In this document: positions 1 through 64,000 of the stretch, piece by piece
How positions within the stretch are numbered: position 1 is the first letter of the stretch
Layout: every line of letters starts with the position of its first letter
Assembly (NCBI GenBank): GCA_947451115.1
Contig: CANFXV010000003.1
Span: forward strand, 1-64,000
From: Bacteroidota bacterium
Lineage (GTDB): Bacteria > Bacteroidota > Bacteroidia > Chitinophagales > Chitinophagaceae
Direction of reading: 5' to 3'
Length of the DNA: 64,000 nucleotides
Notes under the pieces: model-generated
Told to the model about the DNA's origin: nothing
The model's database searches: none
What the model saw: the letters and a program-made list of their open reading frames with translations, nothing else
Program-made: the position numbers and the translations under genes

Positions 1-1248
1 ACTATTAAGAATGCCGTTGTATCACATAAAGCATTAATTGAAAGCGATATCGAAGCACAACGTGCAGAAATCATGAGTAAATTAGAGAAAGGTCAAGTAT
101 TAGAAGGGGTGGTGAAAAACATCACTGACTTCGGTGCCTTCATGGACTTAGGTGGATTAGATGGTTTATTATACATCACTGATATTTCTTGGGGTAGAAT
201 CTCTCACCCAAGTGAGGTGGTTAAATTAGATCAGAAAATTCAAGTAGTTGTATTAGACTTTGATGATGACAAAAAACGTATCAGCTTAGGTTTAAAACAA
301 TTGACTCCACATCCTTGGGATGTATTGCCAGAAGTACTTTTAGAAGGTAGCGTAATCAAAGGTAAAGTAGTAAATATCGAAGACTACGGTGCTTTCTTAG
401 AAATTCAACCAGGTGTTGAAGGTTTAGTACACGTTTCTGAAATTACTTGGGCAAACACTCCAATCAATGCAAAAGAATTCTTCAAATTAGGAGATGAGCA
501 TGAAGCAAAAGTGGTTACCTTGGATAAAGATGCACGTAAAATGAGCTTGAGTATTAAACAAATGTCTCAAGATCCTTGGAGTTCAATCGATAACAAATTC
601 CCAGAAAATAGCAAACACAAAGGGTTGGTAAAAAATATCACTCCTTATGGTGTGTTTATTGAATTAGAATCAGGCATTGGTGGAATGATTCACATCAGCG
701 ATTTAAGTTGGTTGAAGCGTTTCAATCACCCTTCTGAGTATGTTAAAGTGGGTGAGTCTATCGATATCAAAATTTTAAACATCGATAAAGAAAATAGAAA
801 ATTACAATTAGGTCATAAGCAATTAGAAGAAGATCCTTGGAATGCATTAGAAGAAACTTTTGCTATCGGATCAATTCATGATGGAACCATTGTTCGTAAA
901 GACGACAAAGGCGCCATTGTACAATTGCCACATGGTTTAGAAGGCTTTGCACCTAATCGTCATTTAGCGAAAGAAGACGGTAAGCAAGTTCAAGCTGAAG
1001 AAACAGCGAAGTTCATGGTGATCGAATTTGATCGCAATGAAAAGCGTATTGTCGTAAGTCATGCTAGAATTTGGGAGCAAGCTATCACTGAAGAAAAAGA
1101 AGTAGCGAAGAAAGAAGCTAAGGTCGAAACAGAAAAGACTAAAAAAGCAGTAAAAACCATTCAAGCTAAAGTAGAGAAATCTACATTGGGTGATTTAGGT
1201 GCTTTGGCTGAAATCAAAGCTAAAATGGACGAGAATAACGCTGGTTAA
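1..1248 (+). CDS. rpsA: 30S ribosomal protein S1, 5' end truncated by window edge
   Basis: Frame is open from base 1 (TIKNAVVSHKALIESDIEAQRAEIM...); repeated S1 RNA-binding domains (GxVKNITDFGAFMDLGG.DGLLYITDISW, GKVVNIEDYGAFLEIQPGVEGLVHVSEITW, GLVKNITPYGVFIELESGIGGMIHISDLSW). Track start at 73 is an internal Met. Confidence 0.97.
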   Translation, partial: TIKNAVVSHKALIESDIEAQRAEIMSKLEKGQVLEGVVKNITDFGAFMDLGGLDGLLYITDISWGRISHPSEVVKLDQKIQVVVLDFDDDKKRISLGLKQLTPHPWDVLPEVLLEGSVIKGKVVNIEDYGAFLEIQPGVEGLVHVSEITWANTPINAKEFFKLGDEHEAKVVTLDKDARKMSLSIKQMSQDPWSSIDNKFPENSKHKGLVKNITPYGVFIELESGIGGMIHISDLSWLKRFNHPSEYVKVGESIDIKILNIDKENRKLQLGHKQLEEDPWNALEETFAIGSIHDGTIVRKDDKGAIVQLPHGLEGFAPNRHLAKEDGKQVQAEETAKFMVIEFDRNEKRIVVSHARIWEQAITEEKEVAKKEAKVETEKTKKAVKTIQAKVEKSTLGDLGALAEIKAKMDENNAG

Positions 1249-1280
1249 TCCCCAGGTTAGTATTGTTCTAATACATTTAA

Positions 1281-1316
1281 GTTGGTCTCTTTATGCAAGT
1301 AAAGAGACCAATTTTA
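1281..1316 (+). terminator. intrinsic terminator after rpsA
   Basis: TTGGTCTCTTTA-TGCAAG-TAAAGAGACCAATTTTA inverted repeat followed by T-rich tail. Confidence 0.8.
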
Positions 1317-1461
1317 TGACTAGGACTTCCTGATTTTAAAAGGGGGAAGTTCGAAAACGGCCAAGAAAAGGAAATTTTTCGCTATTTCTTAACGAAGGGG
1401 GTTTCATTGGGAACCTTTTTAGTTCTAAATTGCTGAATATTAGTTAATTTTGCCACCCTGT

Positions 1462-2256
1462 ATGAATAGAATATTAGTTGCTTTCTGTGTTGTTTTGACT
1501 TTTGGATCCTGTACTTCAAAATTTCAACAAATTTTAAAGAATAAGGATACGGACTTTAAGGTGAAGATGGCCGAAAAGTATTTTCAAGAAAAAAAATACA
1601 GTAACGCACAACAGCTCTTTGAATCGGTAATGCCATTTGTTAAAGGAACTCCTAGATACGAAGAGTTATACTTGCAATTTGCGAATTCTTATTATTACGA
1701 TAATGATTATCAAAACGCAGAAAATTTATTTAAAACTTTCGTAGAGTATTTCCCTAACAGTCCTAAAACGGAAGACGTTGAATACATGCGTGCTTACACT
1801 TATTATAAACGTTCTCCTAAAGCAGAATTAGATCAAACGACCACCAATAGAACCATTCAGTTGATGCAAGCATTTATTGATGGACATCCTACCAGTCCAA
1901 AGGTAAAAGACGCTACGGAGGTGATAGAAGCTTGTCATGCTAAACTAGAGAAGAAGGACTTTAACACGGCTTCCTTGTATTATAATCTTGCTTTGTACCG
2001 CGCCGCAGCCATTTCTTATGGCTTGTTGTCCGATGGGTACCCTGATTCAAAAAAATCAGATCAATATAAATTATTGACATTGAAAGCGTATTATATGTTT
2101 GCAGAAAATAGTTTTGTAGACAAACAAAAGGAACGATTCGCAAAAGTGATATTGGAATACAATGATTTTGTAGATAGATACAGCGAAAGCCCATTAGTGG
2201 CGGAAGCTAAAAAAATAAAGAAACAAACTGATAATTATTTAAATAAATTAAAATGA
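1462..2256 (+). CDS. bamD: outer membrane protein assembly factor BamD-like TPR lipoprotein
   Basis: Lipoprotein signal (LVAFCVVLTFGSC), TPR repeats (AEKYFQEKKYSNAQQLFESV..., YYYDNDYQNAENLFKTFVEYFPNSPKTED). Track start 1450 is a TTG; ATG at 1462 preferred. Confidence 0.85.
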   Translation: MNRILVAFCVVLTFGSCTSKFQQILKNKDTDFKVKMAEKYFQEKKYSNAQQLFESVMPFVKGTPRYEELYLQFANSYYYDNDYQNAENLFKTFVEYFPNSPKTEDVEYMRAYTYYKRSPKAELDQTTTNRTIQLMQAFIDGHPTSPKVKDATEVIEACHAKLEKKDFNTASLYYNLALYRAAAISYGLLSDGYPDSKKSDQYKLLTLKAYYMFAENSFVDKQKERFAKVILEYNDFVDRYSESPLVAEAKKIKKQTDNYLNKLK

Positions 2257-2597
2257 GTAAACTAAGAAGAAACATGGGCGCCAACACCCCTTCTGTTGTT
2301 GAAACAAAGAATTTGAAATCTTTGAAAGATAAAACTGGAAATTTGTACGAATCAATTTCTATTATTTCTAAAAGAGCTAATCAAATCAATATCTCTGTAA
2401 GAGAAGAATTGCATTCTAAATTAGAAGAATTTGCAAGTCATACAGACAGCTTAGAGGAAATACATGAGAATAAAGAACAAATTGAAATCTCTAAGGCCTA
2501 TGAGCGTATGCCTAATCCTGCAATTTTGGCGACTGCTGAATTCATTGAGGATAAGATTTATTATCGTAAAAATGAGGAAACAGATTTATTCCGTTAA
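2253..2597 (+). CDS. rpoZ: DNA-directed RNA polymerase omega/Rpb6-like subunit (Bacteroidota type)
   Basis: ATGA overlap with bamD; NLYESISIISKRANQI...ISKAYERMPNPAILATAEFIEDKIYYR typical of the Bacteroidota omega family. Confidence 0.75.
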   Translation: MSKLRRNMGANTPSVVETKNLKSLKDKTGNLYESISIISKRANQINISVREELHSKLEEFASHTDSLEEIHENKEQIEISKAYERMPNPAILATAEFIEDKIYYRKNEETDLFR

Positions 2598-2618
2598 TTT
2601 TTTTTAAAACGAAATATA

Positions 2619-2658
2619 AAAACGTCCCGAAATGAATTTTCCATCGGGACGTTTTGTA
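2619..2658 (+). terminator. intrinsic terminator
   Basis: AAACGTCCCGA-AATGAATTTTCCA-TCGGGACGTTTT. Confidence 0.85.
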
Positions 2659-2683
2659 TTTTAGAGCATTAATAGCAAAGAAG

Positions 2684-3607
2684 ATGTTGAAAAAATTCGT
2701 TTATATTTTTTTTATAGGCTTATTCATTGATACTTCATTGCCTGCGCAAGAATTAGCTGCTACCATTACCATTCAATCCAGCAAGGTAGACAATCAAGTT
2801 GATGCCAAATTGTTTCCTGAATTGCAGACGCAACTAAAAGATTTTATCAATCAAAGAAAGTGGTCTTCAGATGTCTTTTCAGCAGAAGAAAAGATAGACT
2901 GTAATTTTTTTATTACTATTGAATCCGTTGTATCGCCTGGTGTTTTTGATGCCAAACTGAGTGTGGTGTCCAATAGGCCAGTATACAATGCAGCCTATGC
3001 TTCTACCTTATTAAACATGCAAGATGCTAATTTTACTTTTAAGTATCAATTGGCACAACCCATTGAATTTAATGAAAACAGGGTACAAGGAACCAATCCA
3101 TTAGAGGCCAATTTGACTGCTACCTTGGCTTATTATATTTATGTGATCTTAGGTTTAGATTATGATTCATTTGCTTTAAAAGCAGGGGTGCCTTATTTTG
3201 AAAAGGCGCTTAACATCGTAAACAATGCACCCGAAGGTGCTGGCATTACTGGCTGGAAATCATATGATGGACGAAGAAATAGGTATATATTTTTAGATAA
3301 TTTTACGAAAGCAGGATACGATAAAATACATGGAGTTATTTACAATTATTATCGAGATGGCTTGGATGCAATGTCAGAGAAACCTGAAATAGCAAGAACA
3401 GCTTTGTTGAATGCTTTAATGAGCTTTCAAGAAATACATGAAGCCAGCTCTAATTCTATGGCAGTGCCTATTTTAATGCAAGCAAAATATACCGAAATTG
3501 TCGGCCTATTTACGCCTGCCGACAAGGCTATGAAAAAACAGTTGTTGACGACCATGTCGGCTATTGATATTGCCAATTTAAATAAATATAAAGAAAAGTT
3601 AGAATGA
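2684..3607 (+). CDS. porD: DUF4835 family / type IX secretion PorD-like protein
   Basis: Signal peptide then ELAATITIQSSKVDNQVDAKLFPELQTQLKDFINQRKWSSDVFSAEEKIDCNFFITI, the DUF4835 pattern. Track start 2654; ATG at 2684 (MLKKFVYIFFIGLF) gives a cleaner signal peptide. Confidence 0.72.
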   Translation: MLKKFVYIFFIGLFIDTSLPAQELAATITIQSSKVDNQVDAKLFPELQTQLKDFINQRKWSSDVFSAEEKIDCNFFITIESVVSPGVFDAKLSVVSNRPVYNAAYASTLLNMQDANFTFKYQLAQPIEFNENRVQGTNPLEANLTATLAYYIYVILGLDYDSFALKAGVPYFEKALNIVNNAPEGAGITGWKSYDGRRNRYIFLDNFTKAGYDKIHGVIYNYYRDGLDAMSEKPEIARTALLNALMSFQEIHEASSNSMAVPILMQAKYTEIVGLFTPADKAMKKQLLTTMSAIDIANLNKYKEKLE

Positions 3608-3945
3608 GAAATGTCCTACTTATATCTTTACTGGCCCTGTTAAGTTGCAAACCCACTACTAAAAAGGAAAACTTAATTGACATCAATAAAATGAAAGTCG
3701 TAGTCTGGCAATTGATGCAAGCCGATGAGTATTATACAAGGGCATCTTTATTGGATAGCACTTGGAAATTGAACAAAAAAAATGTTCAAATGTATCAACA
3801 GATTTTTGATTTAAACAAGGTAGATAGGGTCGCTTTTTACCATACCATTGATTATTTAGAACGCCATCCAATTGAATTTAAAGAATTGATGGATTCTGCA
3901 AATGAGGTTTCGAAAAGAGAAAAACTTCAGCAAAATAAACACTAA
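3604..3945 (+). CDS. DUF4296-like lipoprotein
   Basis: ATGA overlap with previous CDS; lipobox LLALLSC; KMKVVVWQLMQADEYYTR...NVQMYQQIFDLNKVDRVAFYHTIDYLERHP. Confidence 0.65.
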   Translation: MRNVLLISLLALLSCKPTTKKENLIDINKMKVVVWQLMQADEYYTRASLLDSTWKLNKKNVQMYQQIFDLNKVDRVAFYHTIDYLERHPIEFKELMDSANEVSKREKLQQNKH

Positions 3946-4011
3946 ATAAACGCTTTAGTCGGCAAACATTTTTAATTTTGATCTTCTATTAAATAAAATA
4001 AAACAAATAAA

Positions 4012-4485
4012 ATGAGCAATTTAACTGGCCATCCAGCCCCAGCCTTCACGCTTTTTGATACAGATAAAAAAGCAACTAATTTAGCAGATTTTAAAGGTCA
4101 AAATGTAGTGGTTTTATTTTTCCCTTTGGCTTTTACAGGTGTATGTACTGCCGAGCTATGCAGCATTAGAGACAATATCGCTACTTACAATGCAGCCAAT
4201 GCACAAGTCTTAGGTATTTCAGTTGACTCTTTATTTACTTTGGGTAAATTCAAAGAGGAGCAAAAATTAAACTTTCCTTTATTGAGCGATTTTAATAAAA
4301 CTGCAATAGCAGCTTATGGTGTTAAATATGATGTATTTCCTGCCTTTGAAATGCAGGGGGTGAGCAAGCGTGCGGCCTTTGTGATTGATAAAGAAGGTGT
4401 GGTACAATACGAAGAAATTTGTGCAACGCCAGGTGACTTGCCTAATTTCGAAGCCATTCAAACTACTTTGAATAAATTGAACTGA
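4012..4485 (+). CDS. peroxiredoxin (AhpC/TSA family)
   Basis: GHPAPAFTLFDTDKK...VVVLFFPLAFTGVCTAELCSIRD with peroxidatic Cys motif. Confidence 0.92.
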   Translation: MSNLTGHPAPAFTLFDTDKKATNLADFKGQNVVVLFFPLAFTGVCTAELCSIRDNIATYNAANAQVLGISVDSLFTLGKFKEEQKLNFPLLSDFNKTAIAAYGVKYDVFPAFEMQGVSKRAAFVIDKEGVVQYEEICATPGDLPNFEAIQTTLNKLN

Positions 4486-4496
4486 AACGTCGCTTC

Positions 4497-4528
4497 GTGT
4501 TAATTTTTATAAAATATAAAATTAACAC
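4497..4528. repeat. hairpin A of tandem unit: GTGTTAATTTT-[TATAAAATAT]-AAAATTAACAC
   Basis: 11-bp perfect stem read directly. Confidence 0.8.
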
Positions 4529-4547
4529 TACGCTTTCTAATGATTTT

Positions 4548-4578
4548 AAAAATGCCCCCGAATTTCGGGGGCATTTTT
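4548..4578. terminator. bidirectional intrinsic terminator
   Basis: AAAAATGCCCCCG-AATTT-CGGGGGCATTTTT. Confidence 0.9.
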
Positions 4579-4589
4579 GGTAATCGTTA

Positions 4590-4611
4590 GGGCTTTATAA
4601 AATATAAGCCC
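4590..4611. repeat. hairpin B of tandem unit: GGGCTT-[TATAAAATAT]-AAGCCC
   Basis: 6-bp perfect stem; 10-nt loop identical to hairpin A. Confidence 0.8.
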
Positions 4612-4638
4612 AAACAACTATGACCTCTAATGATTTTT

Positions 4639-4669
4639 AAAAAGGGTTCCAATAAAATGGAACCCTTTT
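4639..4669. terminator. bidirectional intrinsic terminator
   Basis: AAAAAGGGTTCC-AATAAAAT-GGAACCCTTTTT. Confidence 0.9.
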
Positions 4670-4679
4670 TGGTTCGTAT

Positions 4680-4702
4680 TAATTTTATAGAATATAAAAT
4701 TA
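4680..4702. repeat. hairpin C of tandem unit, overlapping the stop codon of the minus-strand CDS
   Basis: TAATTTT-[ATAGAATAT]-AAAATTA; loop one base different from A and B. Confidence 0.65.
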
Positions 4703-5875
4703 TCTATCGCAAACTTCTACAATCAAAAACTTTAGGTAGTGGGTATTTTCCATCCCCCAAATAATAGGATGGTCGCTCGATTGTGTTTGATAGGTCACTT
4801 GACGAATTCTTTTCTTCGCATCCCAGGCAGCCATTTGTATGGTCTCTAAAAATAATTCAGGACTCACTAGGTTGGTACAACTAGAGGTTACTAGAAAGCC
4901 ACCATTACGTAGCATTTGCATGCCTCTTAAATTTATTTCTTTATAACCAGTAACCGCCTTATCTATATTGTTTCTGCTTTTTGTGAAAGCAGGAGGGTCT
5001 AACATTACCACATCGTACTTTCTTCCTTCCTTGCCCCATTTTTTCAATACATCAAATGCATTCATGGCTTCGAACTTCACTATATGCTCTAGTTTATTTA
5101 AAGCAGCATTTTTATTGGCCTGTGCAACTGCTCCTTCTGAAATATCTATACCCAATACCGATTTTGCGCCATAATGTGCTGCATGAATTTCAAAAGTGCC
5201 TGTATAGGTAAATGCGCCTAAAACCTCTGCCCCTTGAACAATGTTTTTAATGGCTTTGCGGTTGTCTTGTTGATCTAAAAAATAGCCAGTCTTTTGTCCG
5301 TTTTCAATATCTACATAAAATTGTAAATCATTTTCTTGAATGATAATTTCTGTTGCAAAAGGATCAGTCAGAAATCCTTTTTGCTGCACCATGCCTTCTA
5401 ATTCTCTAACAGGTACATCGTTTCTTTCATAAATGCCCTTAGGTTTAAAAATTTCATTTATGGAAGCAACAATTGCTTCTTTCCATTTTTCAATACCAAG
5501 GGATAAGGTTTGAAGCACAAAATAATCGTTGAACTTGTCAATGATTAAAGCAGGAATGCCATCAGCTTCACCAAACACCAAACGACAATTTTCAACGTAG
5601 CCTAATTTTTGACGATAGGCCCAAGCTTCTTTAATTTTTTTATGAAAAAATGCAGGGTCAATTTCTTCTCTTTTACGGGTGAGTAAACGAATGATGATTT
5701 GAGAGTTAGGATTGATGTAACCCCGACCTGCCAATTGGCCATCAAAAAAGTACACTTCCACGATATCCCCGGGCTCTATTGGCCCGGCAATACGGTCCAC
5801 TTCGTTGTTGTAAATCCAGGGGTGGCCCAGGGCAATTCTGGGGTTAATCTTTTTATTTAAATACACCTTTGTCAT
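4700..5875 (-). CDS. rlmI: PUA-domain class I SAM rRNA methyltransferase (RlmI-like)
   Basis: N-terminal PUA (ALGHPWIYNNEVDRIAGPIEPGDIVEVY), SAM motif VLGAFTYTGTFEIHAAHYGAKSVLGIDIS, catalytic DPPAFTKSR. Confidence 0.85.
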   Translation of the reverse strand: MTKVYLNKKINPRIALGHPWIYNNEVDRIAGPIEPGDIVEVYFFDGQLAGRGYINPNSQIIIRLLTRKREEIDPAFFHKKIKEAWAYRQKLGYVENCRLVFGEADGIPALIIDKFNDYFVLQTLSLGIEKWKEAIVASINEIFKPKGIYERNDVPVRELEGMVQQKGFLTDPFATEIIIQENDLQFYVDIENGQKTGYFLDQQDNRKAIKNIVQGAEVLGAFTYTGTFEIHAAHYGAKSVLGIDISEGAVAQANKNAALNKLEHIVKFEAMNAFDVLKKWGKEGRKYDVVMLDPPAFTKSRNNIDKAVTGYKEINLRGMQMLRNGGFLVTSSCTNLVSPELFLETIQMAAWDAKKRIRQVTYQTQSSDHPIIWGMENTHYLKFLIVEVCDR

Positions 5876-5938
5876 GGCACAAATATAGCCCCCAAATTAG
5901 TGACAACTTGTGCCAATTTTGAGGCTATTTCTGTCAAT

Positions 5939-5971
5939 TTTGCTCTAATTATTGCTTTGGCAATATTTTTG
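5939..5971 (+). promoter_or_regulatory. candidate Bacteroidota sigma-A promoter for grpE-dnaJ
   Basis: TTTG (5939-5942), 21-bp spacer, TATTTTTG (5964-5971) matching TTTG/TAnnTTTG, upstream of the ATG at 5990. Confidence 0.4.
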
Positions 5972-5989
5972 GGAGATATTTGTAACAAT

Positions 5990-6550
5990 ATGAAAACTAT
6001 GGAAGAAAAAGACATCGATTTGACAGAACAGGCCCAACCCGTCCAAAATGAGGGGGAAAACAGCACCGAAATAGCCCCAGCAGAAGAAGCAGCGCCTTTG
6101 AGCGAGTTAGATCAATTGAAGGCAGATTTGGCCGATCAAAAGGACAAATATCTTCGCCTCATGGCTGAATTTGAAAACTTCAGAAGAAGGACGGCCAAGG
6201 AAAGATTGGACTTAATTCAAACTGCAGGAAAAGATGTGATTGTTTCTATGTTGGAAGTAATGGACGACTGTGATAGAGCAGAAAAACAATTAAACAGTGC
6301 TGATGATATAGCGCTACAAAGAGAAGGAATACAATTGGTGTTTAATAAAGTGCGTTCCACTTTACAAGCCAGAGGGTTAACAGCCATGGAAAGTGTGGAC
6401 AAGGATTTTAATGTTGAATTACATGAAGCCATCACTGAAATTCCTGTAACAGACAATGCCAAAAAAGGTAAAGTAGTGGACGAGGTAACGAAGGGCTATT
6501 TTTTAAATGATAAAATTATCCGCTTTGCAAAAGTGGTAGTTGGTAAATAA
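5990..6550 (+). CDS. grpE: nucleotide exchange factor GrpE
   Basis: Acidic N-terminus, DKYLRLMAEFENFRRRTAKERLDLIQTAGKDVIVSMLEVMDDCDRA; C-terminal beta domain. Track start 5900 would begin upstream of the candidate promoter; 5990 or 5999 preferred. Confidence 0.93.
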   Translation: MKTMEEKDIDLTEQAQPVQNEGENSTEIAPAEEAAPLSELDQLKADLADQKDKYLRLMAEFENFRRRTAKERLDLIQTAGKDVIVSMLEVMDDCDRAEKQLNSADDIALQREGIQLVFNKVRSTLQARGLTAMESVDKDFNVELHEAITEIPVTDNAKKGKVVDEVTKGYFLNDKIIRFAKVVVGK

Positions 6551-6559
6551 ATTAACACT

Positions 6560-7687
6560 ATGTCAAAGAGAGATTATTACGAAGTGCTAGGCGTTACAAA
6601 ATCTGCTTCTACAGAGGAAATAAAAAAGGCTTATCGAAAAGTGGCCATGCAGTTTCATCCAGATAGAAATCCGGGAGATAAAGCAGCGGAAGAAAAATTT
6701 AAAGAAGCAGCCTCTGCTTATGAAATATTAAGTGATGCCGATAAAAAAGCAAAGTATGATCGCTTTGGACATGCAGCATTTAGTCCGGGTGCAGGCGGTG
6801 GTGGAGGATTCAGCGGTGGTGGCATGGACATGAATGATATATTTAGTCAGTTCGGAGATGTATTTGGGGAAGATGTATTCGGAAGTTTTTTTGGCGGTGG
6901 TGGCGGCAGCCGTTCTCGTGCATCAAGATCGAGAGGGCAGAGAGGAAGCAATTTAAGGATTAAACTTAAAATGAATTTTGAGGAGATTGCCAATGGGGCC
7001 AACAAGCAAGTCAAAGTAAAGAAGCATGTTATTTGTACGACCTGCGGAGGCAATGGAGCAAAAGATAAAAACAGTGTACAAACCTGTGGCACTTGTAATG
7101 GGTCTGGTCAGGTGAAAAGAGTGACCAATACTTTTTTAGGTCAAATGCAAACGGTGAATACCTGTCCAACTTGTAATGGGGAAGGGAATACAGTAACTGC
7201 AAAATGTACGCCTTGTAAGGGAGAAGGTCGTGTGTATGGTGATGAAACCATTTCTATAGACATTCCTGGGGGCGTGCAAGATGGCATGCAATTGAGTATG
7301 TCTGGTAAAGGCAATGCAGGGGAAAGGGGTGGCAGTGCTGGCGATTTAATTATCATGATTGAAGAAGAAGCACATGAAAGCTTACATAGAGATGGTTTAA
7401 ATGTTTCTTTTGATTTATATATTACGATACCCGATGCCGTATTTGGAACAAATATAGAAGTACCCACCATTGATGGTCGCGCTAAAATAAAAATTCCACC
7501 AGGTACACAAAGTGGAAAAATATTTAGATTAAAAGGCAAGGGTTTTCCAGAAGTGCAAGGCTATGGCAAAGGAGATCAATTAATCAATGTGCATGTTTGG
7601 ACACCTCAACAAGTAAGTGCAGAGGAAAAGGCTATTTTAGAGAAGATGCAACAAAGTCCAAATTTCCAGCCTAAGCCAACTAAATAA
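6560..7687 (+). CDS. dnaJ: molecular chaperone DnaJ
   Basis: J domain with HPD, G/F region, four CxxCxGxG zinc motifs. Confidence 0.97.
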
Positions 7688-7689
7688 TT

Positions 7690-8232
7690 TTATTTTAATT
7701 GGTAGATGTCTTTTGAGTTTCTACCTAATCCATCATAGTCAAGGCCATAGCCTACTACAAATTTATTAGGAATGTCGAAGCAGGAATAGTCCACTTGTAC
7801 AGGGAATTGCAAGGCTTCTTTTTTATTCAATAAAACCGCAATCTTAACGGAAGCGGGGCCGCTGGAGGCCAATTGTGGTAAGTAGTGGTGCAATGTCTTA
7901 CCTGTATCAATTATATCTTCAAGGATCACAATGTGTCGGTCGCTTACATTGGCTTCTAAGCCAATGGCGGTGATCACATTGCCTGAAGAGGTCATGCCTT
8001 TGTAAGAGGCTAGTTTAATAAAGCAAACCTCGGCTTCGATGGTTATTTGCTTAAAAAGATCGGCAGTAAATAAAAAGGAGCCATTTAATATCGATAAAAA
8101 TATGGGTCTTTTACCTACATAGTCCTTATTTAACTGATGTGCAAGTATGGCAATTTTTTCTTGAATTTCTTTTTCACTTAAGTAGGGAACAAATTCTTTA
8201 TCAAGTATTTTTAGGGTAGGCATGGTATTCAT
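7690..8232 (-). CDS. hpt: hypoxanthine phosphoribosyltransferase
   Basis: PRPP motif HIVILEDIIDTGKTLHHYL; FVVGYGLDYDGLGRN. Confidence 0.92.
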   Translation of the reverse strand: MNTMPTLKILDKEFVPYLSEKEIQEKIAILAHQLNKDYVGKRPIFLSILNGSFLFTADLFKQITIEAEVCFIKLASYKGMTSSGNVITAIGLEANVSDRHIVILEDIIDTGKTLHHYLPQLASSGPASVKIAVLLNKKEALQFPVQVDYSCFDIPNKFVVGYGLDYDGLGRNSKDIYQLK

Positions 8233-8247
8233 TTTATAGCAGCGGTA

Positions 8248-9645
8248 TTAATTTTTCTTTTGAATGAAAGATTTTATTTTCTTAATTAAATCAATTTTAT
8301 TATTTGCAGCTGGTTTATTTTTAAGCGCACTTGTGGTGTCTTTGATTGCTTTTTCAGTTTTAAGTATTGGTTTAACATCCATACTTTTTTTGTTTGCTGT
8401 ATTGGACACTGGTTGAAAAGCATCTAGTAGTGCATTGTTTGATTTGGGTGCATCAAAGGGCCTAAATAAAAATAAAAAATCTCCTTCTTTTAAATTGTCA
8501 TCGTTGGCCTTAGGATTAAACTGTTTTAAAAAATTCAATTGAATTCCTTCTGATTGACTTATACTATATAAAGTTTCATGGGCTTTTATGGTATGTATTT
8601 TTTTAGGTGTTTCTTTTTTCTTAGGACCTAAAAATACCAGTTGGTCATTTTCTAGCAAATCGTTTGCTGGTATTTCATTGTATTCAAACAATCTAAACAA
8701 GGGAATGTTTTGTGTGTTGGCAATTTCCAAGTAAGCGCTACCTGCTTTCGCCCAAACCACAGGAACCTCATTGATTCTAAATCTTACCTCAGGATACTTG
8801 GGGCTTGAAACAGCAACTACTTTTTTTAAGGTATCTAATTTTGGTAAACTGTCTATGGGCAAGACTAACTGCGCTTGCGCAATACCTTGAATGGCATTGG
8901 GTGAAGTGGTGATGGGCGCAGCAACTGCATCGATTCCTTTGACATTGGACAATTGCACTGTATCGGCGGATGGGGTAAGGGTATCTTTTTTGATCAGTAG
9001 GCTCGAATCTTGTTGAGCCATTAGTGGGGGAGCTGCAATGAGGATAGAAGCAACTGTATCTTTTTTTAATGGAACAATACTATCTATATTGTTTGTTACT
9101 GCTTTTTTATTTGTATCAACAGCATCTTCTTCGGCCAATTCAGGAAAATTATATTGTGAAAGCTCAAAGTCGGTAATTACTTTCATTAATTTTTTTGGAT
9201 AATCAGCGGCAGTGGCATAGCCTGCTTTTTTTAAACCATAAGCCCAGGCAGAGTCATCTACAGGGTCTAATTCAAAAAGAGGGGCATAATTAGGTCTTGA
9301 TTTTAAAAAATCAGAATGATCAATAAAAGAACGCGCTGCTGTTGGATATACTCTAAAACATTCTTGTTTTGTATCATCATCCTGATAGGTAGTTTCTCCT
9401 TGCCAATCCGATTTGCACTTGATGCCAAAATGATTTTTGAAATTTAAAGACAGGTTGCTTTGCCCACTGTTAGATTCTATGATGCCTTGCGCCAAAGTAA
9501 TAGAGGCAGGAATGCCTGTACGTTTCATTTCTTGAATGGCAATATTTTTGTATTCGTCTATATATATTAAAGTAGCTGTTTTTTGAGCAATTAAGCATCG
9601 GGGGATTAAAAAGACAAGCATTAAGACAATGAAGCTTTTATTCAT
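8248..9645 (-). CDS. glucosaminidase-domain protein with C-terminal LysM
   Basis: GIPASITLAQGIIESNSGQSNLS...NHFGIKCKSDWQGETTYQDDDTKQECFRVY; LysM-like HTIKAHETLYSISQSEGIQLNFLKQFNP. Confidence 0.85.
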   Translation of the reverse strand: MNKSFIVLMLVFLIPRCLIAQKTATLIYIDEYKNIAIQEMKRTGIPASITLAQGIIESNSGQSNLSLNFKNHFGIKCKSDWQGETTYQDDDTKQECFRVYPTAARSFIDHSDFLKSRPNYAPLFELDPVDDSAWAYGLKKAGYATAADYPKKLMKVITDFELSQYNFPELAEEDAVDTNKKAVTNNIDSIVPLKKDTVASILIAAPPLMAQQDSSLLIKKDTLTPSADTVQLSNVKGIDAVAAPITTSPNAIQGIAQAQLVLPIDSLPKLDTLKKVVAVSSPKYPEVRFRINEVPVVWAKAGSAYLEIANTQNIPLFRLFEYNEIPANDLLENDQLVFLGPKKKETPKKIHTIKAHETLYSISQSEGIQLNFLKQFNPKANDDNLKEGDFLFLFRPFDAPKSNNALLDAFQPVSNTANKKSMDVKPILKTEKAIKDTTSALKNKPAANNKIDLIKKIKSFIQKKN

Positions 9646-9646
9646 T

Positions 9647-10288
9647 TTATTGTTTTTTTCTAATCAAAGTTAAGCCATCTCTAATGGTTAAAAGCACTTG
9701 CGCTGTTTTTTCATCGGCTTTGACATGCTCATTAAAAGCTTGAATGGCTTTGGCACTTTTACCTTGAATATTGGCTTCTAAAACCTCTCCATGAAACAGC
9801 ACATTGTCTACGATCATGAGGCCATTTTCGTTTAATAGCGGTAATACCAAATTATAATATTCGATATAACTGGTTTTATCTGCATCAATAAAAACTAAGT
9901 CCCATTTTTTATCAAGGGTAGGAATAATTTCTTTTGCATCACCTAGGTGCATATGTAATTGATGCTGCTTAGGGCTAGTTGAAAAAGCAGTCATCGCTTT
10001 TTTGGCATCTTCCGCTCTTAATTCAATGGTATGCAATTCACCATTGGCTTTTAGCCCTTCTGCCAAACATAAGGCACTAAAGCCGGTAAAACTTCCAATT
10101 TCTAAAATGTTGCTAGGTTGAACCAATTGGCTGATAAAACTTAAAAAACCACCTTGGGTCCAGCTGCTTTGCAAATGGGCATGTGCATGGGTAGCCAAGG
10201 TTTCCTCGAACAATGGCTTTAAATAGCTTGGGGTACTACTACTGTACTTTTGCGCATAGTCATTGGCCAAAGGGTGAATAAATTCCAT
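9647..10288 (-). CDS. O-methyltransferase (class I SAM)
   Basis: ILEIGSFTGFSALCLAEGL; WDLVFIDADKTSYIEYYNLVLPLLNENGLMIVDNVLFHGEV. Confidence 0.9.
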   Translation of the reverse strand: MEFIHPLANDYAQKYSSSTPSYLKPLFEETLATHAHAHLQSSWTQGGFLSFISQLVQPSNILEIGSFTGFSALCLAEGLKANGELHTIELRAEDAKKAMTAFSTSPKQHQLHMHLGDAKEIIPTLDKKWDLVFIDADKTSYIEYYNLVLPLLNENGLMIVDNVLFHGEVLEANIQGKSAKAIQAFNEHVKADEKTAQVLLTIRDGLTLIRKKQ

Positions 10289-10299
10289 GGAACAAATGT

Positions 10300-11754
10300 C
10301 TATCTTTTTTCTCTATTTGTGGTCGAAATCAACCAAAGACCTAGAAAAGTAAGGAGGCCATTAATGATTAATAGTTCCTGTCCAATTCTAAAATTGCCAA
10401 ACAAATAAGGCTGAAAATAATCCAATGCCAAGCAGAGGAAGGGGGATAAAAAGCAGGGGAGAAAGGCCCATTGGTTTTTTAGGGTTCTCTTGGTGAGCAC
10501 CCCAAAGGCAAATAAACCCAAAAGGGGCCCATAGGTATAGGAGGCAATTTTTAAAATCAAGTCGATGATGCTTTTGTTGTCTATCCATTTAAAAACAAGC
10601 ACCATGATAAAAAATAAAAAGGCAAAACATAAATGTACTTTTTGTCTAATTTTTTTCTTTTTGGTTTCTTCCCATTGGGTATTTCTTTGCATGCCCAATA
10701 AATCGATACAAAAACTTGAAGTAAGCGCAGTAATGGCGCCATCGGCACTTGGAAATAAGGCAGAAATTAAAGCAAGAATAAAAATGATGGAGATATAAGG
10801 AGGCATATGGAATAAGGCAAGGGTAGGGAATAAATCATCGCCCACTGCTTGGATATTATTTTGAGCAGCATACAAATGAATCAATCCACCTAGGTATAAA
10901 AACAAACTAATCACTACTAACATGGTAATGCCAATAGTCACCATATTTTTCTGAGCATCTTTTAAAGTTTTTACAGAAATATTTTTTTGCATCATTTCTT
11001 GATCCAAGCCTGTCATGGTAAAACTGATAAAAGCCCCGCCAATGATTTGTTTTAGGAAAAAGGTTTTGCTGTTGACATCCGTATTAAAAACAGTAGACAA
11101 GCCTTTGAGCTGCATGGCGTCTAATCCTTCTGAAAAAGAAAAATGCATGTTCTTTAAAATATATATGCTGCAAATAATTAAACCCAATAACATGCCAGAG
11201 GTTTGAAGGGTGTCGGTGTACACAATGGTTTTTACACCGCCTTCATAAGTATACAAAAGAATCATAATCAAAATGACCATGGTCGTGCCCCAAAAGGGAA
11301 TGCCCATATTATCTAAAATAAAAACTTGCAAAATTTTCACTACTAAGTATAGTCTGGCAGTAGCGCCTAGTGTTCTGGAAAGTACAAAAAAGGAGGCCCC
11401 TGTTTTATAGGCATTGAAACCCAATCTTTGTTCTAAGTAATGATAAATAGAAGTCAAATTAAGTTTATAATAAATAGGAAGTAAAACATAGGCAATGGCG
11501 AGGTAGCCTATTAAATAGCCAAGGGTGATTTGTAAATAATGAAAGGAGTCCTTGCCCACCGCACCAGGCACACTCACAAAAGTTACACCACTTAAGGAAG
11601 TGCCAATCATACCAAATGCCACCAGCATCCAATGGCTGTTTTTATTGCCAATGAAAAAGGACATATTGTTGCTATTTTTTCCAGTGATTTTAGCCACGCC
11701 TAGTAGAATGACAAAATAAACAATCACAAATAAAAACAGTAATGGTGCGCTCAT
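10300..11754 (-). CDS. sodium:solute symporter family protein
   Basis: SSS family features: MIGTSLSGVTFVSVPGAVG, multiple TM segments, SALFPSADGAITALTSSFCIDLL. Confidence 0.88.
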   Translation of the reverse strand: MSAPLLFLFVIVYFVILLGVAKITGKNSNNMSFFIGNKNSHWMLVAFGMIGTSLSGVTFVSVPGAVGKDSFHYLQITLGYLIGYLAIAYVLLPIYYKLNLTSIYHYLEQRLGFNAYKTGASFFVLSRTLGATARLYLVVKILQVFILDNMGIPFWGTTMVILIMILLYTYEGGVKTIVYTDTLQTSGMLLGLIICSIYILKNMHFSFSEGLDAMQLKGLSTVFNTDVNSKTFFLKQIIGGAFISFTMTGLDQEMMQKNISVKTLKDAQKNMVTIGITMLVVISLFLYLGGLIHLYAAQNNIQAVGDDLFPTLALFHMPPYISIIFILALISALFPSADGAITALTSSFCIDLLGMQRNTQWEETKKKKIRQKVHLCFAFLFFIMVLVFKWIDNKSIIDLILKIASYTYGPLLGLFAFGVLTKRTLKNQWAFLPCFLSPFLCLALDYFQPYLFGNFRIGQELLIINGLLTFLGLWLISTTNREKR

Positions 11755-11843
11755 ATTTTTTAATTAATGCGTTGGCAAAGTAGTAAGAATCTTTGAAATA
11801 ATTGGTTAATTTGTAGCTATATTCAAGTTATAAAACCTTTTTT

Positions 11844-12389
11844 ATGAAAATCAAGTTCTTGACTGTTTTCTGCGGTTCCAAACCGGGTAAAAATCCTGCT
11901 TTTGAACAAGTGGCCATCGCTTTAGGTAGTTGGTTGGCCCAGGCGCAAATTGCACTTGTTTATGGAGGTGGGAATAAAGGCTTGATGGGTGCTATTGCCA
12001 ATGCCTGCTTAGCCAATGGAGGAAAAGTAGTGGGTATAATGCCCAAATTATTATTAGAATGGGAAGCGCAACATAAAGGTTTAACTGAATTGATCATTAC
12101 AGAAGATATGCATGATCGAAAAAAATTACTTTATGAAAAGGGCGATGCCGCTATGGTATTACCTGGAGGTATAGGTACTTTAGATGAGTTGTTTGAAATG
12201 CTTACTTGGAACAATCTTAAAATACACAATAAAAAAGTATTTATTTTAAATGTAGATGGTTTTTACAATGCCTTAATTCAATTATTGGCTACCATGGATA
12301 AGGAAGCTTTTTTGTATGATGATTGGAAAGAACGCTTTATCATCTGTAATTCAGTGGCCGAGTTCACTAAGCTTTTTTCTTACCCCTAA
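11844..12389 (+). CDS. TIGR00730/LOG family Rossmann-fold protein (nucleotide 5'-monophosphate phosphoribohydrolase)
   Basis: YGGGNKGLMGAIANACLANGG...VLPGGIGTLDELFEMLTW (PGGxGTxxE). Confidence 0.9.
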   Translation: MKIKFLTVFCGSKPGKNPAFEQVAIALGSWLAQAQIALVYGGGNKGLMGAIANACLANGGKVVGIMPKLLLEWEAQHKGLTELIITEDMHDRKKLLYEKGDAAMVLPGGIGTLDELFEMLTWNNLKIHNKKVFILNVDGFYNALIQLLATMDKEAFLYDDWKERFIICNSVAEFTKLFSYP

Positions 12390-12972
12390 ATACAGGGAAG
12401 CCAACGCCTGCTCTAATAATTGGCTGAGCAGTTAAATGCCCCATACGGTAGGGGGATTGCATTGAATTGACTAAGTCAAACATGACAGAAAAATAAGAAA
12501 ATCCATTTTCACTTCTTTTGCCATAGCCAATACCTGCTAAAACACTAGGGGCGCTTACATTGGAACTGCCGGAATTGCCATTGACATAGCTTTTGGCATT
12601 GGTGAAAGTCCAGTTGTATTCTGGTTGTACTTGAATAAAAAACTGATCCATGGGCCATGCTCTTAAAAAGCCTCCCAATCCAAACTGTGTATTGTTGGAC
12701 CTGGCATTGATATTACCCGTCAGGTCCATTGATTTATAGGAAGCATAATACAAATTCATGGCGGCCCCCAAGTCGATGTATGGATTGAGGCTTTTGACTA
12801 GTTCGGGATTCAATCCAAATTGAAAAGAACCAGCGCCTCCTCCTAATACAATACCTCCGCCAAAAAATATCGGACTGGGGGTTTCAATTTTATTGGTCTG
12901 AATCATGTTCTGCGCATTTACAGAAAAGCTGATTAAGGAAAAAAGTAGAATTGTTAAAAAATTGAAACGCAT
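12367..12972 (-). CDS. putative outer membrane beta-barrel protein
   Basis: Signal peptide (FLTILLFSLISFSVNAQ), Gly/aromatic-rich beta-strand pattern; 3' end overlaps convergent CDS by 23 bp. Confidence 0.55.
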   Translation of the reverse strand: MRFNFLTILLFSLISFSVNAQNMIQTNKIETPSPIFFGGGIVLGGGAGSFQFGLNPELVKSLNPYIDLGAAMNLYYASYKSMDLTGNINARSNNTQFGLGGFLRAWPMDQFFIQVQPEYNWTFTNAKSYVNGNSGSSNVSAPSVLAGIGYGKRSENGFSYFSVMFDLVNSMQSPYRMGHLTAQPIIRAGVGFPVFRGKKKA

Positions 12973-12990
12973 ATATTAATTTTTAGGGGC

Positions 12991-14394
12991 TTATTTTAAA
13001 TCAAATATTTTTCCTGGATTTAAAATATTATTTGGATCAAAAGTTTTTTTTATGCCACGCATAATATTCATAGTCACCTCGTCAAACAAAACAGACATAT
13101 AAGGCTTTTGAATTAGTCCAATACCATGTTCGCCACTAATGGTACCGCCCAATGATTTTACTAATTCAAATATTTCAATAAGTATTTTTTGAATTTCGAT
13201 ATGCTCATGGCTTTTTTTGTAAATAGGGTGGTTGATTCTAATGTGTAAATTACCATCCCCTGCATGGCCTACAATCACTACTTTAAAGCCATTTTTTTCA
13301 GCCATGGCTTTAACGCCATGAATCAATTTTGGCAATTCTGCTCTAGGTACTACCGTATCTTCTTCAATGGTATAACCTGCGGCCACTGCGGCTTCATTGG
13401 CTTTTCTACGTACTTTCCAAAGCTCATTTTTTTGTTGGGCATCATCGGCAAAGTACAATTCACCAACTTCAAAGTTCGCTAGTACTTCTGCAATGGCTTC
13501 CATATCCTTCATTAATACATCTATATCATTGCCATCTACTTCTATAATTAAATGTGCAGCTAAATCTTCGGTAATGGGAATGGCGGTGCTCTCGCACATT
13601 TTACTTGCTAATTTAATTGATTCTATTTCCATTAATTCCATGGCACTGGGCGTAATGCCTGCTCTAAATATAGCGCTCACTGCCTCACTTGCTTTTTCTA
13701 AACTATTAAATGGCGCTAGCATTAATAAATCAAACTTTGGATGCGGAATTAATCTTAAAACAATTTTAGTAACAATGCCTAAAGTACCCTCGCTACCCAC
13801 GATTAGTTGGGTTAAGTTATAACCCGTTGCATTTTTTAAAACATTGGACCCCGTCCAAATAATTTCACCGGTAGGCAGTACAATTTCCAAGTTTAAAACA
13901 TAATCTTTGACCACACCATATTTTACAGCCTTAGGGCCACCAGAATTTTCGGATATATTACCTCCAATAAAACAACTTCCTTTACTAGCAGGATCAGGCG
14001 GGTAAAACAAACCTTTTTCTTTGACCGCATTTTGTAAAACTTCGGTGATTACACCTGGCTCGGTAATTACTTGTAAATTTCTTTCATCAATAGCTAAGAT
14101 GGTATTAAAGCGCTCCATCGAAATCACCAAGCCCCCTAAATGAGGCAAGGCACCACCTGTGAGTCCAGTGCCAGCTCCTCTTGGAGTTACTGGTATTAAA
14201 TGTTGATTGCAAATTTTTAAAAGTTGGGCAATTTCTTCTGCCTTTTTAGGTTTGACAACCACTTGTGGGGCATAATGCAAGTTTTCTGTTTCGTCCCTGC
14301 CGTATTTATCAAAACTTTCCTGGTCAGTAAAAAAATAATCAGCTCCTACAACAGATTTAATTTCCTCCAACAGAGATGGTGTAAGCTTGCTCAT
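12991..14394 (-). CDS. FAD-binding oxidoreductase (GlcD/D-lactate dehydrogenase-like)
   Basis: VTPRGAGTGLTGGALPHLGGLVISMERFN; PPDPASKGSCFIGGNISENSGGP; HAGDGNLH; GEHGIG. Confidence 0.92.
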   Translation of the reverse strand: MSKLTPSLLEEIKSVVGADYFFTDQESFDKYGRDETENLHYAPQVVVKPKKAEEIAQLLKICNQHLIPVTPRGAGTGLTGGALPHLGGLVISMERFNTILAIDERNLQVITEPGVITEVLQNAVKEKGLFYPPDPASKGSCFIGGNISENSGGPKAVKYGVVKDYVLNLEIVLPTGEIIWTGSNVLKNATGYNLTQLIVGSEGTLGIVTKIVLRLIPHPKFDLLMLAPFNSLEKASEAVSAIFRAGITPSAMELMEIESIKLASKMCESTAIPITEDLAAHLIIEVDGNDIDVLMKDMEAIAEVLANFEVGELYFADDAQQKNELWKVRRKANEAAVAAGYTIEEDTVVPRAELPKLIHGVKAMAEKNGFKVVIVGHAGDGNLHIRINHPIYKKSHEHIEIQKILIEIFELVKSLGGTISGEHGIGLIQKPYMSVLFDEVTMNIMRGIKKTFDPNNILNPGKIFDLK

Positions 14395-14420
14395 TCCAGA
14401 AAATAATTAAAAACTAGTAT

Positions 14421-15056
14421 TTAAAAAAGGCCATACAGCATACCATCCACTTTGCTGATAATTTCGCCTAAATCTTCTTCAGATTCTCCGAATTTGTTTT
14501 TATCGCAATCGATAATCAACAAGGGACCTTCTTTGTAACCATCAATCCATTTATTGTAGTACTCGTTTAATTTTTTTAAATAATCTAAACGAATGTTTTC
14601 TTCATATTCTCTTCCTCTTTTTTGAATTTGTGAAACCAAGGTAGGTACAGAGGCTTTTAAATAAATCAATAAGTCTGGAGGTTGAATCATGGTTTTAATG
14701 GTACTAAAGAAACCATAATAATTGTCAAAATCTCTTTTGCTCATGAGTCCCATCTCATGTAAGTTGGGTGCAAAAATATTGGCATCCTCGTATATCGTTC
14801 TATCTTGAATGATAGTTTCGGTACCTCTTTGAATTTCTAAAATTTGGTTCAAGCGGCCATGTAAAAAATAAACTTGCAAATTAAAACTCCAACGTGTCAT
14901 GTCGTCATAAAAATCCATCAAATAAGGATTGTGGTCTACATCTTCAAACTGTGGAATCCAACGATAATGCTTGCTTAACATTTCTGTTAAAGTAGTTTTA
15001 CCTGCTCCAATGTTTCCTGCGATTGCGACGTGTTTTGGTTTTTTAGCTTTTGCCAT
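14421..15056 (-). CDS. deoxynucleoside kinase
   Basis: P-loop VAIAGNIGAGKTTLTEML; QDRTIYEDANIFA; RGREYEENI. Confidence 0.9.
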   Translation of the reverse strand: MAKAKKPKHVAIAGNIGAGKTTLTEMLSKHYRWIPQFEDVDHNPYLMDFYDDMTRWSFNLQVYFLHGRLNQILEIQRGTETIIQDRTIYEDANIFAPNLHEMGLMSKRDFDNYYGFFSTIKTMIQPPDLLIYLKASVPTLVSQIQKRGREYEENIRLDYLKKLNEYYNKWIDGYKEGPLLIIDCDKNKFGESEEDLGEIISKVDGMLYGLF

Positions 15057-15118
15057 GGTCGTGAAAATACAAAATAGTTTAGTACTATTTATCTTTGTTA
15101 ATAATTAATTAGTCCTGT

Positions 15119-16129
15119 TTAATAGTCCATTCCAACGGCTTTCCTTACAATAGACAAGGTGCTTGAAGCACTTGCCCTCGCTTTGTCTGCGCCTTGACGA
15201 ATTATTTTGTTCAGTAGTTCTTTGTTGTTTTGTAAATCAAGCGCTTGATTACGAATAGGTTGAATAAACCTAACCATATCCTCCGCCAATTGCTTTTTCA
15301 TATCTCCATATCTAATGATGCAATTTCCTTCGCTGCTATTGTTGAAGTCTTCTTCGAATTTTTTTAAGGTATCGGCAGTACTTACCAATTTCATTAAAGT
15401 AAATAAGTTCTCAATATAATCTGGCTTCGCTGAATTAGGTGCTAGTGGTCCTTGATCAGTTTTCGCTTTTTTTATCTTGTTGCGAATGGCCTCATCTTCA
15501 TCTGCTAAAAACAAAGTGGTATTTTGATTTTCGCTTTTGCTCATTTTGCCATTGCCATCTAGCCCTAATATTTTTACTAACTCGCTGTTGTAATTAAAGG
15601 CATAAGGCAAAGGAAAGGTTTCACCATATCTGTAATTAAAACGCTCCGCAAAATTTCGGGCCATTTCTAAGTTTTGTTCCTGGTCTTTACCTACAGGCAC
15701 TTTCACCGCACGGTGTATTAATATATCGGCTGCTTGCAATACTGGGTAGGTAAGTAAACCCGCGTTTACATTTTCGGGTTGTAGGCGTACTTTGTCTTTA
15801 AAGGAAGTGGTCTTTTCTAATTCTCCTTTGTACGCCAACATATTTAAATACAAATACAATTCTGCAATTTCGGGTACATCACTTTGGACATATAAAGACA
15901 CTTTTTCAGGATCTAAGCCACAAGCTATATTTTCAGCGACTACCCTTAGAACGCTTTCTTTTAAAGTTTTGGTATCAGGATGGGTGGTTAAGCTATGCCA
16001 GTTGGCTACAAAAAAATAACAATTGTAATCGTCTTGCATGCGCACATAATTGCGCATGGCGCCAAAATAATTGCCTAGGTGCAAGAAGCCTGTAGGCCTA
16101 ATTCCGCTTAATACAATTTCCTTTTCCAT
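15119..16129 (-). CDS. trpS: tryptophan--tRNA ligase
   Basis: SGIRPTGFLHLGNYFGAMRNYV (HIGH-like), KMSKS motif; start at MEKEIVLSG preferred over track start 16192. Confidence 0.95.
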   Translation of the reverse strand: MEKEIVLSGIRPTGFLHLGNYFGAMRNYVRMQDDYNCYFFVANWHSLTTHPDTKTLKESVLRVVAENIACGLDPEKVSLYVQSDVPEIAELYLYLNMLAYKGELEKTTSFKDKVRLQPENVNAGLLTYPVLQAADILIHRAVKVPVGKDQEQNLEMARNFAERFNYRYGETFPLPYAFNYNSELVKILGLDGNGKMSKSENQNTTLFLADEDEAIRNKIKKAKTDQGPLAPNSAKPDYIENLFTLMKLVSTADTLKKFEEDFNNSSEGNCIIRYGDMKKQLAEDMVRFIQPIRNQALDLQNNKELLNKIIRQGADKARASASSTLSIVRKAVGMDY

Positions 16130-16209
16130 AGAACTGCGAAGATAATGAATCAGGAACCCATTTTTTGCCATCTTTTTGGGATATTTGTGCATAATTTAAA
16201 AAAAATAGA

Positions 16210-18312
16210 TTGAACACCGCATCTTTATTAGCTAGCCCGATTGAATACCTGAAAGGAGTGGGTCCTTTGAGGGCAGATATGCTAAAAAAAGAGCTTAGTT
16301 TATTCACTTTTAACGACCTTTTAAATCATTTTCCGTTTAGGCATATTGATAAAACCAAGGTAGCGACCATTGCCTCTATTACCCCCGATCAGGATTTTGT
16401 CCAGTTAAAAGGGGTCTTACAAGGCATCGATATTATTGGGGTAAAACGGGCCAAGCGTTTGGTGACTCAATTAAAGGATGAAACAGGCACCATTGAACTA
16501 GCCTGGTTTCAGGGAATTACTTGGGTACAAAAAAACATAGTGGAAGGTCAGGCTTATTTAGTTTTTGGCAGGGTTAGTTTTTTTAATGGAAAAGCACAAA
16601 TGGGGCATCCAGAAATTGAACCCTATGTGGCTCAAGCCATGGCACAAAAATCTTTATTAGAGCCGGTTTATTCTAGCACAGAAAAACTAAAAGCTCGTGG
16701 CCTCAATGCCAAACAAATTGGAAAATTAACCCAAACTTTATTTCATCAAATTAGTGAAAGAGATCTTCCAGAAAATTTACCAGCACATTTATTGGAAAAT
16801 AGAATGGGCAGGTGGGAAGCTTATAGACAAATACATTTTCCAACATCGCAGGCCAATTATAAAAAAGCAGTAGACCGATTAATTTTTGAAGAACTATTTA
16901 TTGCCCAAGTAAGACTTAATTTAATAAAAATTGATCGGCATAAAAACAGCAAGGGGCATTTATTTGAAAAAGTAGGAAATTATTTTAATACTTTTTACAG
17001 CAAGCACTTGCCTTTTGAATTAACGGGTGCGCAAAAAAGAGTGATTAAAGAAATTAGACAGGATGTGGGAAAGGGTTATCAAATGAATCGATTATTACAA
17101 GGCGATGTGGGTAGTGGAAAAACGATGATTGCCTTATTAGCGATGTTGATTGCAGCAGACAATGGGTATCAAAGTTGTTTGATGGCACCCACCGAAATTT
17201 TGGCAGGCCAGCATTATGAAAGTTTAACAGCCTTGTTAAAAGAAATGCCTATTGAAATTGCATTGCTAACAGGCAGCACCAAAATAGCAGAGCGCAGAAG
17301 AATTTTAAAAGGATTATTGGAAGATGACATACATTTTGTAGTAGGTACGCATGCCATTATTGAAGACATTGTACAATTTAAAAATTTAGGCTTGGCAGTG
17401 ATAGATGAGCAACACCGATTTGGTGTGGCGCAAAGAGCAAGACTTTGGAAAAAATCAAGTATCCCTCCGCATGTGTTGGTGATGACGGCCACGCCTATCC
17501 CAAGAACACTGGCCATGACTGCTTTTGGCGATTTAGATTACAGTGTGATGGATGAATTGCCGCCTGGTAGACAACCCATAAAAACAGTACATCGCTATGA
17601 AACTTCCAGAGCCAGTGTGATGGATTTTGTGAAAACAGAAATTGTAAAAGGAAGGCAGGCTTATTATGTGTATCCTTTAATTGAAGAAAGTGAAAAATTA
17701 AGCTATGAAGATTTGATGCAAGGCTATGAGCAAGTAAAAAGTTTTTTTCCAGAGCCTACTTACAAAATTAGCATGGTGCATGGCAGACAAAATAGCAAGG
17801 AGAAAGAAGCTAATATGCAAAGATTTAAAACAGGCGATACACAAATATTAGTGGGTACCACTGTGATTGAAGTAGGGGTGAATGTGCCCAATGCAAGTGT
17901 GATGGTGATAGAAAGTGCAGAAAAATTTGGTTTGTCCCAACTGCATCAACTAAGAGGAAGGGTAGGAAGAGGCAGTGAGCAGAGTTATTGTATATTATTA
18001 AGCAGTGTAAAAACCGGAAAAGAAGCCAAAGAAAGATTGAAAATAATGTGTAGTACCAATGATGGATTTGTGATTGCAGAAAAAGATTTGGAATTAAGAG
18101 GGCCTGGTGATATTGATGGCACAAGACAAAGTGGAGCACTAAATTTTAAATTGGCCAATATTATCAATGACAAAGCGGCCTTAGAAACAGCTAAAGAAGC
18201 TGCGTTTTTACTATGTGAAAAGGATCCTACGATTACGGCCCCTGAAAATGCCTGCCTGAGGGCCTATTTGATTGCCCAAAAAGCAAAAATTGGTTGGGGT
18301 AAGATCGCTTAA
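16210..18312 (+). CDS. recG: ATP-dependent DNA helicase RecG
   Basis: Wedge/OB domain, LLQGDVGSGKTMIALLAML, DEQHRFGV, TATPIPRTLAMTAFGDLD, QLRGRVGRG; TTG start. Confidence 0.96.
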   Translation: MNTASLLASPIEYLKGVGPLRADMLKKELSLFTFNDLLNHFPFRHIDKTKVATIASITPDQDFVQLKGVLQGIDIIGVKRAKRLVTQLKDETGTIELAWFQGITWVQKNIVEGQAYLVFGRVSFFNGKAQMGHPEIEPYVAQAMAQKSLLEPVYSSTEKLKARGLNAKQIGKLTQTLFHQISERDLPENLPAHLLENRMGRWEAYRQIHFPTSQANYKKAVDRLIFEELFIAQVRLNLIKIDRHKNSKGHLFEKVGNYFNTFYSKHLPFELTGAQKRVIKEIRQDVGKGYQMNRLLQGDVGSGKTMIALLAMLIAADNGYQSCLMAPTEILAGQHYESLTALLKEMPIEIALLTGSTKIAERRRILKGLLEDDIHFVVGTHAIIEDIVQFKNLGLAVIDEQHRFGVAQRARLWKKSSIPPHVLVMTATPIPRTLAMTAFGDLDYSVMDELPPGRQPIKTVHRYETSRASVMDFVKTEIVKGRQAYYVYPLIEESEKLSYEDLMQGYEQVKSFFPEPTYKISMVHGRQNSKEKEANMQRFKTGDTQILVGTTVIEVGVNVPNASVMVIESAEKFGLSQLHQLRGRVGRGSEQSYCILLSSVKTGKEAKERLKIMCSTNDGFVIAEKDLELRGPGDIDGTRQSGALNFKLANIINDKAALETAKEAAFLLCEKDPTITAPENACLRAYLIAQKAKIGWGKIA

Positions 18313-18364
18313 AGCAGGCCTTTTTTAATTAACTTGCCCTTCGTTAACCATTTAGAATTATCTT

Positions 18365-19663
18365 ATGAAATACAAAGCACTCGATCCGCAAATTTTTATA
18401 CAAAACAGAAAACGTTTTGTTACTAAAATGCAAAAAAATAGCATTGCCATCATTGTGAGCAACGATGAGTTTCCTTCCAATGGAGATGCTTTGCATGGTT
18501 TCAAACAAAACACAGAATTATTTTGGTTGACAGGAATTGAGCAAGAAGGGTCGATGGTGATTTTGTATCCAGACAATCCCGATCCAAAATACAGAGAAGT
18601 ACTAGTACTGGTAAGGCCACAAGAGTTAAAAGAAATTTGGGATGGAAAAAGATTAAGAGCCAATGAAGCCACTGCAATTTCTGGAATGAAAACCATTGTA
18701 TGGGCTGATGTGATCGATGCCCCTTTGCAACAGTGGGTGCATTTAGCCGACTCCATTTATTTAGATTCCAACGAGAACGATCGAAAAAATACTTTAATTA
18801 GAACCCATGAGTATCGTTTCATTGATGAAATGAAAGCCCGTTATCCTTTGCATCATTTTTTACGTGCAGCAAGATTGATGAAAGATTTGCGTGCGATTAA
18901 AACCAAGGAAGAAGTGGCAGTAATTCAAAAAGCCATTGACATTACAGAAGTAGCTTTCAGAAGGTTATTGCAATTTATCAAACCTGGTGTGCATGAATAT
19001 GAAATTGAAGCAGAAATTTATCATTCTTTTTTATCCCAACGCGCCACAGGAGCAGCTTATCATAGCATCATCGCCAGTGGGGACAATGCAAGAACCTTGC
19101 ATTATGTCAACAACAACAATGTATGTAAGGAGGGGGAACTCGTATTGATGGATTTTGGGGCCGAGTATGGGGGTTATTGCGCTGATTTAACCAGAACCGT
19201 ACCTGTGAATGGTAAGTTTACCAAAAGACAAAAAGAAGTATACAATGCTTGCTTACATTTACATGATTATGCCAAGTCTATTTTAAAGCCAGGCATTAGT
19301 ATTGCTCATTATACAGATAAAGTGGGGGAGGAAGCGACTAAACAATTTTTGAAAATTGGTTTACTAGGCAAATCAGAGGTGAAAAATGAAGATGCAGAAA
19401 ACAGGGCCTATAGAAAATATTTATACCACGGCATCTCGCATCATTTAGGATTGGATGTACATGATTTAGGTACAAGAACAGCGCCCATTACAGCAGGCAT
19501 GGTCTTTACCATTGAGCCAGGTATTTACATCAAAGAAGAAAAAATGGGCGTACGTATCGAAAATAATTATTGGATTACTAGAACAGGCAATCAGGATTTA
19601 ATGAAGACGATGCCTATCAAAGCGGATGAAATAGAAGCTTTGATGCGTGTAAGTAAAAAGTAA
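18365..19663 (+). CDS. pepP: aminopeptidase P / Xaa-Pro aminopeptidase
   Basis: N-terminal AMP_N domain; GELVLMDFGAEYGGYCADLTRTVPVNGKF; GISHHLGLDVHD; FTIEPGIYI; GVRIENNYWIT. Confidence 0.88.
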   Translation: MKYKALDPQIFIQNRKRFVTKMQKNSIAIIVSNDEFPSNGDALHGFKQNTELFWLTGIEQEGSMVILYPDNPDPKYREVLVLVRPQELKEIWDGKRLRANEATAISGMKTIVWADVIDAPLQQWVHLADSIYLDSNENDRKNTLIRTHEYRFIDEMKARYPLHHFLRAARLMKDLRAIKTKEEVAVIQKAIDITEVAFRRLLQFIKPGVHEYEIEAEIYHSFLSQRATGAAYHSIIASGDNARTLHYVNNNNVCKEGELVLMDFGAEYGGYCADLTRTVPVNGKFTKRQKEVYNACLHLHDYAKSILKPGISIAHYTDKVGEEATKQFLKIGLLGKSEVKNEDAENRAYRKYLYHGISHHLGLDVHDLGTRTAPITAGMVFTIEPGIYIKEEKMGVRIENNYWITRTGNQDLMKTMPIKADEIEALMRVSKK

Positions 19664-19681
19664 TCAACTATAAAATCAAGT

Positions 19682-20458
19682 ATGAAAAAACACATTCCTA
19701 ATTTGTTTACTTTAATGAACCTGTTTTTTGGTTGTAGTGCCATCGTTGCCACTTTTCAGTCGGGAACCATGGCTACGATGGATGAGTCGGGGGCCATGCT
19801 TATTGAAATCCCTGAACAAATTTATTATGCAAGTTTATTTATTGCTTTAGCAGGGCTTATGGATTTTTTTGATGGCTTTGTCGCAAGGTGGTTAAAAGTA
19901 GATGGGGAATTGGGCAAGCAATTGGACTCCTTGTCCGATGTGGTCAGTTTTGGTGTAGCGCCTTCCTTTATTGTTTTTCAATTTCTTAGATTATCCTTGG
20001 CTTCGGATGCCAATGCCTTAAATCATAGTTCTTTATTAATGGCGCCTGCATTTATCATCGCCATGGCAGGAGCGTATCGATTGGCAAAGTTTAATATTGA
20101 TACAGAACAAGCTAATTATTTCAAAGGAGTACCTATTCCAATGGTAGGCATTTTAACGGCGGCCTTTCCACTTATTTATTGGCAAGCTCAACCTGCCATT
20201 ACCTCTAAGTTAATGTTAAGCCCCCTATTCTGGTATCTCTACATTATCGTAGTAGCCTATTTAATGGTAATGAATAGACCTATGTTGGCATTGAAAAGTT
20301 TGGGAAAAAATAAAAAATTAATGGTCCCATTAATCATCCTGGTAGCCGATATTATCGTATCAGCCTTATTTTTTAAATGGTTGGCCATTCCATTTGGCTT
20401 TATTGGCTATTGCTTAGTATCTTTGTTTTATAAAAATACCATCACACAATTAAATTAG
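19682..20458 (+). CDS. pssA: CDP-diacylglycerol--serine O-phosphatidyltransferase
   Basis: CDP-alcohol phosphatidyltransferase motif GLMDFFDGFVARWLKVDGELGKQLDSLSDVVSFGVAP. Confidence 0.92.
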   Translation: MKKHIPNLFTLMNLFFGCSAIVATFQSGTMATMDESGAMLIEIPEQIYYASLFIALAGLMDFFDGFVARWLKVDGELGKQLDSLSDVVSFGVAPSFIVFQFLRLSLASDANALNHSSLLMAPAFIIAMAGAYRLAKFNIDTEQANYFKGVPIPMVGILTAAFPLIYWQAQPAITSKLMLSPLFWYLYIIVVAYLMVMNRPMLALKSLGKNKKLMVPLIILVADIIVSALFFKWLAIPFGFIGYCLVSLFYKNTITQLN

Positions 20459-20459
20459 T

Positions 20460-20708
20460 ATGACATTTCAAGTACAAATTAAGGTAATGCCCTTAAACGA
20501 TTTATTAGATCCACAAGGAAAAGCAGTTTTAGGCGGTTTGCACAATTTAGGTTTAACCGGTATTCAAGATGTTCGTGTAGGTAAGCATATTACTTTAAAA
20601 ATTGATGCAGCCAACGAAGCCGCTGCCAAAGAAATGGCAGAAACAGCAGCAAAAAAATTATTAGCCAATGCGGTGATGGAATTTTTTGAGATTGAATTTG
20701 TCCAATAG
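20460..20708 (+). CDS. purS: phosphoribosylformylglycinamidine synthase subunit PurS
   Basis: 82 aa; VMPLNDLLDPQGKAVLGGLHNLGLTGIQDVRVGKHITLKIDA...MAETAAKKLLANAVMEFFEIE. Confidence 0.88.
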   Translation: MTFQVQIKVMPLNDLLDPQGKAVLGGLHNLGLTGIQDVRVGKHITLKIDAANEAAAKEMAETAAKKLLANAVMEFFEIEFVQ

Positions 20709-20739
20709 GCATTTATATTTTTAAGTTACAATTATTTCC

Positions 20740-21405
20740 ATGCTATATATAGTTCCCACGCCCATTGGAAATTTAAAAGATTTTACATTCAGGTCCATTG
20801 AAGTATTGCAATCAGTGGATTTTATATTATGCGAGGATACTAGAACATCATCTAAACTGCTTCAGCATTATCATATTAATAAACCACTCACACCTTATCA
20901 TCAACACAATGAGCATAAGGTGGTGGATCATTTGGTACAACAATTACAAGCAGGAAAAAATATTGCCTTAATTACCGATGCAGGAACACCCGGCATTTCC
21001 GATCCTGCATTTTTATTAGTGCGTGCATGTAAAGCGGCCGGCGTAGCCGTAAGTAGTTTGCCAGGCGCCACTGCCTTTGTGCCTGCCTTGGTAAATAGTG
21101 GATTACCCGCAACCCGTTTTATATTTGAAGGGTTTATTCCCTTAAAAAAAGGTAGAAAAACTTTAATGGAATCCTTGGCGAACGAAGAGCGCACCATGAT
21201 CTTTTATGAAAGTCCCATGCGTTTGGTCAAAACCTTAGAATTATTTGCCAATCATTTTGGTGCTGACAGGCAAGCTTCTGTAAGTAGGGAATTAACCAAA
21301 ATTTACGAAGAAAACATTACCGATACTTTAGCTAATTTAATTACTTATTTTTCCTCGAAGCAAGTCAAAGGAGAGATTGTGATTGTGGTGGATGGCAAAC
21401 CATAG
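20740..21405 (+). CDS. rsmI: 16S rRNA 2'-O-ribose C1402 methyltransferase RsmI
   Basis: YIVPTPIGNLKDFTFRSIEVLQSVDFILCEDTRTS; ITDAGTPGISDPAFLLVRAC. Confidence 0.95.
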   Translation: MLYIVPTPIGNLKDFTFRSIEVLQSVDFILCEDTRTSSKLLQHYHINKPLTPYHQHNEHKVVDHLVQQLQAGKNIALITDAGTPGISDPAFLLVRACKAAGVAVSSLPGATAFVPALVNSGLPATRFIFEGFIPLKKGRKTLMESLANEERTMIFYESPMRLVKTLELFANHFGADRQASVSRELTKIYEENITDTLANLITYFSSKQVKGEIVIVVDGKP

Positions 21406-21474
21406 CTAGGCCAGCCTTATTTTAATTGTTCATTTTGCCTTTAATGAATTAAATTTGGTTCTTAATTCAGCTCT

Positions 21475-23415
21475 ATGAAAAAGAAGCGCTACTTATCTCT
21501 ATTCGTTTTTTTTAGTTTCTTCAATTTTGTAAATGCGCAAGCCGATCGTTGGCAACAACATATCGACTACAAAATTAATGCTGCTTTAGATGTTACCACA
21601 AATTTGGTCAAAGGAACTGAAGAATTAATTTATACCAACAATTCGCCCGATACTTTACGCAAGGTTTATTTTCATATGTATTGGAATGCCTTTGCGCCTA
21701 ATTCAGCGATGGACATAAGAAGTAGAGAGCTAGGAAAAAATTACTTGAGTGTAAGAAGAGGCGCACCCATTACATCCGCTTCTACTTTATTAGGCGTGGA
21801 TAATGTGCAGGATTGGGATAAAAGGGTAAAAGACCGCATTTTAAATTTAGCACCTAAGGAAATTGGATCGCAAAAAATAAGTCAACTCCTCATAAATGGT
21901 AAGGCACAAAAACTAATTGACCACGAAACTATTTTAGAAGTACAATTAACGCAGGCTATTGCGCCAAAAACTTCTATAAAAATGTCTTTGCAATTTGAAG
22001 CGCAAGTGCCCGTTCAAATTAGGCGCTCAGGTAGAGACAATGCAGAAGGCCTGCGTTATTCGATGAGTCAGTGGTATCCTAAAATAGTGGAATACGATTA
22101 CCAAGGTTGGAATACCAATCCTTATATAGCGCGTGAATTTTATGGCGTATGGGGCAATTATGATGTCACCATTCAGTTAGATAAAAACTATATGGTAGCC
22201 GCTACAGGTGTATTACAAAATCCAACATCAATTGCTAATGCATCGGGTATCAAAGCTTGGAACTTTAAAGGAAACAATATTCATGATTTTGTTTGGGCTG
22301 CGGATGATCAATTTAAACATCTATCAAAAGAAGTGCGCAAGGGATTGACCTTGCATGTGTATTATAAACAAAAAACTGCTGTTGAAGATAGTGCCTGGGC
22401 CAATTTATTATGGGCTGCAGAAAAAGCATTGCCTTATATAGAGAAAAAATTTGGCGCCTATCCTTATCCTCAATATTCTTTTATACAAGGAGGGGATGGT
22501 GGAATGGAATATGCTATGGCTACTTTAATCAAAGGACCAGGTTTGGGTACCGTGTTTCATGAGTGGATGCACAATTGGTACCAACATGTTTTAGGAAACA
22601 ATGAAAGCTTATATCCCTGGTTGGACGAAGGCTTTGCCAGTTTTGCCGAAGATGATATTACCTATTGGTATGAACAAAATGTAGCCACACAATCTCCCTA
22701 TATTAGTGAGGCGGCTAAAAAACTATTGCTTGTGAATAATGAAAAAGCAAAAACTTATTTACCCTACATTCAATATGGCAATTACGGTGGTTACCTTGCT
22801 TTGGCAAAAAGTAATATAGAAGAACCTATGTCCACACATTCAGATCATTACAATACCAACTATGCCTACAGCAGTGCTGCTTATAGTAAGGGTGCTACCT
22901 TACTAGGGTACCTTGGGTATGTCATAGGAGATTCATTACGCGATGCCACATTGATCAATTATTACAATACCTGGAAATTCAAACATCCCAATGCGAATGA
23001 TTTTTTCCGTAGCGCAGAAAAAACAAGCGGTATTCAATTGCAATGGTTGAAAGAGTATTGGGTCAATTCTACCAAAACCATTGATTATGGATTGAATGAT
23101 ATTCAAGCCGAAAATAATACAGCCATTATTAGTATTCAACGTTATGGGAAAATGCCTTCACCCATTGAAGTGTTGGTGACTTATAAAGATGGCAGTACAG
23201 AACTGCATTATATTCCTTTGGATTTAATGTTAGCTAATAAAATTCCTGAAACAAGTCAACATAGAATCGTGCATCCAGAATGGAAATGGGTACAACCCAC
23301 TTATACTTTTGAAACCACCAAGCCCATTACTGCTTTAAAAACAATCGAGATTGATCCTAGCCAGCGCATGCCCGATATTAATAGAAGCAATAATAAATTA
23401 GAGATACCTAATTAA
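21475..23415 (+). CDS. secreted M1-family metallopeptidase
   Basis: Signal peptide; GGMEYAMATLI; HEWMHNWYQHVLGNNESLYPWLDEGFASF (HExxH...E). Confidence 0.92.
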   Translation: MKKKRYLSLFVFFSFFNFVNAQADRWQQHIDYKINAALDVTTNLVKGTEELIYTNNSPDTLRKVYFHMYWNAFAPNSAMDIRSRELGKNYLSVRRGAPITSASTLLGVDNVQDWDKRVKDRILNLAPKEIGSQKISQLLINGKAQKLIDHETILEVQLTQAIAPKTSIKMSLQFEAQVPVQIRRSGRDNAEGLRYSMSQWYPKIVEYDYQGWNTNPYIAREFYGVWGNYDVTIQLDKNYMVAATGVLQNPTSIANASGIKAWNFKGNNIHDFVWAADDQFKHLSKEVRKGLTLHVYYKQKTAVEDSAWANLLWAAEKALPYIEKKFGAYPYPQYSFIQGGDGGMEYAMATLIKGPGLGTVFHEWMHNWYQHVLGNNESLYPWLDEGFASFAEDDITYWYEQNVATQSPYISEAAKKLLLVNNEKAKTYLPYIQYGNYGGYLALAKSNIEEPMSTHSDHYNTNYAYSSAAYSKGATLLGYLGYVIGDSLRDATLINYYNTWKFKHPNANDFFRSAEKTSGIQLQWLKEYWVNSTKTIDYGLNDIQAENNTAIISIQRYGKMPSPIEVLVTYKDGSTELHYIPLDLMLANKIPETSQHRIVHPEWKWVQPTYTFETTKPITALKTIEIDPSQRMPDINRSNNKLEIPN

Positions 23416-23428
23416 TATTAACAGATTA

Positions 23429-24070
23429 TTAAGGCTTCTTCACTTGAATGATAAACTTCTCTTCAAAATAAGTTTCAGGAAAGATGTCATGAATAGACAT
23501 CATTTTAGGGCGCACCCCGCTTTCAAATATTTCTTGATGTAAGTCGCCTCCTTTCAAACAAATTAAAGAATTGTTTTGCTCCTGTTTTTTATTAAGAATA
23601 GGTCCCGCCCATCTCCACAAGTCTTTTAAAGGAGCCACTGCTCGGCTTATGGCGTAATCAAATTTTTTATTTTTAATTTCTTCAACACGGGTATGCTGCG
23701 TTTTAATATTTTTAATCCCCACCATTTCACAAACGGCGTCTACTACTTTTAATTTTTTAGCTATACTGTCTACCGCTAAAAACTGAACCTCTGGAAAAAA
23801 TATAGCAAGAGGGACGCAGGGGAAACCACCTCCGCAGCCAATGTCAATAATTTGTGTTCCTTTTTCCCATTCTACAATAGCTGCAATGCTTAAGGAATGT
23901 AAAATATGATGCAGGTAGATATGGTCAATGTCTTTTCTTGAGATGACATTGATTTGACTGTTCCACTCTTTGTAAGCGGGTTCAAGTCCAGCGAATTGAC
24001 TTAATTGCTTAGGCGTGAATTCGGCAAAGTACTTGGTAATTAATTCCAATTTTTCTGTGGGGCTTTCCAT
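23429..24070 (-). CDS. rsmG: 16S rRNA (guanine527-N7)-methyltransferase RsmG
   Basis: YKEWNSQINVISRKDIDHIYLHHILHSL; IIDIGCGGGFPCVPLAIFFPEVQFLAVDSIAKKLKVV. Confidence 0.94.
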   Translation of the reverse strand: MESPTEKLELITKYFAEFTPKQLSQFAGLEPAYKEWNSQINVISRKDIDHIYLHHILHSLSIAAIVEWEKGTQIIDIGCGGGFPCVPLAIFFPEVQFLAVDSIAKKLKVVDAVCEMVGIKNIKTQHTRVEEIKNKKFDYAISRAVAPLKDLWRWAGPILNKKQEQNNSLICLKGGDLHQEIFESGVRPKMMSIHDIFPETYFEEKFIIQVKKP

Positions 24071-25167
24071 ACGCTAGGCAAGGTAAATAAATAATAGAAG
24101 ATAGACCACATATCAAATAAAATAAACCAAGGCCATAGGTCCAATTCATTTAATTTCTTCATGGTACTTCTTAAAATTGTTCCTTGCACTAATAAACGAA
24201 GGCCCCAAAGGCCTCCTAATAGCGTATATTCATGCGTTAGCAATAAAGCGGCAATTAATACGGGGTAAACCAAAAACTGGCTAATGGCATAAGTGCCCAA
24301 TAAACCTGCGTGTAAGGTTTTGTAGTACTTACTTGTCGTATAATGACGATATTTTTGATTCATCCAATCGTGCAAATTAGTTTTAGGCTCGCTAATGGTA
24401 TGCGCGTCATGATCAATCACAATGGCGGTATTTTTTTTGTTGGCCACTTGATTGATAAATAAATCATCGTCGCCACTAGGCATTTGATTGATGGACGAGA
24501 AGCCTTTGTTGCGCATAAATACTTCTTTCTTATAAGACAAGTTTCTGCCCACCCCCATATATGGCAAGCCGGCTAGTGCATAAGAAAAATATTGCAAGGC
24601 AGTTTGAAAAGTTTCAAAACGAATTAGTTTATTTAAGATGCCTGGTTTTTTACGGTAGGCACCATAGCCTAATACAATTTCAATTCCATCGTCATAACCA
24701 TCTTGCATCAATTGCATCCAGTGTTCACTTGCGGGGACACAATCTGCATCGGTCAACAACAAGGTTTCGTTTTTGGCCGATTTAATACCAATAGATAATG
24801 GGAATTTTTTTCCATTGATCATTTTAGCTTCTTGTGAAAGTATAACCGGATTTAAATTTTTGAAGGATTTTTTAAATTCTTCTAACAAATATTTTGTTTC
24901 ATCTTCTGAGTTGTCATTCACTAATACAACTTCATGGGTGGTATTGTAATCTTGTACCAAGACCCCTGGTAAATAGTTGGCTAAATTTGCTGCTTCATCT
25001 CTTGCGCAAATAACGACTGAAATGGGATGTTCCACATGCACTTTTTTAGCTGGCTTTTTATAAATGGCCAATCTCAAGAAAAAATAGAGGTAATAAAACA
25101 GCTGCGTAATTATAATGCCAATAAAAGCGCCTATCAAAATGGTAGACAGCGGTAGGTGAGTTAACAT
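24040..25167 (-). CDS. glycosyltransferase family 2, membrane-anchored
   Basis: ISVVICARDEAANLANYLPGVL; LLLTDADCVPAS; PSGDDDLFINQVA; QKYRHYTTS; start at MLTHLPLS preferred over track start 25185. Confidence 0.88.
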   Translation of the reverse strand: MLTHLPLSTILIGAFIGIIITQLFYYLYFFLRLAIYKKPAKKVHVEHPISVVICARDEAANLANYLPGVLVQDYNTTHEVVLVNDNSEDETKYLLEEFKKSFKNLNPVILSQEAKMINGKKFPLSIGIKSAKNETLLLTDADCVPASEHWMQLMQDGYDDGIEIVLGYGAYRKKPGILNKLIRFETFQTALQYFSYALAGLPYMGVGRNLSYKKEVFMRNKGFSSINQMPSGDDDLFINQVANKKNTAIVIDHDAHTISEPKTNLHDWMNQKYRHYTTSKYYKTLHAGLLGTYAISQFLVYPVLIAALLLTHEYTLLGGLWGLRLLVQGTILRSTMKKLNELDLWPWFILFDMWSIFYYLFTLPSVWKAPQKNWN

Positions 25168-25253
25168 GCTACAAAAGTAAAGCATGCGGCTTCAGCTAAT
25201 TCAAGCCTAGATTGAATGTGGAAAAATAGCCCATTTGACCTTACCTTTGCGCC

Positions 25254-26393
25254 ATGGCGGCATTAGCATTTAACTTGGAATTTGAAAGTAAGCAGGGGGC
25301 CTCTAGAGCAGGTACCATTACTACCGATCATGGAGTAATTCAAACCCCTATATTTATGCCTGTTGGCACTATTGGTTCTGTGAAAGCAGTGACCCAACAG
25401 CAACTTAAAAACGATATCCATGCACAAATTATTTTAGGCAATACCTATCATCTTTATTTAAGACCGGGCACTGAAGTAATGGAGGCTGCTGGAGGTTTAC
25501 ACCGTTTTATGGGTTGGGATAGACCCATCTTAACAGATAGTGGGGGCTACCAAGTATTTTCCTTGGCTTCCAATCGAAAAATAAAACCAGAGGGGGTTTT
25601 GTTTCAATCGCATATCGACGGAAGCAAGCATTTATTTAGTCCAGAAAAGGTAATGGATATACAAAGAAGTATTGGGGCAGATATTATTATGGCATTTGAC
25701 GAATGCCCGCCCTATCCAAGTGAATATGAATATGTGCAAAAGAGCATGAATCTGACCCATTTATGGTTGGACAAGTGCTTTAATAGGTTGTCCGAGACCC
25801 CAGATTTATATGGCCATACCCAAAATTTATTCCCCATTGTGCAAGGCGGCACCTATGCAGATTTAAGAAAAGCATCTTGTGCATACATTAGTTCTAAAAA
25901 TGCAGTGGGTAATGCCATCGGTGGATTGAGTGTGGGCGAATCAGAACAAGAATTATATGATTTTACACAGCTTTGTTGTGAAAATTTACCAATAAATAAG
26001 CCAAGGTATTTAATGGGGGTGGGCACGCCTTGGAATATTTTAGAAGCCATTGACTTAGGCGTGGATATGTTTGATTGTGTCATGCCAACACGCAATGGTA
26101 GAAATGGAATGATATTTACTTCACAAGGGGTAATCAATATAAAGAACAAACAATGGGCCAATGATTTTTCTCCTTTAGATCCAGGCATACCCAATGAGAT
26201 GAGTCAGTATTATACCAAGGCTTATATGCGTCATTTGTTTGTCGCCGACGAAATATTAGGCTTACAATTGGCAAGTATTCAGAATCTATCTTTTTATCTT
26301 TGGTTGGTAGGCCAGGCAAGGGAACACATCATGGCTGGGGATTACAAGTCTTGGAAAAAAATTATGGTAGAACAAATCAGTAAGAGATTATAA
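25254..26393 (+). CDS. tgt: queuine tRNA-ribosyltransferase
   Basis: TPIFMPVGTIGSVKAVT; DSGGYQVFSLA; GLSVGE; GVDMFDCVMPTRNGRNGMIFTSQG. Confidence 0.96.
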   Translation: MAALAFNLEFESKQGASRAGTITTDHGVIQTPIFMPVGTIGSVKAVTQQQLKNDIHAQIILGNTYHLYLRPGTEVMEAAGGLHRFMGWDRPILTDSGGYQVFSLASNRKIKPEGVLFQSHIDGSKHLFSPEKVMDIQRSIGADIIMAFDECPPYPSEYEYVQKSMNLTHLWLDKCFNRLSETPDLYGHTQNLFPIVQGGTYADLRKASCAYISSKNAVGNAIGGLSVGESEQELYDFTQLCCENLPINKPRYLMGVGTPWNILEAIDLGVDMFDCVMPTRNGRNGMIFTSQGVINIKNKQWANDFSPLDPGIPNEMSQYYTKAYMRHLFVADEILGLQLASIQNLSFYLWLVGQAREHIMAGDYKSWKKIMVEQISKRL

Positions 26394-26408
26394 AAGAAAT
26401 TTAGTGCA

Positions 26409-27500
26409 TTGAAAAAATTAGATTGGTATATATTAAAAAAGTTTTTGACTGTATTTTTTTTCTCCATCTTTTTATTTGCTGTCATAGCAGTAGTAATTGA
26501 TGTGAGTGAAAAAACAGATGATTTTGTCAAGTCTGGATTTTCTGCTGGTGAAATATTCACGCATTATTACATTGGTTTTATTCCGCACATCATTGCCTTA
26601 CTTTTTCCATTGTTTGTTTTTATTGCAGTAATATTTTTTACTTCAAAAATGGCAGGGCAAACCGAAATCATTGCCATATTAGCCAGTGGCATTACTTATG
26701 ACAGATGGCTTAGACCTTATTGGATTGGTGGCGCTTTGTTGGGCTTATTGTTGTGGGTCTCCAACTTTTGGTTCATTCCAAAAGCCAATACCATTCGAGG
26801 AAGTTTTGAAGCAGCCTATGTGGACACCCATTCCAGCTACAATGCATTGGTCAGAGGCTCGAGTGATATTTATTTTAGGATTGATTCATTTACCTACGCT
26901 GGCATTTATTCCTACGATACTTCTTTTAAAAGAGGGAATAGTTTTTTTGCCTATCAAATGGATAAAGACAAAATTGTTTACAATATCAGGTCAAATGAAA
27001 TTATTTGGGATACCGCATCTAAAAGTTGGTCTTTGTCTGATGTATTAGAAAGACGAATTTTAGACGACAAAGAGTTGATTACCTATGTCCCCATGATGAA
27101 AAAAAAGTTTGCATTTAAGCCAGGCGATTTGGAAAAAGACAAATATACCAAGGACAAACTCACCACCCCTGAACTGATCAGACAAATCAATTTAGATGCC
27201 TTAAGAGGTGCCGAAGGTTTAAATGAATTAAAGATTGAGCGTTACCGTAGGGATGCCACCCCTTTAACAGTGCTTTTGCTGACCTTAATTGGAGGCATCA
27301 TTGCAGGCCGTAAAGTAAGAGGGGGAAGTGGCTCGCATTTGGCCATGGGCTTCATGATAGCCGCGCTTTTCATCATTACCGATAGGTTCTCCACCATCTT
27401 TTCCACTAAGGGAAATTTGCCCCCATTAATTGCCGCATGGATCCCTAATTTGATTTTTATATGGGTGGTCTATTATTTATACAAAAAAGCAGCCAAGTAA
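26409..27500 (+). CDS. LptF/LptG family permease
   Basis: MKKLDWYILKKFLTVFFFSIFLF, LFPLFVFIAVIFFTSKMAGQTEIIAILASGITYDRWLRPYWIGGALLG; TTG start. Confidence 0.9.
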   Translation: MKKLDWYILKKFLTVFFFSIFLFAVIAVVIDVSEKTDDFVKSGFSAGEIFTHYYIGFIPHIIALLFPLFVFIAVIFFTSKMAGQTEIIAILASGITYDRWLRPYWIGGALLGLLLWVSNFWFIPKANTIRGSFEAAYVDTHSSYNALVRGSSDIYFRIDSFTYAGIYSYDTSFKRGNSFFAYQMDKDKIVYNIRSNEIIWDTASKSWSLSDVLERRILDDKELITYVPMMKKKFAFKPGDLEKDKYTKDKLTTPELIRQINLDALRGAEGLNELKIERYRRDATPLTVLLLTLIGGIIAGRKVRGGSGSHLAMGFMIAALFIITDRFSTIFSTKGNLPPLIAAWIPNLIFIWVVYYLYKKAAK

Positions 27501-27561
27501 ACCTTTTTTTGAGTTAACTTCGAGGCCAAATTTAAAGTGTTTTCAATATAATTTTTGGAAT

Positions 27562-28878
27562 ATGGAAGAAATCAAAGACAGGTTCAATGCAAAAGCCATT
27601 GCCGCCAATGTAGAAATCAAAGAATTACTTAAGGCCCACGGGGATAAAAAGATAGGAGAAGTTACTTTAGCGCAAGCCTATCAGGGTATGCGCGGAATAA
27701 CAGGACTAGTTACAGAAACAAGTTTATTAGATGCACAAGAAGGAATTCGTTTTAGAGGATATACCATTCCTGAATTACAAGCAAAATTACCTAAAGCACC
27801 TAAAGGCGATGAACCATTGCCAGAAGGATTGTTTTATTTAATGATGATAGGTGAAATTCCCAATGACGAAGATGTACATGCAATCACCAACAATTGGCAA
27901 AGAAGAAGTCATGTGCCTTCACATGTATTTGATGTGATTGATGCCTTTCCTTTGAATGCACATCCTATGACAATGTATGTAGCAGCGGTGATGGCTTTGC
28001 AAACAGAATCTAAGTTTGCACAAGAGTATGCTAAGGGCATGAACAAAAAAGATTACTGGCAATATACATATGATGATTCTATGGATTTAATAGCGCGTTT
28101 GCCTAGAATCGCAGCGTATATCTATAGAAGAAAATACAAGAATAGCGAACATATTCATCCCAATGGTTTATTGGATTGGGCAGGCAACTTAGCCTATATG
28201 ATGGGTTTTGAAGATGAAAGCACCAAAGAATTAATGCGCTTGTACATGACCATTCATGCCGATCATGAAGGTGGAAACGTATCTGCACATACAACACATT
28301 TAGTAGGTTCTGCTTTAAGCGATCCTTATTTAAGTTATGCAGCAGGGATGAATGGATTAGCGGGACCTTTGCATGGCTTAGCCAATCAAGAAGTGATCAA
28401 ATGGATTTTTGAAATGCAAGAAGCCATTGGCACCGACGAACCCTCTGCAGCTCAAATTGCAGACTATGTTCAAAAAACTTTAGCCTCTGGAAAAGTAGTA
28501 CCAGGTTATGGTCACGCGGTATTAAGAAAAACTGATCCTCGTTTCACTGCACAAATGGCCTTTGGAAAAAAACATTTAGCCGATGATAAATTAGTGAACA
28601 CCGTTTGGAAAATTTATGAAACCGTGCCACCAATTTTAGAATCTTTAGGAAAAGTAAAAAATCCTTGGCCCAATGTAGATGCACATAGTGGTGCTTTATT
28701 GGTGCATTATGGTATTGTTGAATACGAATTTTACACTGTTTTGTTTGCGGTAAGTAGAGCCTTAGGAGTTTTGGCTAGTTTAACTTGGGACAGAGCATTA
28801 GGTTTTCCATTAGAAAGACCAAAATCTGTAACCACCGAAGCCGTTAAACTTTGGTTGGATGGCAAAGGGGAGATTTAA
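27562..28878 (+). CDS. gltA: citrate synthase, eukaryotic/mitochondrial-like type
   Basis: [63 protein letters not shown]. Confidence 0.95.
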   Translation: [438 protein letters not shown]

Positions 28879-28897
28879 TTTCAAGCAAATTGAAATT

Positions 28898-28970
<73 letters not shown>

Positions 28971-28986
28971 CATATTATATTATTTA

Positions 28987-31383
28987 ATGCCTTCAATTTT
29001 CAGGCTTTCGCTTATTTTACTGTTTTCAAGTTTCACCCTCCTTTCATTCGCACAACCAACTTCTATTTTAATTAAAGTAGTGGACGCAAAAAATTATCCC
29101 ATAGGTTTTGCAAATATTTTAGTAGTCAATAAATCTGACACGACTAAAAGAATCAATTCTATTTCAGATAGCATTGGGCTTGCTAAAATTAGTTTAACTA
29201 CAAAGAATTCCTATCAAATTAAAGTTTCGGCCATCGGCTATAAAAAGTTCATCAAGGATTATGCCTTGAATGAACAAAGTTCCATTGCCATTAAACTTGT
29301 AGAAGATCCCAATCAATTAAAAGAAGTAGTGGTAAAATCATCGAAGCCGCTTATAAGGCAAGAAGATGATAAGTCGGTGGTGGATCCAGAACCTTTGGCA
29401 GCAAGTTCTACCAATGCTTATGAAACCGTAGAAAAAGTGCCAGGTATTTTTATAGACCAAGATGGTAATATTTATTTAAATGGTTTGACGCCTGCAGGGG
29501 TACAAATCAATTGGCGCGATTTAAAAATGAGCACAGCAGATGTGGCTATTTTATTAAAAAGTTTACCGCCCAATGCCATACAAAAAATTGAATTGATTAG
29601 AACACCTTCTGCTAAATACGATGCTTCGGGTGGAGGAGGATTGGTAAATATTATTTTAATGAAAGGCGTAAAATTAGGAGTGAATGGATCTGTCAATAGT
29701 GGATTTGCCCAAGGAAAATATGGCAATCAATTCATTGGTTTTAATTTAAACAACAACAACGATAAATTAAGTTCTTATATTAATGCACAGTACAGCAAAA
29801 ACGATGGCTATACCATTACCAATACAGATAGAACCATCAGCCCTGATTCGGTTTTAAGACAGTTGGCCAATGCCGCATCGCCCAATACTTCTGTAAACAT
29901 GGGCTATGGTTTTGGTAAGACCCTCAAAGAAAAATGGGATTTCAATTATGACGGAAGAATGAGTCAGAATAAATTTGACAATACCACCAACAGTGAATCT
30001 TTCTTGCATCAAATTTCAACCAATCAAAATAGCGGTAATTTAAAATCCTTGGTAGAAAATCAAGGAAAAAATAATTTCATCAACCAATCTTTTAGGGTAA
30101 AATTAAAATTAGATACAGTAGGCGGTGAGTGGATCAATGATCTTTCTTTTAATTTTTCAAACAGTAGTACCGATCAAAACTATAATAATGTATTGGTGAG
30201 CAATAATTCAATTACCGGAGGTAAAGGCAATTATGGCAATGATCGAAATTATTTTACTTATCAATCCGATGTTAAGAAAAAGGCTTTAGGATTAATGGTA
30301 GAAGCTGGATTTAAAACCTCTGTGTTAAACTTTAACAATCATTCGGATTATACTAAAACTATTTTAGGGCAAACTTTAGCAGATCCTTTTCGTACCAGTA
30401 GTTTCAATTATACAGAGCAAATCAATGCAGGTTATCTACAAGCATCAAAAACATGGGGGCCAGTTATTTTAAAAGTTGGATCAAGATTGGAGCAAACCAT
30501 CATGCAAGGGCATCAATTAGTGCCCAAAGACACTACATTTTCTTTGAATAGGGCAGACGCTTTTCCTTATGTGTATTTAAGTAGAAAGATTATCATGATC
30601 ATGAATTATGAATTGCGCGGATTTTTAGTGTATCGTAAATCCATCAGCAGACCTTCTTACGATTACTTAAATCCTTTTGCAAAATACGTAGATCCATTTT
30701 TATACGAAATTGGTAATCCAAATTTGAAACCTCAATTTACTACCAATTACGAAGCCAATATTAGTGTGGATGACAAACCATTGTTTGCTTATGGGGTGAA
30801 TGAGACCAGCGATATATTTACGAGTGTAGTGTATCAATCGCCCACCAACAAACAAGTGAGTTACCGTACTTACGATAATTTGGGAAAAAGTAGAGAAACA
30901 TATTTTAGAGTGATAGGCGTAATACCACCAGGCAAGAAATATTTTGCTGTTTTGGGTACCCAATACAATCGAAATGAATACACTGGCTTTTACGAAGGCA
31001 AGCCCATAGTTTTTAACAGAGGTACCTGGTCCATCTTTTCTTTCCAATCTTATAAAATTGATGCTTTGTCCACCCTTACTTTCAATGGATTTTGGAGAAT
31101 CAGAGGCCAACAACAATTTTATGAATTATCCGATTTTGGTACGCTCAATACTTCTATCAATAGACAATTTTTAAAGAAAAAACTTGTCATCACTGCTAGC
31201 TACAACGATTTTTTATTCACCAATAATAATCATTTCGAGTTACATCAAGGCACACAAAATGCAATAGGGTATAGAGCAACTGATTCAAGAAGATGGGGTA
31301 TTTCTTTGCGTTATAATTTTGGTTTCAAGCCCAAGGAAAATAAATTGGAGATGCTAGAGCAGGGTAGTTCAGATAAAAATTAG
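28987..31383 (+). CDS. outer membrane beta-barrel family protein (TonB-receptor-like, CarboxypepD_reg-like N-terminus)
   Basis: Signal peptide, carboxypeptidase-regulatory-like domain, plug-like VEKVPGIFIDQDGNIYLNGLTPAGVQINWRDL...NAIQKIELIRTPSAKYDASGGGGLVNIIL, barrel strands to C-terminus. Confidence 0.85.
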   Translation: MPSIFRLSLILLFSSFTLLSFAQPTSILIKVVDAKNYPIGFANILVVNKSDTTKRINSISDSIGLAKISLTTKNSYQIKVSAIGYKKFIKDYALNEQSSIAIKLVEDPNQLKEVVVKSSKPLIRQEDDKSVVDPEPLAASSTNAYETVEKVPGIFIDQDGNIYLNGLTPAGVQINWRDLKMSTADVAILLKSLPPNAIQKIELIRTPSAKYDASGGGGLVNIILMKGVKLGVNGSVNSGFAQGKYGNQFIGFNLNNNNDKLSSYINAQYSKNDGYTITNTDRTISPDSVLRQLANAASPNTSVNMGYGFGKTLKEKWDFNYDGRMSQNKFDNTTNSESFLHQISTNQNSGNLKSLVENQGKNNFINQSFRVKLKLDTVGGEWINDLSFNFSNSSTDQNYNNVLVSNNSITGGKGNYGNDRNYFTYQSDVKKKALGLMVEAGFKTSVLNFNNHSDYTKTILGQTLADPFRTSSFNYTEQINAGYLQASKTWGPVILKVGSRLEQTIMQGHQLVPKDTTFSLNRADAFPYVYLSRKIIMIMNYELRGFLVYRKSISRPSYDYLNPFAKYVDPFLYEIGNPNLKPQFTTNYEANISVDDKPLFAYGVNETSDIFTSVVYQSPTNKQVSYRTYDNLGKSRETYFRVIGVIPPGKKYFAVLGTQYNRNEYTGFYEGKPIVFNRGTWSIFSFQSYKIDALSTLTFNGFWRIRGQQQFYELSDFGTLNTSINRQFLKKKLVITASYNDFLFTNNNHFELHQGTQNAIGYRATDSRRWGISLRYNFGFKPKENKLEMLEQGSSDKN

Positions 31384-31404
31384 TAAATACTTTTTTTGTA
31401 CTTA

Positions 31405-32607
31405 TTATAGTTGTTGGGTCAAGGCCAACACACTCATCGTGCCCATCATAACTACGACCATCCAACCCATGGCTTCTATCCAAATAGGATATTTGTATTG
31501 TTTTAAGATGGGTAATTTTCTGCCAGCAATAAGCATAATGGATAAGGCAAATGGTAAAATAAATCCATTCACCAAACCTGCCATTAACAACAATTCTTTA
31601 GGCTTGCCTAAGAAAATAAAAATAAAAGTGGATAAGACAATAAATGCGGTAATACATTTACGCTCGTTTTGTAAAATTTTAATTTTCAAGTTTTTAATAA
31701 AACTATAAGAAGTATAAGAAGCGCCAATCACCGAAGAAATGGCGGCACTCCAAAGTACAATGCCAAAAATAAATAAGCCCCATCTACCACCTGCGGATTC
31801 AAATACAGTAGCAGCTGGATTATTTTTATCTAAGTGAATGCCCTTACTTACCACACCCACTGCTGCAAGAAATAAAATAAAACGCATTAAAGAGGAAATT
31901 AAAATACCTGTGGTCGCACTTTTAGTGACAAACTTAATGTGTTCAGTGCCTGAAATACCCGCATCTATCAAACGGTGTGCACCCGAAAAAGTGATGTACC
32001 CACCCACTGTTCCGCCTACAATGGTTACTATGGCCAACAAAGAAATTTTTTCTGGAATAAAGGTATGATGCACAGATTCTAAAATAGGGGGGTGCGCTGC
32101 ATATACAATAAGCAAGGTGAGTCCTATTTTTAAAATACCTAAAATTTTAGTGAGTTGATCCAATACTTTTCCAATTTCATCTACCCAAAAAATAACAATG
32201 GCCACGATGCCACTTAGTAGGGCCCCTTTGGCAAAGGAAATACCTGTTAAAATATTTAAGGCCAATCCGCAGCCTGCAATATTGCCAATATTAAAGGCGA
32301 AACCACCTAGTACCACCAATAAAGAAAGTAAATGTCCTAAACCTGGGAACAATTCATTCGCAATTTCTTGTGCACGCATGCCACTCAATGTAATAGCACG
32401 CCAAATATTTATTTGTGCACCAAAATCTAAAATGATAGAAAGTAAAATAACAAAACCAAAACTGGTGATAAGTTGTTCTGTATAAAAAGAAGTCTGTGTT
32501 AAAAAGCCGGGGCCAATAGATGAATTGGCCATTAAAAATGCAGCGCCTAAACTTAGACCAGTCATCGATTTTAAGGGGCTGCTATTTTTAGACATATTTA
32601 ATTTCAA
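31405..32607 (-). CDS. Nramp-superfamily membrane protein (YcsG-like)
   Basis: ~11 TM segments, FLMANSSIGPGFLTQTSFYTEQ in the TM1 position, adjacent to pxpA and pxpC as ycsG is to ycsF in Bacillus. Confidence 0.78.
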   Translation of the reverse strand: MKLNMSKNSSPLKSMTGLSLGAAFLMANSSIGPGFLTQTSFYTEQLITSFGFVILLSIILDFGAQINIWRAITLSGMRAQEIANELFPGLGHLLSLLVVLGGFAFNIGNIAGCGLALNILTGISFAKGALLSGIVAIVIFWVDEIGKVLDQLTKILGILKIGLTLLIVYAAHPPILESVHHTFIPEKISLLAIVTIVGGTVGGYITFSGAHRLIDAGISGTEHIKFVTKSATTGILISSLMRFILFLAAVGVVSKGIHLDKNNPAATVFESAGGRWGLFIFGIVLWSAAISSVIGASYTSYSFIKNLKIKILQNERKCITAFIVLSTFIFIFLGKPKELLLMAGLVNGFILPFALSIMLIAGRKLPILKQYKYPIWIEAMGWMVVVMMGTMSVLALTQQL

Positions 32608-33370
32608 TGGAATTATTTTTCAAACTTTGATGTAAGGCAGTGACAATTTCTATTGCATTGGCACCATCACCATGCACACATATAGTATTCGCTTCAATAT
32701 TGATAGGACTGCCATGTGCCGTATCCACTTTTTGATCAAAAATTATTTTTAGTACTTGTGCGCAAGCTTCATGGGCATCCTCAATCATGGCATGATCCAA
32801 ATACCTTGGGGTTAAGGAACCGTCTTGTTGATAGGTTCTATCCGCAAAAACTTCATTCGCAAAAGGTTGTCCCAATATTTTTGCTTGGGTGATGGTATGA
32901 CTTCCGCTTAATCCATAAATAATTAAATCTGGATCGATGGCTTGAATGGTTTGAATAAAAATTTTACTTAGTGCAGCATCTTTTGCACAATCATTGTACA
33001 AAGCACCATGCAATTTTACATGATGCAATTGAGCGCCCAAGGGTAAGGCAATTCTTTCAAACACATACATTTGCTCGGCAATGAGTTCGGCCATTTCTAA
33101 TAAAGAAACCATTTGTGAAACTCTGCCAAAATTAATTTTATCGTCATAGCCAGGATGCACGCCTATAGCCACATTGTGTTCTAATGCAAGCTCAATGGTT
33201 TTTTTGATGGAATCTGTATTGCCTGCATGGTAACCGCAGGAAATATTGGCGCTGCTAATGAAGGGCATTAATTCGGCTTCATTGCCCATGCCTTCGCCCA
33301 TATCACAATTCAGGTCTATGGATAAACCCTTGTTGAATTTCTTGGTATAGTTGATGTGCGGTGTTGACAT
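32588..33370 (-). CDS. pxpA: 5-oxoprolinase subunit PxpA (LamB/YcsF family)
   Basis: SIDLNCDMGEGMGNEAELMPFISSANISCGYHAGN; GVHPGYDD; VKLHGALYN; FADRTYQQDGSLTPR; ICVHGD. Confidence 0.95.
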   Translation of the reverse strand: MSTPHINYTKKFNKGLSIDLNCDMGEGMGNEAELMPFISSANISCGYHAGNTDSIKKTIELALEHNVAIGVHPGYDDKINFGRVSQMVSLLEMAELIAEQMYVFERIALPLGAQLHHVKLHGALYNDCAKDAALSKIFIQTIQAIDPDLIIYGLSGSHTITQAKILGQPFANEVFADRTYQQDGSLTPRYLDHAMIEDAHEACAQVLKIIFDQKVDTAHGSPINIEANTICVHGDGANAIEIVTALHQSLKNNSIEIKYV

Positions 33371-34223
33371 TGGTTAAACTAAAATGAAAGGCTGAATCAT
33401 TTTTTAATTGAGCAAACCTTGGTAAATCTACCAAAATAATTTGACCCAAATTTGCATAACCACCAATGGTTTGATGATCGGCCATTAAAACCATGAGGGA
33501 GCCGTTGGGAAGTAGTTGTAAAGTGCCTCTGGTGACGGCTGAAGATAAATATTGATTGGGTTTGGTTAATTCAAGCAATGGGCCCTTCAATAAATAACCC
33601 ATTCTATTGGTTTGCAAAGTGGTATGAAAAGCTTGTGTCAATATTTTATGAATGGCATCGGCAGTTAAATCATTCCAAGCAGGACCTGGAATAAATCTAA
33701 TGGGGTTGGAAGAAAAAACATGCGCAGGGATGGCGTATAATTTATCGGCATGGAGGGAATGATTGGATAAATTATTTTGATCATTGGGGCGTAGATCAAA
33801 TTCAACATCTTTTTGTAGGGTAGTGGAGAAATAACTTTGACTCTCTAACCACTCAGGGCTATTAATTTTTCCTTGAATGGCTAAGTACGCAACACTTCCT
33901 TCGATAGGTTTTAAAAATTTTAGTACATCGTTTTCTACCACCTGAATGGCTTTGTTGAGTTCAATACTTTTGTCATTGAGTAGGGGCACAAAATTAGCAC
34001 CAGTAATACAAATGGTATACCTACTTGTGAAAGAAAAAATACTGGCAGGAAAATACAACTCAATCACTGGATGATCCAATGGGTTCTGCACAATGGCATT
34101 GCCTAATTGTGCGGATAAATAATCCATGCATCCATTGGCTTGTATACCCAAATGCTGAAAACCATACCTGCCTTGGTCTTGAATGGTGTCGGCGATTCCT
34201 CTTTTAATTATTTTAATGGACAT
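33303..34223 (-). CDS. pxpC: 5-oxoprolinase subunit PxpC (KipA, biotin-dependent carboxyltransferase family)
   Basis: IADTIQDQGRYGFQHLGIQANGCMDYLSAQLGNAIVQNP; RFIPGPAWNDL; NRMGYLLKGPLL; MADHQTIGGYANLGQII. Confidence 0.92.
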   Translation of the reverse strand: MSIKIIKRGIADTIQDQGRYGFQHLGIQANGCMDYLSAQLGNAIVQNPLDHPVIELYFPASIFSFTSRYTICITGANFVPLLNDKSIELNKAIQVVENDVLKFLKPIEGSVAYLAIQGKINSPEWLESQSYFSTTLQKDVEFDLRPNDQNNLSNHSLHADKLYAIPAHVFSSNPIRFIPGPAWNDLTADAIHKILTQAFHTTLQTNRMGYLLKGPLLELTKPNQYLSSAVTRGTLQLLPNGSLMVLMADHQTIGGYANLGQIILVDLPRFAQLKNDSAFHFSLTNVNTAHQLYQEIQQGFIHRPEL

Positions 34224-34386
34224 GTGGATGAAAACAAACTTGTTTCAATTTTAAATAGTTTTGTGAAATTTAAACTAATTTTAGGTGCTTGTTTGCAATA
34301 GTTTAATAGTACTATGAAGTTAACTAGATAGACGAAGAAAAATCAAACAATAAAATTATTTTATCCAACAATTTATATTTAGTACC

Positions 34387-34704
34387 ATGAAACAAAATAT
34401 TTTAATCTGTCTAATTATGCTACTTTTTGCATGTAAGACGCCCATAGCACCAGTGGCGGTGGACCAAGCACTAAAGCAAAACATGACTAGCTATTTAAAC
34501 AAGGATCCAAAGTCATTGAATAAGTTTCATTACCAGGTAGAGTCTGTAATATATTTTCAAGAAGCAGGCTTTTATACCTGCGAATTTCAAGTGCGCATGA
34601 AAAGTGATACAGCCAATAAAACATTGCCCAAACCTATTGATACCGTGGGTGTCATGAAAGTAAAAATGGATAAAGATTTCAAAGTAGTGAGCCGCTACTA
34701 TTAA
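34387..34704 (+). CDS. small hypothetical lipoprotein
   Basis: MKQNILICLIMLLFAC lipobox; 105 aa; no family recognised. Confidence 0.55.
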   Translation: MKQNILICLIMLLFACKTPIAPVAVDQALKQNMTSYLNKDPKSLNKFHYQVESVIYFQEAGFYTCEFQVRMKSDTANKTLPKPIDTVGVMKVKMDKDFKVVSRYY

Positions 34705-34831
34705 TTGTCGACACTTATAAAAACTAACGAAAAAGTCCAAATTCTATAAAAAAATTAGAATACTTATTTATTGATTTGTTAAAGCATTTTATTTTAAACG
34801 GTAAAACCTGCTATACAAAAAGCCTCTTTTT

Positions 34832-34853
34832 AGCCTAAAATAGGCTTTTTTTT
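34832..34853 (+). terminator. intrinsic terminator upstream of susC
   Basis: AGCCTA-AAA-TAGGCTTTTTTTT. Confidence 0.8.
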
Positions 34854-34985
34854 ATTCCTTTAATAGATTGAAAATCAATCAATTAACATTTTTTTTATAA
34901 TTTTTTTAACTTTTTTTTGGTAGTTACGTTAAATCTATATTAAATTTAGAAAACTTTTCTATAACGATTGCATAAAAAACTAAAA

Positions 34986-37900
34986 ATGCTTATGATGAAC
35001 AAACTAACTTCAAAGAAATTTGCGTTATCCTTTATCTTGTTCTTGCTGACAGCAGCGGTTTTTGGACAAAAGAGTGTTACTGGTAAAGTAACAGACTCAG
35101 AAAAAAAACCACTTGTTGGAGCATCTATCTTGATCAAAGGTACAAATGTCGCAACATCTACTTCTTCTAATGGAGACTTTACAATAGTCGTTCCAGCAGG
35201 AAGAAAAACCTTGATTGTTTCTAACGTTGGCTATGAAGACCAACAAATTGAAATTGGAAACTCAAGTTCAGTAAACGTTTCTTTAAAAGAAACAACTTCT
35301 AGTCTTAACGAGGTGGTAATCACCGGTTATACCGCTCAGAAGAAAAAGGACATCGCTGGTTCTGTGTCTGTTATTAATGTAAAAGACATGAAACAACAAC
35401 CAGCTGGTACTGGTGAAGAAGCATTACAAGGTCGCGCCTCTGGTTTGACTGTAATTTCTTCTGGCCAACCAGGTGCTGCTAGTGATATCCGTATTCGTGG
35501 TATTTCTGGATTTGGTAACAACTCCCCATTGATTATCATTGATGGAGTAAGAGGAAGCCTTACAGATATCAACATGAACGATATCGAATCAATTCAAGTG
35601 TTAAAAGATGCATCTGCCGCTATCTATGGTGTGGCTGGTTCTAACGGTGCAATCATTGTAACTACTAGAAAAGGTAAAGTAGGAAAAGCAAAAGTTAGCT
35701 ATGATACTTATTATGGTATGACTTCAGCGGGTCCTGGTTATGATATGGCAAGCACTGCTCAAGAAGCAGCTGCAATCTGGCAACAACAAAAGAATTCAGG
35801 TGTCGCTAACCCATCAGACAAACAATATGGAAGTGGTGCAAATCCTGTAATTCCTGATTACATTACACCTTATGGTGTAACTGGATCTGTTGACTTAACT
35901 AAATATGACAAAAACTCTAATCAGATTACTAGAGCCAATAAAATTGGTACTAACTGGTACAAAGAAATCACTCGTGATGCACCTGTACAAAGCCATAATA
36001 TTGCTGTAAGTGCTGCTTCAGACAAAAACTCTTATTATTTCTCTTTAGGTTATTTGAACCAACAAGGTATCGCTCAGTTCCAATACTTAGAGCGTTATAA
36101 CTTAAGAGCTAATACGCAATTCACTATCAAGGATCATATCCGTGTAGGTGAAAACTTGTCATTTGTATACAAAAAGAACCCTAAGTTTTCTAACCAAGGT
36201 GAGGGAAGTCCATTTACTACGGTTTACCGTGAAGATGCGATCATTCCAGTATACGATGTGGCAGGTAACTTTGCAGGAACTAAATCTCAAGGTTTAGGTA
36301 ATGCAAGAAACCCATATGCAGACATCTATCGTACAAAAGATAACGTAGGTAATGATTGGACATTGACTGGTAATATCTATGCTGAAGCTGATTTGGCAAA
36401 ACATTTAACCATTCGTACCAATTTTGGTGGTAGCATGAACAATAACTACTACTACTATTTTAACTATGTAGGTTATGAGAACGCAGAAGGTAATACTGGT
36501 GCTAACTCATTTAATGAGGGCGCTGGCTTTAACACTGCTTGGACTTATACCAATACTTTAAACTATTCAAATAACTGGGGTAAGCATACTTTAACAGTAT
36601 TAGCTGGTAAGGAAGATGTTTATTATTCTGGTAGATCTTTATCTGCTGGTAGAAGTAACTACTTCTCTGAGAACCCTGATTTCTGGACTTTGAACTCAGG
36701 TTCACCAACCGGACAATCTAACACAGGTTCTGCTTATAAATCTGCCTTAAGTTCTTGGATTTCTAAAGTAGAATATTCTTATGATGGAAAATATATCTTG
36801 AATGCTAGTTTAAGAAGAGACGCTTCGTCTTTATTTGATCCTAGCCAAAGAGAAGGTAATTTCCCAGGGGTTTCTGCTGCATGGAGAGTTTCTCAAGAGA
36901 AATTCATGCAAAGATTCTCTTTCTTGAACGACTTAAAAATTCGTGCGAGTTATGCGAAAATGGGTTCTACTTCTAACGTAGATCCTACCAACCCATACAA
37001 CTTGTATGCATCACGTGCGGGTAGATCTTTCTACGCAATCGATGGTAGTAGCACAGTTCCTACTTCTGGTTTCTTCAGAAGTAATATTGGTAATACTAGT
37101 ACAACTTGGGAAGGTGATATCATTTCTAACTTTGGATTTGATGCGTCATTGCTTAACAACACTTTAGAAGTTAGTGCTGACTACTATCAAAAGAAAGTAA
37201 GTGGATTATTATTCACTCAATCTGGTACTGCTGCTGACGTTATTTTTACAGGTGATGCAAATTTACCTAAAGTAAATATCGGTGACATGCAAAATACTGG
37301 TATTGATTTGAACTTGACTTACCACTACAAAATAAACAAAGACATGAAATTGGATGTAACAGGTATGATTACCTCTTACAACAATAAGATTGCTGCTTTA
37401 ACTCCAGGTTTAGCTTATTTCAATGGTCCACAAATCAGAAACGTAACGCCAACTCGTAACGAAGTAGGTCATCCAGTGGGTGCCTTCTATGGTTACAAAG
37501 TGTTAGGCTTATTCCAAACTGATGCAGCTGCAAAAGCTTGGAATCAAGACGGTGCTTCTGCTGGTACTTTCCAATATGCTGATATCAATGGAGATAAGAA
37601 AATTGATGACAAAGACAGAACTTATATAGGAAACCCAAATCCAGACTTTACTTATGGATTTAACTTGGCTTTCACTTATAAGCAATTTGATGCGTCTGCA
37701 TTCTTCTTTGGATCTCAAGGCAATCAAATCTTTGATAACACCAAATACTTTACAGATTTCCCTGACTTCTTTAAAGGTGGTATTAGAAGAGAAGTAGCTT
37801 TAAATGCATGGACACCTTCTCATACAAACACAACTATTCCTAAGTTGATGACTACAGGATCATTCTCTACTGACTTAGCTGCCAACAGCTATTTTATCAG

Positions 37901-38153
37901 CGATGGTTCTTACTTACGTCTTAAGCAAGTACAAATTGGGTACACAATGGACCCAGCTGCTTTGACTAAATACGGAGTAGATCGTTTGAGAGTTTATTTA
38001 CAAGCTGCAAATTTATTGACACTTACTAAGTACAAAGGATTAGATCCTGAATTACAAAGTAGTGATATTGGAAACACAGTGGGTTTTGGAATCGACCAAG
38101 GAAACTATCCACATACTCCATCATTCATCTTAGGTGTTAACATTAACTTTTAA
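34986..38153 (+). CDS. SusC/RagA family TonB-linked outer membrane protein
   Basis: CarboxypepD_reg domain (VTGKVTDSEKKPLVGASILIKGTNVATSTSSNGDFTI), plug GRASGLTVISSGQPGAASDIRIRGISGFGNNSPLIIIDGVRG, long barrel; track start 34968. Confidence 0.95.
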   Translation: MLMMNKLTSKKFALSFILFLLTAAVFGQKSVTGKVTDSEKKPLVGASILIKGTNVATSTSSNGDFTIVVPAGRKTLIVSNVGYEDQQIEIGNSSSVNVSLKETTSSLNEVVITGYTAQKKKDIAGSVSVINVKDMKQQPAGTGEEALQGRASGLTVISSGQPGAASDIRIRGISGFGNNSPLIIIDGVRGSLTDINMNDIESIQVLKDASAAIYGVAGSNGAIIVTTRKGKVGKAKVSYDTYYGMTSAGPGYDMASTAQEAAAIWQQQKNSGVANPSDKQYGSGANPVIPDYITPYGVTGSVDLTKYDKNSNQITRANKIGTNWYKEITRDAPVQSHNIAVSAASDKNSYYFSLGYLNQQGIAQFQYLERYNLRANTQFTIKDHIRVGENLSFVYKKNPKFSNQGEGSPFTTVYREDAIIPVYDVAGNFAGTKSQGLGNARNPYADIYRTKDNVGNDWTLTGNIYAEADLAKHLTIRTNFGGSMNNNYYYYFNYVGYENAEGNTGANSFNEGAGFNTAWTYTNTLNYSNNWGKHTLTVLAGKEDVYYSGRSLSAGRSNYFSENPDFWTLNSGSPTGQSNTGSAYKSALSSWISKVEYSYDGKYILNASLRRDASSLFDPSQREGNFPGVSAAWRVSQEKFMQRFSFLNDLKIRASYAKMGSTSNVDPTNPYNLYASRAGRSFYAIDGSSTVPTSGFFRSNIGNTSTTWEGDIISNFGFDASLLNNTLEVSADYYQKKVSGLLFTQSGTAADVIFTGDANLPKVNIGDMQNTGIDLNLTYHYKINKDMKLDVTGMITSYNNKIAALTPGLAYFNGPQIRNVTPTRNEVGHPVGAFYGYKVLGLFQTDAAAKAWNQDGASAGTFQYADINGDKKIDDKDRTYIGNPNPDFTYGFNLAFTYKQFDASAFFFGSQGNQIFDNTKYFTDFPDFFKGGIRREVALNAWTPSHTNTTIPKLMTTGSFSTDLAANSYFISDGSYLRLKQVQIGYTMDPAALTKYGVDRLRVYLQAANLLTLTKYKGLDPELQSSDIGNTVGFGIDQGNYPHTPSFILGVNINF

Positions 38154-38165
38154 ATAAAAAATTAA

Positions 38166-39962
38166 ATGGTGTATATGAAAAAAATAAATAATCAAATTAA
38201 ACTTATAGCTAGCATATTTTTAGTAGTATGTGTTGCAGCTTGTAGTAAAAGCTTCTTAGACAAGCCACCAATTGGTACTTTAGCGACCAATGTTGTTGCC
38301 AGTGAAGCTGGTGTACAAGGCTTATTAATAGGTGCCTACTCTTTAGTGGACGGTGAAGGTGCATCTGGAGACGGTTTCGCCTCTGGTGCTTCTAACTGGA
38401 TCTTTGGAGGAGTAACTGGTGATGATGCTTACAAAGGATCTGATCCAACAGACGTGGGTGATGCTGCTCCAATGGAAACATGGGGTACCTCATTAACGCC
38501 AACCAATGGTGCCGTTCCTCAAAAATGGAAATTAAACTATGCAGGAATTCAACGTTGTAATGACGTAATTAATACTGCAAAAGCAACGACTACTATTAGT
38601 GCGGATAAAGCAACAAAAATCGTAGCGCAAGCACGCTTTTTAAGAGCTTATTTCCACATGGACTTGAAAAAAATCTTCGGTAATATTGTTTATGCCGATG
38701 AGAAAGTAAATCCAACCAACTTAGAAGTATCTAATACTGTAGATGCTTGGCCTGGTATCATGGCTGATTTAGATGCTGCTATAGCTGGTTTACCAGATAC
38801 ATGGTCTGAAGTAGGTCGTGCTAACGTATGGGCTGCTAAAGCCATGAAAGCTAAAGCTTTAATGTTCCAAAATAAATTAGCTGACGCTTATCCAATTTTG
38901 AAAGACGTTATTGCCAATGGTAAAACTTCAGGCGGTGCAAAATATGCTTTGAATGTAAACTACTTCTCTAACTTCAACCCTGCTCAAAAAAACAGTGCTG
39001 AATCTGTATTTGCTGCGCAAACTTCAGTTCAAGACGGTTCTTCAGTAGATTGGGGTGGAGATCCAAATGGTAACTATGGTGATATCTTGAACTTCCCTTA
39101 TACAGGTGGTCCAGGTGCTTGTTGCGGATTTTACAATCCTTCTCAAGACTTAGCAGATGCTTTCAAAACTGATGCTAACGGTTTACCTTTATTAAATTCT
39201 TATTATACTGGTGACCATGTTAGTGCTCAATATGGTACTAAATATGTTGGAAACCTAGATCCAAGAATTGACTGGACCATGGGTAGACCAGGTATTCCAT
39301 ATTTAGATTGGGGATTACATCCAGGTGCTGATTGGATCAGAAACCCAACGAATGATGGTTTATTTAGCCCACTTAAAAACGTTTATGCAAATTCTCAAAA
39401 AGGAGCATTCACAGACGTAGGTAGCTCTTATTGGGGTCCAACCGAATTGGTTGCGAACAACGTAAACATTATTCGTTTTGCAGATGTAATCTTATGGGCT
39501 GCTGAGTGTGCTGCTGATGCAGGTGACTTAGCTGCTGCCACTACTTATGTAAATCAAATTCGTACAAGAGCTAAGAACTCAGCTTATGTTCAAAAAACTG
39601 CTGATGGAAAACCAGCTGATTACAATGCGGCAACTGCTTCTTTTGCTGCAGGTGTAGATGCTGATTCTTATAAAATTGGTACTTATGCTACCTTCGCCGA
39701 CAAAGCAACTGCAGTAGCAGCTGTGCGTATGGAGAGAAGATTAGAATTAGCCATGGAAGGACATCGTTTCTTTGACTTAGTGAGATACGGTATTGCTGCT
39801 ACAACCATCAATACTTGGATCGCAAGAGAGGTGAACAGACCATTGAAAAAAGGTGCTGTTTTCCAAGCTGGTAAACACGAGTACATGCCAATTCCACAAG
39901 GCGAATTGGACAACTTGAACGCTAATGGAAAAGTTAGATTAAAACAAAATCCTGGTTATTAA
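38166..39962 (+). CDS. RagB/SusD family nutrient uptake lipoprotein
   Basis: Lipobox VVCVAAC; SKSFLDKPPIGTL; RFLRAYFHMDLKKIFGNI; RRLELAMEGHRFFDLVRYG. Confidence 0.95.
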   Translation: MVYMKKINNQIKLIASIFLVVCVAACSKSFLDKPPIGTLATNVVASEAGVQGLLIGAYSLVDGEGASGDGFASGASNWIFGGVTGDDAYKGSDPTDVGDAAPMETWGTSLTPTNGAVPQKWKLNYAGIQRCNDVINTAKATTTISADKATKIVAQARFLRAYFHMDLKKIFGNIVYADEKVNPTNLEVSNTVDAWPGIMADLDAAIAGLPDTWSEVGRANVWAAKAMKAKALMFQNKLADAYPILKDVIANGKTSGGAKYALNVNYFSNFNPAQKNSAESVFAAQTSVQDGSSVDWGGDPNGNYGDILNFPYTGGPGACCGFYNPSQDLADAFKTDANGLPLLNSYYTGDHVSAQYGTKYVGNLDPRIDWTMGRPGIPYLDWGLHPGADWIRNPTNDGLFSPLKNVYANSQKGAFTDVGSSYWGPTELVANNVNIIRFADVILWAAECAADAGDLAAATTYVNQIRTRAKNSAYVQKTADGKPADYNAATASFAAGVDADSYKIGTYATFADKATAVAAVRMERRLELAMEGHRFFDLVRYGIAATTINTWIAREVNRPLKKGAVFQAGKHEYMPIPQGELDNLNANGKVRLKQNPGY

Positions 39963-39989
39963 TAATTAATAATTAATATTTAATTTTGA

Positions 39990-40023
39990 AAGAGATAAGG
40001 GAAACCTTATCTCTTTTTTTTTA
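39990..40023 (+). terminator. intrinsic terminator after susD
   Basis: AAAGAGATAAGG-GAAA-CCTTATCTCTTTTTTTTT. Confidence 0.9.
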
Positions 40024-40050
40024 GTATATTTAAGCTTATTGAAAACTTGT

Positions 40051-43000
40051 TTTATGATGAAAAAACCTGCTAGTATTGCTTATTTGATGGCTACAGCCTT
40101 TTTTTTATTGTGTATGAACGCTTGTAAAAACAAAGCGGTTTTATTTGAAAGTATTGATCCCGGTGTTTCTGGAATACAATTTGCCAATCGCATCATCGAA
40201 AATGATTCCATCAATCCCATAGACATGACCAATATCTACAATGGGGGTGGCATTGGCGTAGGTGATTTCAACAACGATGGTTTGATGGATTTGTATTTTA
40301 CGGGCAATCAAGTAGCCAATCAATTGTACATCAATAAGGGCAACTTTAAATTTGAAAATATCACTCAAAAAGCTGGTGTGACTGGCGAAGGTAAATGGAG
40401 CAGGGGGGTGAGCATCATCGACATTAACAATGATGGCCTAGAAGATATTTATGTGAGTTGTACGGTAAGTAGCAACCCTAAAAAAAGAGAAAACTTATTG
40501 TACATCAATCAAGGTGCTGATAAAGAAGGCATGCCTCATTTCAAGGAAATGGCTACTGAATATGGTTTAAACGATAGTACCTATACTACCATGGCTGCAT
40601 TTTTTGATTACGACAATGATGGAGACTTGGATGTGTATTTGACCGTAAATCAAATCATCAAAGGAGACAATCCGGCCGTGTATCGAAAAAAGAATTTGGA
40701 TGGATCTTATCCATCTACAGGAAAATTATTAAGAAACGATTTTGATGTAAAATTAAATCATCCTGTTTTTACCGATGTCACTAAACAAGCAGGCGTGACC
40801 ATTGAAGGTTATGGTCATGGGGTGAACATTGCCGATGTGAATAAAGATGGTTGGAAAGATATTTTTGTCACCAACGATTTTAATTCCAACGACTTACTAT
40901 ACATCAACAACCACGACGGCACTTTTATAGACAAAGCAGCCACTTATTTTAAACATACTTCGGCCAATGGGATGGGCCAGGACATCATCGATATCAACAA
41001 CGATGGATTGGTGGATGTAGTAGAATTGGACATGGATCCAGAGGACAATTATCGCAAAAAAATGATGCTGAATGCCATCAGTTATCAAAACTACCAGAAC
41101 AGTGATTATTATGGCTATCAATACCAGTATGTTCGTAATAGCATTCAATTGAATCAGGGCACAAGGATGAAACAAAATGATTCCATTGGTGATCCTATTT
41201 TTAGTGATGTAGGTTTTTTTGCAGGCATAGCAGAAACCGATTGGAGTTGGTGCCCCTTGGTCACTGATTTTGATAACGATGGCCACCGTGATTTTTATGT
41301 GACCAATGGTTTTCCCAAAGACATTACCGACCACGACTTTATTACTTTTCGTAGGCAGGCCAGTTTGATAGCCCCTAAGGAATTTACATTATCTCAAATA
41401 CCTCAGGTTAAAATCCACAATTACGCCTTTAAAAACAATGGCAATGTAACATTTGCCAATGCCACCACAGATTGGGGCCTGTCTATACCCTCTTTTTCCA
41501 ATGGGGCTGTGTATGCCGATTTAGACAACGATGGAGATATGGATTTGGTGGTGAACAATATCAACGATTCTGCTTTTTTGTATAGAAATAATTTGATGGA
41601 AAGAAAAGAAAACAAGCAGCATTATTTAAAATTAAAATTAAAGGGAGACAGTCAAAATATAGATGGGCTAGGCGCTTGGATTGAATTGCATTATGGCAAC
41701 AAGCAACAAGTGTATGAGCAAACGCCCTACCGTGGTTATTTATCTACCATTGACATTCGTCCTAATTTTGGACTAGACAGTATTGCACGCATCGATTCTG
41801 TGGTAGTCATCTGGCCCAATAATAAAAAGCAGGTCATCAAAAATGTAAAAGCGAATCAAATACTTACCCTAGATATTAAGCATGCCAATGAAACCTATGA
41901 TTGGGAAAAACCAACAGTAGCAACTGGTACTTTATTTACAGAAGTCACCAAGCAATTGAACATCAATTATGTCAACAAGGCAAGAGACAATATTGATTTT
42001 AATGTACAAAAATTATTGCCCCATAAGTTTACCGAATATGGCCCAGCCTTAGCCGTGGGTGATTTAAATGGAGATGGATTGGATGACATGATCGCCGCAG
42101 GCTCTTTAGCGAACTCGGCTTGTATTTTGATGCAGGAAAAAAATGGCAAGTTTACACAGAAAGATTTAATCAAAGACGCCACTAGGGCCAATAAAAATTG
42201 GCAGGATGAAGGCATTGTCCTTTTTGATATAGACGGAGATGGAGACTTAGACATTTACATTGCCAGTGGTGGATATGAAAGCACCGCTAATTCTGCTGCT
42301 TATCAGGATAAAATTTACCTCAACGATGGTAAGGGTAATTTTAAAATGCAAGAACAGGGTCTACCAAGCAATACTACTAGTAAGTCTTGTGTGCGTGCCA
42401 TCGATTATGACCATGATGGTGACTTAGATTTATTTATTGCAGGCAGGGTACTTCCTTCTAATTATCCGCAACCTGTGTCTAGTTTTATTTACAGAAATGA
42501 TACCAAGGATGGAGTAGTAAAATTTACTGATGTAACTGCTTCTGTTGCCCCTAGTTTAAATAAATTAGGGATGGTTTGTGATGCCCTTTGGACCGATTTT
42601 GACGATGATGGCTGGTCTGATTTAATCTTAGCTGGAGAATGGATGCCGCTTAGTTTTTTAAAGAACAACCATGGTCATTTTGAAGACATCACAAAGAGTA
42701 CTGGGGTGGCCAATCAATCGGGTTGGTGGTCAAGTATTGTGGCAGGAGATTTTGACAACGATGGCGATATGGATTATGTGGTAGGAAATTTGGGTTTGAA
42801 TTCTTATTACAAAGGCAACGATCAATTTCCTGCACAGCTTTATGCCAAAGATTTTGACAACAATGGAAGTATGGATGCTGTTCCAAGTTTATATCTTCCG
42901 ACTTCTCAGTTGGATACCACACGCAGAGAATTTCCGGTACACAATAGAGATGATATGGTCAAACAAATGATTGGCTTTAGGTCTAAGTTTCAAAACTATA

Positions 43001-43647
43001 AATCCTATGCCGAAGCGACCATCGATAAAATGTTTACCGAAAAGGAAATGCAAGGGGTACTAAAATTAAAAGCTAATTATTTTCAAAACAGTTATTTAAG
43101 AAATGAGGGGCATGGTAAATTTACCTTAGTGGCCTTGCCTTTGAACATGCAATATGCCAATATGAATGGCATGTTGGCGGAAGATTTTGATCAGGATGGC
43201 AATTTAGATGTATTGTTGGTTGGTAATGATTATGGTACAGATGTTTCCATTGGCAGGTACGATGCCAGTAATGGTTTATTGCTGAAAGGCAATGGCCAAG
43301 GAGGTTTTGAAGCTCAATCGATTGCTGCTTCTGGATGGTTTGTGCCTGGGGATGCCAAGGCCTTGGTTAAACTAAGAAGCGTAAATGGAAAATGTTTATT
43401 GGCGGCTAGTCAAAACAAAGACCAACTAAAAGTATTTGCTTTAAAAAATAAAGTGCAATTGATTGCCTTGCAGCCTATGGATATGGCAGCAACCATTGTC
43501 TATAAAAATGGCAAGAAACAGAAAAGAGAACTTAGTTATGGCGCTTCTTTCTTGTCACAATCGGGTCGATTTATCAATGCGGAAGCAAACATGCGTTCTA
43601 TCAGTATACAGGACAGTAAGGGAGCAGAACGCATTATCAAATTATAA
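40051..43647 (+). CDS. large VCBS/FG-GAP repeat lipoprotein with ASPIC/UnbV-like region (CRTAC1-like)
   Basis: Lipobox FFLLCMNAC; 14 DxDxDG-type Ca-binding repeats counted by eye (e.g. DFNNDGLMDLYF, DIDGDGDLDIYI); LKGDSQNIDGLGAWIELHYGNKQQ...PNFGLDSIARIDSVVVIWPNNKKQVIKNVKANQILTLD is ASPIC/UnbV-like. Confidence 0.9.
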   Translation, partial: FMMKKPASIAYLMATAFFLLCMNACKNKAVLFESIDPGVSGIQFANRIIENDSINPIDMTNIYNGGGIGVGDFNNDGLMDLYFTGNQVANQLYINKGNFKFENITQKAGVTGEGKWSRGVSIIDINNDGLEDIYVSCTVSSNPKKRENLLYINQGADKEGMPHFKEMATEYGLNDSTYTTMAAFFDYDNDGDLDVYLTVNQIIKGDNPAVYRKKNLDGSYPSTGKLLRNDFDVKLNHPVFTDVTKQAGVTIEGYGHGVNIADVNKDGWKDIFVTNDFNSNDLLYINNHDGTFIDKAATYFKHTSANGMGQDIIDINNDGLVDVVELDMDPEDNYRKKMMLNAISYQNYQNSDYYGYQYQYVRNSIQLNQGTRMKQNDSIGDPIFSDVGFFAGIAETDWSWCPLVTDFDNDGHRDFYVTNGFPKDITDHDFITFRRQASLIAPKEFTLSQIPQVKIHNYAFKNNGNVTFANATTDWGLSIPSFSNGAVYADLDNDGDMDLVVNNINDSAFLYRNNLMERKENKQHYLKLKLKGDSQNIDGLGAWIELHYGNKQQVYEQTPYRGYLSTIDIRPNFGLDSIARIDSVVVIWPNNKKQVIKNVKANQILTLDIKHANETYDWEKPTVATGTLFTEVTKQLNINYVNKARDNIDFNVQKLLPHKFTEYGPALAVGDLNGDGLDDMIAAGSLANSACILMQEKNGKFTQKDLIKDATRANKNWQDEGIVLFDIDGDGDLDIYIASGGYESTANSAAYQDKIYLNDGKGNFKMQEQGLPSNTTSKSCVRAIDYDHDGDLDLFIAGRVLPSNYPQPVSSFIYRNDTKDGVVKFTDVTASVAPSLNKLGMVCDALWTDFDDDGWSDLILAGEWMPLSFLKNNHGHFEDITKSTGVANQSGWWSSIVAGDFDNDGDMDYVVGNLGLNSYYKGNDQFPAQLYAKDFDNNGSMDAVPSLYLPTSQLDTTRREFPVHNRDDMVKQMIGFRSKFQNYKSYAEATIDKMFTEKEMQGVLKLKANYFQNSYLRNEGHGKFTLVALPLNMQYANMNGMLAEDFDQDGNLDVLLVGNDYGTDVSIGRYDASNGLLLKGNGQGGFEAQSIAASGWFVPGDAKALVKLRSVNGKCLLAASQNKDQLKVFALKNKVQLIALQPMDMAATIVYKNGKKQKRELSYGASFLSQSGRFINAEANMRSISIQDSKGAERIIKL

Positions 43648-43652
43648 GGACT

Positions 43653-45215
43653 ATGGGGCGCAATCTATTCTTTGGGATTACAATAATGGCCTTTACTTGC
43701 ATAGGCTTAACTGCCTGCCAAACTTCTTCCAATAGAAAAAGTAGCAACGACCCTGCTGTACTGGAGGGCCAGGCATTGGCTGCAAAGTATTGCCAATCCT
43801 GCCATGTTTTACCCGACCCCAACTGGGTGGATGCTACTACTTGGGAAAAGGGTATTCTGCCCATGATGGGGCCAAGATTAGGTATTTTCGCTCATCAAGG
43901 CAAGCGTTACAAAGTAAACAAATATGAGGTTTCTATCACCGGTGATTTTTATCCTAATCGCCCCGTGGTTACAGAAGCAGAATGGCAGAAAATCATTGAT
44001 TATTATGTAAGTGTAGCCCCCGAAAAGCCCTTGCCACAAAATAGGAATATTGCCATCGGAAATAATTTAAAACAGTTTGAGGTACTGACATCCAATTTTA
44101 AAGATAAATTGCCTGCCACTTCTTATGTGAAAATAGATACGACCAATTATTCAACACCATTTGTAATTAGTGATGCGCTCAACCATTTCATTTACCGGTT
44201 CGATGCCCAATTGAATTTGGTGGATAGTTTTAAAACCAAGGGGCCAATTGTGAATAGGCTAGCATCAAGAAACAATTGGTTGCTCTGTGATATTGGTATT
44301 TTAAATCCTGACAACGGAGCCAATGGCAGCATTAAAAGTATAACCTTTGATCAAGAGGATCGTTTTCCAAAAGAAGGGGAAAAAACCTTGTTGGATCGTT
44401 TGCAAAGACCGGTACAATTTGAATCCGTGGATTTAAATGAAGATGGAAGACAAGATTTACTCGTCTGCGAATTTGGCTATTTAACGGGTGCCTTGAATTG
44501 GTATGAAAACAAAAAAGAAGGGGGCTACGAAAAGCATAGCTTAAGAACCAAGCCAGGCGCCATCAAAGCGGTGATTCAAGATTACAACCATGATGGGCTT
44601 CCAGATATTTGGGTCTTATTTGCGCAAGGGGAGGAAGGCATTTATTTATATACCAATTTAGGCAAGGGGAAATTTAAAGAGGATCCTATCTTGAGGTTCC
44701 CGCCCATCAACGGATCTTCCTATTTTGAATTGGCGGATTTTAATAAAGATGGGTTTGAGGACATCGTTTATACTTGTGGAGACAATGCCGATTATTCTTT
44801 GGTTTTAAAAGCATTTCATGGGGTCTATGTCTATTTAAATGATGGCAATAATAATTTTACACAAAAATATTTTTATCCATTGAATGGATGTTACAAAGCC
44901 ATTGCCAGAGATTTTGACAAGGATGGTGACTTAGACTTAGCCACCATTTCCTATTTTGCAGATTTTGAAAATCAGCCCGAAGAGGGTTTTGTATATTTAG
45001 AGAATAAAGGCAATTATAACTTTACACCCACTAGCACATTCACTACACAAGAGGGCAGGTGGTTGACCATGGATGCCGGAGATTACAATCAAGATGAGTA
45101 CTTAGATTTAATCTTGGGTAATTTTTCGGTAGCACCAAGCTTTATACCATCAAAGGTAGATTGGAAGAAAGGCCCTCCATTTATGGTGTTAAAGAATAGG
45201 GGCGCATCAAAGTAA
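43653..45215 (+). CDS. VCBS/FG-GAP repeat lipoprotein with N-terminal c-type haem-binding motif
   Basis: Lipobox CIGLTAC; ALAAKYCQSCHVLPDPNWVDATTWEKGILPMMG (CxxCH); FG-GAP repeats DLNEDGRQDLLV, DYNHDGLPDIWV, DFNKDGFEDIVY, DFDKDGDLDLAT, DYNQDEYLDLIL. Confidence 0.85.
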   Translation: MGRNLFFGITIMAFTCIGLTACQTSSNRKSSNDPAVLEGQALAAKYCQSCHVLPDPNWVDATTWEKGILPMMGPRLGIFAHQGKRYKVNKYEVSITGDFYPNRPVVTEAEWQKIIDYYVSVAPEKPLPQNRNIAIGNNLKQFEVLTSNFKDKLPATSYVKIDTTNYSTPFVISDALNHFIYRFDAQLNLVDSFKTKGPIVNRLASRNNWLLCDIGILNPDNGANGSIKSITFDQEDRFPKEGEKTLLDRLQRPVQFESVDLNEDGRQDLLVCEFGYLTGALNWYENKKEGGYEKHSLRTKPGAIKAVIQDYNHDGLPDIWVLFAQGEEGIYLYTNLGKGKFKEDPILRFPPINGSSYFELADFNKDGFEDIVYTCGDNADYSLVLKAFHGVYVYLNDGNNNFTQKYFYPLNGCYKAIARDFDKDGDLDLATISYFADFENQPEEGFVYLENKGNYNFTPTSTFTTQEGRWLTMDAGDYNQDEYLDLILGNFSVAPSFIPSKVDWKKGPPFMVLKNRGASK

Positions 45216-45228
45216 AATCAATCTTCAC

Positions 45229-47637
45229 TTAGTTTACTTCAAAGCTCATTTCTTTGTAGCCTGCTTTGCCTAAAGGGCTGATGCCTTGCAAAACAATTAC
45301 ATATTTTCCCGGAACATCAGAAGTATAGAAAGAAAGATCTTTGATTCCACCAGCATTGATATTGATACTTGGATCCCAATACAGTAAGTGTCTGAAATCA
45401 GGCAAATGACTATTGATTTGATCGTTAGTGGCATAGACAGGGGCCATGAATTCTCTTCTAGATTGAAGGCCTTTGTAATCCAATACAATGGCTTTAGGAT
45501 CTAATTCAAAGCCCTCTAAATTGCCTTTGTAAGTACTAAAGTTCATGATTCCACTGTAGCCAGAACTACCTAAGAAATACATTCTATTCACTATATCGAT
45601 GCTCTTTATTTTTAAAGGATCATATTCCATGAACTTGTTGAAATGGGTTATGGCCAATCCGTCCAATAAAATCAATGGGCCATTGTTGAAAAATCTTTTA
45701 TTGACATCATCATACACAGCAATATCAAAATCATTCTTTGTTTTTGTTAATTTAACGGGGGATACATACTCTCTTAATACCTCTTCGATGGTATTGAAAC
45801 GAGCATAATCATCTAATTGATAATTGATATCTGCTTGATAATAAAAAGCGCTAGAATCTATCGAAGGGGAAGCAAAATGATTGGTTAAATTAAAATTGTA
45901 ATTGTCTTGAATAGCAATATTTCTGTGGTATTGATTCAATTGATATTTTCCTGTACGGCCAAATCCAATAGTTTTAGCAGGGTATTTGGTGCTTGATTTT
46001 ACGAAAGGGTTATCAATGGATAATTTATAATCGTTGTTGTATTGCCTTTCAATTTGAGCAATGATTTGGTCCTCGGTATAAAAATTAGGAAACTGAAAAA
46101 GCAAATGCCCACTCGCATCACTGATGGCAGATCTAAATTGTGTTTTTAAACTAGGAATAGACAAATAAACACTTATATCTTTTAAGGGTGCATTGGGTAA
46201 TTTGGGTACAATTTTACCAGTAATAATTTTGCCTGCCACTTCAGGTAAAAACTCAAAGGCGCTTGCATTGGGGCTAAGCACATTCTCCCAATTGTATTTT
46301 CTCCAACCTTGGGTAAGCATTAAATTTTCCATGGCCACCCAACGGCCTGCATTGTTTTCGTCAAAATAAGTAGAAGGGTTCTCTACCTTACCTACTAAGT
46401 CAGAACTGAGCCATAAATAGTTGATGATATTGCTAGGATCGATGTTTTGAATAGAGTCGATTTTATACACCGACATCGATAAATCGGATGCAGTAGTATT
46501 GCCATCTTGTAATTTTGAAAGCAATTTCACATTCATTTTTTTTCTGCCTGCAATTTCAGCAGCATCAATACTAATGTCTAAGTCTAATTGGTCTTTAGGG
46601 TATTTAAAATACAGTCTTTCACTTACTGGCTTTTTGTTATCGTCAAATAAGGTAAAAATATTAATGCCATTACCCAAACTGCTAGTAGCTATTTTGAATT
46701 CATTAATACCTTCGCTGATACTAGGGTTCATGATTTGCTTCACTACTCCATGATTGTGTACAATTAAAAAAGCAGCAGTCGCTTGTGTATTTTTATTCCC
46801 AATTTTTATTTGAATAGAATCTGCATCTAGGGCAGTATTGGTCAATTGTAAACTGTAGCCTTGAAGGTTAATGGTGGGCAGTTTTACCGAAGTGGTTTTA
46901 TCATCGTAGGAATCAGCGATTAAAGTGTACTGATGATTGGTAGAAGGAGTGAAAACAATACTGCCAATGCCGCTAGCTAAAGAAGTTGACTTTCCAATCG
47001 TGTCTTTTTGTTCGTTGACTAAGTAAAGCATTGCGCCTTTACCTTTGCCGTAAGCATTAGTGAACTTAAATACCAATCTGTTTTCTATATCATTCAATAA
47101 ATTGCCTCCTTCTGGGAAAATTTGCAATTGGTCTAGCTCTTTAACTGGTTCAGAAGCCGTCACCACTTCTTGAATTTGTTGGGTATTGATTAAATTGATC
47201 TTTTTTTCAAAGAAATAATCTGAACCAAAATTTTTCATCCAATTGGTATATGCGCGAATCCTGTATTCTCCAGATTTTACAGTTGCAGGAATTTTAATAG
47301 AGCCATGTCCCATTCCATTTTCAATACTGGCCATCTCTTGTACTACTGGAATGGCGTTATTGTCTAAGATTTCAACATAAGCAATCTTACTTAAATCAAG
47401 TGGGGTATGAAAAACGCCCTCTACATTATAAATTTTAAACCAGCACAGTTCATTGGACAAATAACTAGACTTGTCGGTATGTAAAAAAAGCTTTTCTGGC
47501 AAATGATTGGAAGTGTATTTTTCAAGCTGTTGAGCAACTTCTGTAGCCTTGTTGGCTTGCGCATTTGCCTGATGGGTCATAGCTACTAGAGCTAGTAAGC
47601 CAGTCAAAGTAATAATTATCTTAAAGTTCTTTTTCAT
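45229..47637 (-). CDS. secreted macroglobulin (MG2)-like protein with TonB-receptor plug-like C-terminal region
   Basis: Signal peptide; FLHTDKSSYLSNELCWFKIYNV...GHGSIKIPATVKSGEYRIRAYTNWMKNFG (MG2-like); VLREYVSPVKL...GPLILLDGLAITHF...IKSIDIVNRMYFLGSSGYSGIMNFSTYKG (plug-like). Confidence 0.7.
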   Translation of the reverse strand: MKKNFKIIITLTGLLALVAMTHQANAQANKATEVAQQLEKYTSNHLPEKLFLHTDKSSYLSNELCWFKIYNVEGVFHTPLDLSKIAYVEILDNNAIPVVQEMASIENGMGHGSIKIPATVKSGEYRIRAYTNWMKNFGSDYFFEKKINLINTQQIQEVVTASEPVKELDQLQIFPEGGNLLNDIENRLVFKFTNAYGKGKGAMLYLVNEQKDTIGKSTSLASGIGSIVFTPSTNHQYTLIADSYDDKTTSVKLPTINLQGYSLQLTNTALDADSIQIKIGNKNTQATAAFLIVHNHGVVKQIMNPSISEGINEFKIATSSLGNGINIFTLFDDNKKPVSERLYFKYPKDQLDLDISIDAAEIAGRKKMNVKLLSKLQDGNTTASDLSMSVYKIDSIQNIDPSNIINYLWLSSDLVGKVENPSTYFDENNAGRWVAMENLMLTQGWRKYNWENVLSPNASAFEFLPEVAGKIITGKIVPKLPNAPLKDISVYLSIPSLKTQFRSAISDASGHLLFQFPNFYTEDQIIAQIERQYNNDYKLSIDNPFVKSSTKYPAKTIGFGRTGKYQLNQYHRNIAIQDNYNFNLTNHFASPSIDSSAFYYQADINYQLDDYARFNTIEEVLREYVSPVKLTKTKNDFDIAVYDDVNKRFFNNGPLILLDGLAITHFNKFMEYDPLKIKSIDIVNRMYFLGSSGYSGIMNFSTYKGNLEGFELDPKAIVLDYKGLQSRREFMAPVYATNDQINSHLPDFRHLLYWDPSININAGGIKDLSFYTSDVPGKYVIVLQGISPLGKAGYKEMSFEVN

Positions 47638-47646
47638 ATTTATTTC

Positions 47647-48822
47647 TTAATTAGGCCAATAGGAAGGTTTGACATTAGTGCCATGAAGTATTCTGCAATC
47701 AACACATTCTGGAGTCCCAAAGTAGTAAGACAATATTCCACCAAATGGACTAAATTTTGCTACAGTGCCAGGTAAAAGTGTGTTGTGCACTTTTGTGATA
47801 GAGTCTTCGCTGTTTTTTATCTCTGATATAACACATGGAGAAGCGTAATTCCAATCTTTTAATTCTGTATTCTTAATAAAAGATCTTTTGGATTGAACCA
47901 TACTTGCATCCACAAATCCAATCACAATTTCACTTGGGTTAGTAGTTGAATGAACATTACCCACCAATTCAGAAGGTTGTGCGTCAAAAATGGAGCCAGT
48001 GGCTTCTGTATTTTTTTTCATTTTCTCAAGGTACCTATATTTATTTTCGCTAATGCCGTATTGGCGAGTGAGTACACTGTATACTTCGCCAATTTTTACG
48101 GAACCAGCTGGGATATAATTTAAAGGATGATTGATCTTATTTTGAGTCAAATTAGAAGTAGAAGATAAAATGATGGTAGAGGATTCTTGGGTAGTATAAC
48201 ATTTATATAAAGCCATGTTAAATGTAAGAAAAACTGGGTCGATGTATTTTAATTGATAATAGGGAATATTTGGATACCTAGTACCTGATTGATAGTATTG
48301 AAAATATTGCATCAATGGAGAATGGTATTCCCAGGTTTCTGTAAAGTCCCACTCGTAATATTGGGTAGCGTTGGCTAGGTCATGCGTATTGACATAAAAT
48401 TGAACCCCATTGTTTTCTCTTTTCCAGTAAACGCTATCAATAGTAGGGGTAGCTTGTACAGCAGAAAAATCTGACTGATAAGTTTTTCCGTCGGCGGTTT
48501 GAATGGCAATTTTGTATTTTGCTTTGTTGTTTAAAACCACTGTAGGCGCGGATAAATAAATGCCTGCGCTAGATTCATTTAAACTAACAGTTGAATTATC
48601 GTCACCCAATACTGTAATTTTAGCCCCTTTTTCATAAATGATGGCGGGGTTGTCTAAGGTAGAAGTTCTAGTTAGAATAATTTGTGTTTGACCACCACCC
48701 GCATTGATCATGCCTTCCACCACTAAATAGCCAGTAGTGGGCGAGACCACTGGGGAAACATACTTTTCTTTACAGCCAAAAGTAGTCAACAAAATGGTTA
48801 AATATATAAATAGTTTTTTCAT
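47647..48822 (-). CDS. DUF4249 domain-containing lipoprotein
   Basis: LTTFGC lipobox; LVVEGMINAGGGQTQIILTRTSTLDNPAIIYEKGAKITVLGDDNSTVSL...ECVDCRI, typical of DUF4249. Confidence 0.8.
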   Translation of the reverse strand: MKKLFIYLTILLTTFGCKEKYVSPVVSPTTGYLVVEGMINAGGGQTQIILTRTSTLDNPAIIYEKGAKITVLGDDNSTVSLNESSAGIYLSAPTVVLNNKAKYKIAIQTADGKTYQSDFSAVQATPTIDSVYWKRENNGVQFYVNTHDLANATQYYEWDFTETWEYHSPLMQYFQYYQSGTRYPNIPYYQLKYIDPVFLTFNMALYKCYTTQESSTIILSSTSNLTQNKINHPLNYIPAGSVKIGEVYSVLTRQYGISENKYRYLEKMKKNTEATGSIFDAQPSELVGNVHSTTNPSEIVIGFVDASMVQSKRSFIKNTELKDWNYASPCVISEIKNSEDSITKVHNTLLPGTVAKFSPFGGILSYYFGTPECVDCRILHGTNVKPSYWPN

Positions 48823-48825
48823 GTG

Positions 48826-51594
48826 TTATTTGAACCTGATGTTTAAGTTAATGTAAGGGATGGCATTTCCAAAAATGGATAATTTATACCCATTCACTGC
48901 TCCATTTTCTGAAACATAATAAATAGAGTAAGGATTTCTCCTTCCAGTTAAATTGTACACGCCAATAGACCATGAATTGTGCAACAATTGTTTTACTTTA
49001 TGATTGCCCTCGATATTCATAGAAAAGTCTGTTCTGAAATAATCTGGAATGCGGTAAGCATTTCTGCCTGCATATAAAGTTCTGAAAGAACCGTCGTATT
49101 GATAAGTGCCAATAGGTAAAGTAATTGGCCTTCCAGTACTGTAATTTGAATTCAATGAAATGCTAAAGCGATGACTAAACTTGTAATTGGCAATGATGGA
49201 GAAGTCATTAGGCTTGTCATAATTAGCTGGATATTCAATACCACCATTGATTAACTCGCCAGCCTTAGGATCGTTTTGTTGCAATAAAATTCTAGACCAA
49301 GTATAACTTACCCAGCCATTCAATTTGCCTGATAATTTTTTTAATAAAAATTCTGCGCCATAGGCCTTGCCCTTGGTGCCAATCACATCGGTTTCAATAT
49401 GGTGGTTCATGACTAAAATTGCCCCACTCTTATAATCTAAATAGTTTTCGATGGTCTTATAGTATACTTCCATGGAAGCTTCAATAGTATTGGACCTAAG
49501 GTTTTTATATAAGCCTAAGGAAACTTGGTTGCCTAATTGAGGTTTAATATTCGGATCGCTTAATTTCCAAATATCGGTAGGGGCCATGGCCGTGGTATTG
49601 GACAAGGAATGGATGTATTGCCTTTGGGTATTGATACCTCCTTTCAAAGAAAGGGTTTCATCAATCACATACCTAAAACCTAAACGATATTCAGGACCAC
49701 CATAGCTTTTAGAAACTTGGCCACTAGTATAATTGGTGGAGCTAAGGATGTTTTCAACAATACGTGGCGAACCGGCTGCATAAGTATTAAAGCTATTAGG
49801 GCCCATGGCATTAAACATAGAAGCTCTAATACCTGCATCAATTTTTAACTTGCTAGTGACCGTATAGTGATCACTAAAATACAAAGCGCCTTCTAATCCT
49901 TGTTCTTGTTGTAAATGGTCTTTGGCAATGATTGACTCAGGTCCTGCAGGATCATAATTGCCTGGATGTAATAAATAGTTTATTGCATTTACACCAAAGT
50001 CAAAACTGTGTTTGTTATTGTAGAAATAATTAAAGTGTGCTTTGAAATAGGATTGTTGAATATCGAATCCAAGCTTGTAGGCATTCAAAGGTAATTTTTG
50101 ACTATTGATCTCATAGTTGTATTGGTCAATACCTGTGGTGAATACACTGTTTAATTTTGAGGTGAATAGATGCTTCCATTTGACAGAAAGGTTTTTATTT
50201 CCGTAACTATAAGAAGTATCACTGTTTAATTTGAATTGATCCTTGCTTACATAGGCTGTAAAATATAGCGTATTGTTTTTATTGAGTTCATGGGTAGTGA
50301 TTAAATTTAAATCATAAAAATCAGCACCACTGTTTTTGTATTCATCAGGCAATTGTTTAAACAACCAATTAGAATAGGTAGTTCTGCCTCCTAAAATGAA
50401 AGAAGATTTATCTTTTACAATTGGCCCTTCTATATTTAAACGACTGGTCAATAAACCCAAACCTGCCGATCCAGTGAATTCTTTTTTATTTCCTTCTCTG
50501 CTATTGATGTCTAATACAGAGGACAATCTTCCACCATAACTTGCAGGGATGCTACTCTTATATAATTCCACATTACTCACTAACTCTGGATTGAAGGCAG
50601 AGAACATGCCAAAGAAGTGAGAGGGGTTATAGATAGTGGCGTCGTTGAATAAAATTAAATTTTGATCAGAAGATCCACCTCTTACATTTAATCCAGTACT
50701 TGCTTCACCCACTGTTTTGACACCAGGCAGGGTGGTCACTACTCTTAAGATATCTGGCTCTCCGAATATGGCAGGTACTTGTTTGATAGTTTTGATGTCT
50801 AATCTTTGAACCCCCATTTGAGTGCCTCTCACATTGCTTATTTTTTGAGAAGAAATAACCACTTTTTTTAATGACATAATGCTTTGGATCATATCTACAT
50901 TCATCTTGCCATCATTGTATAAAACTATTTGGCGCTTAATGTCGCGCATGCCAATACTTTGAATGTTTAAAACATGTTTTCCTCTTGGCAGAGAGAGGGT
51001 AAATCCGCCATACTGATCCGTGTTTACGCCAATTCTTGGGTTGTCAATATTTACAGAAGCACCAGCAATGGGTTCACCAGTTTTGGCATCTTTCACAAAG
51101 CCGCCAAGAACTATTGTTTTTTTATTTCCTCCGGTGTTTTTATCGCCAATTTCATAGATGGTTTTATCTAGCAGCGCCTCTTTAATAGAATTGGATTCGT
51201 CATAGTCTGCTAAAGCATCGTTGCTGTTTTGATCCACTTTGATGCCAGAAAAATAGCGCTCTGTAAGTTGAATGTTTAATTGCTTTCCTTTGGTAAGAAA
51301 CACATTGTCTTGATTGTCCAAACTATAAAAAATAGCTTGTTGCCCAAAGAGTTTAGCAAAAACAGTAGCAATTTTCTCATTGTTAAAATTGGGACTAAAC
51401 TGTTCTTTGGCGAATAAGACAGGGTTGTAGTAGAAGTGTAATTTTGTTTGTGCTTCTAATTGATTGGTTAATTCGCTAATGGAAATTTTATTCCCACTCA
51501 AATTGATTCGTCGGGCACTGTCTAATTGGCTATAACCTTTATGAATAAAGGCCATAGCGGCAAGGATAAAAATAACTTTTAAATATTTTTGCAC
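48826..51594 (-). CDS. TonB-dependent receptor with STN-like N-terminus and CarboxypepD_reg domain
   Basis: ISISELTNQLEAQTKLHFYYNPVLF (STN-like); GFVKDAKTGEPIAGASVNIDNPRIGVNTDQYGGFTLSLPRGKH; plug GLNVRGGSSDQNLILFNDATIYNPSHFFGMFSAFNPELVSNVELYKSSIPASYGGRLSSVLDI. Confidence 0.92.
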   Translation of the reverse strand: MQKYLKVIFILAAMAFIHKGYSQLDSARRINLSGNKISISELTNQLEAQTKLHFYYNPVLFAKEQFSPNFNNEKIATVFAKLFGQQAIFYSLDNQDNVFLTKGKQLNIQLTERYFSGIKVDQNSNDALADYDESNSIKEALLDKTIYEIGDKNTGGNKKTIVLGGFVKDAKTGEPIAGASVNIDNPRIGVNTDQYGGFTLSLPRGKHVLNIQSIGMRDIKRQIVLYNDGKMNVDMIQSIMSLKKVVISSQKISNVRGTQMGVQRLDIKTIKQVPAIFGEPDILRVVTTLPGVKTVGEASTGLNVRGGSSDQNLILFNDATIYNPSHFFGMFSAFNPELVSNVELYKSSIPASYGGRLSSVLDINSREGNKKEFTGSAGLGLLTSRLNIEGPIVKDKSSFILGGRTTYSNWLFKQLPDEYKNSGADFYDLNLITTHELNKNNTLYFTAYVSKDQFKLNSDTSYSYGNKNLSVKWKHLFTSKLNSVFTTGIDQYNYEINSQKLPLNAYKLGFDIQQSYFKAHFNYFYNNKHSFDFGVNAINYLLHPGNYDPAGPESIIAKDHLQQEQGLEGALYFSDHYTVTSKLKIDAGIRASMFNAMGPNSFNTYAAGSPRIVENILSSTNYTSGQVSKSYGGPEYRLGFRYVIDETLSLKGGINTQRQYIHSLSNTTAMAPTDIWKLSDPNIKPQLGNQVSLGLYKNLRSNTIEASMEVYYKTIENYLDYKSGAILVMNHHIETDVIGTKGKAYGAEFLLKKLSGKLNGWVSYTWSRILLQQNDPKAGELINGGIEYPANYDKPNDFSIIANYKFSHRFSISLNSNYSTGRPITLPIGTYQYDGSFRTLYAGRNAYRIPDYFRTDFSMNIEGNHKVKQLLHNSWSIGVYNLTGRRNPYSIYYVSENGAVNGYKLSIFGNAIPYINLNIRFK

Positions 51595-51595
51595 A

Positions 51596-52354
51596 TCAAT
51601 TATTTAAAAGGTTATAGTAATTGACTACTTTTATAAGCATAGTTTCTTTGTCTTTATTGTAGTTTAAACGCTCAGCATTAATATATTTTTTAAGTTCCTG
51701 GCTTTTGTTGTTAAGTATTTTGATGATTGCTTTTTTGCCATCAATGAGGTATAAATTTTGTTTTTCTTTTACATAATAGTCTGTAGTCACATCTATTTGA
51801 TAAACGATTTCTGTACCTACAATACGCTCTCTAATTTTTTTCACTTCTTTTTTTAATAAACTAACAGGCCCTTCTGCCAAGGCTTGGTAATAACCAGAGG
51901 CGTATAAATTAGTCACATTGCTGTCGACCCAAATATTGATGAACTTGTCCGTGCCAATGGTGAAAGATTTTAATTTTTCTTTGATCAATTGAATTTGGTG
52001 GGTGCTGTCGCTTAATAAAACAATATCAGCTACTTCATCGTACATTAATTGTACATGGTCGTAATGCATGTTTTCGTAATCAATAGACCCTTCTTTAAAG
52101 GCCGCGGCTAAATAGTAAGGATTTTTTTCAATGACTGCAGGTTTGTAGCTAGGCGCTTGACTGCCATTGTATTTACCTGCCTGGCTTCCAATGCCCATTT
52201 CGTATAATTTGAATGCACTAGCCTTGCCATTTTTTAAGAGCAGGCTGTCTTTTGCAGACAAGGTAGAATGGAAAGCTTGGGTAGTTGTTTGTGCTTTTGT
52301 ACTTATAGAATAGAGGGTAAATAAGCAAAAAAAGAATATAATTCGACGATTCAT
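51596..52354 (-). CDS. hypothetical secreted protein, first gene of the TonB-receptor/DUF4249 operon
   Basis: Start MNRRIIFFFCLFTLYSISTKAQ gives a signal peptide (track start 52438); 2 bp upstream of the receptor; no family recognised. Confidence 0.65.
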   Translation of the reverse strand: MNRRIIFFFCLFTLYSISTKAQTTTQAFHSTLSAKDSLLLKNGKASAFKLYEMGIGSQAGKYNGSQAPSYKPAVIEKNPYYLAAAFKEGSIDYENMHYDHVQLMYDEVADIVLLSDSTHQIQLIKEKLKSFTIGTDKFINIWVDSNVTNLYASGYYQALAEGPVSLLKKEVKKIRERIVGTEIVYQIDVTTDYYVKEKQNLYLIDGKKAIIKILNNKSQELKKYINAERLNYNKDKETMLIKVVNYYNLLNN

Positions 52355-52647
52355 GGATGGCATTTGGTTCAGCAAGGTTAAAATTGAATACTCAATATAG
52401 TTAATTTTAAGACTTATAAAACTCCTAAGAATTAACATTTTATAAACGGCAAAATCAAATTAAGCTTTGATTAAGTTAGAGGGGGGGCGTTTAAGCGCTA
52501 GTTTTAACGAATAGGCCCAATTTAAAGCCAAAAAGGGCTGATAAAGCTCATTATAGGCATTTTGTTTTTTTTCAATATTTCAAATACCTTCCATCTTTCA
52601 TTTTAAAGCAAAAAATGACATTTTTAACGGTTAAATTATTGAATATA

Positions 52648-53973
52648 ATGAGTACAAAAAATTGGAAGTTCATTGGGCAAGCATTTCTATTGGCACTATT
52701 ATTACAGTCCTGTACGGCTAAAAAAACAGCTGCACTAGACCCTGTAAAAATGTTGATTGACAATGAGGATCAATTAACCCAGGTGATTATTTACGATGTA
52801 TTCACGCCTCCCGTGGCCAGTAGAATTTATGTGTATTCTTCCATTGCTTCCTACGAAGCCATTCGCTTTTCAAAGCCTGGTTCGGCTTCCATTGCAGAAA
52901 GTTTAAATGGATTTGGGAAAATGCCTGAGCCTGATAAAAATAAAAAGTACAATTTTAATTTAGCGGCCTCTAAAGCATTTTTTAAAGTAGCCAGAAATGT
53001 AAAAGTGTTTTCAGTGGACTCTTTAACTGCTTATGAAAATAAAGTGTATGGCGCTTATAAAGATTTATTGGATGAAGCCACTTACAATGCCTCTATTGAA
53101 TTTGGAGATACAGTGGCGAATGCAGTGATGGCAAGGGCTAAAAAAGATGGGTATTTTAAATCTAGAGGCAAGGCCAAATATCTTGGCAGCAACGATCCTG
53201 GCAAATGGAGACCTACGCCTCCTGATTATCTAGATGGTGTGGAGTGGTGTTGGAATACAATGATGCCGATGGTACTAGATTCTGCTTCTGAATTCAAACC
53301 CAATCGTCCTCCAGTTTATGATACCAAACCTGGTTCGGTTTATTTTACCATGATGAAGGAAGTGTATGACATCAATAAAAATTTAACAGACGAACAAAAA
53401 TTAATTGCAAAGTATTGGGATGACAATCCCTTTGTTTTGGAACATGACGGACATTTGATGTATGGCAATAAAAAAATTACACCGGGTGGACACTGGATGG
53501 GTATTGCAGCTCAAATTATAGAGCAATCTAAAGCAGATCCGGTGAAAGCAGCACAAACATTTGCATTAACTTCTATTGCTTTGTTTGATGGATTTATTTC
53601 ATGCTGGGATGAAAAATATCGAAGTAGTTATGTACGACCTGTAACTGCGATCAATGAACTCATTGACAAAGGTTGGACACCCTTATTGCAAACCCCACCA
53701 TTTCCAGAATACACTAGCGGACATAGCACCATTACAGCTTCTGCTGCAACCGTCTTGACTAAATTGTATGGCGACAATGTTGCCTTTGAAGATTCTAGCG
53801 ACTACCATTATATTGGGTTGAAAAGAAAGTTTAATTCCTTCCATCAAGCAGCTGCGGAATGTTCCATGAGTAGGGTATACGGCGGTATACATTATATAAT
53901 TAGTGTAAATACGGGTGCTGAAATGGGCAAGCAAGTGGGTGGTTTAGTTATTAAAAAATTAATCAAGGACTAA
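52648..53973 (+). CDS. vanadium-dependent haloperoxidase / PAP2-superfamily lipoprotein
   Basis: Three PAP2/VHPO motifs: KYRSSYVRP (Kx6RP), PEYTSGHS (PSGH-type), SRVYGGIH (SRx5H); lipobox LLLQSC; start MSTKNWKFIG. Confidence 0.88.
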   Translation: MSTKNWKFIGQAFLLALLLQSCTAKKTAALDPVKMLIDNEDQLTQVIIYDVFTPPVASRIYVYSSIASYEAIRFSKPGSASIAESLNGFGKMPEPDKNKKYNFNLAASKAFFKVARNVKVFSVDSLTAYENKVYGAYKDLLDEATYNASIEFGDTVANAVMARAKKDGYFKSRGKAKYLGSNDPGKWRPTPPDYLDGVEWCWNTMMPMVLDSASEFKPNRPPVYDTKPGSVYFTMMKEVYDINKNLTDEQKLIAKYWDDNPFVLEHDGHLMYGNKKITPGGHWMGIAAQIIEQSKADPVKAAQTFALTSIALFDGFISCWDEKYRSSYVRPVTAINELIDKGWTPLLQTPPFPEYTSGHSTITASAATVLTKLYGDNVAFEDSSDYHYIGLKRKFNSFHQAAAECSMSRVYGGIHYIISVNTGAEMGKQVGGLVIKKLIKD

Positions 53974-53985
53974 GAAAAATTTAAA

Positions 53986-54738
53986 TTATTTTTTAAGCAA
54001 CATGAACACAGAACCAATTAAGGTTAAAATAATAATTAGTTTTCTGTAATTTTTTTCTTGCACTTTGTCTACCAATTTTAGACCCACTATAAATCCTATG
54101 GCTAAAGTAGGAAGCAGTAAGCTGTCTATTTTGAGCGTCTGCATCGTTATATTTTTCCAATAAAATACTTGAAAGGGCAATTTGAATAAGTTCATAAAAA
54201 GAAAAATCCATGCTGCAGTTCCAATAAAATCATTTTTTTCAAAACGCATGGCCAAGAAATATAAATTGGAAAAGGCGCCAGCCAAATTGCCCAGCATGGT
54301 GGTAATGCCTGCGGCTAAACCAGTACTAGCCACAAACATAGGATGAGTGGGTACCTTATTTGATTTTCTAAACTCCATCCATAAAATAATTAGAATCGTA
54401 AATAATATAATCACTGCCATTATTTTTCGGAACAAAGCTTCATTGATGTCTTTGCCAATGAAGTTGCCTATGAGGATACCCGCAATCATCCAAGGTACAA
54501 TTTTCCAAAAATGGTTCCACTTAGCATGACGATGGTAATAGCTCACTGCGGCAATGTCTGCTAAACACAATAAAGGAAGTACAATGCCTGTAGAGGCCTT
54601 GCTTCCAAATACAAAGGCCATGAGGGTGACACTTAGCATATCGATGCCTTTTAAGCCAGCCTTGGTGAGTCCTATAAAAAAAGAAGCGAGTAGCATAATG
54701 CCCCAGGTTGGTAAAGAATATTGTGAGAGTAGGTCCAT
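53986..54738 (-). CDS. TSUP / sulfite exporter TauE/SafE family protein
   Basis: SFFIGLTKAGLKGIDMLSVTLMAFVFGSKASTGIVLPLLCLADIAAV; repeated TM halves. Confidence 0.88.
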   Translation of the reverse strand: MDLLSQYSLPTWGIMLLASFFIGLTKAGLKGIDMLSVTLMAFVFGSKASTGIVLPLLCLADIAAVSYYHRHAKWNHFWKIVPWMIAGILIGNFIGKDINEALFRKIMAVIILFTILIILWMEFRKSNKVPTHPMFVASTGLAAGITTMLGNLAGAFSNLYFLAMRFEKNDFIGTAAWIFLFMNLFKLPFQVFYWKNITMQTLKIDSLLLPTLAIGFIVGLKLVDKVQEKNYRKLIIILTLIGSVFMLLKK

Positions 54739-54791
54739 GCTTTGTATTTAATGGTTAATGAAAAAAAATGGTTGAAATTGTTTGATACAAA

Positions 54792-55535
54792 TTATCTTTC
54801 TGCCTCCTTCATGTTGTCAAATGTTTTTCGATCAATCGAATAAAATTGAACTCGATCTCCTGTTTGAAACAAAGCTAATTTACTGGGTTCAGGGTCAAAT
54901 ATTTTTATTGGAGTTCTGCCAATAATTTGCCAGCCGCCTGGACTGTCCATTGGATACACGCCCGTTTGTGGCCCAGCAATACCAACACTTCCAGCCAAAA
55001 CCTTTGCCCGAGGTGCAGGATGCCTGGCCATTTGAATTTTTTCATGCACATTGCCCATGTAGGCAAAGCCTGGCATAAAGCCTAGGCAATACACTGAATA
55101 TATTTCGCTGCTATGTATTTGAATAATTTCTTCGACGGTAGTATTTTTTAAAGCAGCCATCTGGGCTAAGTCAATGCCAAAGTCTAGCGCATAACAAACA
55201 GGCACTTGAATGATTTTGTTATTGATTGTTTTGTTTATTGCTGGTAATTCCTTCAGTGGAGTCAATAATAATTTTTTAAATACAAGTAAGGGTTCCTCGG
55301 TCTGATGCTGGTAGTAGCGATTTAGGTCAAAAACCACCGTAACAGTTTGATAGGCCGGAATGATGTCTTTGATCCAAGAATGCTTATTTTTCAATGCCTT
55401 GCAGGCCTCTGTTATTTGTCTTAGGTAGGCCATCGTTTCTGCTGAAACGCTGGAATGGAGGGCTACCAAAAACGCATGATCCCCCAGATAATTAATTTGC
55501 AAAGGAGGGGGTTTAAAACTATTGGCTGATTGCAT
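54792..55535 (-). CDS. pxpB: 5-oxoprolinase subunit PxpB (KipI family)
   Basis: IHSSEIYSVYCLGFMPGFAYMGNVHEKIQMARHPAPRAKVLAGSVGIAGPQTGVYPMDSPGGWQIIGRTPIKIFDP. Confidence 0.95.
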   Translation of the reverse strand: MQSANSFKPPPLQINYLGDHAFLVALHSSVSAETMAYLRQITEACKALKNKHSWIKDIIPAYQTVTVVFDLNRYYQHQTEEPLLVFKKLLLTPLKELPAINKTINNKIIQVPVCYALDFGIDLAQMAALKNTTVEEIIQIHSSEIYSVYCLGFMPGFAYMGNVHEKIQMARHPAPRAKVLAGSVGIAGPQTGVYPMDSPGGWQIIGRTPIKIFDPEPSKLALFQTGDRVQFYSIDRKTFDNMKEAER

Positions 55536-55609
55536 CCTAAAAGGTAATTATTATTGTGCGATTTAGCCAAAATAAGGCAAAAAAAAGTATATTTATTCAA
55601 TCAATTTTT

Positions 55610-56995
55610 ATGAGAAAAAATTTACAAAAATTTATTGCTTTTAGTTGGATGTTTTGCTCCCTGCAAACATCTGCTCAAATATTTACTACCACGGCAAATG
55701 GGTTGGTTAAATTTAAAGAGCAAGCCTTGGTAAAATCAAACCATCAGCAGCTTAAAGAAGCGGCTACTACTATACAAGTAGATAGTAAATTAAGGTTTCA
55801 AACCATGGAAGGTTTTGGTTATGCTTTAACTGGTGGTTCTGCCCAATTAATTGACCAATTAGCGCCCGAAAAACAAAAGGCCATCCTTAAAGAAATTTTT
55901 GGTAAAGGCCCCAATGATTTAGGCGTATCCTATATAAGAATTAGCATGGGCGCTTCTGATTTAGATGCACATGTATTTAGTTACAATGATTTGCCCAAGG
56001 GCACCACCGATTCGGCACTCACTAATTTTTCCTTGTCTGAGGATACCTTGCATTTAATTCCGATACTTAAAAAAGCATTGGCCATTCAACCTGGTTTGAA
56101 AATCATGGCTTCTCCTTGGAGTCCTCCAGTATGGATGAAGTCAAACAATGGCAGCATGGGTGGAAGCCTATTAAAAAAATACTATGCATCCTATGCTCAG
56201 TATTTTGTGAAATACATCAAGGCCATGAAGGCGAAAGGAATTTCAATCAGTTCCATCACCATGCAAAATGAACCAGAGCATGGGGGCAACAATCCAAGTT
56301 TATTGATGAATTCAGAAGAACAAAAAGAATTTTTGAGAGATTACCTTGGGCCCATTTTTCAAAAAGAAAAAATAAAATCAGAAATCGTATTGTATGACCA
56401 TAATGCAGATCATCCCAATTATCCTATTAATATTTTAGAGGATGCTAAAGCAAAATCATATGCAGCAGCCACTGCTTTTCATTTGTACTTAGGTAAAGAA
56501 GATGCGCTGTCTGAAGTGCATCAAAAACATCCTGACAAGAAAATTTATTTTACCGAACAATGGACGGGTGCCAAGGGCAGCTTTGACGGAGATTTTATCT
56601 GGCATTTAGAACATATTGTAATAGGGACCATTCAAAATTGGAGTAGTCTGGTATTAGAATGGAATTTGGCTGCCAATGCCAAATTCGAACCGCATACACC
56701 CATGGGCTGCACAGAATGCAAGGGTGCTTTCACCATTCAGGATGAAACCATCAATAGAAATGTGAGTTATTATATTATTGGACAAATTTCAAAATACATA
56801 AAACCAGGCGCAGTAAGAATACAGAGCAGTGTCAACAACGAATCCATTAAAACAGTGGCCTTTGCATTACCCAATGGGAAAAAGGGCTTATTGGTTTTAA
56901 ATACCTCAGTAGAAAAGGAAATAAATTTAAAAGAAGGCTTGCATCAATACCATTTTACGATGCCTGCCCAATCAGCCTCCACAATTATTTGGTAA
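55610..56995 (+). CDS. glycoside hydrolase family 30 (glucosylceramidase/beta-glucanase-like)
   Basis: QTMEGFGYALTGGSAQLI; acid/base SSITMQNEPEHG; nucleophile region KIYFTEQWTGAKG; MASPWSPPVWMKSN. Confidence 0.92.
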   Translation: MRKNLQKFIAFSWMFCSLQTSAQIFTTTANGLVKFKEQALVKSNHQQLKEAATTIQVDSKLRFQTMEGFGYALTGGSAQLIDQLAPEKQKAILKEIFGKGPNDLGVSYIRISMGASDLDAHVFSYNDLPKGTTDSALTNFSLSEDTLHLIPILKKALAIQPGLKIMASPWSPPVWMKSNNGSMGGSLLKKYYASYAQYFVKYIKAMKAKGISISSITMQNEPEHGGNNPSLLMNSEEQKEFLRDYLGPIFQKEKIKSEIVLYDHNADHPNYPINILEDAKAKSYAAATAFHLYLGKEDALSEVHQKHPDKKIYFTEQWTGAKGSFDGDFIWHLEHIVIGTIQNWSSLVLEWNLAANAKFEPHTPMGCTECKGAFTIQDETINRNVSYYIIGQISKYIKPGAVRIQSSVNNESIKTVAFALPNGKKGLLVLNTSVEKEINLKEGLHQYHFTMPAQSASTIIW

Positions 56996-57027
56996 AAAAT
57001 AATATGAAATACATAAAATTAGCACGT

Positions 57028-59304
57028 ATGAAAAAGGAATTATTATTCATGGTTACGATGTTAACCAGCACATTTTTATTTGCACAAACAAGCAAAGACG
57101 CAACGATGCATGCATTTGTTAATAAGCTGCTAGCTAAAATGACCTTGGAAGAAAAATTAGGGCAATTAAACTTGCCAGCTTCAAGTGATTTTGTAACGGG
57201 CGCAGTGAGTAGTTCTGACATTGCACAAAAAGTAAAAGAGGGCAAAGTAGGTGGAGTTTTTAATATTAGATCGGTGACTAAAATAAAAGAGTTGCAAGAG
57301 TTTGCAGTTAAAAATACAAGATTGCATATTCCTTTATTGTTTGGCATGGATGTGATTCATGGATATAAAACAATTTTTCCTATTCCAATAGGTATGTCGG
57401 CTACTTGGGACATGCCTTTAATTGAACGTTCTGCGCGCATTGCAGCAAGCGAAGCCAGTGCAGACGGTATTATGTGGACCTTCTCACCCATGGTAGATTT
57501 AACGCGTGATCCTCGTTGGGGTAGAACTTCAGAGGGCAATGGAGAAGATGCATTTTTGAGTTCAGCCATTGCTAAAGCCATGGTGCATGGGTATCAAGGG
57601 GATGATTTGTCATTGAAAAATACGATTATGTCTTGCGTGAAACATTATGCTTTGTATGGTGCAGCAGAAGGTGGGCGAGATTATAACACAACAGATATGA
57701 GTCGCATCAGAATGTACAATGAATATTTTCCTCCTTATAAAGCTGCAGTTGATGCAGGGGTAAAAACTGTCATGGTGTCTTTTAATGAAATTGATGGTAT
57801 TCCTGCCTCAGGCAATAAATGGTTGGTGGACGATGTCTTGCGCAAACAATGGAAATTCAATGGAATGGTAGTATCTGATTATACAGGCATTCCTGAAATG
57901 GTGAACCATGGCATTGGTGATTTTAAAACCGTGAATGAAAAAGCATTACTTGCAGGCGTGGATATGGACATGGTAGGAGAAGGTTTTTTAAATATGTTTA
58001 AACAATCTTTGAAAGAAGGAAAAATTACACAAGCGCAAATTGATAAAGCATGTGAAAGAATTTTAATTTCTAAATATGAATTGGGTTTGTTTGATGATCC
58101 TTATAAATATTGTGATGAGAAAAGATCTGCTACAGAAGTTTTCACAGAGAAGAATAGAATGGATGCAAGGGTCATAGCAGCGCAAAGTTTTGTCTTATTA
58201 AAGAACAACAATAATATATTACCCATTGCTAAAGGAAAAGTAATTGCCTTGGTGGGTCCTTTGGCCAATGCCAAAGAAAACATGACGGGTACATGGAGCG
58301 TGGGGGCTGACAATTCAAAATCCATCTCTTTATTGCAAGGATTGACTGAATTGGTGGGTACGAACGGAAAAGTAGCGTACGCAAAGGGTTCTAATTTAGA
58401 AGATGATTATGAATTACAAAAGCGTGAAACCATGTTTGGAAAAGACATGGAAAGAGATGCGCGCACTGCCGATCAATTAATCCAAGAAGCTTTGACAGTG
58501 AGTGCCAATGCAGATGTAATTGTAGCGGCTTTAGGAGAAGGCGCGGAAAGTACTGGAGAAAGTGCTTCTCGTTCTAATTTAGATTTACCTGCTGCGCAAC
58601 AAAAATTATTAAAAGCCTTACTAGCCACTGGTAAACCTGTGGTACTAGTTTTATTCAATGGTCGTCCACTTACTTTAACATGGGAAGATGCGAATGTGCC
58701 CTCTATTTTAGAGGTATGGTTTGCAGGTTCTGAAGCGGGCTATGCCATTGCAGATGCTTTGTTGGGTAAAGTAAATCCATCAGGAAAATTAAGTATGAGC
58801 TTCCCTCAAAATGTAGGTCAAATACCTTTATACTACAATCATAAAAATACAGGACGTCCATTAAGCAAATGGTTCTCTAAATTCCAATCCAACTATTTAG
58901 ATGTTAGCAATGATCCTTTATATCCATTTGGTTATGGCTTAAGTTATTCAAAATTTGAGTATAGCAATTTTGCAGTATCAGATACCGTATTGAAAGGCAA
59001 TAAGAAATTAATTGCCACCGTAGAAGTAAAAAACACGAGTGCTACTCCTGGTAAAGAGGTTGTGCAAATGTACATTAGAGATGTGGTTGGCTCAGTGACT
59101 AGACCTGTGGAAGAATTGAAAGGTTTCCAAAAAATAGAATTGGCGGCCGGTGAAACAAAGAAAGTTAGCTTTGAAATAACACCAGAATTGTTGAAATTTT
59201 ACAATACCGATTTAAAATATGATTGGGAGCCAGGGGAGTTTCAAATCATGGTAGGAACCAATTCAAGAGATGTGCAAAAGCTAAAAGTAATTTGGACGAA
59301 GTAG
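57028..59304 (+). CDS. bglX: glycoside hydrolase family 3 beta-glucosidase (BglX-like)
   Basis: MTLEEKLGQLNL; PLLFGMDVIHGYKTIFPIPIGMSATWD; nucleophile GMVVSDYTGI; C-terminal Fn3-like domain; track start 56989 is non-ATG. Confidence 0.93.
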   Translation: MKKELLFMVTMLTSTFLFAQTSKDATMHAFVNKLLAKMTLEEKLGQLNLPASSDFVTGAVSSSDIAQKVKEGKVGGVFNIRSVTKIKELQEFAVKNTRLHIPLLFGMDVIHGYKTIFPIPIGMSATWDMPLIERSARIAASEASADGIMWTFSPMVDLTRDPRWGRTSEGNGEDAFLSSAIAKAMVHGYQGDDLSLKNTIMSCVKHYALYGAAEGGRDYNTTDMSRIRMYNEYFPPYKAAVDAGVKTVMVSFNEIDGIPASGNKWLVDDVLRKQWKFNGMVVSDYTGIPEMVNHGIGDFKTVNEKALLAGVDMDMVGEGFLNMFKQSLKEGKITQAQIDKACERILISKYELGLFDDPYKYCDEKRSATEVFTEKNRMDARVIAAQSFVLLKNNNNILPIAKGKVIALVGPLANAKENMTGTWSVGADNSKSISLLQGLTELVGTNGKVAYAKGSNLEDDYELQKRETMFGKDMERDARTADQLIQEALTVSANADVIVAALGEGAESTGESASRSNLDLPAAQQKLLKALLATGKPVVLVLFNGRPLTLTWEDANVPSILEVWFAGSEAGYAIADALLGKVNPSGKLSMSFPQNVGQIPLYYNHKNTGRPLSKWFSKFQSNYLDVSNDPLYPFGYGLSYSKFEYSNFAVSDTVLKGNKKLIATVEVKNTSATPGKEVVQMYIRDVVGSVTRPVEELKGFQKIELAAGETKKVSFEITPELLKFYNTDLKYDWEPGEFQIMVGTNSRDVQKLKVIWTK

Positions 59305-59312
59305 GAATTAAT

Positions 59313-60104
59313 TTACCAGGAACCATACAACCCGTCCTTTAATGCCTTTTGATATTTCTTGTCATTGAAAGTGTATAAATAAGGGGCTTTGTGTGCGCCG
59401 CCTTTTCTGGTTTCGTTTAGTTTATTTAGAATACCAAAGCTTAGCATTTTTCGTTGAAAATTTCGACGGTCCAATGGCTTGTTTAAAATGGTCTCGTATA
59501 ATTTTTGTAATTCAGGCATGGTAAATTTCTTGGGCAATAAGTTTTTACCAATGGGAAGATAGGCCAATTGAGTTCTAAGGCTTTCAAGGGCTTTTTTAAC
59601 GATACTATCGTGGTCATGGTCAAAACTAAGCTTACTCAAATGTTCAATGCCTATCCAAGAATTTAGGGAATTAAATGAATCGTTTTGAACAGTGAAATTG
59701 GTGTAATCAATCAATGCATAATAACCAGCAGATACAAATCTTTGAAGCAGCCAATGGTCCTTGGATAATTTAGTTCCATATTGTTCAAAAGTAGCTTTAT
59801 GCGCCGAGGCTTCAATTCTATTGGGTTGGCCAAAAACATTAAATTGTTGTAAGAAAATATCTTTAAGGCCTGTTCTTTCCTTTAATACTCGATAGGCGGC
59901 AGCATCAATATCTTCGTTTTTAAGCACAAATCCACCAGGAACGGACCATTTATTGCTATCTGCAATATCCAATAAAAGAATTTTAAGGCTGTTTTCGTGG
60001 AAACCAAAAATCACACAATCCACGGAAATACCGGGTAAAAAAAGTTCATCCCCCTTAATAAGCAATTGCTTAAGACTGGCTGGGAGTGAGGGTGATTTTG
60101 ACAT
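59313..60104 (-). CDS. Nudix-domain transcriptional regulator (NrtR/AraR-like, C-terminal winged helix)
   Basis: N-terminal Nudix fold (SVDCVIFGFHENSLKILLLDI...WSVPGGFVLKNEDIDAAAYRVLKERTGL) plus C-terminal MPELQKLYETILNKPLDRRNFQRKMLSFGILNKLNETRKGGAHKAPYLYTF. Confidence 0.85.
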   Translation of the reverse strand: MSKSPSLPASLKQLLIKGDELFLPGISVDCVIFGFHENSLKILLLDIADSNKWSVPGGFVLKNEDIDAAAYRVLKERTGLKDIFLQQFNVFGQPNRIEASAHKATFEQYGTKLSKDHWLLQRFVSAGYYALIDYTNFTVQNDSFNSLNSWIGIEHLSKLSFDHDHDSIVKKALESLRTQLAYLPIGKNLLPKKFTMPELQKLYETILNKPLDRRNFQRKMLSFGILNKLNETRKGGAHKAPYLYTFNDKKYQKALKDGLYGSW

Positions 60105-60145
60105 GGCTTAAAGGTAAAAGATTTTTGAAATTTAGGCTAATTTAA

Positions 60146-60164
60146 TTATATTGTGTCATTATAA
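60146..60164. promoter_or_regulatory. candidate operator, imperfect 19-bp palindrome TTATAtTGtgtCAtTATAA
   Basis: Seven of nine half-site positions symmetric; in the divergent intergenic region, 41 bp from the Nudix-regulator start and 43 bp from the isomerase start. Confidence 0.5.
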
Positions 60165-60207
60165 CGCATTGAAAAGGCCTTATCCTCCATTTAAATTATA
60201 TAATAAA

Positions 60208-61140
60208 ATGAATACTAGAAGAAAATTTTTACAGCAAGCTGCCACTTTAACAATGGGGGCTACTTTACTCAATAAGTCCAGTTGGGCCAATAGTTTTATG
60301 ACCGATGCACCCTTGCCTGCACCAGGTATTCAATTGTTTACTTTATTTAATGATATGGATACGGATACCTTGGGCACGTTAAAAAAAGTAGCCGCTGCTG
60401 GTTATATAAATATTGAATCTGCTTTTAGTAAGCAACCAGGATTTTATGGTAAGCAACCCAAAGAATTTAGGACCTTATTGCAAGACTTGGGCATGCAGTG
60501 GCGTTCGCATCATGTAGCTGGGGCACCCTTAAAACTGCCACCAGGTTATAAATTACCCTTGGGTCCAGATGGTCAACCCATGAAATTTCCTCCAATGAAA
60601 AACTTAAGAGACAATAGTCAAGAAATGGTGGACTTGGTAGCGGAATCAGGTATTAAATATATAGTATGTGCGAATATTCCAATTGATACAGTAGATGAAA
60701 TCAAAGAAGCTGCTGCTATTTTACAAAAAACAGGGGAGCAGGCAAAAAAAGCAGGATTGCAATTAGTTTACCACAACCATGCCTCCGAGTTTAATAAGGT
60801 AGGAGACCTAGTGTCCTATGATTACTTCTTAACACAACTTAGTGCCGATATTTTAAAAATGGAATTGGATTTGGGTTGGGTTTTTAGAGCTAAAAAAAAT
60901 CCGGTAGCTATATTCAATCAAAATAAGGGTCGTTTTCCATTAATTCACGTGAAGGATATGGATGCAGCTGGAAACATTGTTCCTTTTGGAACGGGCAGCT
61001 TTGACTTTAAAGAAACCTTCCAACATATGGATGCAGCGGGATTGAAGTATTATTTCTTAGAACAAGATTTTCCTAAAAATCCATTGGAAGATATCAAGAC
61101 TTCCATTCAAAATTTCGAAAAATTTAAAAAGACTTTATAG
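60208..61140 (+). CDS. sugar phosphate isomerase/epimerase (TIM barrel) with Tat-type signal
   Basis: MNTRRKFLQQAATLTMGATLL; GIQLFTLFNDMDTDTLGTLKKVAAAGYINIE; LVYHNHASEF; MELDLGWVFRAKKNPVAIF; HVKDMD. Confidence 0.9.
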   Translation: MNTRRKFLQQAATLTMGATLLNKSSWANSFMTDAPLPAPGIQLFTLFNDMDTDTLGTLKKVAAAGYINIESAFSKQPGFYGKQPKEFRTLLQDLGMQWRSHHVAGAPLKLPPGYKLPLGPDGQPMKFPPMKNLRDNSQEMVDLVAESGIKYIVCANIPIDTVDEIKEAAAILQKTGEQAKKAGLQLVYHNHASEFNKVGDLVSYDYFLTQLSADILKMELDLGWVFRAKKNPVAIFNQNKGRFPLIHVKDMDAAGNIVPFGTGSFDFKETFQHMDAAGLKYYFLEQDFPKNPLEDIKTSIQNFEKFKKTL

Positions 61141-61196
61141 GTGATTAGTTAATTTATCTTCCCCCCTCTATAGTGATTTATTAAGTGAGTTTGATA

Positions 61197-61235
61197 AAAA
61201 AAACCTCCTACGAGCAATCGAGGAGGTTTTTTATT
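61197..61235. terminator. bidirectional intrinsic terminator between convergent genes
   Basis: AAAAAAACCTCCTACGAGCAATCGAGGAGGTTTTTTA. Confidence 0.88.
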
Positions 61236-61253
61236 TAAATGATTACTTAAATC

Positions 61254-62444
61254 TTATTTAATTACTTGTTCAGTAATCTTACCTGTAGTTTTATGTTTTA
61301 AGATTAATTTCTTAGTACCATAGTGAGTCATTTCTTCTTTAATTAAATAATGGTCTTGATCATATTCTACTAAATGACTTTCTTTAGTTAATCCTGTTTT
61401 TCCTCTCCAGATATCTAATTGAACAGGCTCCCATAATTTAGATTTAGCAGAACGGTAAGCAGCATCTAATACACAATTGACAATATAACCATCATAAAAA
61501 GTTTCTTTAGGGGCTTCGCCTTTTTCCATAGCGTTGAACATGTCCATGAACATATGGTTGTAACCTAATTCATTTAATTCATCACCTACTGGGAATAACC
61601 AACCGCTATTGCTTTCCGATTTTTCTGAAATATAATCTCCGCCTTTTCCTGTAGTGAACATTTCAAAACCTGTTCTTAAAAAACTATTAATCCAAATAGT
61701 GCCCTCTGTGCCCATTACTTCATCACGTAAATCCAAACCCCCTCTAAATGTCCAGCTAACTTCAAACTGACCAATTGCGCCATTCTCATACTTCACTAGT
61801 CCAATAGCATGGTCTTCGGCATCAATAGGTTTTACTTGTGTATCTGCCCAACACATTACCTCCACTGGTTTAATATCTTTTCCAATATAAGACCTTGAAA
61901 TTTCTACACAATGACAGCCTAAGTCTAAAATACAACCACCACCTGCTTGTTCAATATCCCAGAACCAATCACTATGTGGGCCAGGATGTGTTTCGCGAGA
62001 CTTCGCCCATAAAATTCTTCCTACTGCACCTTCCTTCACAGATTGGTTGGCCTTAATAAATTTAGGCGTGTATACTAAATCCTCCAAATAACCATTGAAT
62101 ATGCCAGCTTCTTCCACAGCAACTAACATTCTTTTTGCCTCTTCACCATTACGGCCTAATGGCTTAGTGGTCATGACTGCTTTTTTATGTTTGCAACACA
62201 ACATCACAGCAATTTCATGAATATTATTGGGAAGGGCAATACATACCACATCCACATCGGGATGGGCAATGGCAGCTTCCATATCGGTGGTCCAATGTGC
62301 ACAATGGTAATCTGCAGCAAATTTGGTGGCAGACTCCTCACGACGTGCATAAATACTTACTACTTTATCTTTACTTCTATAACCTTGCAGGGCATCGGCA
62401 TAAAAACGACCAATAAAACCTGCACCTAACATTGCAATACGCAT
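61254..62444 (-). CDS. Gfo/Idh/MocA family oxidoreductase
   Basis: MLGAGFIGRFYADAL; VDVVCIALPNNIHEIAVMLCCKHKKAVMTTKPLG; GGCILDLGCHCVEI. Confidence 0.93.
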   Translation of the reverse strand: MRIAMLGAGFIGRFYADALQGYRSKDKVVSIYARREESATKFAADYHCAHWTTDMEAAIAHPDVDVVCIALPNNIHEIAVMLCCKHKKAVMTTKPLGRNGEEAKRMLVAVEEAGIFNGYLEDLVYTPKFIKANQSVKEGAVGRILWAKSRETHPGPHSDWFWDIEQAGGGCILDLGCHCVEISRSYIGKDIKPVEVMCWADTQVKPIDAEDHAIGLVKYENGAIGQFEVSWTFRGGLDLRDEVMGTEGTIWINSFLRTGFEMFTTGKGGDYISEKSESNSGWLFPVGDELNELGYNHMFMDMFNAMEKGEAPKETFYDGYIVNCVLDAAYRSAKSKLWEPVQLDIWRGKTGLTKESHLVEYDQDHYLIKEEMTHYGTKKLILKHKTTGKITEQVIK

Positions 62445-62485
62445 CTTGAATAATTTTTGATTTTTATAATTGTTGTTTAATTTTT

Positions 62486-63700
62486 TTAAGCCAAACTAGT
62501 AGTTTCTTTTTTCTCTTTAAAGAATAAGATAAAGGCAATCAATACGGCACCAGCAATAGCAGCCGGGGTTAACCAAATTGAAGTCCAATTATGTGCCGCA
62601 GTGCCAGTAATGGCATTGGCAGGAATTTTATACTGGTCTACTACAAAGCCACTGTACCATGTACCAATAAACATGCCCACTCCATAAGTGGCAAAGGTGA
62701 ATAAGCCTTGTGCGGCGTTCTTGATTTTTTCTCCCGCTTTTTTCTCAGTGTACATGTAGCCTGTGACAAAAAAGAAATCGTAACAAACACCATGTAATAT
62801 TATACCAGCATATAACATCCAATTATGATCCATAGTTCCATAGGCAAAAAATAGATAACGGAGTAGCCAAGCGCTTACGCCTAAAATGAGCATATTTTTC
62901 ACCCCCACTTTATTGAACATAAATGGAATGGCCAAAATAAATAAGGCTTCTGAGACTTGTCCAAGGGTCATTTTTCCTGCGGCATTGTCTAAACCAATTT
63001 CATTTAAAAAAGGGTTGGCAAATCCATAATAAAAAGACAAAGGAATACAGATGGCAATAGCGGAAATAAAGAAGATTAAAAAAGACCTAGTTTTAAATAA
63101 AACCAAGGCGTCCATACCTATAATTCCGGAGGCAGATACTTTTTCTGTTTTTGCTTTCGGTGGCGTATTGGGTAGGGCGAAACTTAGTAGTCCTAAAATA
63201 GCCGATACAATAGCTGCCACTTGAAAACTGCCCGCTGTTTTTTCAATACCTAATTTGCTTATAATTAAACCAGCTGCTATCCATCCTAAAGTGCCAAAAA
63301 CTCGAATCCATGGAAATTGTTTTCCGGGGTCGGTCATCTGCGCAAAGGCCACACTATTACTTAAAGCGATGGTAGGCATGTACATTAAAGAGTAAACTAA
63401 AATCACCCAATAAAAACCAGTGTTGGTTACTTGGGTCGCATACAATAAAAGGGCAGCGCCTACTAAATGTAAGACCCCCATAATTTTTTGAGCGGCAAAA
63501 AATCGATCCGCAATCATCCCTACAAAAAATGGACTAATAATGGTCGCAATGGCGCCAGCACTATAAGCAGCCCCTACATCCACCCCTGATGATTTTAATA
63601 CTTCACCCATATAAGTACCCATGGTTACATACCAAGCGCCCCAAACATAATATTGTAAGAACATCATGGAGGAAAGCATTACACCAATTTTAGTCTTCAT
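62486..63700 (-). CDS. MFS nucleoside/sugar permease (NupG-like)
   Basis: KIGVMLSSMMFLQYYVWGAWYVTMGTYM; 12-TM pattern; FPWIRVFGTLGWIAAGLI; GVCYDFFFVTGYMYTEKKA; start at MKTKIG preferred over track start 63727. Confidence 0.87.
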   Translation of the reverse strand: MKTKIGVMLSSMMFLQYYVWGAWYVTMGTYMGEVLKSSGVDVGAAYSAGAIATIISPFFVGMIADRFFAAQKIMGVLHLVGAALLLYATQVTNTGFYWVILVYSLMYMPTIALSNSVAFAQMTDPGKQFPWIRVFGTLGWIAAGLIISKLGIEKTAGSFQVAAIVSAILGLLSFALPNTPPKAKTEKVSASGIIGMDALVLFKTRSFLIFFISAIAICIPLSFYYGFANPFLNEIGLDNAAGKMTLGQVSEALFILAIPFMFNKVGVKNMLILGVSAWLLRYLFFAYGTMDHNWMLYAGIILHGVCYDFFFVTGYMYTEKKAGEKIKNAAQGLFTFATYGVGMFIGTWYSGFVVDQYKIPANAITGTAAHNWTSIWLTPAAIAGAVLIAFILFFKEKKETTSLA

Positions 63701-63741
63701 CGTTGAATTGTTTTTTTGCGAATTCAATATACTTAAAATAA

Positions 63742-63768
63742 TGTAAAATGCCCCATTGAAGGGGCATA
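63742..63768 (-). terminator. intrinsic terminator on the minus strand between the window-edge gene and the permease
   Basis: minus strand ATGCCCC-TTCAAT-GGGGCATTTTAC. Confidence 0.75.
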
Positions 63769-63793
63769 ATATTGAGCAATAAAGTGATTAGAA

Positions 63794-64000
63794 TTAGGCT
63801 TCTAAAGCTTGCAGTATATCCGCTAAAATATCTTCCTTGTGTTCAAGGCCAACCGAAATACGAATCAATCCAGGGGTTATGCTCACTGCAGTTCGTTCTG
63901 CTTCAGATAATTTTGCATGCGTAGTACTGGCAGGGTGGGAAGCAATACTTTTGGTGTCTCCTAAATTTGCAGTCAAGGAGAGCATCTTTAAATGATTTAA
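63794..64000 (-). CDS. C-terminal end of a Cys/Met-metabolism PLP enzyme (O-acyl-homoserine sulfhydrylase / cystathionine gamma-synthase-like), truncated by window
   Basis: LNHLKMLSLTANLGDTKSIASHPASTTHAKLSEAERTAVSITPGLIRISVGLEHKEDILADILQALEA; frame open to window end. Confidence 0.9.
   Translation of the reverse strand, partial: LNHLKMLSLTANLGDTKSIASHPASTTHAKLSEAERTAVSITPGLIRISVGLEHKEDILADILQALEA

Follow-up and report, generated by a model that had tools for sequence, protein, structure and literature searches.

A clade-specific 3'-UTR module in a group of freshwater Sediminibacterium, built from a stop-anchored hairpin, a conserved linker and an intrinsic terminator

The gap between two convergent genes, encoding a peroxiredoxin (prx) and an RlmI-like protein (rlmI), contains two copies and a fragment of a short ordered unit, and the question is what this unit does there and why its stems differ between copies and still pair. 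It lies within the window, that is, the whole stretch of 64,000 nucleotides that was analysed. The original prediction proposed tandem small RNAs each ending in its own terminator, a structured 3'-UTR element or a REP-like element. When we re-read the sequence at 4497-4702, all the letters on which that proposal was built were found in place (Table 1). The ORF upstream belongs to the peroxiredoxin/thiol peroxidase family in NCBIfam, at scores below the curated cut-offs and with an ortholog used for the assignment.

Table 1. Features of the prx/rlmI gap, in window coordinates.
Feature	Position	Strand	Basis
Peroxiredoxin stop codon (TGA), of the gene owning units A and B	4483..4485	+	ORF 4012-4485 (+)
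Unit A, hairpin I: 11-bp stem, 10-nt apical TATAAAATAT at 4508-4517	4497..4528	+	letters and model match
Unit A, conserved linker TTTCTAATGATTTTAAAAA	4534..4552 (core 4537-4552)	+	letters and linker consensus
Unit A, intrinsic terminator: GC-rich hairpin TGCCCCCGAATTTCGGGGGCA (4553-4573) and T5	4553..4578	+	letters, folding
Unit B, hairpin I: GTT(A)GGGCTT / AAGCCC(A)AAC, loop 4596-4605	4587..4614	+	letters and model match
Unit B, conserved linker CTCTAATGATTTTTAAAAA	4625..4643 (core 4627-4643)	+	letters, linker search
Unit B, terminator: hairpin GGGTTCCAATAAAATGGAACCC (4644-4665) and T5	4644..4670	+	letters, terminator scan
Third, truncated unit, hairpin I only: TAATTTTATA GAA TATAAAATTA	4680..4702	+	letters; relatives

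Units A and B have the same part order and different stems. The arms of unit A (4497-4507 and 4518-4528) form with their loop a palindrome of 32 nt, whereas the stem of unit B (4590-4595 and 4606-4611) is followed by 3 further pairs beyond an A.A mismatch. A covariance model built from 30 units matched unit A at 4499-4578 with 84.6 bits and unit B at 4587-4670 with 79.8 bits. The A-tract ahead of the terminator hairpin of unit A potentially allows bidirectional use, and the terminator of unit B, read on the minus strand, is located 34 nt past the rlmI stop. The third hairpin was expected to overlap the rlmI stop codon and it does include it (4700-4702, minus strand); its loop has the canonical orientation on the plus strand (TATAGAATAT), so that it reads as a truncated third unit entering the end of rlmI. 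At this site relatives have the same truncation or a full palindrome (L006 and L008).

Single words such as the apical one are not rare in the window, whose DNA is AT-rich; we found 26 matches with at most one mismatch and 25 were expected. The ordered combination of loop, linker and terminator is beyond chance. The region folds far better than its shuffles (z = -9.4 on the plus and -9.7 on the minus strand), both units score highly with the model and the combination recurs at many loci of relatives. When a pairing of the linker with another RNA was considered, 41 linker copies with at most one mismatch were found on both genome strands, versus 16 for the reversed control.

The general plan is a module of about 90 bases in which a stop-codon-anchored hairpin with a variable stem and the apical TATAAAATAT is followed by the linker CTCTWATGATTTTTAAAA and then by an intrinsic terminator. 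Often 2-3 such modules stand in tandem, spaced about 90 nt. Among 202 distinct units, 179 were on the sense strand after a stop codon (a few of these are weak reverse-strand echoes next to convergent genes) and 4 were not, which upholds the structured 3'-UTR element among the three options proposed. First units start 2-15 nt after the stop, second units near +95 and third units near +185, and the stem of the first unit often takes in bases of the stop codon (median -2 nt relative to its end). In a gene read as lysyl-tRNA synthetase the stem takes in the last codons as well: there ACA GAT TAA forms one side, the 5' arm, of a perfect hairpin of 14 bp (L075), hence the 3' arm has matched coding sequence.

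In 100 of 114 units the linker starts 17-19 nt after the loop end, and most positions of the linker consensus CTCTWATGATTTT were 88-99% conserved over 156 units. The second hairpin, both in the alignment and in the listed units, is a GC-rich stem directly followed by a T-run, which is the sequence pattern of an intrinsic terminator, and 97.6% of the cells of its helix were paired. The terminators of the units were found at a median of 62 nt from the stop (quartiles 59-67), whereas other, linker-free terminators at the same loci had a median of 34 nt, and in element-free congeners those plain rplT terminators whose distance was measurable were at 21-37 nt. Of the downstream neighbours, 46 were convergent and 22 co-directional, therefore the need for a bidirectional terminator does not explain the module. 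We did not find any inverted loop among the sense units; thus the loop looks strand-specific, which suggests selection on its sense-strand sequence. A pseudoknot between loop and linker (AAAAU with AUUUU) is possible, and covariation is uninformative on it because both sides are nearly invariant. We also considered the linker as a safety stop against read-through and rejected it, since its phase to the upstream stop was mixed (43/31/24) and earlier in-frame stops were usual.

The combination of loop and linker was looked for in the rest of the genome and in related Chitinophagaceae, as the original prediction had suggested, and it recurs at many loci. In the genome to which the window belongs, the covariance model gave about 20 matches at E < 0.01, with 6e-11 as the lowest value, and it matched 53 of 121 congeners at E <= 1e-5, the genus being Sediminibacterium and close Chitinophagaceae MAGs. 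Most of the genomes compared from within the genus had DNA matching the 321-bp region, predominantly at prx/rlmI and also at other loci. There was no match to the model in 103 other genera of the family, and in the sample of the order only congeners were matched; family and order together were covered by several hundred genomes. Exact-pattern matches outside Bacteroidota and in Hydrotalea reached 31 bits at most with the covariance model and were judged to be chance. The element is a clade-specific 3'-UTR module of Sediminibacterium.

In the rplT tree all the element-bearing rows were in one fully supported half of the genus and the other half had none at rplT; these labels were set by a strict pattern, and two rows labelled as lacking the element (L158 and L194) do have model matches. 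Every element-bearing genome is 2.6 Mb or smaller. Nevertheless, the element-free half at rplT includes some small genomes of 2.1-2.3 Mb (L255, L256 and L257, from G008, G019 and G051), so the presence of the element cannot be predicted from genome reduction alone. In congeners outside the clade a plain terminator follows rplT, and within the clade the rplT of G047, G054 and G028 has no unit. In G033 the rplT stop is followed by CCTCTTAAATGATATGAAAAAAA and then by the terminator, with no hairpin I (L243), which could be either a linker-like remnant or an intermediate form.

The hosts are mostly housekeeping genes. NCBIfam identified peroxiredoxin (at the family level), SucC, aconitase, PDH E2, L20, EF-P, EF-G, Rho, the B12-dependent ribonucleotide reductase (NrdJ) and biotin carboxylase (AccC), and from their C-termini we read EF-Ts, lysyl-tRNA synthetase, CarB, TypA and a sigma factor as probable further hosts. 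Judging from gene identity, they would usually be highly expressed.

The claim that structure was kept after duplication turned out to be strongly supported. Of the outcomes that the original prediction named as refuting it, none turned up among those open to a check. Over about 200 distinct units there were 711 double-sided compensatory cells versus 183 in shuffled alignments, 95.8% of the cells of both helices were paired versus 65.9% and the covariation score was 0.726 versus 0.169. The compensatory changes in helix I and in the terminator were far above both shuffled and slid controls, as in a structured RNA, although these alignments had been fitted to the structure, and significance is overstated by tests that use no tree.

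Nevertheless, the strand bias expected of RNA, in which G-U is tolerated above A-C, was not seen in hairpin I, where we counted 12 G-U and 12 A-C among 1157 cells (38 and 31 in a second count). By minimum-energy folding, G-U made up 1.7% of the pairs in hairpin I, 4.7% in the terminators of the element and 9.3% in plain rplT terminators, a difference that composition explains in part because hairpin I is richer in A-U. The plain rplT terminators replaced tRNA acceptor stems as the comparison set, since there were only 7 tRNAs and in the wrong register. Units differing at one pair were separated by a double Watson-Crick swap in 19 cases and by a G-U step in none, these pairs of units not being independent. 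DNA template switching has been proposed as a source of double compensatory changes without G-U intermediates (PMC8794818). Strong covariation nearly free of G-U thus suggests template switching from arm to arm, and the covariation may be in part mutational and not all due to selection.

The sense orientation (179:4), the anchoring to the stop codon and the terminal intrinsic terminator point to a lineage-specific cis-acting module of the transcript end, a function to which we would give about an even chance. A housekeeping mRNA would pass from the stop codon directly into hairpin I, with its two arms of about 18 nt and its fixed A/U apical segment, then into a conserved and usually unpaired linker of about 13 nt and finally into the terminator with its A- and U-tracts. 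The most likely role would be to terminate heavily translated mRNAs cleanly and strongly, with the terminator insulated from the trailing ribosome, and to protect their 3' ends. In E. coli, the trailing ribosome represses a terminator placed a few bp past the stop almost completely, and terminator activity returns as the distance grows (PMC4824070). Hairpin I and the linker might likewise set the terminator about 62 nt past the stop, beyond the reach of the ribosome trailing RNA polymerase, while the released 3' end would retain two hairpins against exonucleases and tandem copies would act as back-up terminators. The units presumably spread and multiply through duplication, and the perfect stems are probably maintained partly by template switching between arms.

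Some observations weigh against parts of this cis-acting reading. Plain spacing needs no conserved loop or linker sequence, a few tens of nt are enough to lift the repression in E. coli, so that 62 nt is above the strict need, and plain terminators at shorter distances serve the same gene, rplT, in sister species. Furthermore, selection on RNA alone would not leave G-U as rare as it is in hairpin I. The conservation of loop and linker exceeds the needs of spacing and suggests a bound factor, the conserved letters implying an additional sequence-specific contact with a candidate RNA-binding protein, RNase or polymerase factor. A less probable extension of this is a clade-wide 3'-end code for housekeeping mRNAs, in which a dedicated putative factor would recognise, between stop and terminator, both the UAUAAAAUAU apex and the linker CUCUWAUGAUUUU. 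It would thereby link the completion of translation to the release of the transcript or the protection of its 3' end, and the stems would be continually rewritten by template switching with the pairing kept.

The same conserved letters could be explained by a post-transcriptional regulon, where loop and linker would be the putative site of one RNA-binding protein or RNase controlling stability or translation and the termination would be incidental. Conserved loop and linker beside two drifting stems are the usual signature of a hairpin recognised via its loop and flanking sequence. The hosts from central metabolism and translation form a coherent set that recurs across species, and no sense unit has its loop inverted. 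However, single loci in the clade are without the unit (the three rplT genes named above), and we consider the regulon unlikely.

A selfish or neutral interspersed repeat, non-autonomous and copying itself into 3' ends that tolerate strong palindromes and terminators, with stems perfect by mutation alone, seems equally improbable to us. The module is multi-copy and clade-restricted, its tandem arrays change in order (B-A-B-C in G050 versus A-B-C in G000) and its double substitutions lack G-U intermediates, as template switching would give (PMC8794818). Nevertheless, the distance to the stop codon is fixed, the sense bias is strong and many species carry the unit at the same host genes. Template switching also predicts inverted loops (PMC8794818), which are not observed in sense units, and the genome carries no RAYT/Y1 transposase, as PF01797 had 0 matches in this 89%-complete genome and was found in the control genomes.

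Small RNAs cut from the 3'-UTR and acting in trans as terminator-bearing sRNAs of about 80 nt would fit in size and shape (a structured body with a terminator) and with the tandem copies, but they seem very improbable. First units so close to the stop leave no room for an own promoter outside the coding sequence, so that stand-alone tandem sRNA genes are not supported either, and no Rfam sRNA family matched except for one marginal GcvB score on AT-rich hairpins.

That score, obtained when ten host loci were scanned, was 42.9 bits versus a gathering cut-off of 42 on three tandem units (L005:1402-1581). We rejected it as a match of AT-rich hairpins to an enterobacterial family; it is most likely false, and automatic annotation could spread the error. 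At a relaxed Rfam threshold nothing in the window came near any cut-off and there were only sub-threshold chance matches. The element is thus no known Rfam family.

Compared with known systems, the module contains an ordinary terminator. Like tandem or bidirectional intrinsic terminators with an A-tract, its second hairpin is GC-rich, has A4-A5 before it and T4-T6 after it, and is located at gene ends, where convergent sites can serve both genes. It differs from them by the stop-anchored hairpin with fixed apical letters and the fixed linker ahead, and by the longer distance to the stop. This addition of hairpin and linker was not found described in the open-access literature, where there was also no description of the element in Sediminibacterium or Bacteroidota. 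Hairpins read by a protein through a constant loop on a free stem, for example iron-responsive elements, are alike in having a variable paired stem, conserved apical letters and a UTR location, and aconitase is one of the hosts of the module. The loop of iron-responsive elements is CAGUGN. The apex UAUAAAAUAU is not that loop, and the hairpin of the module has a conserved linker and a terminator attached.

REP/BIME palindromes of the GTAG and CGTC families (PMC3733652) are also short, intergenic, downstream of genes and clustered, with alternative complementary stem letters. Our module differs from them in its strict sense orientation, fixed stop distance and own linker and terminator. Moreover, GTAG repeats often have G-T pairs (PMC3733652) whereas these stems rarely do, and no invariant GTAG/CGTC tetranucleotide was found beside hairpin I in 50 listed units or in the alignment. 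Lacking both the tag and the transposase, the element does not belong to the REP elements, one of the options in the original prediction. Hairpins made or maintained by template switching (PMC8794818) share the long perfect stems and the double compensatory changes without G-U intermediates; however, across the roughly 200 repeats of the module the loop is fixed and never inverted, and this suggests loop selection on top of a mutational process.

About 200 aligned copies at recurring orthologous genes, together with sister species that have a plain terminator at the same gene, are a natural experiment, which could show the role of the sequence between stop codon and terminator and how RNA hairpins drift yet keep perfect pairing. 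The module would also give a genus-wide marker of transcript ends in an uncultured freshwater lineage without annotated ones, and it bears on whether ribosomes trailing the polymerase constrain the design of 3'-UTRs outside E. coli.

Regarding the terminators of the window as a whole, a strict scan (stem of at least 6 bp, GC core and T-run) found an intrinsic terminator after only 4 of about 50 ORFs, one of them being unit B from the opposite side; therefore most transcripts must end by other means. Finally, many unit terminators share the loop CATAAAC in CCCC/GGGG stems, for instance GGCCCCCATAAACGGGGCC (L031, L033, L040, L072, L078, L079 and L087), and this is a second conserved-loop theme besides the CGA..TCG type.
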